From Acytostelium subglobosum LB1 (lineage: Eukaryota; Evosea; Eumycetozoa; Acytosteliales; Acytosteliaceae), in contig NW_012236530.1 of the NCBI RefSeq assembly GCF_000787575.1, positions 1,640,740-1,704,739 of the forward strand: DNA of 64,000 nt, in the 5' to 3' direction. Position numbers and translations under genes: made by a program. Under the pieces are notes generated by a model. That model searched no databases. It was not told where the DNA came from and worked only from the letters and a program-made list of their open reading frames with translations. Positions 1 through 64,000 of this stretch are shown here, piece by piece. Position 1 is the first letter of the stretch. Every line of letters starts with the position of its first letter.

Positions 1-881
1 TATGTGGTGTGATGCTCCATTGACAGGCAACAAAGTGAGGTATGGTACAAAATAGTATCGATGCCAATACCAACGTAAGAAGAGCTCTGGAAATACCTTC
101 GGGGACACTGACTTATGGCTGTTAAGCAGTTGCTTACTACTGTACAACGTAATACGTGTGTAGCATATATATATAAAAGTGAGAGGAGTGTGAAGAGAAT
201 TGATAGATAATAGATAGAAGTGATCGACTTGAATCCGTTCATCCTGTTNCCAATTAAGTTAATGCCGATGAGAATGACACGCATCGTATATCGTATCATC
301 GGTTGATTGGATTGGTTAGACATCGACCCTTCAATATTTTGATCACACCTGAATGTCTATGTCTGTCTGACTTTCTGTCTGATCCAACCTGCTGACGATG
401 AAGTTATGTGATTCCAATAAGCCTGTATGTTAACAACAACAAGTGTGATTGGGGTCCGACCATTGGTTGGAATATATATGTTACATTGAAATAACAAACA
501 TCACAGCTTAGGGTGTCAGTACAATAGCGAGTGATTGTGTTTGATGTGATAACCACACAACGTGCAACAACAAGAGATAAAGGAGGGGGTGTGCTGATGA
601 ATGCATGTCAACTTAACACCTGGGTGAGTTCAGAACATCATTTCAGTGCTATTAATAAACTCTAGTTGTGGATCTGTGAGTAATAGATAGAGATAACAAC
701 TTTGACACATGTCATCATATTTGTGTTTGGGTGAAGAATGAACTAATCTTGTGAGATTGATTTATAATAAAGAGATATAGTAAACTGGAAGGGAATTATA
801 TTATCATTGTGCAAATTACAACAATGAACTCAAGAGCCAAGTATGCTAATGATGTTTGAAAATTAGTGTGTTCATTGTTGA
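1..881. other. Left-edge spacer, no gene seen
   Basis: I see no convincing coding exon, RNA gene or repeat here. The stretch is AT-rich with short purine-rich runs and one ambiguous base at 249. Its right end should hold the promoter of the snurportin gene, but no specific element can be named. Confidence 0.5.
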
Positions 882-2048
882 ATGAGAATGATGAATGGCA
901 ACAACAATAATAATATAACTACGACAGAAAAGACAGAGACTAAAGGAGGAGGAGATGACCAACAAACATTGTTAGCGGCACTGCTTGGTGCCACAAGTGT
1001 GGCTAGGGATGAACATGAGTTCAGTCATCGACTGTCCACTTTCAAGGCAACCATTGCCACTCCTGAATCACAGAAAAGGAGAGAGTACTACCTGGACAGA
1101 CAAAAGACAAAGAGAAGAGATTTACTCAAACAACTACGTACACTAGCATCAACAACTGATAATGATGACAAAGTCGAACATAATGATGAAGATTATGATG
1201 ATTCTGATCAATCAATGTCTGACCAGAAGGGTGTGGAGTCAACAACATCAACAAGAGACATTGATAATGATGATATATCAATGACGACAACAACAACAAC
1301 AACTGTTGAACAAGAAAAGATTAGAAAGACACAGAAGAACATTGATAGTAAACTAAAGAGACAACAGAAGAAGAAACAACAAGAACTATCTATGTACTCT
1401 AATCATTTGATGTTGGCCGAACCAATGAAGGATGTACCGGAGAGAATTGATGTGGATTGGTTCGCGGTGCCAGCACCACAGGGCAAGCGATGTCTTGTCG
1501 TTTCACAGCGTGACAAGACGGTGGCACGATCTCCAGATGGCACTATCATAGCTTCATTCTCATCCACGCTGCCCTTTGGCTCTACAGCCAGTCGAGAGTC
1601 ATGTGGCAACATCAACAATCGATTCTGTGTGTTGGACTGTCTGTTTGAACCGATAAAGTCAGTCTACTACGTGCTGGACATACTCTGTTGGAAAGGCAAT
1701 GTACTGTGCGATTGTAATAGCGAGTTTAGATTCTTCTGGAAACAAACCAAACTATCAGAGACTATGGCACACAAACGATCACAGAGCAATCCAAGTCCAT
1801 TCATTGCTCTACCATATTATGATACAGATACTCAGTCTTTAAAGCTACTCAATGATACACTAAGCGAACAACAACAAGTCAAGGAACTAATAGATGATTC
1901 TAGCTACAATATTGAATTCATACTATTCTATCACAAGGAGTCATTGTACAGCTTTGGATTGACACCATTATTCCTATCACTATCGGCACATCATCTCCCT
2001 ACTCTGTTGGCTAGTGTCATGAACGATCCAAACAACACAATAAAGTAA
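882..2048 (+). CDS. snupn: Snurportin-1 (m3G-cap snRNP import adaptor)
   Basis: Single-exon, 388 residues; human snurportin-1 is 360. The family binds the trimethylguanosine cap of spliceosomal U snRNPs in the cytoplasm and hands them to importin beta for nuclear import. Residues about 47-90 match the N-terminal importin-beta-binding helix (HRLSTFK...RREYYLDRQKTKRRDLLKQ). An acidic, Ser/Thr/Asn-rich insert (about 95-165) follows. The cap-binding fold spans about 170-380, with the diagnostic motifs DWFAVPAPQGKRCLVV, FCVLDCLFE, YYVLDILCWKGN and FRFFWKQTKL, and LFYHKESLYSFGLTPL near the end. Three in-frame ATGs (882, 888, 891) are possible starts; the first is used. The low-complexity insert is typical of dictyostelids. 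Identification rests on motif order across the whole length. Confidence 0.93.
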   Translation: MRMMNGNNNNNITTTEKTETKGGGDDQQTLLAALLGATSVARDEHEFSHRLSTFKATIATPESQKRREYYLDRQKTKRRDLLKQLRTLASTTDNDDKVEHNDEDYDDSDQSMSDQKGVESTTSTRDIDNDDISMTTTTTTTVEQEKIRKTQKNIDSKLKRQQKKKQQELSMYSNHLMLAEPMKDVPERIDVDWFAVPAPQGKRCLVVSQRDKTVARSPDGTIIASFSSTLPFGSTASRESCGNINNRFCVLDCLFEPIKSVYYVLDILCWKGNVLCDCNSEFRFFWKQTKLSETMAHKRSQSNPSPFIALPYYDTDTQSLKLLNDTLSEQQQVKELIDDSSYNIEFILFYHKESLYSFGLTPLFLSLSAHHLPTLLASVMNDPNNTIK

Positions 2049-2069
2049 TGAACATACTCGGTTTGATCT

Positions 2070-2640
2070 CCCTTTAGTCTTCGTTCGATTCCAACTGCAT
2101 CCCCATCGCACCAAACAGCTCCAAAAGCAACAGTCACTCGTCCAGATTCTCAAAGAGGTCTTTCCAGAGTGCACTTTCATCGAACTCTGCGATCATCACT
2201 CTCAGTTTGCAGTTGGTAATCGATGCTTGAGGTCACTCTACGACATGTACTCGAACCATACACAGCACCATCAGAGAGGCATACAAATTGATACAGTTCA
2301 TCCTGCGGTCCTGCCTTCCCTCTGTGGTTCCCCATCACACGGCCGCTCAAGCGACTCGTCTTCCATGCTCGAATCCCTTATGCACCACTGCAGGGTTATA
2401 ATCTCTATAACACCATCTACTTCACTCATGTGGTGACACTCCAGCGAGTCGAGTCTATGACATGGTGGTCCATTTGGGCTTTGGTGTCTTGAAGAACAGC
2501 CCCAGATTCTCTCACTTCCAATTATTATCTCATCATTGAACCTCTATGAGACAACCTTGCTTGTGCCAAAGAGGTGATCCGCTGCATCCAAGGGCCTCAC
2601 ATCTCACGTGTATATGTCACACCCAATTGGAATCGATTGG
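2070..2640 (+). pseudogene. Possible decayed coding segment, unidentified
   Basis: Stretches with protein-like composition occur here, but in changing frames. One frame reads QQSLVQILKEVFPECTFIEL near 2125-2185. Another gives WFPITRPLKRLVF-like text near 2330, and a third gives EVIRCIQGPHISRVYV near 2570-2620. No single frame stays open. I read this as a decayed gene of unknown family lying between the snurportin stop and the F-box-like pseudogene. It could also be chance coding-like sequence. Confidence 0.25.
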
Positions 2641-2825
2641 TATGACATTGCATCTTGTGGAGCGCCAGAATAGGCAATAAACAAGTGCTAGGATAGTACA
2701 GATTGAAGACAGAATTACCTGGAAATTTGGTTTCCCAAGTTGGGATCATGATCATTGTCGATCTGATGAAAAATAATTGAGTCATCTAGATGTTTCAAAG
2801 GATAACTAGGGTCCGATATCCGAAG

Positions 2826-4131
2826 ATAAAGATGTACAATGATAAAGATGGACGGTCATTGCCTCAACTGATCACACATCGAATAGCAGCGATTGCCTGG
2901 AGATCACATCTGTTGCAACAAGATCATGTCTATAGTCATGCTTGGAATCTCTCGCTTGCTCTGGTATCAAAGGATATGTTCACATTCGTCTCCACAGAGA
3001 TGTTCACATAGATATCATTCAGAAAGAACACTCTCATTCCGGTCAAGCCATCGACGCCTCTACAACCACTACAACCACCAACACTTCAAAGTCCAACCCT
3101 CCCACAAGCTTTTGTACCGGGTACCTTTCATAAACGATCGTATATCAACATTGATGCGGACGATGACTATGGACACCTCATCAATCCTCACTGTGTCATC
3201 AAGTCTCCTCGTAACTTGGTGATCAGGGGCCACTTCTTTGACTGGTTGTGTGATCGTCATCGAAACAGTGGAAACGAGCAGCTGCTCCAGTTCTTTGAAA
3301 GAATCACCAAGCTTACTGTCCAGGGCCCAGTGGACGTTAACAACCTCGTGATGCTCCCCTCGCTGACCAGTCTCAGGTTCCAGCAGGACTTCGAAGATAA
3401 TATGATTTACTTCAGGCATCCGATTCCAACCACCATTCCCCAATCACTCAACAAGCTTCAATATGACCGATGTACTCGAGATGCTGTGGCAAACCTTCCA
3501 GACGTTATCCATCTCTCTATCCACTGGAGCATCGAAGATGACGACGAACAGTGCCTGAATCCAAACATCAGCAGTTATCACATTACTGTATTAGAGAATC
3601 CATATGTTATGCACTCGAACTTGGTCACCAGCCTGTATCTCGGTGAGGCCAGCATTGAGCCGGTGGATCCCTTTCTGGGGATGCCGAGACTGCATCGACT
3701 GATTGTGGAATTGGACAACCCCCATGTGACAGTGGATCAGGTTGTGGCACTTATAAAAGACTCGATCAAGATTGTAGCATGGGGCATTGAAAAGGGAAGG
3801 CATCCTCAAACAAACAACACTCGATTCGATTACTCTCCAACTTCCAATCACTCCCCAGGATACGTTGGCATTCTATATGCACAAGATAACAACATCGCCC
3901 CAACTACAAGTGCTTCGCATCAGACGTGCAAGAGATAAGCAACCCAGGTTTGTCGGTGACAACAACCAGCACTACAAGTTCCTGCTCCGATTCAAACATC
4001 ATGTCAATGATTTGGAAGAGCCACAGCATCCAATCGGAGGTTGGCAACAGCATAAAAGGCTTCTCCTACCAGTTTTCAATTCACTCCCACCAACTGGTGA
4101 TAGCTTATCCGGGCGAGTCAGTCAAACCTGA
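2826..4131 (+). pseudogene. Broken copy of F-box-like/LRR gene
   Basis: This is a close copy, in opposite orientation, of the intact gene at 16497-17807. The shared sequence begins just before the start codon (ATG 2832) and stops near 4028, so the duplicate covers almost exactly the coding region. Disabling changes can be read directly. A GAG codon has become TAG at 3009-3011. An in-frame deletion of about 33 bp near 3113 sits at a TTTT microhomology. A further in-frame loss of five codons occurs near 3760. A frameshift near 3790 moves the C-terminal half into the frame read from 3787. After residue ~410 the sequence is unrelated to the intact copy. The fragment from 3216 to 3938 stays open and could be translated, but nothing suggests it is functional. 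Confidence 0.85.
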
Positions 4132-4169
4132 ATTAACCCAGTTGGGTTCAACAATATGAATGATATAGA

Positions 4170-4556
4170 ATGCCTACGACAGTTGCAACACTACAACAGA
4201 CAATGGGCCATCATCATTCACTCCATCATCAACAGTGACATAGTTTCCTCGACATACTAGATGGTAACCCACCAATACCATCAGACTGGCAATTGATCAT
4301 GCTGTACATGGTCGTGATTGTAGCAGTTGTGGCGGTTATGGCAGTTATGGCAGTGGTGGCAGTCGACCCTGTGCACGGTAGCGACCATCATGAACACGAC
4401 CATTAACACGACGATCACGACCTGACCATGGCCATGACCTGATGATTGCAACCACTGGTTGGCGTCTTCAAGGTAGGTGGATGACCAATATGGTTTGAAA
4501 TCAATAAATCATACTAGAATCAAACATGATTGATTGAATGTATTTTATTGATTGAC
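4170..4556 (+). repeat. Dispersed inverted repeat, copy 1
   Basis: This segment matches the reverse complement of 60166-60578 with small indels. Shared blocks include the region around 4185-4260 (CACTACAACAGACAATGGG... CATAGTTTCCTCGACATAC) and the end around 4470-4545 (CGTCTTCAAGGT...GACCAATATGG...AAATCAATAAAT). The inner part is built of GTGGCAG/GACCATG-type short repeats. About 45 bp of the same end recurs at 24640-24690. No terminal inverted repeats or coding capacity are visible, so its class (MITE-like element, duplicated spacer) is open. Confidence 0.7.
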
Positions 4557-4935
4557 CGTTAATCTGTCATACTCAATAATAGATGATGTTACGCAACAAC
4601 AAGGAGTCATACTAGCTCATAACACAATAGTGTCAAACGAACCTTGCTTTGGCACCAACACAGCCGCAAGACCCAATACCAATCCCGACAATCAAAAACA
4701 GGGTGTTTCCGTTTGCAGCATGGTCCCATGCACGTGTGGTGTGTTTGTTGGAAGAAGAACAATAAAAACATCGATGAGTGTTCATCGCAATGCTCTTGTG
4801 AACTTAACAGAGTAACTGTACCCGACCTATATTATTTATTCCTTTCATTTACCAACAAACATAGACTCTATAGATAACAGCAGAAGGAGAAAGGTTGAAG
4901 AGCAGCAACATAATCAACCAACATACTGTAATAAT

Positions 4936-7715
4936 ATGGGATCATTAACATTGATATCCCTATCATTACTGGTACTGACATTGTCAAGTATCATATCGGC
5001 AACAAACAAACAACAAGGTAATACGCACTATATATATGGACATTATCCAAATCAATCAAACTAACATACTTTTATATAGCCACTACAACAACAAAGGTGC
5101 AGTTTGATACATCACTGCCCACACAGTTCAATATCATTGGACCATTCGCAATTGGTGAGCGTGAGGAATGCTACGACACGCTTGAGGCATATGGTGGAAT
5201 TTGGAACATACCAATAGGTGACTCGACACTGTATCCATCAGAGCTTGGCAACAATGGTCGTGTTGGTTGGATCACATACCAGGCCACCACTGCTGGCGTC
5301 GTGTCTTTGGATTGGTCACAGACCATCTCTTGGGACTTCTTACAATCTGTATGGGGATGGAACATTTGGCTGTGGTATGGTTATGCCATCGGAGAGATGC
5401 AGGTGTCGGCGCAGGGCACCTACATGGTCAGCTGCTCGGGCGCCAGAGATTACTTCATTCGTGACACGGTCACCGGAGTGATACTGGAGTTTGTCGGTGA
5501 CTACTATGGATATGGCACTGGTGCACAGACATTTACTCTGCCACGCGCAGGTACCTACCAGTTTGTCGTGAGAATGTTCAGCTCCGTGCGTCTGAACCAA
5601 TCACCATTGGGATCATTCAGTTGCAGTCTGCAGGCAGTGCAGCCTTCGATCAGCTTCATCACTGGCGACTCACTCATGCCAGACATTGTTGATGGCAATC
5701 TGGCCAGTCCATACGCCACTGTCACTGTGATCAACACGGGCTCCACCGTGCTCACTGACTTGACAGCCATAGTCCGCCTGCCAACACACCTTCAGGCCAC
5801 GGCCACCACCACACAGGTGCTACCATCACTCCAGGCCTATCCAAGCCAAAAGGTTGCCATTCCAGTGGCGATCTCTGTGGAGAGTTTGATCCCTGTCGAG
5901 CAGTGTCCACTGACTGCCAACGTCGATGTGCTCAGTGGCAACAACATCATTGGCTCCACCTCGGTCACATTCAACTGCACCACCTTCCCAAACCCATATC
6001 TCTACACCTTCGTTGACTATGACAACACTGTACAGTACGCTGTCACCAACCCACCAAGCAACTGCAATGGCCAGATGTGCGGTGTGATGCTGGCTACGCA
6101 CGGTGCCGGTGTGGAGGCAAGCTCACAGTTCTGGATGGACGCTCTGCCCCGCCAGACCAATCTCTTCATCGTCTACCCAACTGGACGTCGTTCATGGGGC
6201 TATGACTGGGAGTCGGCCAGTCGCCTCAACGTCTTTTCTGCAATCAACTACCTTGCTCAACATCTACCAGGTATCCCTGCACACAGCAAAGATGAGTACC
6301 TCGTCGACCCCACCAAGATTCTCTTTGTTGGACATAGCATGGGTGGTCATGGTTGTTGGTCGTTGCTCTCTCATTTTGGTGACCTGGCAATGGGTGGCGC
6401 ATGCGCTGCCGGTTTTGTCAAGCTCCAATTCTACGTGTTTATGAACACCAAGCCAGGCTACTCCTACGTCGACCCAGTGCTGCAAGGTATTCTAATGGCG
6501 TCGATCGCAGAGAACGACAATGACATGTACACAACCAATTTGGCCGGCTTGCCATTGATGGCACGCTATGGACAGAACGACACCAACGTCAACCCATGGC
6601 ACTCAAGACGTATGGCGAGAATGACTGCCGAGGCCAACGGAAACGCATCGTCAATCATTATCAGTGAGGTGCCCAACGAAGGTCATTGGTTCGACGGTAT
6701 CCTTGGTGACAACTACATGCAACAGTTCTATAACTCAATCATTGGCGGCGCCAGCCTCACCCATCCACCCATCCCCAAGACCATCACGATCACCTCCAAC
6801 AACCCTTCGTCGAGTGGACAGAGAGCCAACCTCGTGATCATGCAACTAACCACTCCATTCCGTGTCGGTAGGATTCAGCTGACACAAGTACCACAGTCTT
6901 CGGGTGGCATGCTCTGGATTGTAGCCACTCAGAACGTTCGTCGTTTCGGACTCTCTAGCACACCATTGCGTGACGTCATGCCCACTCAGATCATGGTGGA
7001 CGGTCAAATGTTTGATGCTGCCTATCTCCCCAGCCACTTCCTGGCACCGGACAAGTACGGTGTCTACTGGAACATCACGGACGACATCACTTGGCCACAG
7101 ACCGAGCGTTCAGCTCCAACCTACGGCCCAATGAGACAGATCTTTGAGAAGCAGTTCACGATCGTCGTGGGCACTAACGTTACGGCCGAGGACCAATTGA
7201 TACTCAACTGGGCAGCGGTCTTTATCACCAGCTTCTGGAACACGTATGGACGAGGCTCGGCACAGATCATCACAGACTCCCAATTCGTTCCGTCCACCAA
7301 CTGCTCATCACCGATGGACAACAGCTTCATCCTCCTGGGAGGTCCCTCGCAGAATGCCATCACCAACAAGTTCTCATCCCAGATTCCAGTGCAGTACAAC
7401 AGTGACACATCATTCTCTGTGGGTCCTGCCGAGTATGCCGATCCAGACCAGGGTGTGGCAACGTTGGCACCCAATCAGTGTGGCACTGGTCTACTGTTGG
7501 TGGTCAGTGGCAACAGTATGACAGGATTCGTCAAGGCGATTAAGACAATTCCGCAACGCAGTGGAGTGGTCGTTCCAGACTACATGGTTGTTGGCAGTGA
7601 GTGGGGATACAAGGGTGCCGGAGGCATCGTAGCAGCAGGATTCTGGTCCAATCAATGGCAATTCAGCACCGACTCATCGTACCAAGCACTTAACTTTAAC
7701 TCTAATTGGCAATAG
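4936..7715 (+). CDS. Secreted alpha/beta hydrolase-type protein
   Basis: Two exons (4936-5017, 5080-7715), 905 residues. Exon 1 encodes a signal peptide (MGSLTLISLSLLVLTLSSII) and ends in a GTAATA donor; the acceptor is TATAG at 5079, joining in phase. The N-terminal ~300 residues look like beta-sandwich extracellular domains. A hydrolase core follows: MLATHGAG, an FIVYPTGRRSWGYDW segment, and the nucleophile elbow GHSMGGHG with Ser447. Candidate triad partners are Asp528 (YGQNDTN) and His563 (NEGHWFDG). The elbow and PNEGHW-type His recall the prolyl-oligopeptidase/esterase clan, but the substrate cannot be inferred. About 330 residues of unknown function follow the hydrolase. A collapsed duplicate of this gene lies at 24691-25073. 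Confidence 0.8.
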
Positions 7716-9595
7716 TAATAATAATTATAAACACCGTGCTCCTAATCTGTGAACTAATTTTGATTCAAACAACAGTAATCTGTCCTTCAATCTCTCACTC
7801 TAATTATCTCTAAAGTGCGTGGCGACATAAATAGGCACACATTATTTTATTAATTTTTTGAGCGATTGGGTTTCATTCAATCAGTCAACCAATCAATCCT
7901 CATTACGATGTCGCTTCTTCCAAAGAATGAATGATTGAGTGTCTGATCGTCAGTCTGCAAAGATTCGATATATTTCTAAAATATCCATTTTTTATATTTT
8001 TTTTCTTTTTTTTTCAGCTGAATAAACATGATGACCAATTTTGTGTAGTTTTCCCTCAACAATCACTACCATCCAAGATACAAGTGATTCATTGTTGAAC
8101 ATCAAACAACTACAATATTATTATTACACTTATGTATTTCTCACCACCCAAACACAAACAGTCGCCAACTGCACAACTTTTGTCTTGGCCTCTACTAAGA
8201 AGATGATTGAACATGACTGTAATCCAATTAATTGAAGGAGTTGGCTATCATTAAAATGATCATGGGAATTGTTGTTTTGATTGGTCCTGGTTGTTGCATC
8301 GCTATCAGTAGTGCCCGTCGCATTGGGCACATGTGGACTCTCGATATCCCCACAATGATTGTGTACTGCTAGTTCATCATCAACATTAATGAAATTATTG
8401 ATATATGAGACTCCCAAGCATTGAGTTGTTTCTTAAGTCTAGCATTCTCTTTAATAAGATCATCGTAGTTGGATAACTTTAACATATGATCATTAATCGA
8501 TTCTTATCTGTAAGCTTCTTTCGCTCAATCTGTTCTGGAGTACTTAAAAAAACGCTCATCAACCGATGCAACGTTTTTTTGGCATGAGTGTCGCATTATT
8601 CATGATTAATCGAAGGTAGAAGAACCTCTAGTGCGACAGTGACTCCCATCAATATTGTCCACTCCTCTGCTCTGACACAATGTCAGCAGACACAATGATG
8701 ACACTTCATAATATATTCACAATCAGTTTCTGATAGAACATGTTGAATTGCTTCAACCTATGATTCATTCATTGATTGATATGATTGATTGAATGTTAGT
8801 CAGTGTAATTGAGATGGTACCATCACTGAGTGATTGATATACATACTGTTTGTAATGATCATAATTACCAAGTGGACCATAATCAAACATTTGGAATTGC
8901 TTGCTACGGCGAGGTCTACAGCGTCGCCAACAGGCTTGGAGCGGTCGAAGGCGTTAACAAGCACAATGTCGCCTTGATGTACGAGTGAAAGCCATCACAC
9001 CTGACTGAGTGACTGGGCCACACTCCACTCACCATCCCAACCACACACTGTCATAGAGTGATGTAGCCGTATGCCATATATATATTGAATCACCTGTCGA
9101 TAAAACAACAATGGGTGTTATTGTCCATCCGATATGTTGGTCATTGATATCAACCATCCAATCATTCAATCATACAATCATTCAATCAACCAATCTCAAT
9201 CTTTGAATTAAACTATCAATAAACAAAACAACTATTCATTTATTCAAAACACACTTGTTACGACTCGGATGTCGTCTATTGTTGGTTGAGGACAACTTGA
9301 CCTGGTACCACCAATGAGGTGGCCACCTGATTGCTCACCTTTGGCAAAAAAAAAGGTTACCCTTTTAATTACCTACCCGTTACCCGACCTACCCAATAGG
9401 GTACTCTGCTCACATCTCACGTGTATAGGAAAATTTGAATTAGCAAGCTTCAGCATACTGTGGTCCATTCAAGGCTGCAAGTATTATTTCGAACATGATC
9501 ATCGGATGTTGGAGTTGTCCAACAAACATTGCTCATAGGCTTCTTTATTATCCTCGTTTTAGTGTCTGGCATCGTGTGGAGTTGGTGTTATTTGG
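7716..9595. other. 1.9-kb spacer with decayed fragments
   Basis: The first ~155 bp is the hydrolase 3' flank, which is duplicated at 24.9-25.07 kb. The rest is AT-rich with ATTGATTGA-type simple repeats (8760-8800, 9140-9200). Coding-like scraps occur at 8380-8560 (minus) and about 8890-8986, where either strand gives a ~30-codon GC-rich reading that I cannot identify. No intact gene is seen. Confidence 0.45.
8380..8560 (-). pseudogene. Remnant of a coiled-coil/bZIP-like gene
   Basis: On the minus strand one frame reads STPEQIERKKLTDKN. After a stop or frameshift another reads LKLSNYDDLIKENARLKKQL, a basic stretch followed by a leucine/asparagine-spaced helix, as in bZIP proteins. The pieces are not in one frame and no start or stop context is convincing, so this is at best a decayed gene fragment. 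Confidence 0.25.
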
Positions 9596-10912
9596 TCAAT
9601 AAAGTGGAAACATGGTCTTGTTGAGGATGGAATGATGGCTGTTGATGACACGGGCCAACGCTGGGATTTGAGAGTCGTCTGCCAATGGCCAAGCCTGGAA
9701 GACGAAGTATTTGATGTAACTCTGCTTCATCGCTTGAAGGAACTCATCGAAATGATAATCACTGAGCTTGTCTTCCCAAAGAAGCCAAAGAGTCAGCCTC
9801 TTGATTGGAACCGATTGAAGTGAGAGCATGTCCAATATTGCCCTTGAGATATAACCACCATAAACCTGAATGGAGACACACTCCACATTGCCCTTGAGTA
9901 TCATAAGATTGTCTTGGAACGATGTCAAGCGAGTTGTGAGTTGTGGCTGTTGCTGCTTACAAGACGGCAACGTGTCTCTGAGACGGAGTGACTTGAGCGG
10001 TCTGCGCAGGGCAAGCAGTGTGCAGGGGTCAATCTCACCAAGTTTGGTCACTGTGCAAGATTTGTTGGTGAAGAGGAACTCCAACAGTGACAAGGCTGCT
10101 GGGCTGACCGATGGCTCGTCATCATCCTCGCTAAAGAACTCTATGAAGAGTGATCGTAGCTGTGTTGACGGACGACCAAGGTACGAGAGAATCGGTGAGA
10201 AGCAATCGCACCATCGCTCGATCCTCAGCTTCTTGAGGTTGACCAACTGATGGAGCGTGTCGAATGCGCCAACAGCCGTTGGTGGAATGAAGCGCAGTTG
10301 AAGTGATGTGATTGTTGAGAACTGACTTGACATCACCTGTTGGTAGAGGGCAAGCTGGTCCAGGTCTTCGTTTTTGGGAGGAAGGAATGTCAGAGATTGG
10401 AGTGCTGGAAAGTGCTCAGTGCCAATGCTCGCCACACCATGGCCCCTCCAAGTTATGCGGGTGGATCTCTCAGAGGTGATGCTGGTCACTGTCTTCCCAA
10501 CTCCAAAGTGTTTTTTCAGTTGGTGTATCTCCTCCAATGATCCAGCCACGGTGGTCAGCGTCGATAGGAGCTGGTGCAATGACTCCTTTGTCGATGGACT
10601 CTCACTCTTTGCACGCCAACCGCTGCTACATGAATAGTCAAAGCTGAGACTCTTGATACGGCCAGAGATGATTGAGTATCGTTGTTGGTCAGCAGACTTT
10701 CGGGCATGTGCAAGCAGGGCTAGGTCGGACACATCGTTGTTGAGTGACTTGACAAACGAGTGAAAGGCCCAGCAAACAAGAGCAAGTCGCTTGGAATGGG
10801 TCCACGTTTGGTCGTCTGGGTTGTTGGCACTCTTGAAAGTGCACTCCACTATGCGTGACTGTATATATTTAGGTAGGATCATCGCTGTTGACATTAATCT
10901 CAAAGTCCACAC
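9596..10912 (-). CDS. F-box-like/LRR family protein
   Basis: Single-exon, up to 438 residues. The first ATG gives MWTLRLMSTAMILPKY; the internal ATG at residue 11 (MILPKYIQSRIVE) is the likelier start because the family begins with the 'LP..I...I' helix. Residues 12-60 form an F-box-like helix bundle ending in RLALVCWAFHSFVKSL. The remainder is leucine-rich, with irregular repeats such as LQSLTFLPP, ITSLQLRF, LKKLRIERW, LRSLFIEF, LKSLRLRD and IKRLTLWL. Dictyostelids carry large families of such proteins, thought to be substrate adaptors of SCF ubiquitin ligases; no substrate can be inferred here. It is divergent from its two family members in this window (19933 and 16497). It lies head-to-head with mobile element A, with a 246-bp spacer. 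Confidence 0.72.
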   Translation of the reverse strand: MWTLRLMSTAMILPKYIQSRIVECTFKSANNPDDQTWTHSKRLALVCWAFHSFVKSLNNDVSDLALLAHARKSADQQRYSIISGRIKSLSFDYSCSSGWRAKSESPSTKESLHQLLSTLTTVAGSLEEIHQLKKHFGVGKTVTSITSERSTRITWRGHGVASIGTEHFPALQSLTFLPPKNEDLDQLALYQQVMSSQFSTITSLQLRFIPPTAVGAFDTLHQLVNLKKLRIERWCDCFSPILSYLGRPSTQLRSLFIEFFSEDDDEPSVSPAALSLLEFLFTNKSCTVTKLGEIDPCTLLALRRPLKSLRLRDTLPSCKQQQPQLTTRLTSFQDNLMILKGNVECVSIQVYGGYISRAILDMLSLQSVPIKRLTLWLLWEDKLSDYHFDEFLQAMKQSYIKYFVFQAWPLADDSQIPALARVINSHHSILNKTMFPLY

Positions 10913-11034
10913 ACAGTTTCAGATTGATGTCTTTGTCCATCATGCCTCTAGTATTACTGACCCCACCATAGTACTCATTCTCCATTGTGAAGAACAAGCA
11001 CAAGAAAGATGTTTATTCGATAAAATAACTAACA

Positions 11035-11093
11035 TACTTACATACATATACATACTTACATACACATATACATATATACATATACATACATTT
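11035..11093. repeat. TACA/TATACA simple repeat
   Basis: An imperfect microsatellite of TACATA/CATATA units lies in the short spacer between the F-box-like gene at 9596-10912 (minus) and element A (plus). No function is evident. Confidence 0.7.
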
Positions 11094-11158
11094 AAAATTT
11101 ATATATAAAGTTAATACTATGTTATATCCTAAGATGATTAAGATGCCAACTCCAAGAC

Positions 11159-12192
11159 ATGGAACATCATTTTAAACTTGATAACAAACGTGGAATGATG
11201 AAGGAGTTAAAGAAGTGGCACGGCGTAACAATCAACAGTAGTAGTAGCAGTGACAATGGTGGCAGCACACACTCGCTTGGTAATGATCGCAGGGGTGGAT
11301 CATCGAGCCAACCAATCAGTCATTCAGTACCCAGCAGGAGCAGCAGCAGCAGGAGCAGCAGTGGATACACTAATCGATCCGCGAGCCAACCTGTCAGTCA
11401 GTCAGTGACTAGTAGTGGATTCACTAATCGATCTGCGAGCCAACCTGTTAGTCGTGTTGTATATCTTCCATCGAGCAAACCTACCAGCCAACCAACGTGT
11501 CGAGTGGTGTACCCTACCAACAGTAGTAGTAGTAGTAGTAGTAGTAGTACAACCAGACCAACTGATGAGGGCACAACGGCTCATCTGCCATTAATGCCCT
11601 ACTGGAGGCTGCAGTCATTGACTTGTCTGAGGGCACTGATGATATGCTAATGGAAGAGTTTGAGAAACCAGCTGTCNACTTGTTGAGGGCACCNATGCAA
11701 GAGCGATTTGTAGTTAGTGATTGCTCAATCAACAACAACAACAACAGCAACAGCAACANCAACAACAATAACAGTAGCAGCAGTATCCGTGATCCTGTAG
11801 AGTGAACTCACATAGGCTGTGGAACCATTTTGAGCAAGCACAACTTACCTGCTCATCTGCGGAACATCATCAATTTAAAGGTTGTCGCAGGATCAAAGAA
11901 TTGGATGAGAGGCTGGCCGAGAGAAAAAGACTGTCTCTGGAGGCAGCTAGTGTAAACGAGGAAGGTATATATCAGCAAGAGACTGGACAGCAACAGGTGT
12001 TGATCAAAGAATATATACTTACATGGACTAATTCAAACAACAGACATGATAAGTCCTGAACTGGCACTCCTGAACATGTTGAGGAGTAAGGAGAACAGAG
12101 AGGAATACAAACAGAGGGCAAAAGAGTCAAGAGGGAGGATGCCACTGCTCACACCTGTCGAGAAGGTGAAGAAGAGTAAGGATCAGTATGGT
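11159..12192 (+). pseudogene. Element A, Ser-rich N-terminal ORF pieces
   Basis: The first piece (11159-11650) starts MEHHFKLDNKRGMMKELKKW and continues as a Ser/Thr/Gln-rich low-complexity stretch. Near 11575-11590 the coding sense shifts frame to SSAINALLEAAVIDLSEGTDD (ORF around 11590-11805). It continues near 12050-12200 as ISPELALLNMLRSKENREEY. The n bases at 11676, 11694 and 11759, together with the frame changes, may be assembly errors rather than real mutations. No domain is recognised; the position suggests the N-terminal part of the element protein or a separate upstream ORF. Confidence 0.4.
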
Positions 12193-12234
12193 TGGTGAGG
12201 ATATTAACTCGTTGCTAACATTGATGGCCGCCAC

Positions 12235-12490
12235 TTACTACAACAACATTCAGATATGATAGTGGAACTGGAGCCATACATGAGCTGGAGTGATGGGTCT
12301 TGCAAGGNNNNNNNNNNNNNNNNNNNNNNNNNNNNNNNNNNNNNNNNNNNNNNNNNNNNNNNNNNNNNNNNNNNNNNNNNNNNNNNNNNNNNNNNNNNNN
12401 NNNNNNNTGAGGGCGCCATTACTACACAACATTCAGATAGATAGTGAACTGGAGCCATACATGAGCTGGAGTGATGGGTCTTGCAAGGCT
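12235..12490. other. 100-n assembly gap flanked by a direct repeat
   Basis: Positions 12308-12407 are exactly 100 n, the usual placeholder for a gap of unknown size. The ~70 bp before the gap (about 12238-12307, ending GAGCTGGAGTGATGGGTCTT) is repeated almost exactly after it (about 12415-12487), with several one-base indels. The likely explanation is two contig ends that overlap and were not merged. ORFs drawn across the gap are meaningless. Confidence 0.85.
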
Positions 12491-13856
12491 CTTTGGATAT
12501 GTCAATATGGATCGCATTATCCAAGTTGGATGTGCTTCCACCATCCATTCTTGAAGACGGCCACCATGATGACATCATGATAATGAATATCACATCTGAT
12601 GGATGTATGATGACCAAGAAAGACTGTGGCAGGAAGTTTCAAGAACTGACAACATTATCAGCCATCTCTGGTAAGACTGCTGCCGAGGTCAAGCGTCCGT
12701 TTGGCGAAGCTATACTGTCCATATCACTGAATGAGGAGACAAGAGATGACCTTATACATGACCTTGCACCAGTGACTACATTGCTCAGCACTCTGCCAAA
12801 GCCATACCTTGTAAGTTCNGTTAGTTGTTGNATATCCAGCGTACAATCAATCAATCAATCAATCATACTGACACTTACACATTCATGTCATAGGTTTGGT
12901 TCAGATCTGACAGAGACCGAAGGCAAACAAATACAACATCCGTTTCGTCACAACCAACGACCTTAGTTGTTGTGTAAAGTTGCTCGGGATGTATGACATA
13001 TTCAGTGGCAACAGCATGAAGTGCTACAGGTGCATGTGAACTAGGAGACTGTTGGATATGTTGGTGCTGGCATAGACTTCTACAAGAGAGATATCAAGGA
13101 TATGGTCAAAGACAAAGTATCTAGATTTGACTGAGGGCCAAGTTAGCAGTCTAGAGAAGAAGGCAGTACAGCGCCAAGGATTCGCAAATCGTCCAATCTA
13201 TGGTGTTGCCTTTGAGCTTGATCAGTACATACCAGACCTCATGCACATGATACCAGGCTCGATCAAGAAGTTATTCAAGCTCTTCATCAAGTATCTGGTG
13301 GACAGTAGGTCCATGGCATTAGACAATGTTGACCATCAGGATCTGGACGAGGAACACGATGATGAGGACGATGATTATGTTGACGAGTACGAAGATGACG
13401 ACGATTATGTTGACCAGGACAATGAGAACAATGATGATGACAATTTCTCCATGACCAGCAGTGATGAGGAAGATATCCAGGACAATGAGGTCGACGATGA
13501 TGAGATTGAGAGACACTCCCTGTCGATCGACAGCATGCGCACCGCCTTGGATGTGGGCAATCACTCTGGCGCCTTGGTCGAGGTCGACAATGTCCTGTCC
13601 AACTCAATGAGGACAATCGAGAGCGTCTTCTTGCTCAAGCGATGCAACCTAAAGATGAAGCCAGAGGGTACTGTTTGGACGAGACGTGGCAAATCAGTAC
13701 CAATGCCTGCACAGTATCGATTCAGTCAAGCCAAGCCTACCTTTCATCAATGTCTCCAATTGCTTGCAGTCATGGTCAGGAGGGAGGATGGACTCACAGA
13801 TCTCATTGAAGATGAAACTGAGAGAGTAAGACAATCGCCAGGCTCCAAGTGAGTGA
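12481..13856 (+). pseudogene. Element A, transposase-like core
   Basis: The readable parts are: 12490-12811 (IALSKLDVLPPSIL...TAAEVKRPFGEA), probably with an intron after 12811; about 12920-13050, which gives KLLGMY followed by MKCYRC (C-x2-C); and 13127-13852, with the DQYIPDLMHMIPGSIKKLF motif and then a long Asp/Glu-rich insert. Element B has the same order: a TGMCGM...YRCILCHC block, then DPLQFILDSLHSIMGVVKF. The conserved Asp, the Cys pair and the 'D..LH' motif suggest a DDE-type transposase core with a zinc-binding insertion, but I cannot assign catalytic acids. Stops between the blocks mean unrecognised introns, sequence errors or decay. Confidence 0.45.
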
Positions 13857-13897
13857 TTGAGTGCATTAACTAATACTATCATCAACAACAACAACAA

Positions 13898-16307
13898 CCA
13901 AAAGGCCAATGTAGTTAGACTCTGGGAGATGATATACAAGTTGGTTATCTTGCTACTCGATCACACCATTGTCATCAAGTCCTATCAATGGAGAGTGTTG
14001 TGTGAGAGGTTTGGCAGATTGTTAATCAATATTTACAACATTGAACCGACCTCTTATCTTCACATCTTCATACATCATTCTGGCGAATATATGGAGCTGT
14101 ACGGCTGCTTAATGATGTTGTGTAACATCGCATCTGAAGGTAAGCCATGTGTTAGTACTATCACTATTCATTCAATGCTCTGCGACCATTGTGGACTAAT
14201 TGTTAACCTTACAGCCAAGCATGGTTCCAACAACACAGCCATTAAGGCATCCAACAAACAGAGACGACCTGGACAGATATGCAAGCAACAGGTGACCCGG
14301 GATATGATCATGACCAAGCTCATTGAGATCTATCGAAAGGATGGAGTAGCACTTGCCAGCTATGTGAGCCACTCGAGGAAGTTCTATGAGGACAACTACA
14401 ACAAACACATCAAGGGCCATATCAACAACTACATGGCCGACGTTGCCTTCCGATCTACATTTGGCCTGGAGCCTGACGACTTGTCTCATCCACCACGCCC
14501 AACTGCCTTCAAGTTGAATCAGATGGTAACGGCAATGACCAACGAAGAGGGCGACGATTATAAGAGCTGGTGGCCTGGTGAGGTTGTTGGCTATGACCCT
14601 GAGAATGTGACCTATGACATTCGATTCTGGTTTGTATTATAGTCCGACATCATGTAGAGAGAGACAACATACACTAACACATACACTCCAATCAATGATC
14701 ACAGTGTCAAAGGTCAAAGGAGGACATATCTATTTCAGACAGGAAATGACTATGTTATTGATAAAGGCATTTCCGAGCGAACATCATAGAGCACATCATT
14801 CAAGAGTGTCAATCAATCAATAGTTGCCAAGTAAGAGATGGTCTTGTCTGTCTATTCCACGTACCTAAAGTCAAACACTACTATCGATCGACGCTACACT
14901 TGAATACTGTCGGTGGGAAGCAAAGACTGACGGCCAAGGTGATGGATGGCAAGTATGCCAACAAGAGCTATCCTGTGAACGATCTAAAGGGCATCTTCGC
15001 GCCTTGGGATTGTGAAGTCACAAAGTTGCCAACTGGCCGCTCTGCCCGTGACTTGATAGACTCTGATGTTCCTCCATTCACCTATGATGACCTACCAGAG
15101 ATCAAGGCCAAAGGTATATATACACACCTACTCGAAAGGAGTAACCAAACACATGATCAACAACTTACACCATGATATCCCCACAACAATAGTGAAGGCA
15201 TCCATTCAAAAGCGACATGGTATCTCCAACAACCTTGTTCAGGATTGTGTCCAGGAGCGTTTGGCCATCCTAGCTGTGAGGAATGACTTGTTTCATACAC
15301 CTATGACAAGCAATCTTGATGTTGTTGATATTGCAAACAGGATCCGATCGATGATGACAAAGCTACCACCGACTACACACTTTGAGAACTCTATTGCTCC
15401 ACTACCAACAATGTCAAACACAAGCAACCACAATAGTAACAACGATGAAGGTCTACTATTAGAGGAAATGGAGATTGACACATCAGACAGCGAGCATGGT
15501 GTCAACAACACCAGCAACACCAGCAGCAGCAGCAGTACTACTACAACAACGACAACCACTACAACGACCACGACCAGCACCTCAACTACCAGCTCCAACA
15601 ACAATGCATATCTATATGTGATCATGACCACTGGAAGTCATCACTCTGTACTGATTGGCCACCAACAAGCAAGGTGTCTGATTCACTTGGACTCTTTGAA
15701 CATGCATAAGTCCATTGCACAATCCATCACCAACAAGTACAACGAGTCGGTTACAGATGATAGGTTCGTGCTGTACTCCAACACTGGCACAATCCAACAA
15801 GATGTATGGAGTTGTGGTCTTTGGTCAATCTTCTTTGTTGGATATGTTATCAAGAGGTGGAAATGCTTCCGAGGAAGGCAGTGTACACAACAAGTTCGTG
15901 GCATTATCAAGAAACTGGAGTCAAAGAAGCCTGAGCATGTCATTGATTCTGTGCTCGACAGTTACTTGGCATCGTTCCTTGACAACCATCACACTACTGG
16001 AGGCATCTATGACATTACAAACGTGGACGAGACCACTCCAATAATGACATCAAAGAAGAGAAAGGCGATGGGATGCACTGCTATACCAGATACATCGACA
16101 AAGAAGAGTCGTACGACAACCACGACAACAACAACTACTACACAAACAAAGAAACCAACAAGGTTGTCACTACTTCTCAACAACACCAGCAACAACAATA
16201 ACAAGCAGCGAGTAGCGACAGACAAGGGCAAGATGACAGCCACCCAGAGTAAGGCGACACAAACAACAACAACAACTACTACAAAGAACAGTGCTAATAA
16301 ACATTGA
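13898..16307 (+). CDS. Element A, Tudor-like plus Ulp1/C48 protease part
   Basis: This is the 3' half of the element gene. Exons run from about 13898, with introns at 14140-14214 and 15114-15192 that join in phase. The 14640-14880 stretch is unresolved and probably contains one or two further introns. In order the protein shows a helical QWRVLCERFGRLL...YLHIFIHHSGEYMELYG block, a Tudor/Agenet-like motif (SWWPGEVVGYDPENVTYDI, about 14568-14625), a Ser/Thr-rich linker, and a C48 cysteine-protease domain (about 15609-15850). Candidate protease residues are His in HHSVLIG, Asp in HLDSLN, Gln in IQQDVW and Cys in WSCGLW. A Lys/Thr-rich nuclear-type tail ends at the TGA at 16305-16307. C48 proteases are deSUMOylating or related enzymes; several transposon families carry one. 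Confidence 0.62.
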
Positions 16308-16496
16308 TATGAGTGGTGACAATGATCAGTCTGGTGGTGTTATGTATACTTATGTTGAATCATATCTATATTACATAACTCGACGTTATTAACTATGTCT
16401 TCTACGTGTAGATAATAAATAATGTTTGTTTAGAGTGATTGTGAATGTGTGAAGTTGCTCAGCTTTGTTGTATGTGACGTCAGAGTGGGGTTGGGG

Positions 16497-17807
16497 TCAT
16501 TTATGGACCAATGTTTGCCTTTTATGGTCAAAATATACCCTCACATCGCTGAAGTGCTGTGGCTCTTCCAAGGCATTGGTATGATGTTTGAATCGGAGCA
16601 GGAACTTGTAGTGCTGGTTGTTGTCACCGACAAACCTGGGTTGCTTATCTCTTGCACGTCTGATGCGAAGCACTTGTAGTTGGGGCGATGTTGTTATCTT
16701 GTGCATATAGAATGCCAACGTATCCTGGGGAGTGATTGGAAGTTGGAGAGTAATCGAATCGAGTGTTGTCTGTTTGAGGATGCCTTCCACAAAGGCCACT
16801 CCCTTTTCAATGACCCATGCTACAATCTTGATCGAGTCAATACGATGACACACTTTTATAAGTGCCACAACCTGATCCACTGTCACACGGTTGTCCAATT
16901 CCACTACCAGGCGATGCAGTCTCGGCATCTCAAGAAAGGGATCCACCGGCTCAATGCTGGCCTCACCGAGATACAGGCTGGTGACCAAGTTCGAGTGCAT
17001 AACGTATGGATTCTCTAATACAGCAACGTGATAACAGCTGATGTTTGGATTGAGGCACTGTTCGTCGTCATCTTCGATGCTCCAGTGGATAGAGAGATGT
17101 ATACCATCTGGAAGGTTTGCCACAGCATCTCGAGTACATCGGTCATATTGAAGCTTCTTGAGTGATTGGAGAATTGTGTTTGGAATCGGATGCCTGAAGT
17201 AAATCATATTATCTTCGAAGTCCTGCTGGAACCTGAGACTGGTCAGCGAGGGGAGCATCACGAGGTTGTTAACGTCCATTGGGCCCTGGACAGTAAGCTT
17301 GGTGATTCTTCCAAATAACTGGAGCAGCTGCTCGTCTCCACTGCTTCGATGACGATCACACAACCAGTCAAAGAAATGGCCACTGATCACCAAGTTACGA
17401 GGAGACTTGATGACACAGTGAGGATTGATGAGGTGTCCATAGTCAGCGTCCGCATCATTGTTGATATACGATCGTTTATGAAAGGTATGCGGTACAAATG
17501 GAAGTTGCACCACCATCAAGGCCATCATAAAAGCTTGTGGGAGAGTTGGACTTTGAAGTGTTGGTGGTTGTAGTGGTTGTAGAGGCGTTGGCTTGATCGG
17601 AATGATAGTGTTCTTTCTGAATGATATCTCTGTGAACATCTCTGTGGAGACGAATGTGAACATATCCTTTGATACCAGAGCAAGCGAGAGATTCCAAGCA
17701 TGACTATGAACATGATCTTGTTGCAACAGATGTGATCTCCAGGCAATCGCTGCTATTCGATGTATGATCAGTTGAGGCAATGACCGTCCATCTTTATCAT
17801 TGTACAT
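16497..17807 (-). CDS. F-box-like/LRR family protein, intact copy
   Basis: Single-exon, 436 residues, starting MYNDKDGRSLPQLI. Residues 8-60 form the F-box-like bundle (LPQLIIHRIAAIAWRSHLL...WNLSLALVSKDMFTFVS). The remainder is an irregular leucine-rich solenoid with motifs such as ITKLTVQG, LTSLRFQQ, LHRLVVEL and LQVLRIRR. It is the intact partner of the broken inverted copy at 2826-4131 and a diverged paralogue of 19933-21093 (shared WNLSLALVSKDMF.FVST and NP.CVIKSP motifs). It is convergent with element A, 189 bp from its stop. An SCF adaptor role is the usual inference for the family and is not shown by the sequence. The last ~24 residues (FSDVRVYFDHKRQTLVHK) are absent from the broken copy. 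Confidence 0.75.
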   Translation of the reverse strand: MYNDKDGRSLPQLIIHRIAAIAWRSHLLQQDHVHSHAWNLSLALVSKDMFTFVSTEMFTEISFRKNTIIPIKPTPLQPLQPPTLQSPTLPQAFMMALMVVQLPFVPHTFHKRSYINNDADADYGHLINPHCVIKSPRNLVISGHFFDWLCDRHRSSGDEQLLQLFGRITKLTVQGPMDVNNLVMLPSLTSLRFQQDFEDNMIYFRHPIPNTILQSLKKLQYDRCTRDAVANLPDGIHLSIHWSIEDDDEQCLNPNISCYHVAVLENPYVMHSNLVTSLYLGEASIEPVDPFLEMPRLHRLVVELDNRVTVDQVVALIKVCHRIDSIKIVAWVIEKGVAFVEGILKQTTLDSITLQLPITPQDTLAFYMHKITTSPQLQVLRIRRARDKQPRFVGDNNQHYKFLLRFKHHTNALEEPQHFSDVRVYFDHKRQTLVHK

Positions 17808-18240
17808 CTTTATCTCTTTGAGAATCTTTACAGGATTATCGTAAACTCGTAAAACCAGAGTTTGAATCTAGCACTATCCAAAATTGTCAATAGTTGAAAT
17901 CCTCTCATAGTATGGAGAACAGATATAAATGAAACAACAGATGATTCCGAAACGGAGAATGATGGAGGATCATCTGAATCTGAATCTGATGACACATTGC
18001 ACGCCCCTCGAAACATAAAAAAAACTTTTTTTTCGGAGCTGCTGCTTGAGAAGTTCATAGAACAATTATTCCAGGGATATCGACTGCGGAGCTGAGAACT
18101 GTTGATCCAAGACTGTCCACAATGGCAAACCAAAGTTTATCCAAACACTCACTTTCTCACTTTTCATTTTGAACCCAGCACACACAAACAGTATTATGTG
18201 TGAACCAACAGGGTAAAATGACCGTCTTCATTGTCACAAG
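17808..18240. other. Spacer without recognised gene
   Basis: A minus-strand open stretch at 17828-18133 has Ser/Asp-rich composition but no homology that I recognise and no supporting context. I treat it as non-coding. Confidence 0.4.
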
Positions 18241-18524
18241 ATGTTCACAGATTCAAGACCCAAGTTTGAGATCTGTGCTAGGATATTGGGTGAGAATGAA
18301 GAGTTAATCAGACTTGTGGAAGTGCACTCATCGAGTTCCACGCGGCCACCCAGTTGATGTTTGATCAACTGAAGATCGTCCTGTCAGAGAGTTTCCAAAA
18401 CGTTGATGACCGGCCCGAGGCACGAGTCGCCAAAGCCACTCAAGTGGAGACATGGGCAAGAGCCTTGGGCAAAAACTACAAGCATGTGTTCACCGCTCCA
18501 CTTCTGCCAAGTCTCCTTAATTAG
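18241..18524 (+). pseudogene. Coding-like fragment with frameshift, unidentified
   Basis: ATG at 18241 opens a protein-like reading (MFTDSRPKFEICARILGENE) that ends early. About 30 codons on, a different frame (from 18333) continues as EFHAATQLMFDQLKIVLSES to TAG at 18524. The natural composition of both halves and the clean junction suggest one gene broken by a single indel near 18325. The family is not recognised. It lies between two F-box-like genes, close to the decayed tail of element B. Confidence 0.35.
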
Positions 18525-18655
18525 TAATGTAAAATAGCCAAATATTTCCTTAAATGGGTTGGACTTCCACAGTACTATTATTCTCACATCAATTTAAAGT
18601 GTCTCATTATACAGATACAGAGTTTAAACAAGTTATAATGTAATATCAAGTGTAA

Positions 18656-18871
18656 TGGTATGCATCATTCAATGTTCAAACTCATCAACATCGTCATGTG
18701 GACGATGAGATGTACATCATTGGTTTATCATTCGATAGCAGTGACAATGAAGACATCTCAGCTCAGTTCATGGTCTTCAAGCGTACACAGGTGACGAATC
18801 TTGATTCGTCATTGCCGAGCACCACACTAGTCAAGGATCGAACACACTGGTGCGCAGGTCTACCTCATTGA
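18656..18871 (+). pseudogene. Coding-like fragment, unidentified
   Basis: A 71-codon open stretch without an ATG at its head reads in part DDEMYIIGLSFDSSDNEDIS and ends in TGA at 18871. It may be a later exon or a remnant of the same broken gene as 18241-18524. From 18872 to 19198 I see only ATCAATCA-type simple repeat and AT-rich spacer. Confidence 0.3.
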
Positions 18872-19198
18872 GGACGGATGATCGATCGACAGGTATCATT
18901 TGTTCAGAACTTGCTTGGGACCCTAGACAGATCAATCAAACAATGTTCACCAGCTATCAATTAAATCATCAAGTCTGTTTCAGACATGTATGTTATCAAC
19001 ATCAATCAATCAATCAATCGATCGATCAACAAGTATATAGAAGTGTGGACATCGATGCAATGACAGTGACATTGAAGATATGGACACTATAACCCACTTA
19101 TGTTGGCAGCATCAACTAGTTGTGTTGTTGTTATAAACAGAGGTTGTTGGATTTATTGATGATTGCGAGCTATCCTCTCTGACTGCTGATGCTTCTGA

Positions 19199-19690
19199 TC
19201 ATTGATGTTGTTTGGTTGTCAAGTTGAAAGGCATGTTGGATGGCGAAGATGTGGTTGTTGTCTTGTGCTTCTTGGTCTTAGCAGCAGCAGTTGTTGTTGT
19301 TGTTGTCGTTGATGTCTTGTGCTTCTTGGTCTGTGCAGCAGCAGTCGTCGTTGTGGTCGTTGTCTTGGGCTTCTCGTTCTGTGTAGCAGTTGTTGTTGTT
19401 GTTGTTGTTGTTGTCGTTGATGGCAATGATGCCTTTCTTTTGGTTGCTGACTGATGCTGCTTCAGTTCACTCACGCTGCTCTTTGATCTACAGGTGGAGG
19501 TTGTCTCTGGTGTGTTGGACTTGGTTGACAACCGACACTTCTTGTTATTCGCCTGCTGCGTTCTCTTTGTGGAGGACGGAGCCATCCTCTTCTTCGTTGG
19601 TCGGTGTGTATCCACTCTTGCTGGTGTGTCATAAATGGAGCCATTGTTAATGTGGTTGTCCAAAAAGGTCGTCTCTTCAGGCTAGTTGTA
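19199..19690 (-). pseudogene. Element B, C-terminal tail remnant
   Basis: The minus-strand reading FLDNHINNGSIYD followed by a KKR/Thr-rich tail matches FLDNHHTTGGIYD and the tail of element A (about 15988-16200). Upstream of it, in another frame (about 19680-19770), is a cysteine/histidine segment (RFLCPHQTCKHGASKDW) that recalls a C2H2 finger. The junction near 19670 looks like a deletion that fused 5' and 3' parts of an element. The tail contains long Thr tracts and repeated QTKKHKT-type units. Confidence 0.5.
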
Positions 19691-19932
19691 GTAAGCCAAT
19701 CCTTGCTGGCACCATGCTTGCATGTTTGATGTGGACACAAGAACCTCACTGGCTGGCTATTGCTATCCATTCAAACTAATATTATATGTTAACAATAGAT
19801 AGAACACAATTAAACGAACCTCTGCCTCCACCGCCATTTTTGTTCTGTCTGAGTCCCTCACAGCCTATGAAGGACCTGTATATTGGTTTGAGGGCCGCCA
19901 TTTTTGTTTTTCGAACTGTCGTGATTGAATGA

Positions 19933-21093
19933 TTAACTTAGTTTGACTATCTCCGTGATGGGTTTGTATCGAAGGAAGAACTTGAATACTTGGTGATTGT
20001 AATGGACGGGGATCTTTTGTCTTGATCTCTTGATCCCAACAACCTGGATAGTCAATGGAAGTGTTGCCATCAAAGATTCATATACCTCCAAGTCATGATT
20101 GATTATGAATACCAGCTTGATGGATCCGATTCTGGTTCGCTCAAGTATGCCAACGACAAGGTCTGCGATTTTCGTTGACTGTGGGTTCGGGCTTGACCAC
20201 AGAGCAAATGCCTCGAAGTTGGGGCAGGCATTAATGATGTTCACCGCTTCCTGGATCGGCATAATACTCCATCCAAGAGAAACTACCAAATGCTTGAGTT
20301 TGGGCATTGATTGGAGAGTTTCAATCGGAATGGGACCATGATAATTCAGAATCAACTTGGAGATCATCTGTGGCATTAGCTCCATATTGCTTGTTTGGAA
20401 GATGACGTTTGGATTGAGATTGATGTGTTGGGCGTTGGAACTACCTATTTGGTCGACAGAGAGATGAAGGCCGTCTGGGAGGTTGGAGACAACCTGTGGG
20501 TTGCAGCTCTTAATGCGCAACCTCTTTAGATTCTGGAGTGAGAGCTGTGGCAACTCTCGAAACACCCAAACATTATTTGAATCCCAAGTTCTACTTGTAC
20601 CTTTTTGCTCCAACCTCAGGTTGGTCAGAGATGGAAACAGGACCAATTGGTTGAGATCTATTCGGCCAATGACAATGAGATTGGTGATGCCTCCAAAGAA
20701 AGTCTGTGTGCTGGCGGTGCCACTTGACTCGCACGGATCTTTAAAGATATGTTTATCAACGATGAGCTTGCTTGGTGACTTGATCACACAGAAAGGATTG
20801 GCAATGTGTTGTCCCATGTCAAATGGCACCCATGTGTCTTTGGTCGAGTAGACCTCTGTGAACAGGCAAGTGGAGACAAATTTGAACATGTCTTTGGAGA
20901 CAAGTGCCAGTGAGAGGTTCCAATCGTAGTAGTAGTGTTCACAGCTTAGTCTAACGAGATGTGATCTCCATGCTCTTGACACAATGTTGCGAATGATGAT
21001 CAGAGGCAGTGACGGAAGAGAGAATGAATTGACAGAGTCATCCTGTTGTGTGTCGGCATACGTCGTCTGGTGTCTACCGTTAGAGATAGTCAT
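19933..21093 (-). CDS. F-box-like/LRR family protein
   Basis: Single-exon. The open frame extends upstream to 21216, but the ATG at 21093 (MTISNGRHQ) is the likelier start, because the added 41 residues are AT-rich and non-conserved; this gives 386 residues. The F-box-like bundle is FSLPSLPLIIIRNIVSRAWR...WNLSLALVSKDMFKFVST, closely parallel to the gene at 16497-17807. It is followed by NPFCVIKSP and an irregular LRR region (LKRLRIKSC, LKHLVVSLG). The C-terminus VHYNHQVFKFFLRYKP corresponds to GDNNQHYKFLLRFKH of its paralogue. The gene sits inside the remains of element B, so it was inserted there or the element decayed around it. Function is inferred only from the family. Confidence 0.72.
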   Translation of the reverse strand: MTISNGRHQTTYADTQQDDSVNSFSLPSLPLIIIRNIVSRAWRSHLVRLSCEHYYYDWNLSLALVSKDMFKFVSTCLFTEVYSTKDTWVPFDMGQHIANPFCVIKSPSKLIVDKHIFKDPCESSGTASTQTFFGGITNLIVIGRIDLNQLVLFPSLTNLRLEQKGTSRTWDSNNVWVFRELPQLSLQNLKRLRIKSCNPQVVSNLPDGLHLSVDQIGSSNAQHINLNPNVIFQTSNMELMPQMISKLILNYHGPIPIETLQSMPKLKHLVVSLGWSIMPIQEAVNIINACPNFEAFALWSSPNPQSTKIADLVVGILERTRIGSIKLVFIINHDLEVYESLMATLPLTIQVVGIKRSRQKIPVHYNHQVFKFFLRYKPITEIVKLS

Positions 21094-21589
21094 GTCTGCT
21101 CTGTTTGTCAACGTATCTAGCGAGAATCGTGCCGATACTATGTTTGATAGGTGAATCTTTATTGTGATGATGTTGAAGTTAAATAAACAAATCAGATTAA
21201 AATAGTATTCGTACAATTAGTTTAAGTCCTCGTTAGGTAACGCATTTCGATTATTTGGAATTTTTCATAATTAATTTGGAAGTTCACTGCTGTCTTTGCG
21301 ACTTTGAAGTATTGGAGTTAGAAATGAATGAATGTACAGCAATAACAACAACAGCAGCGTTTTTATCTGTTTGTATGTATCAATGGTTCAATATCACATC
21401 AGGATGCCTTTTTTTTTTTATTAACCTCTTCAATAAGTTCAATTCATTAATCAGTTGCAATCACGGCGTCAGCCTCTGGTCTGACATCAATCACGGCAGT
21501 GACCTGCATATGGATGAAGTGCTGAAAGCGGTGAGACAGACGACACCAGCATCCAATCAACACACGTTCTCTTGTACAGTCAACTATCT

Positions 21590-23655
21590 GTTCCTTGATC
21601 GAATTTGACAACATACGACATCACTTCATTGTGCTCATCGTAATCAGGACTGTTACATCAGTGTTTAGAGGATAGAGCTGAGTGGATGCTGGGGGTTCTG
21701 GAATGTCGTTCAACGAACTCACTCCAAAGAGAGACTCCATATCTGGCGGTGAAAGCTGAGGTATCTCTTCTCTCTTTCTCTTCAGCTCCTGCCTGAGATG
21801 AGAAATGCCAGTACTCAGCATGTATGTCAGGGATGGCTGATTGTTGAAGAACTGATGTTGCGCCTCAGCGCACATGAGCTGATGATTGATGTCTCCGGTC
21901 AGATGTCCATCAATTTCTGATGATTGATTGTCTACCTTTGAGGTTGCGTATCTGTATGAATTTGACCTGGCCTTCTTGGTCGCTCTGTTATTCTTGTGTT
22001 TAAACTCTCCACAAAACAAAGAGTATCTTTCCAAGTTTCCATATCGCTCGAGAAAGTATCCTACATGCATTTTAAACATGTGCATGTAGGATGAGAGCTT
22101 GTTGCCACAGTGGATGAGTGTTAGCGTTCCAAGCTTCTCAGCCATGAAACGCCATTGAAACTCCTTGACGTTTGGCTGACCCGCAGGTCGGTCTGTGATC
22201 ATAAGGTTGACGAGAAAGGCAAGCTGCTCCCACATTGATCGAATCTGTATTGCCATTTGTTAGTCAATAGTTGTCACATGAATGAATAAATGAATGAATG
22301 AATGAATGAAAGGATGATACACAGGTGAAGCTTGGCATAGTCCTTGAGGAACTGAATGAAACTACTGGCAAGTGTGGCTCTGACCTCAGGAGACAATCTA
22401 GGGTCTTCTGTGAAGTCAAGCACCCTTTTCTTGTAGAACTTGACGACGCCCATGATAGAGTGCAGTGAATCCAATATGAACTGCAATGGGTCGATGATCA
22501 ATGGAGGTATTGTGCACATCCCATGGAAGTTCTTTGCAACGATTGTCTTGGTGCCCTTGTCCAACTTCGCCTTGATCATATCAGCATCATGTTTGATTGA
22601 CTCCAGTGTTCTGAGTGTGAACTGGTCCAGTCGAGACACATGTTTGATGGTGTCATTGGTGCAGTGACAAAGAATGCAGCGGTAGGTTGAATGAGATAGA
22701 TGCATGCCACACATTCCAGTGACTGTGCTCGCACAGACCAGGTCGAATCCGTAAAGGACAGTGACTCTGTAGTATACGCCATCGATCTCCATGATGTTAT
22801 TGTTATCCTTTAGGATCTGCAAGTCGATGCGGAGCCCAGCCAGTGCTTCATAAAGCTTCTCTGTGGTCTCTGAGCCAGTGTATGAGAGGAACGTCACACC
22901 ATCTTCTGGAGACTTGATTCTGGACAGTGACTTTCGTGGGTCGACAATCTGTGCTACTCCAATCTCTGTTGGCTTTCGATTGTTCTTATTTCTTGGCTCC
23001 ATCGAGCATAAGGTGAGTGACGAGTTCAATCGGGTTGTCTTTGAGCTGCCTGGTGTTGGAACAGCATCAGACCTGTGTGTTACAGTCGATGGTGGTAGTG
23101 GTAGTGGAGCAACAGACGTATGCGATGTTGACGACGATTGCTGAACTGGTGGAGGAGCAATCGATGTTGGTGGTGGAGCAGCAGACGTGTGCAATGTTGA
23201 CGACGATTGCTGACTTGGTGGAGGAGCAATCGATGGTGGTGGTGGAGCAGTAGCGGACAAATGTGACGTAGACGATTGTTGATCTGCCTGTCGTGGAGTA
23301 GATGATTGACAAGAAGAGAGTGAGGATGGTGGGCATCCGATCATTGATGAGTGGTCCATCATCTTGAAGTATGCCGCATCAGATTCAAGTGCTCTCTTCA
23401 ATGTAGACGGCAGGATATTGTAGTATCCATTTGGGATCGTTCTGAGGTCTAGTTTGTTCTTGGATATATGCTCCAACGCCAACTTTATCCTGCGCAGAGA
23501 GTAGACCCTTGTGTGAAGCCGCAATTGTCTCATCCTCTCAAGCCACTTGTCATCTGGAATCTTGGATTGTACCTTCAACTTGGCAATCTCGAGCAGAGGT
23601 ATATCTGAATAAGAGAAGGATGTTGAGATTGATTAGTAAATGATCTAATCAAATG

Positions 23656-23689
<34 letters not shown>

Positions 23690-24295
23690 CTTTGGTTAGC
23701 AATTCATACCCTTTCTTGCAGTTGCATTGTGTACCTTGTCAGTCGCTTTGATTCGATTCTTAAACTTGACAATCATGCACCTGTTGCATATCTCTGCCAA
23801 TGACTGTTCGTTATTGATTACTTTGTGATGGTAATTGAGGTTCTGGACGTGCCGGGCCCAGATGCTGTTGGCCACTAGATCGTGACATCCAAAGTGATCG
23901 CACAACTTGTCGCGAGCCTTGCCATCTTCTGTTCTCAGATTGGTCAATGTTGTTGTTGTTGTTGGAATGATCTTCAACTTGCCCAATTCCTCTTTGTGTT
24001 TTTTCCGAATATGTTCATATAAGTTATATGAATACCTTGTTGTTGTTGGGCATAATGAGCACTTATAATTGACGTTGTTGTCCTTCTCCTTATTATTATT
24101 ATTATTAATATTATTATTGTTGTTGTTATCTACAAGCTGCTTGATGAGACCTAGTGGAAATTGTTTCGTTGAACTTGTCGAGGAACTGGACGCAGCCAAT
24201 TGAGATGGTGGTGATGGTATTACCTCCACCTCTGCTGGTATTACCTCCACCGCTGCTGGTATTACCACTGGAGTGTTCTGTTTGATCATTGCCAT
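21590..24295 (-). pseudogene. Element B, C2H2 finger and transposase-like core
   Basis: Exon 1 (24295-23710) begins MAMIKQNTPVVI. It contains a C2H2 finger (YKCSLCPTT...LYEHIRKKH) and a Cys/His cluster (KLCDHFGCHDL...HVQNLNYHH). A 105-nt intron (23605-23709, with a GTT/CAA microsatellite) joins in phase to exon 2 (23604 to about 22320). Exon 2 has a Pro/Ser-rich linker, an LYGFDLVCAS...YRCILCHC block and DPLQFILDSLHSI. Exon 3 (about 22240-21621) carries FQWRFMAEKLGTLT...YMHMFKMHVGYFLERYG. I could not find a donor/acceptor pair that joins exons 2 and 3 in frame. Near 21650 the sense moves to another frame, DYDEHNEVMSYVVKFDQG, the counterpart of the Tudor-like motif in element A. The copy is therefore broken at its 3' end. 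Confidence 0.55.
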
Positions 24296-24325
24296 CTCAT
24301 TGATTATCTGAGCAATGGTGTCTTC

Positions 24326-24592
24326 ATGGACTCGCTACCAAGCACCTGCACGGCCACCGAGAACTCGCCATATTGCGAGCCCGGAGATGACTACAACGAA
24401 GATGTCTTTTTTGAAATGCTCCACAATGGCGAGGAGGAGGCCCAAGACAATGAGGAGCACACTGCCGCTAGAATCAGTGACCGAGATATGCAACCATCTG
24501 GAGCACGAGATAGACAACACAAATTCATGAGGAGGCCCACTGCCGCCCAACCAAAGAGGAGAAATTCTCTTAACAACCATAACTCACGCTGA
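24326..24592 (+). CDS. Small acidic hypothetical protein
   Basis: An 88-residue ORF reading MDSLPSTCTATENSPYCEPG then an acidic stretch (DDYNEDVFFEMLHNGEEEAQD) and a basic C-terminus. It begins 30 bp from the element-B start codon on the opposite strand, so the two are head-to-head. The composition is more protein-like than the overlapping frames. It may be a second ORF of the element or the 5' end of a truncated gene. No family is recognised. Confidence 0.35.
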   Translation: MDSLPSTCTATENSPYCEPGDDYNEDVFFEMLHNGEEEAQDNEEHTAARISDRDMQPSGARDRQHKFMRRPTAAQPKRRNSLNNHNSR

Positions 24593-24639
24593 ATTGATGT
24601 TTGATTGCTAAAATAAACAGTCACACCAGTGAGACTGTC

Positions 24640-25073
24640 TGACGTCTTCAATATGGAAATCAATAAATCAAACAAGATTCAAATATGATAGGTATACGCA
24701 CCATAAATATATATTGACTTTATCAATCAAACTAACATACTTTTATATATATATAGCCACTACAACAACAAAGGTGCAGTTTGATACATCACTGCCCACA
24801 CAGTTCAATATCATTGGCCCATTCGCAATTGGTGAGCGTGAGGATTCTGGTCCAATCAATGGCAATTCAGCACCGACTCATCGTACCAAGCACTTAACTT
24901 TAACTCTAATTGGCAATAGTAATAATAATTATAAACACCGTGCTCCTAATCTGTGAACTAATTTTGATTCAAACAACAGTAATCTGTCCATCAATCTCTC
25001 ACTCTAATTATCTCTAAAGTGACATAAATAGGCACACATTATTTTATTAATTTTTTGAGCGATTGGGTTGAAT
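24640..25073 (+). pseudogene. Collapsed duplicate of the hydrolase gene
   Basis: 24640-24690 matches the right end of the dispersed repeat at 4470-4545. From 24691 the sequence follows intron 1 and the start of exon 2 of the hydrolase gene (5018-5167). At 24841-24844 (AGGA) it jumps to 7637 and follows the last ~75 bp of coding sequence and the 3' flank to about 7871. The 2,473 bp between two AGGA tetranucleotides are missing, which also breaks the frame. Small differences (an extra TATA in the intron, 7 bp missing in the 3' flank) show the copy is not an assembly duplicate. Confidence 0.85.
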
Positions 25074-25267
25074 GAGAAGAGGTGGATGGGATTGTCTCCT
25101 ATGACTAGCACCCCCCCTTCACATGATTCAATCACCACCTTCGAGTTCTTTCATTCATTCAAACACAACAACCCCATCAATCATCTCATTTAGACTAGTA
25201 GTTGTAGCATAGGTAGTAGTAATAATAATAATAATAGTTCAATTTTATATATATATATATTAATATA

Positions 25268-26680
25268 ATGACATCAAGTGAAGACATTGATAAGCATGTA
25301 CTTAGAAAGTATGAAGTATCTCAAAAGTTGGGTAAAGGAGTATGTAGCTACCTCAATTGCCATCTGGGCTAACAATGAAATCATGTGACCATTCTGACAC
25401 ACACATACATAACTTGATATCATATCAATATAGGCATATGGAATAGTTTGGAAGGCAATCGACAAGAAGACTAAAGAGACAGTGGCATTGAAGAAGATAT
25501 TCGACGCTTTTCAGAATGCAACTGACGCTCAGAGGACATTCAGAGAGATTATGTTCCTACAGGAACTGCACGGTCACGAGAATATCATCAAGCTTCTCAA
25601 TGTACTAAAGGCTGACAATGACAGAGATATATATCTTATATTTGAATATATGGGTATGTCATAGTGTAGCCACTCTGGTTGATTGGTTGGTTGATTGATT
25701 TGTATGATAATACTAACAATCATTCATTTCAATCATTCATTCATTCATTTGACACATAGAGACTGATCTGCATGCAGTTATAAGAGCAAACATATTGGAG
25801 GACATTCATAAGCAATACACCATCTATCAAATACTAAAGGCAATCAAATATATGCATACTGGCAATGTACTACATAGGGATATTAAGGTATGTTTGTAGG
25901 CCATATTGTACTAGAGGACATCCCACATGCTGACGTCATCATCATACATTTTAGCCAAGTAACTTGTTGCTCAACTCAGAGTGTCTGGTCAAAGTGGCTG
26001 ACTTTGGTCTGGCAAGATCAATATTGTCATTGGAGAATGTTACAGAGGCAAACCCAGTATTGACAGAGTATGTCGCCACTAGATGGTACAGAGCACCAGA
26101 GATATTGTTGGGATCGACAAAGTACACCAAGGGTGTCGACATGTGGTCCATCGGCTGTATTATGGGCGAGCTACTCGGTGGCAAGGCAATGTTCCCTGGC
26201 AACTCAACGATGAACCAGTTGGACCTGATCATTGAGGTCACTGGTCGTCCCAACGCAGAGGACATTGAAGCAGTGCGTTCACCATTTGCTGCAACGATGC
26301 TCGAGTCATTGCCACCAACCAACCCACGCTCATTCCAGGAGATGTATCCTCATGCATCACCAGAGGCACTCGACCTCTTGCGCAAGCTCCTTCAATTCAA
26401 CCCAGACAAACGTATCACAGCAGAAGAGGCGTTGGCACACCCGTACGTGGCCCAGTTCCACAATCCAGCGGATGAGCCATCAGTGGAGGGTATCATCAAG
26501 ATACCAATCGACGACAGTCAGAAGTTCCCCATCTCTGAGTATCGTAACAAACTCTACAATGACATCATCAAGAAGAAGAAGGAGACAAGGAAGAGGAATC
26601 ACAGCTCACAAAAAACCAGTGGCGATGTAGACATGACTCCAGCCACCTCACAGCAGAACGATCAATACACCTACGCCTAA
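25268..26680 (+). CDS. erkB: MAP kinase ErkB (MAPK15/ERK7-type)
   Basis: Four exons (25268-25339, 25434-25653, 25760-25887, 25955-26680), all joining in phase; 381 residues. Kinase landmarks are the glycine loop [17 protein letters not shown] lysine, HRDIKPSN catalytic loop, DFGLAR, and the TEY activation motif in [35 protein letters not shown] and [12 protein letters not shown] are typical of ERK7/8-like kinases rather than ERK1/2. Dictyostelium ErkB (Erk2), the orthologue by these motifs, is phosphorylated downstream of chemoattractant receptors and acts in cAMP and folate signalling. The C-terminal tail is short and Lys/Ser/Thr-rich. Intron 1 falls inside the glycine loop. Confidence 0.95.
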
Positions 26681-27041
26681 ATCATCATCCAACAACAGCA
26701 TTCAAACGCAACTATCCACACACACCGGGCATATGTGATAGCCACTGGTGAACAAAATCCCGACAGTGGATTCAAACTTCATTGTCGATATATACCTCTC
26801 TCTATATATATGTATTATTACCTGTATATACACAATAACAACAACTGATCAATAAATCATCTGACAATTTGGACCACATCTAGTGATGCAACGCTTGCAC
26901 TCACGTCCCGAATGATTGAATGAATCCCACTCTTGCAAAACTGATAAAACGACAAGGGTGATCGATGGTACTGATCATTACTAGTATTGTAATTTACAAA
27001 CAAATATAACATTACAACCATACAATATATATAAATATAGG
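26681..27041. other. Spacer between erkB and the IMPase gene
   Basis: AT-rich, with TATATA tracts at 26785-26840 and 27020-27040. It should contain the erkB 3' end and the promoter of the next gene. No specific site can be named. Confidence 0.5.
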
Positions 27042-28067
27042 ATGACAGACATTAGCTATACACAATACCTAAACTCTGCAGTGAACGTTGCCAAGAGTGT
27101 TGGTCCACTCATATTGGAGAACTACAACAACCGTGACAAAAAGGTTGAGTACAAGGGTGCTGTAGACCTTGTCACTGAAACTGATAAGAGTAGGTCATTT
27201 AGGATTGGTTGGTAGATGCCTCCTATCAAACCTAACATCAATATCACTCAAGATGTCGAGGAGATCATTATAAAGACTTTGACGACAGAGTACCCTCACA
27301 CCAAGATCCTGGGAGAGGAGTCAACAAAGGATGGCGTCTACAACTGGGGCAATGAGCCAACCTGGATCATTGATCCAATTGATGGAACTACAAACTTTGT
27401 TCACAGGTATGTTTGTATATCAGTGGATAGTTTGTTGCATGTTTGGATGATTAACATTGACTATTCTAGATTCCCACTGTTCTGTGTTTCAATTGGCCTA
27501 TCAATCAACAAGGAGATTGTAGTTGGATGCATATACAGTCCAGTATTGAATGAGATATTCACTGCTACCAAGGGTGGTGGCTCATATCTCAATGGCAACA
27601 AGCTACAGGTTACATCAGTGGAGACATTGCAACAGGCAGTGGTGGCAACCAATGTTGGATACGATCGCAGTGAATATGGTGTTGAGTTTATGATGAGGTA
27701 AAGTATCACATGATTATATCGAGTTGCATTGTACATCCAAAGTGGACATATATCGTCTGACACACCACACATATACCCCAGCAATTTGAAGGCAATCATG
27801 ATGCAGAACGTTCAATCGATAAGATTCTCTGGTACTGCAGCTTGGGAGATGGCCAGTGTCGCCTGTGGAAGACTGGATTGCTTCTATGAATGGGGTATCC
27901 ATCCATGGGATATTGCCGCTGCCTCTCTAATGATCACAGAGGCTGGTGGTGTCGTTGTTGACCCAAGTGGAGGCCCAGTCCAAATGGAGGGTCGTCGTGT
28001 CCTCTGTGGCAATGCTACGATTTGCCAGGTCGTATCCAAGCTCTTGGGTGTTAGGAAGCCTCTATAA
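27042..28067 (+). CDS. impa1: Inositol-1-monophosphatase
   Basis: Four exons (27042-27189, 27253-27406, 27470-27697, 27782-28067); every junction restores the frame, giving 271 residues against 277 for human IMPA1. The enzyme removes phosphate from inositol monophosphates in a Mg2+-dependent, lithium-sensitive reaction and supplies inositol for phosphoinositide synthesis in the cytosol. Metal-binding motifs are visible: GEES (Glu), DPIDGTTNFVHR, and WDIAAASLMITEAGG near the C-terminus. Exon 1 has VDLVTETDK, the conserved start of the fold. It is tail-to-tail with the PI3K gene (122 bp between stops). Confidence 0.95.
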
Positions 28068-28189
28068 ACTATTTTAAAATATAACATATATGTGCAAGTA
28101 TGTACAAATGGTGATGGTCACTAACTGGCCAGCCACAACAACCTTTATTACCATCCAGAGGTGTGTATTGGATAGTTGAACGCCATGTC

Positions 28190-31100
28190 CTAATGTGCCC
28201 AATTATGGAATATATCATTGAGCAGCACTGTCTTGGTGTTCAATGCGACATGGATGTTGTTGGTGAACTCTTTGGCAGCCTCGACGTCTGAAGAGTCTGG
28301 TGCAAGTGCCTTTCTTAAATAGTCGATATCATCCGCATGTCTTAATTCTGGTATACCAGTACTAAGCATCTATATTTGATCAGTTGATATTGTTAGTTAT
28401 ACTGTTGTCACCTTGTTGTTGATCATGATGTGATAACTACATACCAGCTGGAAGAGGTTAATAAATAGGTCTGTGTGTTTACGTAGAGTGTTGTAGGCCA
28501 AACAACAGGTCTGGACAAAGAACTTGAAGTTGTCACTGTCTTTGCCACCGACAATGGCCATGTATTGAGGTGTGAATATAAAAGGTGCTCTCTCTCGTTT
28601 GAAGCCATACTTCTTCTTGTAATTGCCAAGGAAGTGTCCAAAGTCAATGTCTAGTGATGGTTAGTGACCAAATTTGTTAGTTGCTACGCCACCAAGAACC
28701 AATCTATGATAAACTTACGGAAAAGGTGACCTGCTTTGGTGATCATGATGTTATCAGCATGTCTATCTCCTATTCCCAACACATAGGTCGCGACAACATA
28801 GCCAGCGCATGAAAGTATAAAGGTCTCCACTGCCTTGTTATAGTCTGCATCTCCTGGATTGCAATCACGTAACCAGTTGTCAAGAGTTTTCTCCTCTAGA
28901 AGTGCACCAGTGCCACCGGCATCCTTATTGATGTTGGCAATGGTATTTGCATTCAAGACCACCTCGATCATGCCAACACCATTTCCAGTAGCCACACACT
29001 TGTACGGCTGCAATCTGAGATCCAAGCCACAGCTCTTCCATATCTTGTCCATGATCCTGATGACTTGAAGTGTAAGGATATCTTGTCTCAGATCATCGCC
29101 CACTTTGAATATCACTGTCAATGGTTTGGCAAATGGTTCAGCATTCTCAAACACCAACCATAATGGCAACTAAAGAAGTAAACGGTTGATGTTAGTGTCA
29201 ATGTAGTCTTTCTTTGTAACTGCGAGTGTTGTTGATACATACTTTCTTGCTGTCCATATATTTACACTTGTCGACAATCAGACCCTTTGCCTCCCATCTT
29301 GGGTCGAGTGGTAGTTGGAATCTGTCTGGTAGTTTGAGCTTGGACAGACCATCAAAAAGAACCTTCTTCTTTTCGCTGGTGCCCTGCGCTGTCTTTACAC
29401 TGTTGGCCACAGTCAGAAGCATGTTGATGACACTGTCCTGCTTGATCAGCTCCTGTCGATGTGATCCACAACTTCGCAGGTAGCCCTCCAACAGGAGACT
29501 GTATCGCTCCTCTATCTCTGGTGTGTCCAACTCTGCCTTGAGGAACCAAAAGAACGGATGTCCAATTCGTGACGTGTTGGACAATGATCGTTGTATCAGA
29601 ATGTTGGTCAGGTCGGACATGTGGTAGGGCTCGTACTTCAACACCTGTGTGAGCTGCAACAGAAAGTCAGAGAACTCTGCATCGGTGAAGCAATTGAGTG
29701 CTGCGATTGCATAGCTGCGAACGTTACTGTCGGCAAACTTTGCATCCAACAGCTCCAACGCTTGAGTGGGACGAAGTGCTGCCCACTCTTGCAGATGGCG
29801 ATAGGCCTCCAGTGTCTGATCCATCTCCACCCAGTTGACACCAGACAGGAACTTGGCCAATGCCTTTGGCTTATTGACGTAGAGGTGGCGATGATTGTAT
29901 ATCAATCGTTTGTCCTCTGGCTGCAACACCATGAGAGCATCTGATTGCATCAACAACTTGAGTCTTCGCGCCTCTGCCGGCTCAAGAATGGTTTTCTTGA
30001 CTTGATTGGCAGCGTCTCTCGACTCCACCGCTCGTGGTGACAGTTGATCATAGTCGGGTGGTACAAAGACGACCGGCTTGACAAATGTCTCAAACTCTAT
30101 GAGCAAGATTGTTGGTGTCTTTGCAGCCAGGTTGTCAATGCATGTACCAATTGGATTGGCACGTCCATCCTCCCAGAGACGTAGTGCAACAGGACCAGTA
30201 CACAGGTAGCCCTTGTGATTGATAAGCTGATAGTTTGCCCAACCGATGGGGATGGACTTGGACTCGGATGGATCTGTAAGTTGTTCGCTCGTGACAAAGA
30301 AGGTCAAACAAGCACGAGTGGCTCGAGGCAGTGATCGAATGGAGATATTGAATGGGGTCCATACGTCGCGCTCCCAATCTGGAAAGTTGATCGTCTCCAT
30401 GCTTGGCAGAGGTATTGCACTGGAGAACACTGGACTTGACACTGGCTCACCACCGTGGTACAGCTCGACCATCACAAATCCATAGAGTTGACGATCGACA
30501 AACTTGGTCCTTGCCTCCTCGTTTCGCATCAGATTGATGTTCCTCAGTCCGACTAGCTTGATACGGAACAACCTGTTGACCCTGGTTATTGGTAGGAATC
30601 GTCCATTCGCAGCAGCTGCTGCAGCAGTATTCTGTTGTTGTGAAAATATGCCCTGCTGCGCTGATTGCGGTTGTGACGACGGTGAAATCGATTGTTGAGG
30701 TGGCGACTGAACAATCACCCCCTCGACCAATGGTTCAAAAGGTGCCGACAACTCATCCTCGCCATCACTGTCAAAGTCATTGGTATCCAGCAGTTTGTCA
30801 ATGAATGATATGTTGGGCTCAGCTTGTTTGGCCAATATGGAGCTGCTTGAGAATGTCAACTCTACAATCTGCTGCTTGCTGATACACGATCGAATGTAGT
30901 CGTAGTCCAACATTGAGAAGTCACCATCCTTGCCACTTGGTTTGATCCGATGCTCCTCCACTGTCTTTGTGCCGAGCTGGGGCACCGATAGAATGAACTC
31001 GCTAAAGCCCGTCACCTTTAGAACAAAGTCGATTGGTGACATATCCTTTGTGCTGACCTTTTCAAACACTGAATACTTTCTGTAGATATCGTTCAGAGTC

Positions 31101-32689
31101 TCGGTGACTGTTTGATTGGGATCGCAGTGTAGCTTCTTGGTGATGTGCACAGAGTTGGGAAAGGTAACCTGGATCGTGATCCTCGGTGGGATGACCAGTG
31201 GCATTGGCTCGGATAGCACATAGATGTACTGAGTCAAGTGATTGGTGGGCGTTGGTTGAACGAGTCTATAGTGCGCCATCTCACGACGGAACTTGACCAC
31301 CTCTGACTTGCTATTGTCTAGGAATCGGGTGTGGTTGTTGCCAATCAGATTGAATATCTCGAGCTCGGCTTCGACGTGACTCTTAATATCGATGGCCTCT
31401 GGATCGATTGACTTGATGCCGTCACCAGGACACTTGAATGCCAGTTGCAGTCTGGGAAAGAGACGTGTGATGTTGCACGCTTGCATGACGAGTTGACGCC
31501 GCAGTGGAAGTGATTCGTTGGTGAAAGCCAAGTTGATGGATAGCACTTTGAGTTCGAATTGATCGACGATCGACATGTAGTCCTGTCCAACCTCCTCGAG
31601 CAACTTGGTCTTGATCTCCAATGGTGTCATGTCGATAGAGAATCGCTGTGTTATCTTCTTGCCAGGCACTTCATCGAAGCAAACCTTGATCAACTCCTCC
31701 TTGGGCCGAGATGAAAGTGTCGATCTCCATATGTCCTGTGTGGTCTGTTGATCGTTCTTGACCACCACTGGTCTAGAGACGAGGACAGGACTGTTGGAGA
31801 GCGCTGCGATCGATGAGCGACTAGGTAGCATCGGTGTGCCGATGCGTGGTGAGTTTCCACAGCTGCTGTTGGAGCCAAACACAGGGAAGGACATTTGCTT
31901 GCGGACACGGTCCGGTGTGATTTGTTGATAGCCAGACCTGTTGCTATCCGGTGTTGAAGATAGCGCAGGTGATGCCAAGGTGGGTGTGGAGATTGATCGC
32001 GGCGTAATGAGGTCTGGTGTGATCGAGTCTGACTTTACAGAGGAGGTTGATGGTGATGCCATGAGTGACTCGCTGACAATCTGGTCAAGTAGGTCCATTG
32101 CATCGTAGGATAGTGCTGGACCAACACTCTTGCGTCCAATGCTTGTTCTGCTCCTAGACCTACTACCATCTCCAATGACGTCATTAGTTGGACTACCGCT
32201 CCTATTGGATGGGAGTGATGTGTCATTGGTTATATTATCCAATAGTTGCATTGCAGCACTTGTCCGAGGTGTTGGTATATCTCTGGGACTTGCTGTATCA
32301 TTTGGTCTCTGTTGTTGTTGCTGCTCTGATGTATATAATTGTTGATACTGAGATGATATACTGCTTTCTGACCTTCGCTTGTCAATATCACGAGTGACAA
32401 TACTATCGACATTTAGACTATGATGTCTACTCTTGGTATTCAGTGACAGTAGAGGTACTTTGTGTTGTAATAGACTGCTACCATTCTTCTTTATCAGAGG
32501 TTGTTGAGGTTGAGTTTGAGTTTGAGTTGTAGGTTGAGTTTGTTGATCATCTTTGATCTCTGACGATGATAGAGATAGAGGAGAGACAATCTTGGACAAT
32601 GATTGAGTGATTGAAGCAGTGGTTGATAAGGTTGTTGTCGATGATGATGATGATGATGAAGTGGTTGATGTCGTTGAGGTGGATGACAT
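28190..32689 (-). CDS. Class I phosphatidylinositol 3-kinase catalytic subunit
   Basis: Four exons on the minus strand (32689-29243, 29169-28719, 28650-28445, 28369-28190), 1426 residues, all junctions in phase. The first ~330 residues are Ser/Thr/Gln-rich low complexity. Domains in order: an ABD-like segment (~335-430), the Ras-binding domain (~510-610, ITIQVTFPNSVHITKKL), C2 (~700-890), helical PIK domain (~930-1100) and the lipid kinase domain. Kinase motifs are FKVGDDLRQD, GIGDRHADNIMI (catalytic loop) and HIDFGHFLG (metal binding). The Ras-binding domain and low-complexity N-terminus match the Dictyostelium PikA/B/C group, which makes PIP3 at the leading edge and in macropinosomes. I cannot tell which paralogue it is. 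Confidence 0.93.
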
Positions 32690-33532
32690 TTCTAGACGTG
32701 TCCTGGTCTAGATAACCAACTCTGCTCTGTACTGTACAGTATTATATTGTCGATCGAATAAATGAATGAATGAATGATTGTTAGTTTGTTGATTATTATT
32801 GTTCGCAACAACAGCATCAACGTACATAGCTATTTCTATTTGATGTAGTGCTTGCCACTAGAGTGATCAGGTTTGTTAGAGCTACGACGGGTAATTAGTG
32901 TAGAGTAGTGCTAAAGTCGTGCAACACACACACGACCCCTCCTTAATTGATTCAAATGTTTGTGTGTGTGTGTATGAGTATGTATGTCTGTCTGTATGTG
33001 TGTCCAAGAATGTATTTGGCGAGAGAGAGACAACTTATAGATTTAGTAGATAGATAGATAATTTATTGAACTTGTAATATTAACATGTTTGTCGTTTAAA
33101 GACGACAAGGAGGAGATTAATTACAATAATGTAATTAATCAATAATTATTAATTGTATTTAGTAATCATGCTGTATGTATATGTCTAGTGACCCAATTCA
33201 TTAACATTGGGGACTTCGCAAAATAAGAACAAGTCTGTCCAACCAAGCCACTTTCAAAAGATAAATGTAACGGCTCTATAAAAAATTTGAATTTAAATTC
33301 TGGTATGATCACTTTTAAAAAATGGCGCTTGTGGGATTATCCAAAAATCCGAAGATTTGTATGTTCAGCACACAAGTTGTAAAGAATAAGTGATGTTTTT
33401 TTAAAATAACTTTACTCGTTGCTAACATTTAAATAGTCACCCTTAAGGGTTAAATCTGTTATTGATTCAATCATTATCACCAATTCACAACAACCATTGT
33501 ATACCCATCTCTTTACTTAATCATACATAACA
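32690..33532. other. Spacer shared by PI3K and H2B promoters
   Basis: The 843 bp between two divergent genes include ATGAATGAATGA repeats (32758-32778), a TG-rich tract (32955-33000), an AT-rich block (33060-33170) and a small palindrome, ACCCTTAAGGGT (33440-33452). No coding exon is seen. Confidence 0.5.
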
Positions 33533-34012
33533 ATGCCAAGCAAGAAGAACACCGAAGGAGCCCCAGTTGCTGCCGCCGCAAAGAAGACCGCTGCCGAGAC
33601 TAAGGCCACCACCCCTAAGGTTGCCAAGACCAAGACTGCCTCTGCTGATGGAGAGAAGAAGAAGAAGAAGAAGAAGTCTGACTACTCCTCCTTCTCGACC
33701 TACATCCACAAGATCCTAAAAACCTTGACCCAGAACTCTGTCTCTGGTGGCACCGAGAAGAAGATCACCATGTCTGCCAAGTCGATGGCCGTCATGAACT
33801 CTTTCGTCTACGATATCTTTGAGAGAATCGCCACTGAGGCTGGTCTGCTTGCCAGAAAGAAGAAGAGAATGACTCTCCACTCTCGTGACATCCAGGTCGC
33901 CGTCCGTATCATCTTGACTGGTGAGCTCGCCAAACACGCCATCGTCCAGGGTATGACCGCTGTCTCCAAGTACAACCCAGCTGCCAACGAGTCAATGACC
34001 TCCACCCATTAA
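33533..34012 (+). CDS. H2B: Histone H2B
   Basis: Single-exon, 159 residues, longer than typical H2B (~125) because of an extended Ala/Lys/Thr-rich N-terminal tail ending in seven lysines. The histone fold is complete: SDYSSFSTYIHKILKTL (alpha 1), KSMAVMNSFVYDIFERIA (alpha 2), KKKRMTLHSRDIQVAVRI and LTGELAKHAIVQGMTAVSKY (C-terminal helix). Codon use is markedly biased to GCC, GTC and AAG, as expected for a highly expressed gene. H2B pairs with H2A in the nucleosome. There is no intron. No H2A gene lies nearby, unlike the H2A-H2B pairs common in other eukaryotes. Confidence 0.97.
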   Translation: MPSKKNTEGAPVAAAAKKTAAETKATTPKVAKTKTASADGEKKKKKKKSDYSSFSTYIHKILKTLTQNSVSGGTEKKITMSAKSMAVMNSFVYDIFERIATEAGLLARKKKRMTLHSRDIQVAVRIILTGELAKHAIVQGMTAVSKYNPAANESMTSTH

Positions 34013-34247
34013 GCCATCCAACAGCTCCATTGTAATGGTTGTTTTTAAAGGTGTTTCTAAACACCATCCTTCTTCGAAGAACTATATTGTCATCCTCATC
34101 AATAACTACGTTATCATATTGCCATATCCATTCATCCTTACCTTACATCGCTATCTATCTTTGCTTTGTCTTTATTAACAATCTCATTCAGTTGATTCAA
34201 TATTGGATCTTTGAAAAAATAGATGATAAAATAATGGATGCTATCTT

Positions 34248-34409
34248 TTATTGTGTCTTGGTCTCTTTGTCCTGAGCCTTCCTTGTGAACAACTCGGTCC
34301 TCTTGTATTGTACATTAGGACGTGTCTCTGAGGCCTCCAACAAAAATGACGCCAATGTTGATTGCGGCATTCTCATCTCTGTCCATCCATAGAGTGCCTC
34401 ACTTGGGTA
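34248..34409 (-). pseudogene. Orphan coding-like C-terminal fragment
   Basis: On the minus strand an open stretch reads ALYGWTEMRMPQSTLASFLL and continues to TAA at 34248-34250, with natural composition throughout. Upstream, coding-like text appears in two other frames (YEMNQFLVPPP near 34430; RRVFFASPTVTLDQ near 34480; DVDKVLQKVHLANRPLSLSI near 34600), separated by stops. It is either a small multi-exon gene whose splice sites I cannot place or a decayed gene. The family is not recognised. Between 34650 and 35051 I see nothing further. Confidence 0.35.
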
Positions 34410-35051
34410 TCATAGCGGTGGAGGGACAAGGAATTGGTTCATCTCATAGATAACACGAAGACTGGTCCAGGGTGACGGTTGGCGAAGCGAAGAAGACTCT
34501 TCTAATCATGACTGACAGTAGGTAAGTACTGTAATTGGATTGACCTCGAGGGAGCCAAGTTAGATAGTGGATGGATAATGATAAAGGTCTGTTCGCAAGA
34601 TGTACTTTTTGAAGGACTTTATCTACATCATCAATCATCAATATGAGACTCCTTCTACGTCATCTCACTCAATCATCATCCCTTCATATTGCCAATGTAC
34701 GATCAAAGACCCAATCTTTGTAATTTGGCATCCATACATCCAATCATCGTCGTTGGCATTGTCATTCATCGTCGTCATCAACAACATCATCCTTGAAATG
34801 ACGTTTTTGATATAGACCAGTAGTCTTTGTTACCCAATCAAAACCTACGACTTACCTGTAGGTTCCAATGATTGTTCTCTCTTTGTATCCCAAGTTTTGA
34901 TCAGATTCGCTCTGTAAGATATTTTCCGTGCCGAGCATAAAGTGTGTGTTTCTAACAAATTAAAGTGTGTCGATCAGACTTATCAAGGCAACACACAAAC
35001 AATCATTTAAACACATACATACACATAAACAACAAACACATATAACTACCA

Positions 35052-37437
35052 ATGGTATGAATAGATTGGAATAATCAACAAGACAACATTTAAATAAACT
35101 TTAAAGAACTCTAACACTTTGATCATCATTCATAAACAAACACAACAGCTACTCTATAGAATATCAGGCTCATTGGCCTTGTTATCATGCATTGGTGCAG
35201 TATTTGTTATCATCACATTCATCTGGTACAAGGACCTGAAGAAACATCCTACTCGTATGGTGTTCTTCCTGTCGATATGCGATCTGATCTTTAGTGCCAA
35301 GTATATGATCACCTCTGTCATTCCCAACTCACAGTCTCTACAACAACATATGGTCTGGTGCAACATTCAGGCTGCTTTACAACAGTTCTTTGGTCTGGCC
35401 TCCATCAGTTGGTCGGGCATGATCTCACTCAATCTGATCCTTACATCTGCCAATCCATTCCGCAACACATCCTCTCTGTCCAAGTGGTATCACGTCTGGG
35501 TGTGGGGCTTGAGCCTCGTGTCCACCGTGCTGATGTTTGCTCTCGACTATGAGGACATTGGACCTTCTGGTGATGGCACCTGCTGGCTGATGAACAAAAA
35601 GTCTCTGATGCGACTCTCCTTCTTTGTTCCGCTGATGGCCTACTTTGCACTCTCCATCGGATCACTCATCACAGCCTTTTACTACTCGGGCAACTTCTCT
35701 ACGCTGTCCGATGAGAACCGTCGTGGCATGCTCATTCGCATGAGTTCCTATACGGCCGTCTTCATTCTTTGTTGGCTCGGCCCAGTTATTCATCGCACTG
35801 TTCAGTGGACAGAGCCAAGCAACAACAAGAATGGTGACAGCAGTGACAGCAGCAACTTTGATCCAACACCATTGATGTACTTTGATGCGATTGGTGTGTC
35901 GGTGCAGGGCTTCATGAATGCTATAGTGTGGCTGACCAACCCTCAGTTCTTCAAGGGCTTCACCAACAATGTCAAGAGGGTCATACCATGTCTCAGCTTC
36001 AACAGACTGGAGGAGAACATACCACTGCTCAAATCACTCAAGGACGACATGCAGGATCCAACACAGTTGGCCACCTCTCTCAGGAACTACATTCTCACCT
36101 GTTGTCTCAAGGGCATCACTCTGTCGGTGGGCGACAACACAGATCCAGTCAATGAAATGTCCATCAAAATGAAGGATGACTGCAAGATATATACAGAGCA
36201 ACAGTTATTCCGTGAGGAGCTCAGCATACAGAGTTCCAGTATCAAGAAGCATCAGTTCAAGGACTACACACCAAAGACATTCGCAGCAATCAGGAGTCTA
36301 CAAGGTATTACACCTGAAGAGTATTTGGTATGTTGTTATTGGTTGGTTGTTTGAATGAATGTGGAAGTAATAATTACTGACCAATACATTACAGCGATCA
36401 TTCAATGCAGAGACCTTCTTTGATGTACTATCCAACCAGAAGTTTTCAGAGGGCAAGAGTGGAAGTTTCATGTGCTTTACACCAGACAACAAGTATCTGA
36501 TCAAAACGATCACTCAACAAGAGTCTGTCTTGCTACGAAACATTATGATCAAGTTTTATGATGTAAGTAGTAGTGGATTGATCAACCAATCAGTCAATCG
36601 TTCCATTGACACTTACACCACCCACCATAGTATTTCAAAGGAAACAGTTCATCCTATTTATTACGATTCTATGGTAACTACAAGATTGTGATGCCAAACC
36701 ATCATGTGTACCTGGCAGTCATGTCCAATGTGTTCAGTACGACGAAGCAAAAGATAACGGAGCGATATGACTTGAAGGGATCAAGTGTCAATCGTGGTGG
36801 ACACTACAACTATGATCCAAAGACACTTGGTCTGGATTTGGACTTTATCAACACCAGACAGTATCTCAACGTGCCTCCACGTCTCAAGGATCCAATACTG
36901 AATCAACTGGGCAAAGACTCTGACTTCCTCACTGGTCTCAATATTATGGACTACAGTCTACTGATAGGTGTTCATTCAAATGTTCAGCAACAACAACAGG
37001 AGGATGATGCATTATTACAACAAAAACAACAATCTCAACAAGAACAACAGGGTGATCCACAACCAGATCAACTACAACAACAACATCAACAACAACAACT
37101 ACAGGAACAACAACGATCATTGGAGGATGATAATATTCATCGTATTGGTATGTTAATGATGAACTACCCATTCTTTATTTGATGAGCGGGTTCACTTACC
37201 TAGACATATTACCCAACAAACCAACCAACAGTGACGTCGACAAGGAAGGAAGTAGTTTACATTGGTATTATAGATATATTGCAACTGTATGATTTCAGCA
37301 AGAAGCGTGAGAGATTCTTGAAGGTGTACTTTGCCAGGAAAGATGGAGAAGGTATCTCGTCGGCACCACCCAAGTTCTATCGTCATCGATTCATGAAGCG
37401 CATGAAACAAATCATTGGCGGTGTGTATGAAGTGTAA
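35052..37437 (+). CDS. rpkA: RpkA, GPCR-phosphatidylinositol phosphate kinase fusion
   Basis: An N-terminal seven-helix receptor (residues ~5-285) is fused to a C-terminal phosphatidylinositol phosphate kinase domain (~330-690), an architecture known from amoebae and oomycetes. Exons with clean phases: 35149-36327, 36395-36562, 36631-37147, 37232-37437. The coding frame opens just after an ACAG acceptor at 35148. The only plausible start is ATG 35052-35054, directly followed by a GTATGA donor, so exon 1 may carry only the start codon; this is inferred. Kinase landmarks are ERYDLKGSSVNRG, LNIMDYSLLIGVH, then a Gln-rich insert before YIGIIDILQLYD and KRERFLKVYF. Dictyostelium RpkA acts in cell-density sensing and phagocytosis and localises to endosomes. 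Confidence 0.93.
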
Positions 37438-37642
37438 ACAACAATAATAATACAATGTCATGTTACATGATCAGATATCTATCTTAATCTTCCCACTGTT
37501 TAGTGTCTTTATGGGAAGTTCATATCATTAGCTTGGCGCCAAATTCAAATGAATAGGTTAACCCAGATTCATTAATGTTTGTTTGATAGAGTGATAATAA
37601 CAACAACAACATATAATATATAATATATATATATAACAAACA

Positions 37643-39078
37643 ATGTCAATAGCCTCAGAGACAGCAACAACAACGATAACAACTGTTAGATTCAATGATC
37701 ACTACCCATTGAATGGTTTCAAACTGCTAGAGGTTAGCAGTGATGTATTGGATGATTTACAATCAACCGGAAGGTAGCTATTCATCTAGTTATCTATCTA
37801 TCTAACATCTTGTTGTTATACATCCAGCTCATTAACCATGATCATACACAACAGATTAGTTATAAAGGGAGTGGATAAGAATGATGAGGCAGTATTGTGC
37901 ACCAGCATTAAGACATATGTGCTAAAGTCAGCTCATACTTCAAACTCAATGATGCTCACCCACCAACAGACTGGCAGTAATACCTACTCGATCGAATCAT
38001 TACAACAGCTACACTATGAGTTGACAGAGATACCACCTAGACTGGCAACTATCAAAACTCACTTGCTCAAACGACCAATCGACAATAATCAATGCTTCAA
38101 CAATGTGGATGGAATGGTCATTGACAATGGCACTGATGTTAGTACTGCAGTAGGATATACTATGCCTCAATTGGAATCACTGGTACAGGCCAGTCCACTT
38201 GAAATACAACAGTATCTCAACAGTGTACTTCATGTGTTCCACATTGGAGGTATGTTGTATCTATCATTCTTGATATGTTGGTGACGTTGTCTGTCAGACT
38301 AAACGATTGACTGGATCACACACACAGACAGGATTGCATTGTTCTCTGAAAGATACCACGAGCGATTGGTGGAGTTGATATTGACAGAGATAAACATCAA
38401 TGGTTGGTCATCTCATTCCATACCAATCAATGAGTGCATTGAGAAGATTGGTGACACACCAAGACAGGCATTGGAGTATATCTTTCATATCTATGCTACA
38501 AAGTGCGAGGATAAGATGTCAAGTAATAGTGATCAATATTACAAACTAGACACCAATATGATTTGTATATTCAGAGGCAAGCAAATACTAAAGGTATGTT
38601 GTTGACCATCACTGGATCATATCAATATTGATGATATTCTAATATTGCAGTGGACATCCTTACAGAGTGTTGGAGTAATGCCAATGGACAAGTTCTTGGA
38701 GAAATGGACAGACTCTGTACCAGTTGGATTCACACCACGCTTCGACATGCTAAAAGGAGTGGCAGTGGCAACGGTGGCCAAGAACAACAACAAACCAACG
38801 GCAACATACTTGAGTGAAGAGGATTTACCAATAATGCCAAAGGATAGATTCATACAGTTGTTTAAGATCAATACCAAATGGAGTCTACCAGAGTTGGAAC
38901 CATATATTAGGTAGGTATCTATTTGAGTTGTCACCAATGCACAATCTAACTGATATTGTTCAACACATATAGACCTATTATCACACAGGACGCAGGACTG
39001 GAATCGTTTGTGCTAAAGTTTGCCAGGTCTGCACCTGTTCCAGGTTCAAAGGAGAAAATATATATGTCACGTTATTGA
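37643..39078 (+). CDS. dscc1: DSCC1 / Dcc1, Ctf18-RFC cohesion factor
   Basis: Five exons (37643-37773, 37828-38249, 38328-38593, 38651-38910, 38973-39078) join in phase to 394 residues; human DSCC1 has 393. With Ctf8 it forms the specificity arm of the Ctf18-RFC clamp loader, which helps load PCNA and establish sister-chromatid cohesion. Motifs: FKLLEVSSDVLDDL near the start, LVIKGVDKNDEAVLCTSIKT (the most conserved block), and YVLKSAHTSNSM. Three winged-helix-like segments follow (RPRF-type GFTPRFDMLKGVAV), ending FFVLKF-like ESFVLKFARSAPVPGSKE. Strong length and motif agreement. Confidence 0.9.
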
Positions 39079-39152
39079 CAACATTAGGGTCCATGTAACA
39101 ATTTCTAGATCACTCTTTATATGCGCCAAACAAATAACTACTAATGTTTATT

Positions 39153-40648
39153 CTAGAAGTTTACTACAGCAGGGTTATTGATACCAATCATGTAGCAATC
39201 ATCATTGGTTGCATTGATGTAGGCATATCCGCCATATCCCCATTTGGTACCCCAAGAGCTTCAATCATGATATGGATAGTGTGGTAATATTATGTGTTAG
39301 CGAATGGGAATACCTGATGTGTTTGTTGTATCATACATACTTTCTTACGATCCAGTAGTCATTATAGGTATTGTAGCCTACGATCACGATCACATGATTG
39401 GTATCATTGTACTTTACAGCACAGTTCAAAATACCACTCTTGTAGTTCCTCCACGTTGTGTCTGACATAACACCAGTCACCACTGGACCATTCTGAAGCT
39501 CATCGATAATGGCTTGCTTGGTGTTGTGCAGGAACTTCCAAGAGGCCCACTTGACATGCGGTCGGTCCGGTTGGTGCACACACGTGTCATTCTTTGCGAC
39601 GTAGGGGATGTCTGCTTCCGATTGGATACCGGTTGCAAACGTTCTAAAGATCTTGGTATACCACCCACCAGCACATCCATATGGCAAGCAGTTGACCATT
39701 TGTTGTTCCGATAGATCAATGGCTGTGTTTGGATCGCCTCCATACTTTTGCATGTACTTGGCCTCAATATGAGCAATAGACTATTATTATTATTTCGGGA
39801 TGATCGATCAGTAATCAAGAATCATTAAACTTATAATCAGGTGATGATGAGAGGATACATACAGCGTAGCTCCAACATGATCCACAGTTTCCTTGGGATT
39901 TGACTGGTGTTAGAATGTTCTTTGTTCTCCAATCAGAGTCGTTGGGACTGACAGGTGGTGTTGTGGGTGTTGGTGTTGGAGGCTGTGTAGGTGTTTGAGT
40001 TGGTGTTTTGGTTGGTGTCTGAGTCGGAGTTTGGGTTGGTGTCTGAGTTGGAGTTGTAGTTGGTTTGGGTGTTACTACAAATTTCTTGTAAGGATCAGCT
40101 CCAGGTAGACCTCCAGCAGGATAATAATCACAGATTATGGTTGTCTTTAGAAATCCACATGATGAGGTTTTGGCACATCCAATGCTCAGACTTCTGTTTG
40201 ACATTGCAACGAGATATGGCTGACAAGCTTTACCTGGTTTGCAAGTTGACTTGCTCCAATCATATTGGTCAGCAAGTTGAATAACATTCTTGAGAGTCTA
40301 GATGATAAGTTAGTTTAGTTAGAGAGATATATTAATTAACATGGCAATTTGACATACCTTGTTCAAACTAAATGAGAGTGATGAAGTACTCCTCCATTCA
40401 CTGTAGATACCATAGAGAGCACCAGGACTTAAAGATGATGAACAATTGTCTAAATGACTTTGAACCAAATTAGCAATGGTATTGTTCCAAACCAGAAGGG
40501 GCAAAGGTGATAGAGGAGAAGGAGTTGGGGAGGACCTCCATGAGTTATGAATCTCTACGATTGAAGCGATATCCTTCGAATCCAAAGGAGCACCTAATAG
40601 AGGTGTGATCAAACTGATCAATGTAAATAAAAATAATATATATTTCAT
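39153..40648 (-). CDS. CAP-domain / papain (C1A) fusion cysteine protease
   Basis: Four exons (40648-40358, 40297-39863, 39780-39341, 39258-39153), all in phase, 423 residues. The start chosen (40648) gives the signal peptide MKYILFLFTLISLITPLLG. Residues ~25-170 form a CAP (SCP/PR-1) domain: VEIHNSWRSSP, LLVWNNTIANLVQSHLDNC, LSIGCAKTSSC and TIICDYYPAGG. The usual Glu/His metal-site residues are not obvious, so it may not bind zinc. A Thr/Pro-rich linker (PTQTPTQ repeats) leads to a papain-family domain with oxyanion Gln and Cys238 in SQGNCGSCW, His371 (DTNHVIVIVGYN) and Asn389 (VRNSWGTKWGYGG). The I29 inhibitory propeptide normally found upstream is missing. It is head-to-head with the I29-like gene at 41128. 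Predicted secreted or lysosomal. Confidence 0.88.
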
Positions 40649-41127
40649 TGTTATTTGTTGTTTGTTTTTTTTTTTTGGAATAGACAACATCTATTAAGTT
40701 GATGACGTACAAGATGTAGACTCATGATTAACCAAGATCGATCAAGTTGTTTTAATCGACTTATCGTACATTAATTAATTAATTAATTCCTTCTAATTTC
40801 TAAAGTTAGTCAATGGGTTGGACTGTGGTTTGGGCCAAAGACTGGTCTTTTCAATTAAACAGACATAAAAAGCTCGTTCAAAATAACCCTTCACCAGATA
40901 TTTATTGACAAATCACGATCTTCAAAAATCTAGATGGCGTGTCACGCACAAAGTCAAGACTTAATTAATCCAATCGGTTAAAGAAACAATCTGGTTGTAG
41001 AACCATCGATCCCAAATTGTAGAACTACATCTAACTCTACACCAATAGAATAAGTTCAATCTAAATCGAGTTGGGTTTTTAGTTATTATTATTAGTAAAC
41101 TAAACAAAAAGAAAGATACAGATAACA
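40649..41127. promoter_or_regulatory. Shared divergent promoter region
   Basis: This is the 479-bp spacer between the start codons of the CAP-papain protease (minus) and the I29-like protein (plus). It is AT-rich, with an ATTAATTAATTAATT tract at 40770-40787 and T- or A-rich runs next to each start codon (40660-40675, 41078-41112). Any element here could control both genes; no specific motif can be named. Confidence 0.45.
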
Positions 41128-42002
41128 ATGTCATTGTCAAATATTAAGTTTATGTTATTATTAGTGTCATTGCTCATATTAGTCTCGGTAATAGGAGGAG
41201 TACCAACTGAAAATGAACTATGGAATTCATTTATTAATTGGAGGGATACCTATGAGATTGTTTATAGCAATGATGAGATACAATCAAGGTTTGCTAAATA
41301 TAAAGTATGTATTTAAATAGACAATGTTATATAATATTTTATTAATATATATAAATATATTATAGATCAACCTTTTAGAAGTTGCCAAGCTGAATGAAGT
41401 AAGAACTGAAGGTGTTGATATCTACCTTGACTTTGCCACATCTACATCTGATACTACACAAAGATCTTTGTTGGCAGAAGTAGAACCTGTAGTATCGTAC
41501 CCCTCCGAGATTCAACCAACTTGTAAGTATAATTTAAATCATTTTTGGAAGTTATCCCAATCTATTGCTTACAAAATATATATTATTAGATTCCGTCAAT
41601 GAATTTAGTGATATGTCTGTATCAGAGTTTAGTGAGGGCCATTTTGGAGGTGATAGTACTTTAGCTGATCGACCTGAATTGATTGTTGCCGCTGCCACCT
41701 TGTCAACTGGTGCTTTGGCAGGAGCTATCGCTGGAGGTATTGCAGCGGTTGCCGCAGTGTCAGTAGCAGCAGGTGTAATTGCCTATAGACGTATGAATAG
41801 AAAATCAGTCCAGGTACAAGTGGAGTTGGAATCTTCAAGTCAAGCATCTCCAGTTGCCACAACTGCACAGCCAGTTAAGAAACTAAGGACCAGAACCTTA
41901 ATTGATGTGTTTAGCTTTAGACCAAAGAACCCCTCGCACAAGTCAATCACTGCCAGAGCTGTTCCATCTACTGGAACTGTTGTAGTTGATGCCCAACAAT
42001 AA
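41128..42002 (+). CDS. Membrane-anchored I29 (cathepsin propeptide)-like protein
   Basis: Three exons (41128-41304, 41366-41522, 41590-42002) in phase, 248 residues. A signal peptide (~1-24) is followed by an I29-type domain. The ERFNIN signature is complete: Glu50, Arg54, Tyr58, Asn61, Val65, Asn69, spaced E-x3-R-x3-Y-x2-N-x3-V-x3-N. The later SVNEFSDMSVSEF block (~113-125) matches the conserved NxFxD..-type end of cathepsin propeptides. No peptidase domain follows. Instead there is one hydrophobic Ala/Gly/Val-rich segment (~143-177) followed by RRMNRK and a basic cytosolic tail of ~70 residues. Stand-alone I29 proteins (CTLA-like) inhibit papain-family proteases. Inhibition of the neighbouring protease is a hypothesis. 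Confidence 0.82.
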
Positions 42003-42148
42003 AGTTTGGATTTTGGTTGTTGAAAGAATACCTCTTTGTTGGTGTAGTAGTAAAGATGGCAAGATGTACATTACTGAGGTCTTGGGCTGCCTTTGAAGAT
42101 TGAAGTAGATAAATATTCGGCACTTTATTGATCGACCAACAGTACCAT

Positions 42149-43894
42149 TTAAATGATCCTTAGTCTATCTGTTCGTACATTGCTCTGTTTTTTAACTCCA
42201 TTAAGAGAGTGACTTGAAATGACACATTCCTCTAATGACACGTTGATGAGAGTGGAGTTTGGGAAGTTGGTATGCAAAAGGTTGGAGTTTGCCAACTTCA
42301 CATTGTTGAGCTTGGTGAACTTGAGCAGGGTGCCAGTGAGTGTTGCACGGGTGACGTTGAGATTGTCGAGCTTGCAGTGTGCAAAGATGCATGCCTCAAA
42401 TGTTGATTGGAAGCCATTGAGGTTGTCAATGTTGGTGTCGATCAAGTTGGTCTTATTGTGCACTGCGTTTGACATGTTGCAGTTGGAGAGCTTGCAATTG
42501 GTAAAGGTGCAATTGACAAAAGAAGCGCCAATAAATTCACAATTACTAAAGGTGCACTCAATGAACTGAGTGCTATTGATGCGAGTGCTGTTGAGCTTGA
42601 CATTGTCGAACTGACAGTGATTGTACACTTCGCACATAAAGACAGAGCCAATGAATGATCTGTTGCTGTACTTCTCGTTGAGTTTTGGTGGCGAGGTGTT
42701 GAGATAGACATGTTGGAAATCAGATGGTATCGTTGACTTGGCCGCTTTGACATTGATGTTGGATATACTGTTGTTGGCATTGGTGGTGGATGATGCTGCT
42801 GGCGAGAATGTATTGACGTTTGGCATCAAACTCGTGTGTAAAGGTTGATGGAAGGATTGTAGTACAGATGGATTGCTATGAAGGTTGGGGTATAGATATG
42901 AGGAAGGTCGTGGAGGATATTGATAGGTTGGTGGTCCGTTGGGTTGGTATGGTGATGTTGGCATGTAAGAGGCAGGAGGTGTGTAGGTCTGGTAGTGATA
43001 CATCGAGGGTGGAAAGATCGTACTGGAGGGATAGAAAGAGTTCTGAGGTGGTGTTGGAAGGGCTGGAGGTGTTGGAAGGGCTGGAGGTGTTGGATGTATA
43101 GTTAGATTTGTTATAGGATTGGATGATGTAGTTTGTGTTGGTGGCCTCTCGAGGCTTGTCAAAGGTGGGGCTATCGCGGTTGATTGCGGAGTTGGAAGAG
43201 GTTGAGGATTATTGGGTATTGGTGGATTAGATGTACTATTGTTGTTGTTATTATTATTATTATTATTGTTGTTGTTAATATTGTTGGCATTCTGTGGGGC
43301 ATCATTCGCAAACATCCTCCTGGTGAAATCAATTAGAGGTGTTATAAAAGATGTTGTGTTGCCACTGCTGTTGTTGTTGCTGTTGTTATTGCCATTCATT
43401 GGCTTAACCTTGGGTATCAGTCCAGGTGGTAGTACTAATGGTTGTATGTTAGTGTATGCATTCAGACATTGAAAATCAATCACTGACAACAATGACATAC
43501 CAATTGAACATGATTGAACATGGTCTACAATATCCTTTCTGGTCGTAGACTTTAAGCAGACCTTACAGGTGACCTTTACTTCTGATAGAGGTCTGAACAA
43601 GAAGCGCTGTGTTGAAGGTGTCAGCAGCACGTCATTCCAGTGCTGAACGTCGTATCGACAGAAGGGACATCGCTTCTGTTTCTCTACACACTGTCGACAG
43701 AATAACTGACTGCACTGTGAGTTCTGTGAAGAGTGCTCCACTGGATCGATCAATGGGCAATAGCAAATCGGACAGTCAATTGCTTCATTCTCTTCGTTTT
43801 CATCGTCATATGTGAATGGCTATGGCAGTAGCGATTGTTAGAATATGACATCGCTGTGTCTTTGGTTAGTGTAGATACATACAAGGTCATCCAT
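42149..43894 (-). CDS. RING finger / pentapeptide-repeat protein
   Basis: Two exons (43894-43883 encoding MDDL; 43819-42149), 560 residues. The short first exon is supported by a GTATGT donor and a phase-0 CATAG acceptor. The N-terminus has a C3HC4-type RING (CPICYCPL...LFCRQCVEK...CPFC), then a second Cys/His cluster (VTCKVCLKSTTR...DHVQSC). This is followed by Asn- and Pro/Tyr-rich linkers. The C-terminal ~150 residues are pentapeptide-like repeats with hydrophobic residues every fifth position (CEFIGASFVNCTFTNCKLSN). A RING suggests E3 ubiquitin-ligase activity, and the pentapeptide beta-helix would be the target-binding or scaffold part. I do not recognise a characterised homologue with this order. 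It is tail-to-tail with the I29-like gene and head-to-head with 44131. Confidence 0.8.
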
Positions 43895-44130
43895 CTAAAT
43901 GTATAAATATCTATTTCTTTGTTTGTTTGTTTGTTTGTAATAATAATAATGAGCAAGATTTAATGAGAAATTGGAATGATTCATTCAACTTTGTCTTGGA
44001 AAGCTGAGGTTGTTTTCAAGGTGTGTTGAACTACTTCCTCTTCTTCATTATTACAACATCTAACATTTATCATTCGCAGGTTATCAGGGAGCATCGTAGA
44101 GTGCAGCACTAGACAACAACCTTTATAGCT

Positions 44131-45126
44131 ATGGAGGTCAAGAAGATACTACACCTTGGATGGAACAATTGCTATCAGATCAAGTGGCACCATTTGGTGT
44201 GCATTGTGACGACAGATGTAGGACCTAGGATCATCTCTCTGTCGCACAGTGACACACATCATGAGATGTTCGCCTTTGCTCAGGCCGATGCTGGCAAGAC
44301 AGGTGGTGACAGCTGGAGACTCTATGGTGGACATCGTCTGTGGACTGCGCCAGAGGTCGACCCTCGCACCTACTATCCCGATAACGACCCGGTTGAACTC
44401 ATTTCCAACGAGGATAGCGTCACCCTCAAACCACCTCACGAGACTGTCAACAACGTAGCCAAGACAATCATCATCACTGGTCGTGGTGGTAGTGGCTCGA
44501 CTGAGCCCTACTTGGAGGTGCGCCATCAGGTCACCAACATCTCTCGCTGGCCTATTGAGCTCGCTCCTTGGGCCATCACTGTGATGTGCAAGCAGACCCG
44601 TGCTATAGTGCCACTGTCTGAACTGACCCCTGGTCAGACTCCACTGCAGGCAAAGACATCATTATCCATCTGGAACTACACCAAGCTGAACGACCCTCGC
44701 TTCATCTTTGGTGAGAAGTACTTGTTGGTCGATCAACAGCCCACCGCCACCACTACCAACAAGATTGGTGCCCAAGTGAACAATGGTTGGACGGCTGCCG
44801 TGAATGGCACCGGCTCTCTGTTTGTAAAGCTGATCAATCGATGCACCAGAAACCTAGAGGTCGATCATGGAGCCAATGTCGAGGTCTACTTATCGCCAGA
44901 CATTGTCGAGCTCGAGACTGTGGGTCCATTAGAGCGCATCGAACCTGGCCAGCATACTGATCTCGTGGAGAACTGGTTCCTCTTCAGAGATGTCAAGCTG
45001 CCAACGAATGACAGTGACGTCGAGAGTAACGTTCTCCCACTTGTAAGAAAGGTGATGGATCAACAGCCACAGCAACATCATCATCATCACCACCAACACC
45101 ACCATCATGCTGAGCAGCATCAATAA
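44131..45126 (+). CDS. DUF4380-like, mutarotase-fold protein
   Basis: Single-exon, 331 residues. The N-terminus reads ILHLGWNNCYQIKW, then VGPRIISLSH and GGHRLWTAPEVDPRTYYPDN, the pattern of DUF4380 proteins, whose fold resembles galactose mutarotases. Further conserved pieces are YLEVRHQVTN, ELAPWAITVM and VEVYLSPDIVELETVGPL. The substrate is unknown; a sugar-binding or epimerase role is inferred from the fold only. There is no signal peptide. The C-terminus is unusual: a histidine/glutamine tail (45072-45123) with about fourteen histidines, which could bind divalent metal or be simple repeat expansion. It is tail-to-tail with PDCD5 (68 bp). Confidence 0.72.
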   Translation: MEVKKILHLGWNNCYQIKWHHLVCIVTTDVGPRIISLSHSDTHHEMFAFAQADAGKTGGDSWRLYGGHRLWTAPEVDPRTYYPDNDPVELISNEDSVTLKPPHETVNNVAKTIIITGRGGSGSTEPYLEVRHQVTNISRWPIELAPWAITVMCKQTRAIVPLSELTPGQTPLQAKTSLSIWNYTKLNDPRFIFGEKYLLVDQQPTATTTNKIGAQVNNGWTAAVNGTGSLFVKLINRCTRNLEVDHGANVEVYLSPDIVELETVGPLERIEPGQHTDLVENWFLFRDVKLPTNDSDVESNVLPLVRKVMDQQPQQHHHHHHQHHHHAEQHQ

Positions 45127-45194
45127 GAGAAAGAGAGAGAGACAGATGCGTGTAAAGTAAACTTTGTTGTTGCTAATATGTACCCTGCGCAGGA

Positions 45195-45768
45195 CTAGTC
45201 GTCTTCATCAATTGTTCTTCTCTTCATCTGTGATAGATGGAGGGTATTAGTGGTTGGCTTTATTGCTTTCGAGAGGGATACTTACAATAATGTTAGTCTT
45301 TGTTGTCTTCTCACTTATCTGCTCCAGTAATGATACTAGCTTGGCATCATCGACCTTCTCGGCGAGACGTCCACTCTGTGCAGCACCAATGATCATGTCC
45401 TCTACTTGACGTGCTTTGTCACCCTTGACCATCGCTATTCTAGACACTGTGTGTTGGGTAAATGAATCATCATGAGTCAATAATCATATGACACCTGCTG
45501 TGCTGTGTTTGATAATGCCATCGATAAATAGGATGACATACGTCTCTCCCTTGCACTTGGTGTAAGGATCTGTACTAGAATATGACTCCTACGCTCCTCA
45601 TTCTCTCTTCTTTGCTGTTCTGCTTTCTGTTGAGCCTCTGGCTACATATATATATACATATTCGATTGGTTGTGTTAGTTCATGTTCAACATGCCGACCA
45701 TCAGTGTTGCAACGTACGTTTGCTTGTAAACCTCTTTGTTGAAGTGCCTCTAGTTCGTTCTTATCCAT
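45195..45768 (-). CDS. pdcd5: PDCD5-family DNA-binding protein
   Basis: Four exons (45768-45718, 45641-45542, 45446-45286, 45227-45195), all in phase, 114 residues; human PDCD5 has 125. Exon 1 gives MDKNELEALQQRGLQAN. Exon 2 gives the charged helix ending RSHILVQILTPSARERL. Exon 3 has the conserved SRIAMVKGDKARQVEDMIIG and EKVDDAKLVSLLEQI. The last exon encodes only MKRRTIDEDD and the stop, matching the short basic/acidic end of the family. PDCD5 proteins bind chaperonin/TRiC and chromatin factors; the archaeal to human conservation makes the call firm. Its start lies 125 bp from the TTI1 start on the other strand. Confidence 0.93.
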
Positions 45769-45893
45769 CTTCTCAATCAATCGAATAACTGTATGTTGCA
45801 ATTGTGGTCCTTGAGATGAACAGGATTGTCAAGTAGAAACTTTGGGGGGAATGCAGTTCAAATCACAAAGGACGACATAGTGTACACATAACA
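45769..45893. promoter_or_regulatory. Short bidirectional promoter, PDCD5/TTI1
   Basis: Only 125 bp separate two divergent start codons, so both core promoters must overlap here. A G-rich run (GGGGGGAATG near 45843) is the only distinctive feature in otherwise mixed sequence. Confidence 0.5.
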
Positions 45894-48800
45894 ATGGAGG
45901 TCAACAACAACAACAACAACATTAATAGCAACGAGGATAGGATATCGATGAACCTAGCATTCAACAGGTTTAAACCTATATGTGATGAATTACTGTCAAT
46001 ATTGTCAAACAGCAGCAGCAACAACAACAACGCCATTAGTACTCAACAAACTATATTGACCAGATTGACAACATCACTAAACTCACTGAATGATCGTATT
46101 AAGAGTAGTGAACCTAATCAGTTGACCAAGTTAGTGGACTATATCAATATACCAATAGTGTTATTGTTAACACCCGACATGCTTCCGACACCACCGATTC
46201 AACAGTGTGTTGCTCGTGATACCATTCAATGTCTTGCTTTACAGACTGTAGCTCAACTCGCTCAAAGACTCACTGGTCATTCATACCCAACAACTCGACA
46301 GTTCACTGAGATCGTACAGTTGATCAGCTCTATCATTTACAGGTCGACACAACCACAACAACAACAACAAAGTGATAACAGCACCACTACTTCTAAACAA
46401 CAATTGTACATGATCTCTGATGAGCAATTGACATGGTCATTAACAGCATTACAGGCACTCTTCCAATGGTGGTCACCAGTGTCGACATCATCACCATCAG
46501 ACAACCTATACAGTAGTATTGAACAACAACCTTCACCTGATAGTATCACTCTTCAAAGTCCATTGTTTATCTCTATTGGCTTCACAATCTCCACATTGCT
46601 TGGCATTCTGGCATCCAACTCAATCACTAGGAACATCAAACTATCATGTCTGAAGACCTTGTCGATTGTTCTTTATCCTCTAATCCAGAACAAAGAGCGA
46701 GTGGTCGTTCAACACATATTCCCTGGCACACTCACGTCAATGTTCAAAACTGTCACTGCTGATTATAAGGTGGGCACCAACGTAAAGGTTGAGGCACTTG
46801 GAATATTCACCAATCTGATCATAGCTGTACATGGTGACAACAACAGTGATGGAGATAATGGGGTCATTGAACAATTTCTTGCACCAGAATACAGCGATTC
46901 TAGTAGTGCAATTATCCAGAATAACAAACAATCACCAGAGACATCACAAGCAGAGTCCAATATCCATCGCTTCATCTGCTCAATATTTCCCAACTCTGGC
47001 AGTCATTCAAATCTTCTACCAACAACAACAACAGCAGCGTCAAAAAACCGCTCGTCACACCATACACCACAGTCCTCAGTCAAGATTAGTATGCACTTCT
47101 GTATACTGGATAGTACCTACAGGCTACTTCAACACTGTAGCAACACACTACCAACCATTGTACCACCATTGATTGAGACATTAGTACTGTACACACTTGA
47201 TGACAATGAACAACTCAGCAGCAAATCAAAGGATTACCTTTCAAGATTGATGCAACATCAGTCTAGAGTTGGTGGCTCAATCCACGAGACACTACAGAAC
47301 AACTTTAAATATTTGTTTCAGTCACTCCCACGTCTGATATGTGGTGGAGGTGAATCAGTACAACATCAGCAGAGCTTCGATGTTGAGGTGAAGGAGATGG
47401 TGACACAACTGGCCGTATCATATGTCAAAGTCATACCAGAGAGTATAATCGATCATTATATAACAGTACGAATAGATGTCATTTCCTCAACTCTTTTGCA
47501 ACTGGTTGAAATGCACTCACCTCAACCCGACCAACGGATCATCTCTGGATCTCAATCCAGTTTGGAGGATACACTCCGAATTGTATCTGATAATCCTATG
47601 GGTATGTATCAAACAATATAAAGGAGCTCATTTGATCAAATCACTTACCAACATTAACACAGAGAGGTTAAAGACAACATCAAAATCAAAGAGAGTAATG
47701 CAGAGAAACAATATGTCACGACCATATTTACACATCACCAGTGCCAAGTTGGAGAAATGGACATTCGATCTCATTAGAGAACTTGGATCAAGGATCAGCT
47801 TAGATAACTGGATCAATGTGCTAATGTCGGACTCACTCACTGGATCACCACGTATCAAAGAGATACTTCTCACGATCAATCAGATACTGATTGGTGTATC
47901 ACTGTACACCCATAGACACAATGTGGATCACTCTACAATCACCTACATCTTGGACGAATATCTGGATAACAATCTCTTGAGTCTTCCATCAACACCACCA
48001 TCATACAATGATGATACTGATCCGTCATCATCATTGTTGAAACATTCCTCCAAATCATCACATGTTGAGCAATACCTTGACAATACAATCATCAAAACTC
48101 TTGTAGTTGATGGTTTGGCTGTCATTTGCTCATTTGTACAACACCGTACGTATAACATCCTCTTGACAGACATAGAGCATTGATTACCTAACATCAACTT
48201 GCGCCCCTCACAGCTAAACAACAATCAATATATATTAGTAGGGTTATATACCCACTTTTGGAGACCTTGGGTTCTTCCTCACACGACAGCACTGGACTAT
48301 TGGGTCGATCATGTAGCACAACACTCACTACACTCACGACAAAGTTCAATTATGATTCATTGGAAGATATCGTATACAAGAACTCTGATTACCTATTGGA
48401 CCGTGTTGGTAAGTTTGACAGGCTAATAACCGAACAATCAGTGGGAGAGTAGTACAAAAAGAACCAATCTAATAATCGTCCAACAACAGAGAACAACATG
48501 AGGTATCTAAATGAGAATCCAAACACACCAAATGTATTCAAAGGAATACTGAGTATTACTGGTCTTGGATTCCTTCCATTCTTGAAGGACACAGTCGAGA
48601 TGATATTGATGGCTTTGGACACTGCGACCGAGCAATCAAAGAGCATCACTATCTTTATTAAGATCCTGTACAATATCATCAAGGTGTTGTATAACAACTC
48701 GAGGTTGGAGATCAAATACAACTCTCAAGCACTACAGCAGCAGGGTATCAATACCCCTGCTGCTTCTACTGCTGCTGTTTGTGGTAGTGGCCCATTTGAT

Positions 48801-49946
48801 GAGAGTTCCTCCCCAGTTGAACCGAATGCAAGCATTGACAACATCAAATCATTTTTTATTGGTCACCACAAGCAGAAGGAGATCAATGAACAGACACACA
48901 ACTATGGTGGTCAACACATGCAACAGCAGCAACATCAGAAACAACAATCTATGGTGAATGGTGATTCAAAGTTTCTAGTGACAACAGAGAAGCAGAGAGA
49001 GTTGCTCAGTGACATCATTCACAAATGTAAACACTTCATTGGCTCAAGCAACAGGGAGATCAAGATGACTGTACTGGAGATTGTGGAAATGGGACTTTGG
49101 ATCGTATCGACTGGAAATAGGAAATATGGTGGTGATGAGGAAGAAGAAGAGAAGACTGATGAGAGCATACAACCTTCAAGCAAGGTGCGTAACGCTTCAG
49201 ATACCAAGCAACCAAGAGTGGCACTCTTTCCCCTAATTCATACAGTGTGGCCATCAATCGTCAAGAGAGTGCAACAAACGAGTGAAAGAGTCACATGTCG
49301 ACGCGCTTTGGAGCTTGTCCAGTCGATTTCCATTATGGCCAAAGACTTTCTCACACAACGTTACTGGAATGATCTGTTTCCAGTATTACAGAATATCCTA
49401 ATAAGCGAACAAACCAGTGCATCTTTGGAATATCATCCCAATGATAATCAACCAGAGTCAATTATATCATTCCATATTGTGAATAATGGGTCAGAGACGA
49501 CAAACCAGACCAATAGTTTGACAACAACACAACCCCTCATCACACCAATAATTGACTCCAACAATGATCACATGTCCAAAGCATCCAAGTTCACATCTAC
49601 CTATTTATCACAAAACACTGTTTTGGAGACTATCAACGTTCTAATGTCTAGCGTATCAATAGGTAACCAACAACACCTTTTGGACACAGCAAGGCTCACA
49701 CTGCCATACCTATCAATCAAACAACCAGAGCAGTTTCAACGATTGGCAATGACTATTTGGAAAAAGATGACACAACATGACCCTGATAGTCTTTGGCTGA
49801 TTCTCTTTAATCTTTCTGGTGCAAATCTTGTCACCTCAAAGCCTCATCATCATTCCTTTGGCTCACTCCCCAAGATGCCAACCACAAACGAGTACAAGGA
49901 CAATGCAATGAAACTCATCCTACAAATGGAAAGTCGAATACAATAA
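45894..49946 (+). CDS. tti1: TTI1, TELO2-interacting protein 1
   Basis: Four exons (45894-47601, 47663-48145, 48214-48408, 48490-49946) in phase, 1280 residues. The start is followed by an Asn-rich leader, then AFNRFKPICDELLSIL, the conserved N-terminal helix. The HEAT-repeat body contains YDSLEDIVYKNSDYLLDRV, equivalent to the CGYDSLQHLINQNSDYLV block of human TTI1. Later, LFPLIHTVWPSIVKRV and ALELVQSISIMAKDFLTQRY match the C-terminal HEAT repeats. TTI1 forms the TTT complex with TELO2 and TTI2 and stabilises PIKK kinases (TOR, ATM, ATR, DNA-PKcs) with HSP90. Gln, Ser and Asn inserts lengthen it. It is tail-to-tail with aconitase (57 bp). Confidence 0.92.
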
Positions 49947-50003
49947 CAATAAAAATAGATACACATCTACTAACTGTTTGTGAATGATGGGGGAATAATG
50001 TAT

Positions 50004-52943
50004 TTACTTGTTGGAGAGGAGACGACGGAGGACGTATGGGAGGATTCCACCGTTTCTATAGTACTCAATCTCAATTGGTGTGTCGAAACGCAAGGTAGTC
50101 TCGAACTTGGTTCCATTGCTCGCTGTGACAACGATTGTTTGTCCAGTGGTGATCTGTGCTGGGATCTCAATGTTGAACTGCTCAGTGCCCTTCAATCCAA
50201 GTTTGTCTGCGTTCTGTCCTTCCTTGAACTGCAATGGTACGATACCCATGCCAACAAGGTTGCTGCGATGAATTCGCTCAAAGGAAACGGCAATGACACA
50301 CTTGATTCCCTGGAGGTATGGTCCTTTGGCGGCCCAATCTCTGGATGATCCACTTCCATAGTCGGCACCAGCAAGAACGATCAATGGCGATCCGTTGGCA
50401 ATGTACTTTTGAGCGGCCTCAGAGACATAGAGGACCTCACCACTTGGAATATGAGTGGTTTGTGGACCGACTGATGGTGCCAACTTGTTGACGAGACGAG
50501 TGTTGGCAAAGGTACCACGCACAAGAACCTCATCATTGCCACGACGAGCTCCGTAGGTGTTGAAGTCCTTTGGATCGACGCCATGCTCCTCCAGATATTT
50601 GGCAGCGGTGGACTTGCGACTGATGTTACCGGCGGGCGATATGTGATCGGTGGTGATACTGTCACCAAGATTGAGCAGGCAGTAGGCATCCTTAATGTCG
50701 GTCAGAGTGGGAAGGGAGAGTTGCATCGACTGGAAGAATGGTGGGTTGTGGATGTATGTGGACATCTCATCCCATGGGTAAAGAGAGGTTTGGGGTACCT
50801 CAAGAGCGTTCCATCTTGGGTTTCCACCAGTAACATTGGAGTAGAAAGTCTTGTACATCTCTGGCAAAACGGAGCTGGTAATGGTGTCCTGGATCAACTT
50901 TGACGATGGCCAAATGTCTCTGAGGAACACTGGGTTGCCTGTCTTGGAGCTAATGCCAATGGGTTGGGTCTCAAAGTCAATGTCAACTGTTCCGGCCAAT
51001 GCGTAGGCAACGACCAGAGGTGGTGAGGCCAAATAGTTGGCACGGAGGTTGGCATGGATTCTACCCTCAAAGTTACGGTTTCCAGAGAGCACACCGGCGG
51101 CAACCAGATCCTCCTTGATGATAGCCTCACCAACGGACTCGGCAAGCTCCCCAGAGTTACCAATGCAAGTCATACAGCCATAGCCAGTCAAGTTGAATCC
51201 CAATTGGTCCAAGAATGGCTGCACACCACTCTTGTTCAGGTACTCAGTGACGACACCACTGCCTGGCGACAAACTGGTCTTGATGTAGCTGGCAACAGAG
51301 AGACCAGCCTCAACTGCATTCTTTGCGAGTAAACCAGCACCAATCATTACGGATGGATTCGAGGTGTTGGTGCAACTGGTGATTGCAGCAATGGCAACGG
51401 CTCCATGTGTGATGGTGAATTGTTGTCCATTGTGGACAAAGGTGGCCTTCTTGGCGATCTGCTCTGGTGTTAAACCGTAGCCCTTGAATCCGATTGGTGA
51501 CTTCAAACAGGAAGCAAAGTCGGACTTCATGTTAGCGGTGGCAACACGGTCGTGCGGTCTCTTTGGTCCGGCCAATGAAGGAACGACTGTTGAGAGGTCA
51601 AGCTCCAGGGTGGAGGAGTACGTTAGCTGCTCGTTGCGGCTGTAGTCGCAGAGTAGACCCTGAACCTTGAGATATGCCTCGATGTACTCGAGGTTCTCAG
51701 CTGGACGGCCAGTGTTGGCCAAGTACTTAATTGTGTTGGCGTCGGCTGGGAAGTAGCCCATGGTAGCACCATACTCTGGGGCCATGTTGGAGATGGTAGC
51801 ACGGTCTTGGACAGAGAGTGTAGAGACTCCCTCGCCAAAGAACTCAACAAACTTTCCAACAACACCCTTGGCTCTCAACTCTTTGGTGACACAGAGGACC
51901 AGATCAGTGGCTGTCACCAAGTCTGGAAGCTTTCCAACGAATTTATAGCCAATGACCTCTGGAAGAACCATACTCATCTAAATAGAGATATGATTTGAAT
52001 GTTAAAAATATGTCTGTTTGGATGATTGTTAACGATACATACAGGTTGGCCCAACATGACGGCCTCAGCCTCAATACCACCAACACCCCAACCACAAACT
52101 CCAAGGCCATTGACCATGGTTGTGTGAGAGTCGGTACCAACGACAGAGTCTGGGTAGAGGACACCATTGTCTCCCTTGACGACCTCACGGGCAAGATACT
52201 CAAGGTTGACTTGGTGAACAATGCCGTAGCCTGGTGGTGCGATCAAGAGGTTCTTGAAGGCCTGTTGTCCCCACTTCAAGAATCTGAAACGCTCGATGTT
52301 TCTGTGGAACTCCATCTTTTGGTTCTCCTCCAAGGCATCAGCACTAAATGAATGAATGAATATTGGTTAGCATGGTCCCATCATGACAATTGTTTTGGTT
52401 GGTACTTACGTCCTTGAAACATCAACCTGAACAGAATGATCAATAACCAAATCAACTGGAACCAAGGGATTAATCATGTTGGGATCACCACCGAGTCTCT
52501 TCATGGCGTCTCTCATGGCGGCGAGATCAACTACGGCTGGTACACCAGTAAAGTCCTGAAGCAGTACTCTAGCGGGCTTAAATGGAATCTCCACATTGTT
52601 GGCAGTGGTCTTCCAATTCAAAATGTTCTCGACATCCTTTTCGTGAACCTGGAAGTTGTCGCAATTACGGATGGATGCCTCCAAGAGAATACGGATTGAG
52701 TATGGTAATTGTGCTGTGTGACAAGTCGTTGGGTAGTAGTAAGTTAGTTGTATGTCTTTGGAAGATTGTAAAGTGATGAGAAGAGGAGAAGTGTGTGTGT
52801 GCGTGTGTGTGTACGTATTGATATGGAGGCAAAAGGGCTGAATACATACCGACTCTTGGATCATTCAACTTGTTCAAGTTGTAAAAGGAGTAGGATGGAC
52901 CCACAGACAAGGTCTCTTTAATACGATCGAATGGATTGCTCAT
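50004..52943 (-). CDS. aco1: Cytosolic aconitase / IRP1-type hydratase
   Basis: Four exons (52943-52850, 52713-52410, 52343-52043, 51977-50004) in phase, 890 residues, against 889 for human ACO1. It interconverts citrate and isocitrate with a [4Fe-4S] cluster. The cluster ligands are visible as Cys in [11 protein letters not shown] and the Cys pair in [12 protein letters not shown]. Other family motifs: [53 protein letters not shown] and [17 protein letters not shown]-type [16 protein letters not shown]. The absence of a mitochondrial presequence and the IRP1-like length place it with cytosolic enzymes. Whether it also binds iron-responsive RNA elements cannot be judged from the sequence. Confidence 0.96.
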
Positions 52944-53328
52944 GTTTGTATATGTGCAGAATGTAAGTTAAATGTGTAAAAGAATGTAGCTACTACTCTG
53001 TTTTAAATGTTGTGTGTCATTGAATGTGTTGTGATGATCAATTTAACATAATAATTAAATTAAATTAAATTAAAATTATCATTATTGACCTTTTTGGGAT
53101 TCACTAGGTGACCTACCCCACTTTTTTTGTGTGTGGTAAATTTCAATTCACATGTCAAAAGATTTTTTGTCTGGACGATTGTTTTGTCCTATTTAGGACG
53201 TTTGTATTAAACTAGAGATATCTGGAGTGACGATGACACTACCCTTATGTAATGTACTTTAGAATTGTATTTGTATTTAAAATTACAACAGTTGCAACTG
53301 AATATATATATATATATGTGTAAAAAGC
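52944..53328. other. Spacer upstream of aconitase
   Basis: AT-rich spacer with TTAAATTAAATTAAA at 53053-53075 and T runs near 53120-53170. It contains the aconitase promoter and the 3' flank of the coiled-coil/CH gene. No gene is seen. Confidence 0.5.
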
Positions 53329-56300
53329 TTAGAGACCCTTTCTCTTCATGGCCTTGTAGAACTCTGAAAGATAGGTGATGTTGGACAATCTCTCGGGATA
53401 TGGCAGGTCCATCAAATCGTTTGCATCCATCTGGGATAGTGTTTGAGTTTGTGTTAGTTGTTGTTGTTTTTGTTATTGTGTTGGAAAGAACGCGCCAACA
53501 TACCAATGCAGGGACATCGAGATCCTTCTCAGCAAGGTCAAACGCTGTCTTCATGTTCTCCAATCGGTTTGCAGAGGACATCTTGGAAAAGTCCAAAGAC
53601 TTTGGTGAGAAGTGATGCAGTAGGGCACAGTAGGCAAGTCCATCAGTGAACGATGTGGTGAAGTTTACAACATTGACTCCGTCATAACCAATGGTGTTCA
53701 GCTTGACCCACTGCAACAACACATCAAGTGCCTTCTGTCCGTCATTGCTTGGGGATGACGGTGCTTTCGTTGTGGATCCTCCGAATGACGATGTCCTAGA
53801 GAGTGATGGCTGTGTTCCTCCAAAGGATGATGTTCTGTTCAGGCCCGAGGGTTTGTTGAACTGAGGTGACTGGGGTGTCGATGATGGTAGTTGTTGTTGT
53901 TGTGGTGTTGTGTTGCCTCCAACAGACTTCAATTGAAATTGGATTGGGTTGGCATTGACTGTCGATGTGGTGGTCGATGATGGTGTGGATTGTTGGTTTG
54001 TTGGTACAGCTGCCTTCTTCAGGCCTTTGAAGGTGGATGGGTCAAACTTGGGAAGCATCATTCCTGGCATAGCAACAGCACCCTTTGGTATCTTTCTCTC
54101 GACAGGGGCTTCGGTTGCCTCTGACGTGGAGTCAGCGCTTTGGTCGGACTGTGTTAATGTCTGAGCCTCTAGCTCCTTGAGATTTGGAATGTTAGCCTTC
54201 TCTCGTTTGCCAGTAAGCTTGTCCAGAGCTCTCCTTGATGGCTTGTTTCTACCCTTGATCTTGGTTCTGCCGATTGTAAGGTGGACCAGCTTGGCGTGAT
54301 CAGTCTTGTCTTCTGCAATGATGTTTGTAGCAAGAGGAACTGTTGTTGGTTTCTCCTGCTCAAGTTTGGTCGACTTGTCTTGTTCGAGCTTGGTAAGACG
54401 AGCGTCTTCTTCAAGTTTGGCCAATCTATCCTGTTCAATCTTGGCAAGTCGCTCCACTTCTAACTTGGCCAATCTTTCTTGCTCAATCTGGGCAAGTCTA
54501 ACCACCTCCAACTTGGCAAGGCGTTCCACCTCCATCTTGGCCAATCTATCTTGTTCCACTTTGGCAAGGCGTTCCTCTTCAAGCTTGGCCAATCTATCTT
54601 GTTCAATCTTGGCAAGTCTCTCCTCTTCAAGTTTGGCCAATCTATCTTGTTCAATCTGGGCAAGTCTGTCAGCCTCCATCTTGGCAAGGCGATCTGTCTC
54701 CAGTTTGGCCAACCTCTCTTGTTCAATCTTGGCAAGTCGCTCATCTTCCTGTGTGGCTAATCTATCCTGTTCAATCTTGGCAAGTCTCTCCTCTTCCAGC
54801 TTGGCCAACCTCTCTTGCTCGACCTTTTCCAGGCGCTCCTCTTCAAGTTTGGCAAACCTCTCTTGCTCGATCTTTGCTAGGCGTTCCTCTTCCAACTTTG
54901 CCAATCTCTCTTGTTCAATAATGGCAAGTCTGTCAGCCTCCAACTTGACCAACTTCTCGTGTTCAACCTTTGCCAGGCGCTCCTCTTCCAACTTGGCCAA
55001 TCTATCTTGTTCGAACTGGGCAAGTCTGTCAGCTTCCATCTTGGCAAGACGATCATTCTCCAGTTTGGCCAACCTCTCTTGTTCAATCTTGGCAAGTCTC
55101 TCATCTTCAAGTTTGGCCAATCTTTCTTGTTCAATCTGGGCAAGTCTCTCCTCCTCCAGCTTGGCCAACCTCTCTTGCTCGACCTTTGCCAGGCGTTCCT
55201 CTTCAAGTTTGGCCAATCTCTCTTGCTCGATCTTTGATAGGCGTTCCTCTTCCAACTTTGCCAATCTCTCTTGTTCAATAATGGCAAGGCGTTCCTCTTC
55301 ATGTTTGGACAATCTCTCTTGTTCATCTTTAGCTAGGCGTTCGTCTTTCAGCCTTGCCAGTCTCTCTTGTTCAACCTTTGCCAGGCGCTCCTCTTCCAGC
55401 TTGGCCAATCTATCTTGTTCGATCTGGGCAAGTCTTTCAGCTTCCATTTTGGCAAGACGATCATTCTCCAATCTTGCCAATCTCTCTTGTTCAATCTGTG
55501 CAAGTCGCTCCTCTTCAAGCTTGGCCAATCTATCTTGTTCAATCTTGGCAAGTCTCTCCTCCTCAAGTTTGGCCAATCTATCTTGTTCAATCTGGGCAAG
55601 TCTGTCAGCCTCCATCTTGGCAAGGCGATCTGTCTCCAGTTTGGCCAACCTCTCTTGTTCAATCTTGGCAAGTCGCTCTTCTTCCAACTTGGCCAATCTC
55701 TCCTGTTCTTCAACCTTGGCCAGAAGTTCTGCTTCAAGTTTGTGCAATCGATCTTGCTCCAACTTTGCCAAAAGTTTTTCCTCCTCCTGCTTTGCTTGTT
55801 CCATCTTGGCGATACGTAGCTGCTCAATCTTATCCTGCTCGGCCAACTTGGCCAGAAGTTTCTCCTCCCCCAGCTTGGCCATACGTTCCTCCTCTTGCTG
55901 TTTGGCCTTGACCTCCTGCTCTCGCTTCTCCTCCTCTATCTTAGTCTGGCGCTCTTGCTCCAAACGAGCTGTCTCTACTCTTTGTTTCTCTGCCTCATCA
56001 GCCAACCTCCTTTGCTCATTCTCTGCCTCAACTTGCAACTTCTTCTCTCTCTCCTCTTGTTCTTTGGTCATCTTTGCTGCTTCTGATTTTTTGTTGGTGG
56101 AGACGATATCCTGTTCCCAAGATGAGAATATATCGCTGGCCTCAATCGGCTTAGAAGGAGCCTTCTTGGAGAACTTCCTCTCAATGTCATCGAGGTCGAT
56201 CACACCAGTGGACGTATCTTTCTTGACGACTACTGCGGTGGGCAATGTAGGGACTACCTTGAACAGATCATCGATATCCTCACGTTTCTTCTTGGCCTCT

Positions 56301-57473
56301 GTCTCCTTTTTCTCGATCCTTTGCTGCTGCTCCTGTTTGTCCGAAGATTCCTTGGACAGGATATCTGAAAGTGCTGCAGATACCTCGAGCTCATCATCGA
56401 ATATCGAGCCAACAGCCTTCTTCTTTGTTGCCTGTTTGGAGGGCTTAGGGACTGGGGTGGACATATCAAACAAAGAGTCTGTGAGAGATGAAGCGGTATC
56501 CTTGATCTTGGTTTCAATAAGAGTCTCCAAGCCAATGGTGAGGTCATCAGAGAACAAGGACTCAAGCTCTTTGGCCACTATCTTCTTTGGAGTGGCTGGG
56601 GCGGCAGTGACGGTGCCCTCAGATCGATCAGAAGGCCTGGCATCTTCAGAGACAGTGGGCTGGATCTTCTTCTCTGGCACTGCAGATGTGAGTGAAGGCG
56701 ATGACTTTTGTCCAGGGAAACGGAAGTTGGTCTTGAGGAAGGAGTCGGCGTCAAACTCACCAAGAAGAGACTCGTCAACTGGTTGTGAGTTGGATTGTTG
56801 GCTTGCGTCAAATGAAAATAGATCAGATGAATCTTTGCCAAAGATTGATGACTTCTCTTTCGTGAGCTTTGGAGGTTGTTGTTGGTTTGCCTCCTTGGGT
56901 GTTGAGGAGGACTGTGCTGTTGTCAATGCTGTCTTCTTTGTGGCTGATGGTTGGAGAGTTGAGTTTGAGGGAAGAGGCAAGTCGCTTAAGATTGATTCAT
57001 CACTGAACAAGTCAACGGGTGCCTCAAAATCAACTGGAGCAGATTGTTTCTTCTCAAACTCAGAGTCTTTAGTAGGGTAGATGTTAGAATTCTGTTTTGT
57101 ACGATAATAATTATGATAAGACGTCTTACATGTGTTGTACTGTATCAATGTACCCTTACGGTCAGACATTGGCTTGTCTGTATTGAATTGGTTGGAGAAT
57201 GAAATGAAGTCCTCTTTGTCACTGCCACCATCAGAGTCTGCATCCCATAGCTGTACGGTGGGAAGTGCAGTCAACGACTCTTGTTTCTGCAACGATGGTG
57301 ATTGAGATTGTGGAGCATCTTTCGTCTTTGATTCCAACTCCTTCTCCTCGACAACTACCAATGGAGTGGTAGGCGTTGTCTCTGCAAAGACATTCCTACT
57401 CTGTGGTACAACTGATGGAAACTTCTCATGTTGTTCGTTTGCTGCTGTCTCGACCGAAGTACTATCAGTGGGC

Positions 57474-57522
<49 letters not shown>

Positions 57523-57571
57523 GGTCAGGAACTGCTGGTCCCGATAACCAACTTATGAAACGACTGAACAT
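53329..57571 (-). CDS. Octad-repeat coiled-coil protein with C-terminal CH domain
   Basis: Two exons (57571-53504, 53430-53329), 1389 residues as read. The start is MFSRFISWLSGP, then a poly-Gln tract (57476-57525). Residues ~60-600 are acidic, with repeated LFSDE/FDAD-type motifs. Residues ~610-1075 are an extreme helical array of eight-residue units (RLAKLEEE, RLAKIEQE, RLAQIEQD). A linker follows, then a single calponin-homology domain ending the protein (ALDVLLQWVKL, VVNFTTSFTDGLAYCALLHH, DLPYPERLSNITYLSEFY). The CH domain is of the smoothelin/cytospin type, which links proteins to actin or septins. A possible 93-nt in-frame intron at 57067-57159 would remove 31 unnatural-looking residues. 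A cytoskeletal scaffold role is inferred. Confidence 0.75.
54390..55770 (-). repeat. 24-bp tandem coding repeat (octads)
   Basis: Roughly 55 tandem units of 24 bp encode the RLAKxExx octads of the CH-domain protein. Units vary at codons 4-8 but keep the Arg-Leu-Ala core. A mosaic of near-identical pairs of units (for example around 54600-54720 and 55550-55680) suggests expansion by unequal exchange. The other strand is open for hundreds of codons only because of this repeat. Confidence 0.85.
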
Positions 57572-57799
57572 GATGGTAACTCTCTACCAGTCGTAGAGGT
57601 ACAGTGCACAGATATATATATATATTTAATGATAGAGTGTTATGATCAATGGCTGAACTTATTACTAAAGGTGTGTGTGGGATTCAAAACAACCCAGTCT
57701 TCAGAAAAGTCGAGCAAAAAAGCAAAAAAGATATTTTTTTGGACAGATTGTCTGTTATGTTTACTACAGGGGAGTGAGGGGAATGGAGGAGAGAAGTGA

Positions 57800-58166
57800 T
57801 CACTTGGACCCACGGGAATGTAGATGGCTACTACTATCGTTTGTGTGGAGGTTGGTCGTCAAGACAAGATGTGGATGATACCTTCGCTTGGGTAACTGTG
57901 TGTCCTCTCTGGATTTGGTGTCCTTGATCTCCTCCTGGCAGAGTATGCACACTCTGACCTTCTCGTTGACGCCATATTTGGCCAAAGGCAGTCGTTGTCC
58001 TGCACATTTGCCACAGAATACATTGCCACACGAGCGACAATGATGCTTGCGCACAATGAAATTGAATGATTCAGAGCACAACGTGCACTTTTGGGTGTTA
58101 TCTTCGTCTCTGACCCAAGTTGGCATCCAATCCACTTGCCATGCAACTGGTACTTTGTTGTTGAGG

Positions 58167-58231
<65 letters not shown>

Positions 58232-59615
58232 ATTGTTATTGTTGATATTATTGATATTATTGTTGCTGAGACTTAGATAGCTGAGATTGTTTAGTTGGGT
58301 ATCATCATCACAAACTGTTGATCTTGACCAAAGCTGGAACTTGAGACGAACCTCCACTTTGACCTGTGGCAGTGATACACGGAAGAAGTGTTTGATTTTG
58401 CAGAGCGAACCCAAAGTAGTGGGGAACACAACGTCGTCCTCTACCATCTGCGGCAGCTTGATCTGGAATTGAGCCGATGTAATGTCATTGTTGTGAGCGG
58501 TTGCCGAGCGACTACTGATATCAAACGACGATGACATCATCTTGGTGCAGGCCAGTTGCTGCTTCGTCGATTCACCGGGGAGGATGATGTGGATCTGTTG
58601 GAAGAAATCCAGTTGGAGCTCGGTTATGCTGATGTTGGATGGGTTGCGTAGTTGTACAAAGAAAAAGACGCGATCTCCAATGAAGTTGTCGGCGTCACGT
58701 AGACATACAGCCATCTCTACCGGCTGAGCTTTGGACGACCAGAGGAAGCGCGAGACTCGAGCATTGACAAATGATCGGTTGTCTGCCAGGTGCTGTAGGT
58801 ATGTCGCTCCTACACCCTGAACAAAGAACTCTGTACTGCGATGTATGGATATGGGCTGCCACTCTTTGCCCTTACTGTAGTTGACGACACAACGTGCCAC
58901 ATAAAAGATAGAGAGAAAGTCAATGTAGTTGACAGAGGGCGCCAAGAATGTTGGTAGTTGAAGAGAGAATGTATGTGTGTAGGTTCCAAGGTCGAGCTCT
59001 GCACCGTCGCCAGTAAAGTTGATATGGGACAATATTTTGTGGTTGTTGCTACTGTTGCCATGGTTGCTGTCCTTGTTAATGTTTCTCGAGTGAAGGGACG
59101 GCGGGCTGTATGTGATAATTGGTGATTGTGAGCTTGAGGGTGAAGATGATGAGGCGGAAGTTGTAGCTGCTGATGTGATGTCCGCTGCAGATAGTGGTGG
59201 TGGTGGTGGGAAGATTACACGTGATTCAGAGAAGAATGGACTGATATGATGATGTTCGTCCGTGCTCACATTGATGTGCTCGGCATTACTGCCGTGATCA
59301 ACTTTTCCCGACTGAAGGTATATCTTCTCAAAGCCACCAAGATGAACTTGGACTGAGTGAAGGAACTGGCGTTGATAGAGAGTCAAGTGAATTGTGCCAT
59401 TGACTGTACCACCGCTGGTAAAGTGTGATCTTTCTAATTCTACATGAAGTGAACACCTGGTGATCATAAATGTTACTATTATTGTTAGTATCGTTGTTGT
59501 TGATGCTGTTATAATAGATGATCAAATCGTACTTATCATCTCTTGACACCTGTAATGGTATTGTATGGGAAGATGATGGAGGTAATGGTGGTACTTGATC
59601 TCCAATTTGGTCCAT
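57800..59615 (-). CDS. adcA: Arrestin-domain / FYVE protein (Adc family)
   Basis: Two exons (59615-59533, 59456-57800) joined in phase 2, 579 residues. After a Pro-rich leader, residues ~28-430 form N- and C-type arrestin folds (CSLHVELERSHFTSGGTVNG, VHLGGFEKIY, ELDLGTYTHTFSLQLP, VEVRLKFQLW). A long poly-Asn tract (58165-58240 in DNA) leads to a FYVE-type zinc finger near the C-terminus: WVRDEDNTQKCTLC, the RKHHCRSCG signature, CGKCAGQRLPL and KVRVCILC. FYVE fingers bind PtdIns(3)P, which places the protein on endosomes. Dictyostelium AdcA has this same combination and sits on early endosomes, so orthology is likely, but other Adc paralogues exist. Confidence 0.88.
58163..58262. repeat. GTT/TTG trinucleotide repeat
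   Basis: About 25 near-perfect trinucleotide units inside the Adc coding region, read on the minus strand as asparagine codons. Similar triplet runs occur at 57476-57525 (Gln in the CH protein) and 23655-23695 (inside the element-B intron). Confidence 0.85.
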
Positions 59616-60165
59616 CTGATAGATATATATAAATGTTGTAATAACAACTAGTTGTTATTTGTCGTCAGATATGAGCAATAGGGGTCAAAGTGTGCAGGAG
59701 AGACACCAAATCGAACTTTTTTTTGGAAGTGTCAACCTACTTTTCAATCTACCTATCATTCGTACTTCGAGGATACAAATGGTTGGGCAGATGCCACATA
59801 TTTAGCATTGAACCGTTGTAGTTGTCACATGTTTGTTACAAATAATAATATATTTATCTGCACGAACTTGGTAAAGTAATCGTGCGGTCTATTTCGGTGT
59901 CGAAGTCGTTCTTTGGAGGATAAACTTGAAGGGAAACAGCTCGTGGACCAATCAACGAGTGGACATCATGAATGAGCAGTGGTCTGGAACAACAACCAGA
60001 TCAAAATTCGATCTCTCGTCAAGATATATGATCACCGTCTTGCAATGTAGGACATTTGACAACGGTCCAGCACTCTCCCTCATCACCACCCTGACAAACA
60101 AATAATAATAATATTGTTGTTATTATTTGATTGATTGAAAGATGAGTCTATATGACTTATTAACG
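59616..60165. other. Spacer without recognised gene
   Basis: This holds the promoter side of the Adc gene and AT-rich spacer with ATAATAATAATA and AATCAATCAATC runs near 60095-60170. I see no exon, RNA gene or repeat of note. Confidence 0.45.
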
Positions 60166-60578
60166 GTCAATCAATCAATCAATTATATTTAATCAATCAT
60201 GCTTGGTTCCAGTGTGGAATTTATTGATTTCCATATTGGTCATCCGACCTTGAAGACGCAAACCAGTGGTAGTTGAAATCGTCAGGTCATGGTCATGGTC
60301 ATTGTCAGGTCGTGATCGTCGTGTTCATGGTCGCTACCTTGTAGAGTCGCCAGGGTCTCCCTTATCATGATGGCCACGACTGCCACGACTGCCACGACTG
60401 CCCCAACTGCTACGTCACGACCATATGTACAGCGTGTTATCCATCGCCACAACGTCTGATGGTATTGGTGGGTGTTGTTACTGTTGCTACAATCCAGTAT
60501 GTCGAGGAAACTATGTCACTGTTGATGATGGAGTGATTGATGATGCCCATTGTCTGTTGTAGTGTTGCGACGGTCGTC
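60166..60578 (-). repeat. Dispersed inverted repeat, copy 2
   Basis: The reverse complement of this segment matches 4170-4556 over most of its length, including the TTTCCTCGACATAC and GACCAATATGG blocks. It differs by several indels in the central GTGGCAG/CATGACC-rich part, where this copy carries about three tandem GCCACGACT units (60371-60400). It lies about 55.6 kb from the first copy, in opposite orientation. From 60579 to 60779 I see only spacer. Confidence 0.7.
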
Positions 60579-60779
60579 AATGCACTCATTGATGTTGGCC
60601 TTTGTCGACACAACAGTTGATTGATCAACATTGTAACAATCTGGTATGACCATCATCGTGGTCATCCTGGTGCCTGTCCTGATGCCTGGACAGCTATTGA
60701 TCACCTTTAACTTTCATCATCTCCTCTTATATATATCCATCAAAAACAGCAATATATAGGATCTTGTCACGCATCTTCA

Positions 60780-61950
60780 GTCGGGTCACCAGCAGCAATG
60801 AATGTAGGATGCATCGCTTCATCTTGGCGAGTTGAGTATGTTGGTGTATAATAGGTGAATGTTGGACGATGTTGGTCAGCAGTAGGTGTTGTGACGATCG
60901 ATCAAGGTGTTACACAATAGCAGTTGATGTGGATGATCGATGATCCACATTGAAAAAGATTAAGATGAACGGCAATGAATGTGCTATATATCGCTTCATC
61001 TTGATGAGTCGAGTCTGTTGGAGCATCATAGGAGTTGTTGGATGATGTTGGTCCTTGGTTGGTGTGCGACAATCCAAGTGAGCTGTAAATGGTCGTCCAG
61101 GAATGGCTGCCAAGACTGTAATTCCTATGAATCACTTCATCAGTGATGTATAATATAATGATCGGTTCATCTTGATGTGTTGAATATTACTATACTATAA
61201 TCTTGATTGGTATTAGTTATTGTTAGAAGTAGAAGTGCGACGATCTGCTTCCACGGTTTTGGTTGTTACCTGTGTAGTTGGATGTTGATGACCAAAGTTG
61301 ATGAAGATTACTCCAACGACAATGAATATAGTATGTATCGCTTCTTCTTGATGGGTCGAGTCTGATGATGTGTCATAGGTGTTTGTTGGACGATGTTGNT
61401 GATCAGTGGAGTGCGACGATCGTAGTTGATGCACCAATGTGAGTGTATGCTGGCTGTTGTTGAATGTGTTGCTAAAGAATAGCTTCAGCAGTGATACACA
61501 ATATATATCGATTCACCTTGATGTGTTTAGTCTGTTGGTATGTCAATTGTAGGTGTTATCGAGATGTTGGTGGCAGTTGGAGTGCGACTCTTGGCGTGTA
61601 ATGGGAAATGACTGTACTTTGTAAGAATAGGTTCAACAATAACATATTATATATAGATCGATTCCTGTAGATGTACTGAATCTGTTGGTGTATCAAACGT
61701 ATGTGTTGAACATTGTTGGTGCATCATCGTTGTGTCGAGACTCATTCGAAATGCATTCATGATTGGTGTGATGTTGTTCAATGACGATGATTGATATCTT
61801 GATCGATTCGCGTTGATGAGAGGAGTAACAAGATATATTATGTTGAGGTGTTGAATGACGTTGTCAGGAGTTGATAGATCAACCTTCATCTGTTGTTGTT
61901 GTAAATCTGGATGTCAATGACATAAAGTGGATGATGTTGTTGTATAAGCT
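60780..61950. repeat. Degenerate tandem array, ~145-177 bp period
   Basis: A motif of the form ATCGCTTCATCTTGATG...GTCTGTTGG recurs at 60813, 60990, 61161, 61337, 61507, 61657 and 61802. The spacings are 177, 171, 176, 170, 150 and 145 bp. Between anchors, GACGATGTTGG and GTGCGACGATC blocks also recur in order. The units are strongly diverged. ORFs here are spurious. Confidence 0.7.
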
Positions 61951-62600
61951 TCAATGTTATTATTTAATCATATGATCCACTGTCTGTATGTATTTGTACT
62001 AATGTTATATGTATCATAGTTGTTAATGACTTGTCTATTCAGTCATTGTCAAAGTGATTCAAACAACTGTGGAATTTTCATTAAAANTAATTATTGTTTA
62101 TTAATATTTATTTGTTTACAATATGTTCTTTATACAAGTGTAAAGTATTATAGAATAGGTTGAATGATCATGGTAGGTATGTCAGATAGTCGAATTGTTG
62201 GTGGCATCTTTGTATCTATGATTTATAACTGTTTGAAAAAGTATATGTGTTCGAACTTCCGTCCCATACAAACATTAAATAGAAGAAAGATAACTCTATA
62301 AAATTGAAAATATAATTTTTAAATATTAGATTTGATGAATAATCCCAGAATATATTATCAGTATCGTCAATCTCATAAGAATTGGCCAATACATTTTTGA
62401 TCAAATATCAATTTTAATAAAATAACTCGTATTAAATTGAGAATATTACTGAGATATATTTTTTGGTGTAAATAGATTTCGCTATTGAATTGGATAGTCC
62501 CAAAGATTATTTTTCAATAGTCTACCTCACAAACGTTTAACATTAGTTCTTGTATCCTGAATCAATATGTTGACATGCTTAAACAATTTTTTTTTGAAGG
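61951..62600. other. AT-rich spacer
   Basis: A low-GC stretch with many TATT/AAAT runs and one ambiguous base (62086). No coding-like sequence is apparent. It separates the ~170-bp array from the 11-bp minisatellite. Confidence 0.5.
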
Positions 62601-62611
62601 TATGAAATAAC

Positions 62612-63446
62612 CCTGGCAACTCACTGGCTATTCACTGGCAATTCACTGGCAATTCACTGGCTGTTCACTGACCATTCACTGGCTATTCACTGGCTATTCA
62701 CTGGCAACACACTGGCAACTCACTGGCAACACACTGGCAACACACTGGCTATTCACTGGATATTTACTGGCTATTCAATGGCAACTCACTGGATATTCAC
62801 AGGCTATTCACTGGATATTCAATGGATATTCACTGGATATTCACTGGCTATTCACTGGCTGCTCACTGGCTATTCACTGGCAATTTACTGGCTATTCACT
62901 GGCTATTCACTGGATATTCACTGGCTATTCACTGGCTANTCACTGGNTATTCACTGGCTATTCACTGGCAACCCAATGGCAACTCACTGGCTATTCACTG
63001 GATATTCACTGGAAATTCAATGGCTATTCACTGGCAACTCACTGGCTATTCACTGGATATTCAATGGATATTCAATAGCAACTCAATGGCAATTCACTGG
63101 ATATTCACTGGCAACTCAANGGCAACTCATTGGCAACTCAATGGCAATTCACTGGCTATTCACTGGCTATTCACTGGCTATTCACTGGCAACACACTAGA
63201 TATTCAATGGCTATTCACTGGCTATTCACTGGCTATTCACTGGCTATTCACTGGCAATTCACTGGATATTGAATGGCAACTCACTGGCTATTCACTGGCT
63301 ATTCACTGGCAACACACTGGCTATTCACTGGCNATTCACTGGCAATTCACTGGCAATTCACTGGCTATTCACTGGATATTCATTGGATATTCACTGGCAA
63401 CTCACTGGCAATTCACTGGCAATTCACTGGCTATTCACTGGCAANC
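62612..63446. repeat. 11-bp minisatellite (CTGGCTATTCA)
   Basis: About 76 head-to-tail copies of an 11-bp unit, CACTGG plus a variable pentamer. The main variants are CTGGCTATTCA, CTGGCAATTCA, CTGGCAACTCA, CTGGCAACACA and CTGGATATTCA. Because 11 is not a multiple of three and the unit has no stop on this strand, all three forward frames are open and read the same 11-residue repeat. The resulting ORFs are artefacts. Several n bases show that assembly was difficult, so the true length may differ. Confidence 0.95.
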
Positions 63447-63454
63447 AGTGTTTG

Positions 63455-63590
63455 AGACCGAGTTCGGATATCCGACTAACCGAGGCCGAATAAACCGAAC
63501 CGGACCCTTTTACCAATCCGAAGGAAGTACAATTATTCGAACCGACCACCTTTTTTTTTTATCAAAACCGGATCGAATAACCGAGGGTGA
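63455..63590. other. CCGA-rich segment with 12-bp palindrome
   Basis: Immediately after the minisatellite comes a short stretch dense in AACCGA/CCGAAT words. It includes a perfect palindrome TCGGATATCCGA at 63464-63475 and a T run at 63551-63560. Its base composition differs from the flanks. It could be a transposon end or a promoter element of the next gene; neither can be shown. Confidence 0.4.
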
Positions 63591-63654
63591 GACATGTGTG
63601 GGTGAACAACACAAGACTCATTCATTCATTCAGTTGTTTTATAGATAGATAGAT

Positions 63655-63837
63655 ATGATAACCAAACAAAAGAAGAAGAAGACGGCCTCCAATGGACAGC
63701 TTGGGGATCCAAATGATTATCAACCACAGACAGGCAATGTTAGTAGTGGCATTTGGAAGGCATTCCATATTGCCAAAGACGGCCAATCAATGATGTGTTT
63801 GGCTTGCCTGAGATGTTATGTGTATAATGCAGAGAAT
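63655..63837 (+). CDS. BED-type zinc-finger protein, first exon (partial)
   Basis: ATG at 63655 opens a 61-codon exon ending at a GTAAGT donor (63838). After a Lys-rich start it reads SSGIWKAFHIAKDG then MMCLACLRCYVYN, the W..F and C-x2-C half of a BED finger; the His half would be in the next exon. BED fingers are common in hAT transposases and in proteins derived from them. The rest lies beyond the window or in 63900-64000. There, after two A-rich runs, LGLTKEEVLEKNKS is readable, but no acceptor can be placed with confidence. Confidence 0.5.
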
Positions 63838-64000
63838 GTAAGTGTAACATATATATGTTCATTTCAATATTAATAATTGAAAATCTCACACATCCCTGAA
63901 GCAATCAACTTCAAAAAAAAAAAATCATTAAAAAAAAAAAAAAAAATAAAAAACAAAGCTTGGTCTCACTAAAGAAGAAGTCCTCGAGAAGAATAAGAGC

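Follow-up and report, generated by a model that had tools for sequence, protein, structure and literature searches.

Papain-type enzymes of the C1A family are thought to need a prodomain on the same chain both for folding and for silencing. The nearest comparison is with the zymogens that have an I29 prodomain in cis (cathepsin L/papain, e.g. propapain and procaricain), and the genes described here resemble them in the C1A core, in the ERFNIN and N-x-F-x-D blocks and in an F-x5-G stretch. Here, by contrast, the prodomain is encoded by another gene; it carries a transmembrane segment, its two blocks are set about 30 residues further apart, and the N-terminus of the protease is a CAP domain. A precedent for binding of the propeptide as a separate chain is chain P of PDB 3f75, 'Cathepsin L Propeptide', in which an I29 propeptide forms its own chain and is matched by the profile of the family described below. 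That structure is from Toxoplasma, with the propeptide derived from the same gene as the protease, unlike the separate membrane protein encoded here.

Free I29 proteins that act on C1A enzymes in trans, i.e. CTLA-2alpha, crammer and BCPI, have a key glycine close to the end of I29 (PMC4089206, excerpts); for the proteins described here a comparable trans action is predicted. The known ones are, in the excerpts of that source, small free proteins, whereas those considered here are membrane proteins that have a conserved tail and are encoded beside a protease. The domain order CAP:C1A has been published for proteases of Dictyostelium purpureum, Polysphondylium pallidum and Planoprotostelium, and the reversed order C1A:CAP for Aphanomyces (PMC10084794, excerpts); the slime-mould proteins have the order found here, the excerpts name no I29 partner, and the term I29 occurs zero times in that text. 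The CAP:C1A architecture and the free I29 inhibitors are already known, but no pairing of a C1A gene with a gene for a membrane-anchored I29 protein was found in the open-access literature among the matches listed, as judged by title and start of abstract.

The locus lies in a stretch of 64,000 nucleotides of Acytostelium subglobosum LB1 DNA (the window, 43% GC, whose positions are used below), and both of its genes were spliced by hand. The protease gene runs from 39153 to 40648 on the minus strand in four exons (40648-40358, 40297-39863, 39780-39341 and 39258-39153) and encodes 423 residues. Its first part (39947..40648, introns included) specifies a signal-like N-terminus, a CAP domain at residues 32-155 and a Thr/Pro-rich linker at about residues 170-212, as read from Pfam, sequence and hydropathy; the remainder (39153..39946, introns included) specifies the C1A catalytic domain, residues ~215-423. 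Peptidase_C1 (PF00112) scores 164.1 bits and CAP (PF00188) 32.6 bits, both above the curated cut-offs, and the presence of Cys238, His371, Asn389 and the oxyanion Gln232 places the protein in C1A. A match to I29 (PF08246) is absent from the protein at E up to 1. The spliced model, the Pfam scores and the catalytic triad thus bear out the initial annotation, which had described a signal peptide, the CAP domain, the Thr/Pro linker and the full C1A core, with no ERFNIN helix. Nor was an I29 exon found within or upstream of the protease gene: searches of the window with the family's own profiles match the plus-strand neighbour (41104-41999), and the other match, at 43870-44004, is at chance level (E 1.5).

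The cavity tetrad of CAP domains includes two conserved histidines. By eye, the first is present in the window protein (IHNSWR), and the histidine of the second cavity motif is found in none of the nine CAP-C1A proteins of this genome.

The divergent neighbour (41128..42002, plus strand; exons 41128-41304, 41366-41522 and 41590-42002; 248 residues) scores 34.8 bits against Inhibitor_I29 (PF08246; cut-off 24.4), which makes it an I29 protein, and has no peptidase match in Pfam. Exon 1 (41128..41304) encodes a signal-like N-terminus and the first part of I29 into the ERFNIN helix, whose spacing is exact by eye (E50, R54, Y58, N61, V65, N69, with Tyr for Phe and Val for Ile). Exon 3 (41590..42002) encodes the EFSD block at residues 116-119, a cleft-type glycine (F125-x5-G131), a predicted transmembrane segment that corresponds to the strongest internal hydrophobic segment and begins at about residue 158, and a tail with HKSITAR. 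These features, and the position of the gene 479 bp from the protease, agree with what had been annotated (ERFNIN from Glu50 to Asn69, EFSD, a membrane segment, no peptidase); a new detail is that the N-x-F-S-D block follows the ERFNIN helix with ~30 additional residues in between. The intergenic region (40649..41127, assigned to no strand) measures 479 bp from ATG to ATG at 31% GC and is presumed to be a shared promoter region. Beyond the I29 gene, the next minus-strand gene (42149-43753) seems by eye to begin with a RING/TRAF-type N-terminus, after which come low-complexity stretches and pentapeptide-like repeats.

Head-to-head partner genes have a dictyostelid parallel in tgrB1/tgrC1 of Dictyostelium. 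Gene modelling across the 30.7-Mb assembly (56 contigs), in which the paralogues were completed by hand against one another, yields nine CAP-C1A genes (the window and loci L025-L029 and L031-L033) and nine stand-alone I29 genes with a membrane segment (I29-TM; the window, L025-L030, L032 and L033). Eight of each form head-to-head pairs, distributed over seven contigs (the window, L025, L026, L027, L028, L029, L032 and L033), with ATG-to-ATG gaps of 291-1186 bp. Since the same divergent arrangement recurs in eight copies, the window pair represents more than chance. CAP and C1 are present by Pfam in 9/9 of the proteases and PF08246 in cis in 0/9 at E up to 1, so that none falls among the I29-dependent zymogens. 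The Pfam I29 search of the genome at the same threshold tells the same story from the other side: of 18 places, 12 are cis zymogens with a C1 match just downstream on the same strand, and the remaining six, one of which (on contig C26) scores below the curated cut-off, are all I29-TM genes, five of them adjoining a CAP-C1A gene. The I29-TM genes of the window, L032 and L033 are absent from that search result.

One gene on each side is unlinked, i.e. the protease of L031 and the I29 gene of L030. No I29-TM match lies around the former (C50:1003000-1022000; L031, L047, L055), and around the latter (C55:1545000-1567000; L030, L048, L049) the protease profile matches nothing. The counts of both families are lower bounds, because the six-frame searches score best candidates only. 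Three genome searches with single I29-TM proteins gave no further confirmed member besides the known family and the cis-I29 genes; the weaker matches (C54:1590608, E 0.0027; C20:60811, 0.012; C55:368273, 0.063; C35:367110, 0.15; C21:147512, 2.9) cover the membrane part, or FSD through the membrane segment. A stronger candidate, C54:809165 (L056, E 9.2e-7), was rejected, since its similarity is confined to the membrane segment. A scan of viral contigs with the protease gave five pattern matches and no relatives by tblastn. The pairs of L027 and L028 lie ~14 kb apart on contig C43 in opposite orientations, which suggests local duplication with inversion.

The explanation that we consider likely is that every CAP-papain has a membrane-anchored prodomain of its own, which acts in trans to fold, hold and inhibit it, the window genes being one of several co-inherited copies of the pair. 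The protease would have lost, or never possessed, a cis propeptide and has at its N-terminus a CAP domain carried by a Thr/Pro stalk; the CAP-C1A chain would enter the ER without a folding template. That template would come from the adjacent gene as a separate type I membrane protein, which may bind the protease within the secretory pathway and aid its folding, while the N-x-F-S-D/F-x5-G segment would cover the active-site cleft. The short luminal stretch from the glycine to the membrane would keep the enzyme close to the bilayer until low pH or cleavage sets it free; the CAP domain could extend outwards on the Thr/Pro linker, and sorting of the complex is probably the task of the conserved cytosolic tail. 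If so, prodomains are able to become dedicated chaperones and inhibitors in trans, whereby folding, silencing and sorting become separable, and the nine natural pairs, including two of pseudo-enzymes, would be material for studies of enzyme-inhibitor specificity and co-evolution. The split enzyme/inhibitor pair proposed in the initial annotation is supported in part: the eight linked pairs and, as set out below, matching subfamilies, co-divergence and clean flanks at control loci speak strongly for the split into two genes, and binding, inhibition, help in folding and co-expression are the part that is predicted. The role of the CAP domain as a targeting module, also proposed there, is conjectural.

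The cleft-segment residues expected of an inhibitor are kept throughout the I29-TM family. PF08246 matches seven of the nine proteins at E up to 1 (L032 and L033 lack a match), and F-x5-G follows the (F/Y)SD block in all nine, with the same spacing in the zymogens of propapain and FBSB (fruit bromelain) as aligned in a PDB search with the family profile. The family profile alone succeeds in this search; queried as single sequences, neither the window I29 nor the L033 I29 protein gave a convincing I29 match in PDB. Glycine G73 of crammer is essential for inhibition and L77/G78 of BCPI matter (PMC4089206, excerpts); by eye, the I29-TM glycine appears equivalent to G73 and G78, with crammer and BCPI one residue shorter in this stretch. 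A phase-1 intron exactly five residues before (F/Y)SD, at 41523..41589 in the window gene, is common in position and phase to 7/9 models and absent from those of L029 and L033; its presence in L032 is evidence, separate from any sequence score, that this gene belongs to the family. The hydrophobic segment starts 33-45 residues past FSD, and both an N-terminal peak and a strongest internal segment of at least 2.0 are found in 9/9 proteins, a hydropathy pattern that suggests a type I membrane protein with a signal peptide.

The tails are conserved in two forms, H-(x)-SITAR in six of the nine proteins and a different sequence common to L032 and L033. These two loci are also exceptional in their proteases (L032:3658-4944 and L033:3345-4691), in which the catalytic Cys position is Ser (CGCSFAF and CADSFAF, respectively), and in the decayed ERFNIN helix of the partners, which nevertheless keep the pairing, the membrane anchor and the glycine. 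Because the proteases have Ser for Cys and the partners lack a Pfam I29 match, inhibition in the usual sense cannot be the role of these two pairs; their sequences fit either a contact kept after loss of proteolysis or a serine nucleophile.

The tails bear on a second reading, in which I29-TM serves chiefly as a receptor or as an adaptor for cargo, gripping the protease by the prodomain fold, with the tail passing on a message or the cargo and inhibition being incidental. The motif in 6/9 tails favors it, as do L032 and L033, where a different conserved tail accompanies proteases without the catalytic Cys and gripping could persist when inhibition has no object. However, a simple sorting signal would equally need a tail motif, and the cleft-type glycine is retained in 9/9 proteins, as an inhibitor would require. 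We regard this receptor function as possible but doubtful, and since it overlaps with trans folding and inhibition the likelihoods of the two are not exclusive. A bolder version, about as tentative, would have at least nine dispersed modules of two genes each, their prodomains turned into membrane receptors that build, silence and deliver the respective CAP-papains, with the tail sensing or sorting the loaded state and the two modules without the catalytic Cys acting as a pure ligand-receptor system.

Whether the I29-TM gene follows CAP, C1 or their combination can be judged from control loci of the same genome. Among 21 CAP rows of the genome search seven are CAP-C1A genes, and the other 14 represent 12 CAP-only genes at 11 loci, all of which were fetched. 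None of these 12 genes has an I29-TM match beside it at E up to 1 (flanks of ~1.9-5.0 kb), nor does any of seven C1 loci that lack both CAP and cis I29 (L034-L038, L045 and L046; flanks of 1.3-4.2 kb); several control loci are multi-exon and partly modelled. At E up to 10 chance-level matches appear in L037 (E 1.2), L044 (2.4), L040 (2.5) and L024 (8.6), and none remains with the nine-member profile at E up to 1, the L024 site being covered via L054. As far as examined, the I29-TM gene thus accompanies the combination of CAP and C1A and not CAP or C1 as such.

Maximum likelihood trees were made for the C1 domains (nine CAP-C1A and eight of ~19 other C1 genes, from loci L001-L008) and for the I29 domains (nine trans and seven of the 12 cis-I29 genes, from the same loci). 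The nine CAP-C1A domains form a single group against the eight other C1 domains (98/97), and the seven cis I29 domains are split from the nine trans ones (99/98). L027/L029 and L032/L033 are grouped in both trees. The orphans match as well, each being closest to the L025/L026 members of its own family: the L031 protease joins L025/L026 (89/88), and the L030 I29 joins them in a polytomous fork (89/89) that also holds the long-branch L032/L033. The deeper nodes of the I29 tree are weak.

These results weigh against a third reading, by which I29-TM guards the cell against other cathepsins, be they foreign or the cell's cis-I29 enzymes, and the adjacency of the genes is left over from a gene that split long ago. 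Crammer of Drosophila does inhibit a Bombyx protease, a non-natural partner, with nanomolar Ki (PMC4089206, excerpts), so that action beyond the native enzyme has a precedent. Nevertheless, the copy numbers found are nine to nine, the subfamilies match with the unlinked orphans included, and no I29-TM gene was found beside the other C1 loci examined; a general guard of this kind seems improbable to us.

Co-divergence of the two families was assessed by comparing pairwise C1-domain distances with I29-TM distances under permutation of the pair labels, first for the eight linked pairs and then for nine with the orphans. With whole I29-TM proteins, r is 0.92 for eight pairs (1 of 40319 other relabelings equals or beats the true one), 0.83 for the seven pairs that remain without L033 (8 of 5039 others as good) and 0.75 for the six without L032 and L033 (0 of 719 others as good). 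With the luminal part only, congruence is weaker: r is 0.83 for eight pairs (0 of 40319 other relabelings as good), 0.59 for seven (76 of 5040 labellings as good, the true one included) and 0.67 for six (10 of 720, the true one included). Entering L031 and L030 as a ninth pair again gives r=0.92, a value that none of 100000 random relabelings reaches. Since joint duplication of a pair yields co-divergence in any case, these figures show co-inheritance and not binding. Neutral hitch-hiking, in which the genes duplicate together without a functional tie, would likewise produce congruent trees, as block duplication of any pair presumably does, yet it is very improbable given that eight of nine pairs are still adjacent over seven contigs and at 26-69% C1 identity, and that an unlinked orphan has been kept on both sides.

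The eight intergenic regions were compared for a common promoter motif. Among words of 8-10 bases and at least 40% GC, none is common to four or more of them, which, like the one unlinked gene on each side, counts against the split-pair explanation; 7-mers in at least four regions are in mild excess (35, against a mean of 18.1 and a maximum of 26 in 40 shuffles); seven 7-mers occur in at least five regions (shuffle maximum 8) and two in at least six (shuffle maximum 2).

Some features were also seen in C1 genes outside the paired family. L034, L045 and L046 are by eye cathepsin B-like and without ERFNIN, and the cathepsin B-like open frame at L034:4111-4992 ends in a hydrophobic stretch that is possibly a membrane anchor or a GPI signal. 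L007 (C56) and L008 (C32) are classical cis-I29 C1 genes with long Ser/Gly-rich inserts inside the catalytic domain.
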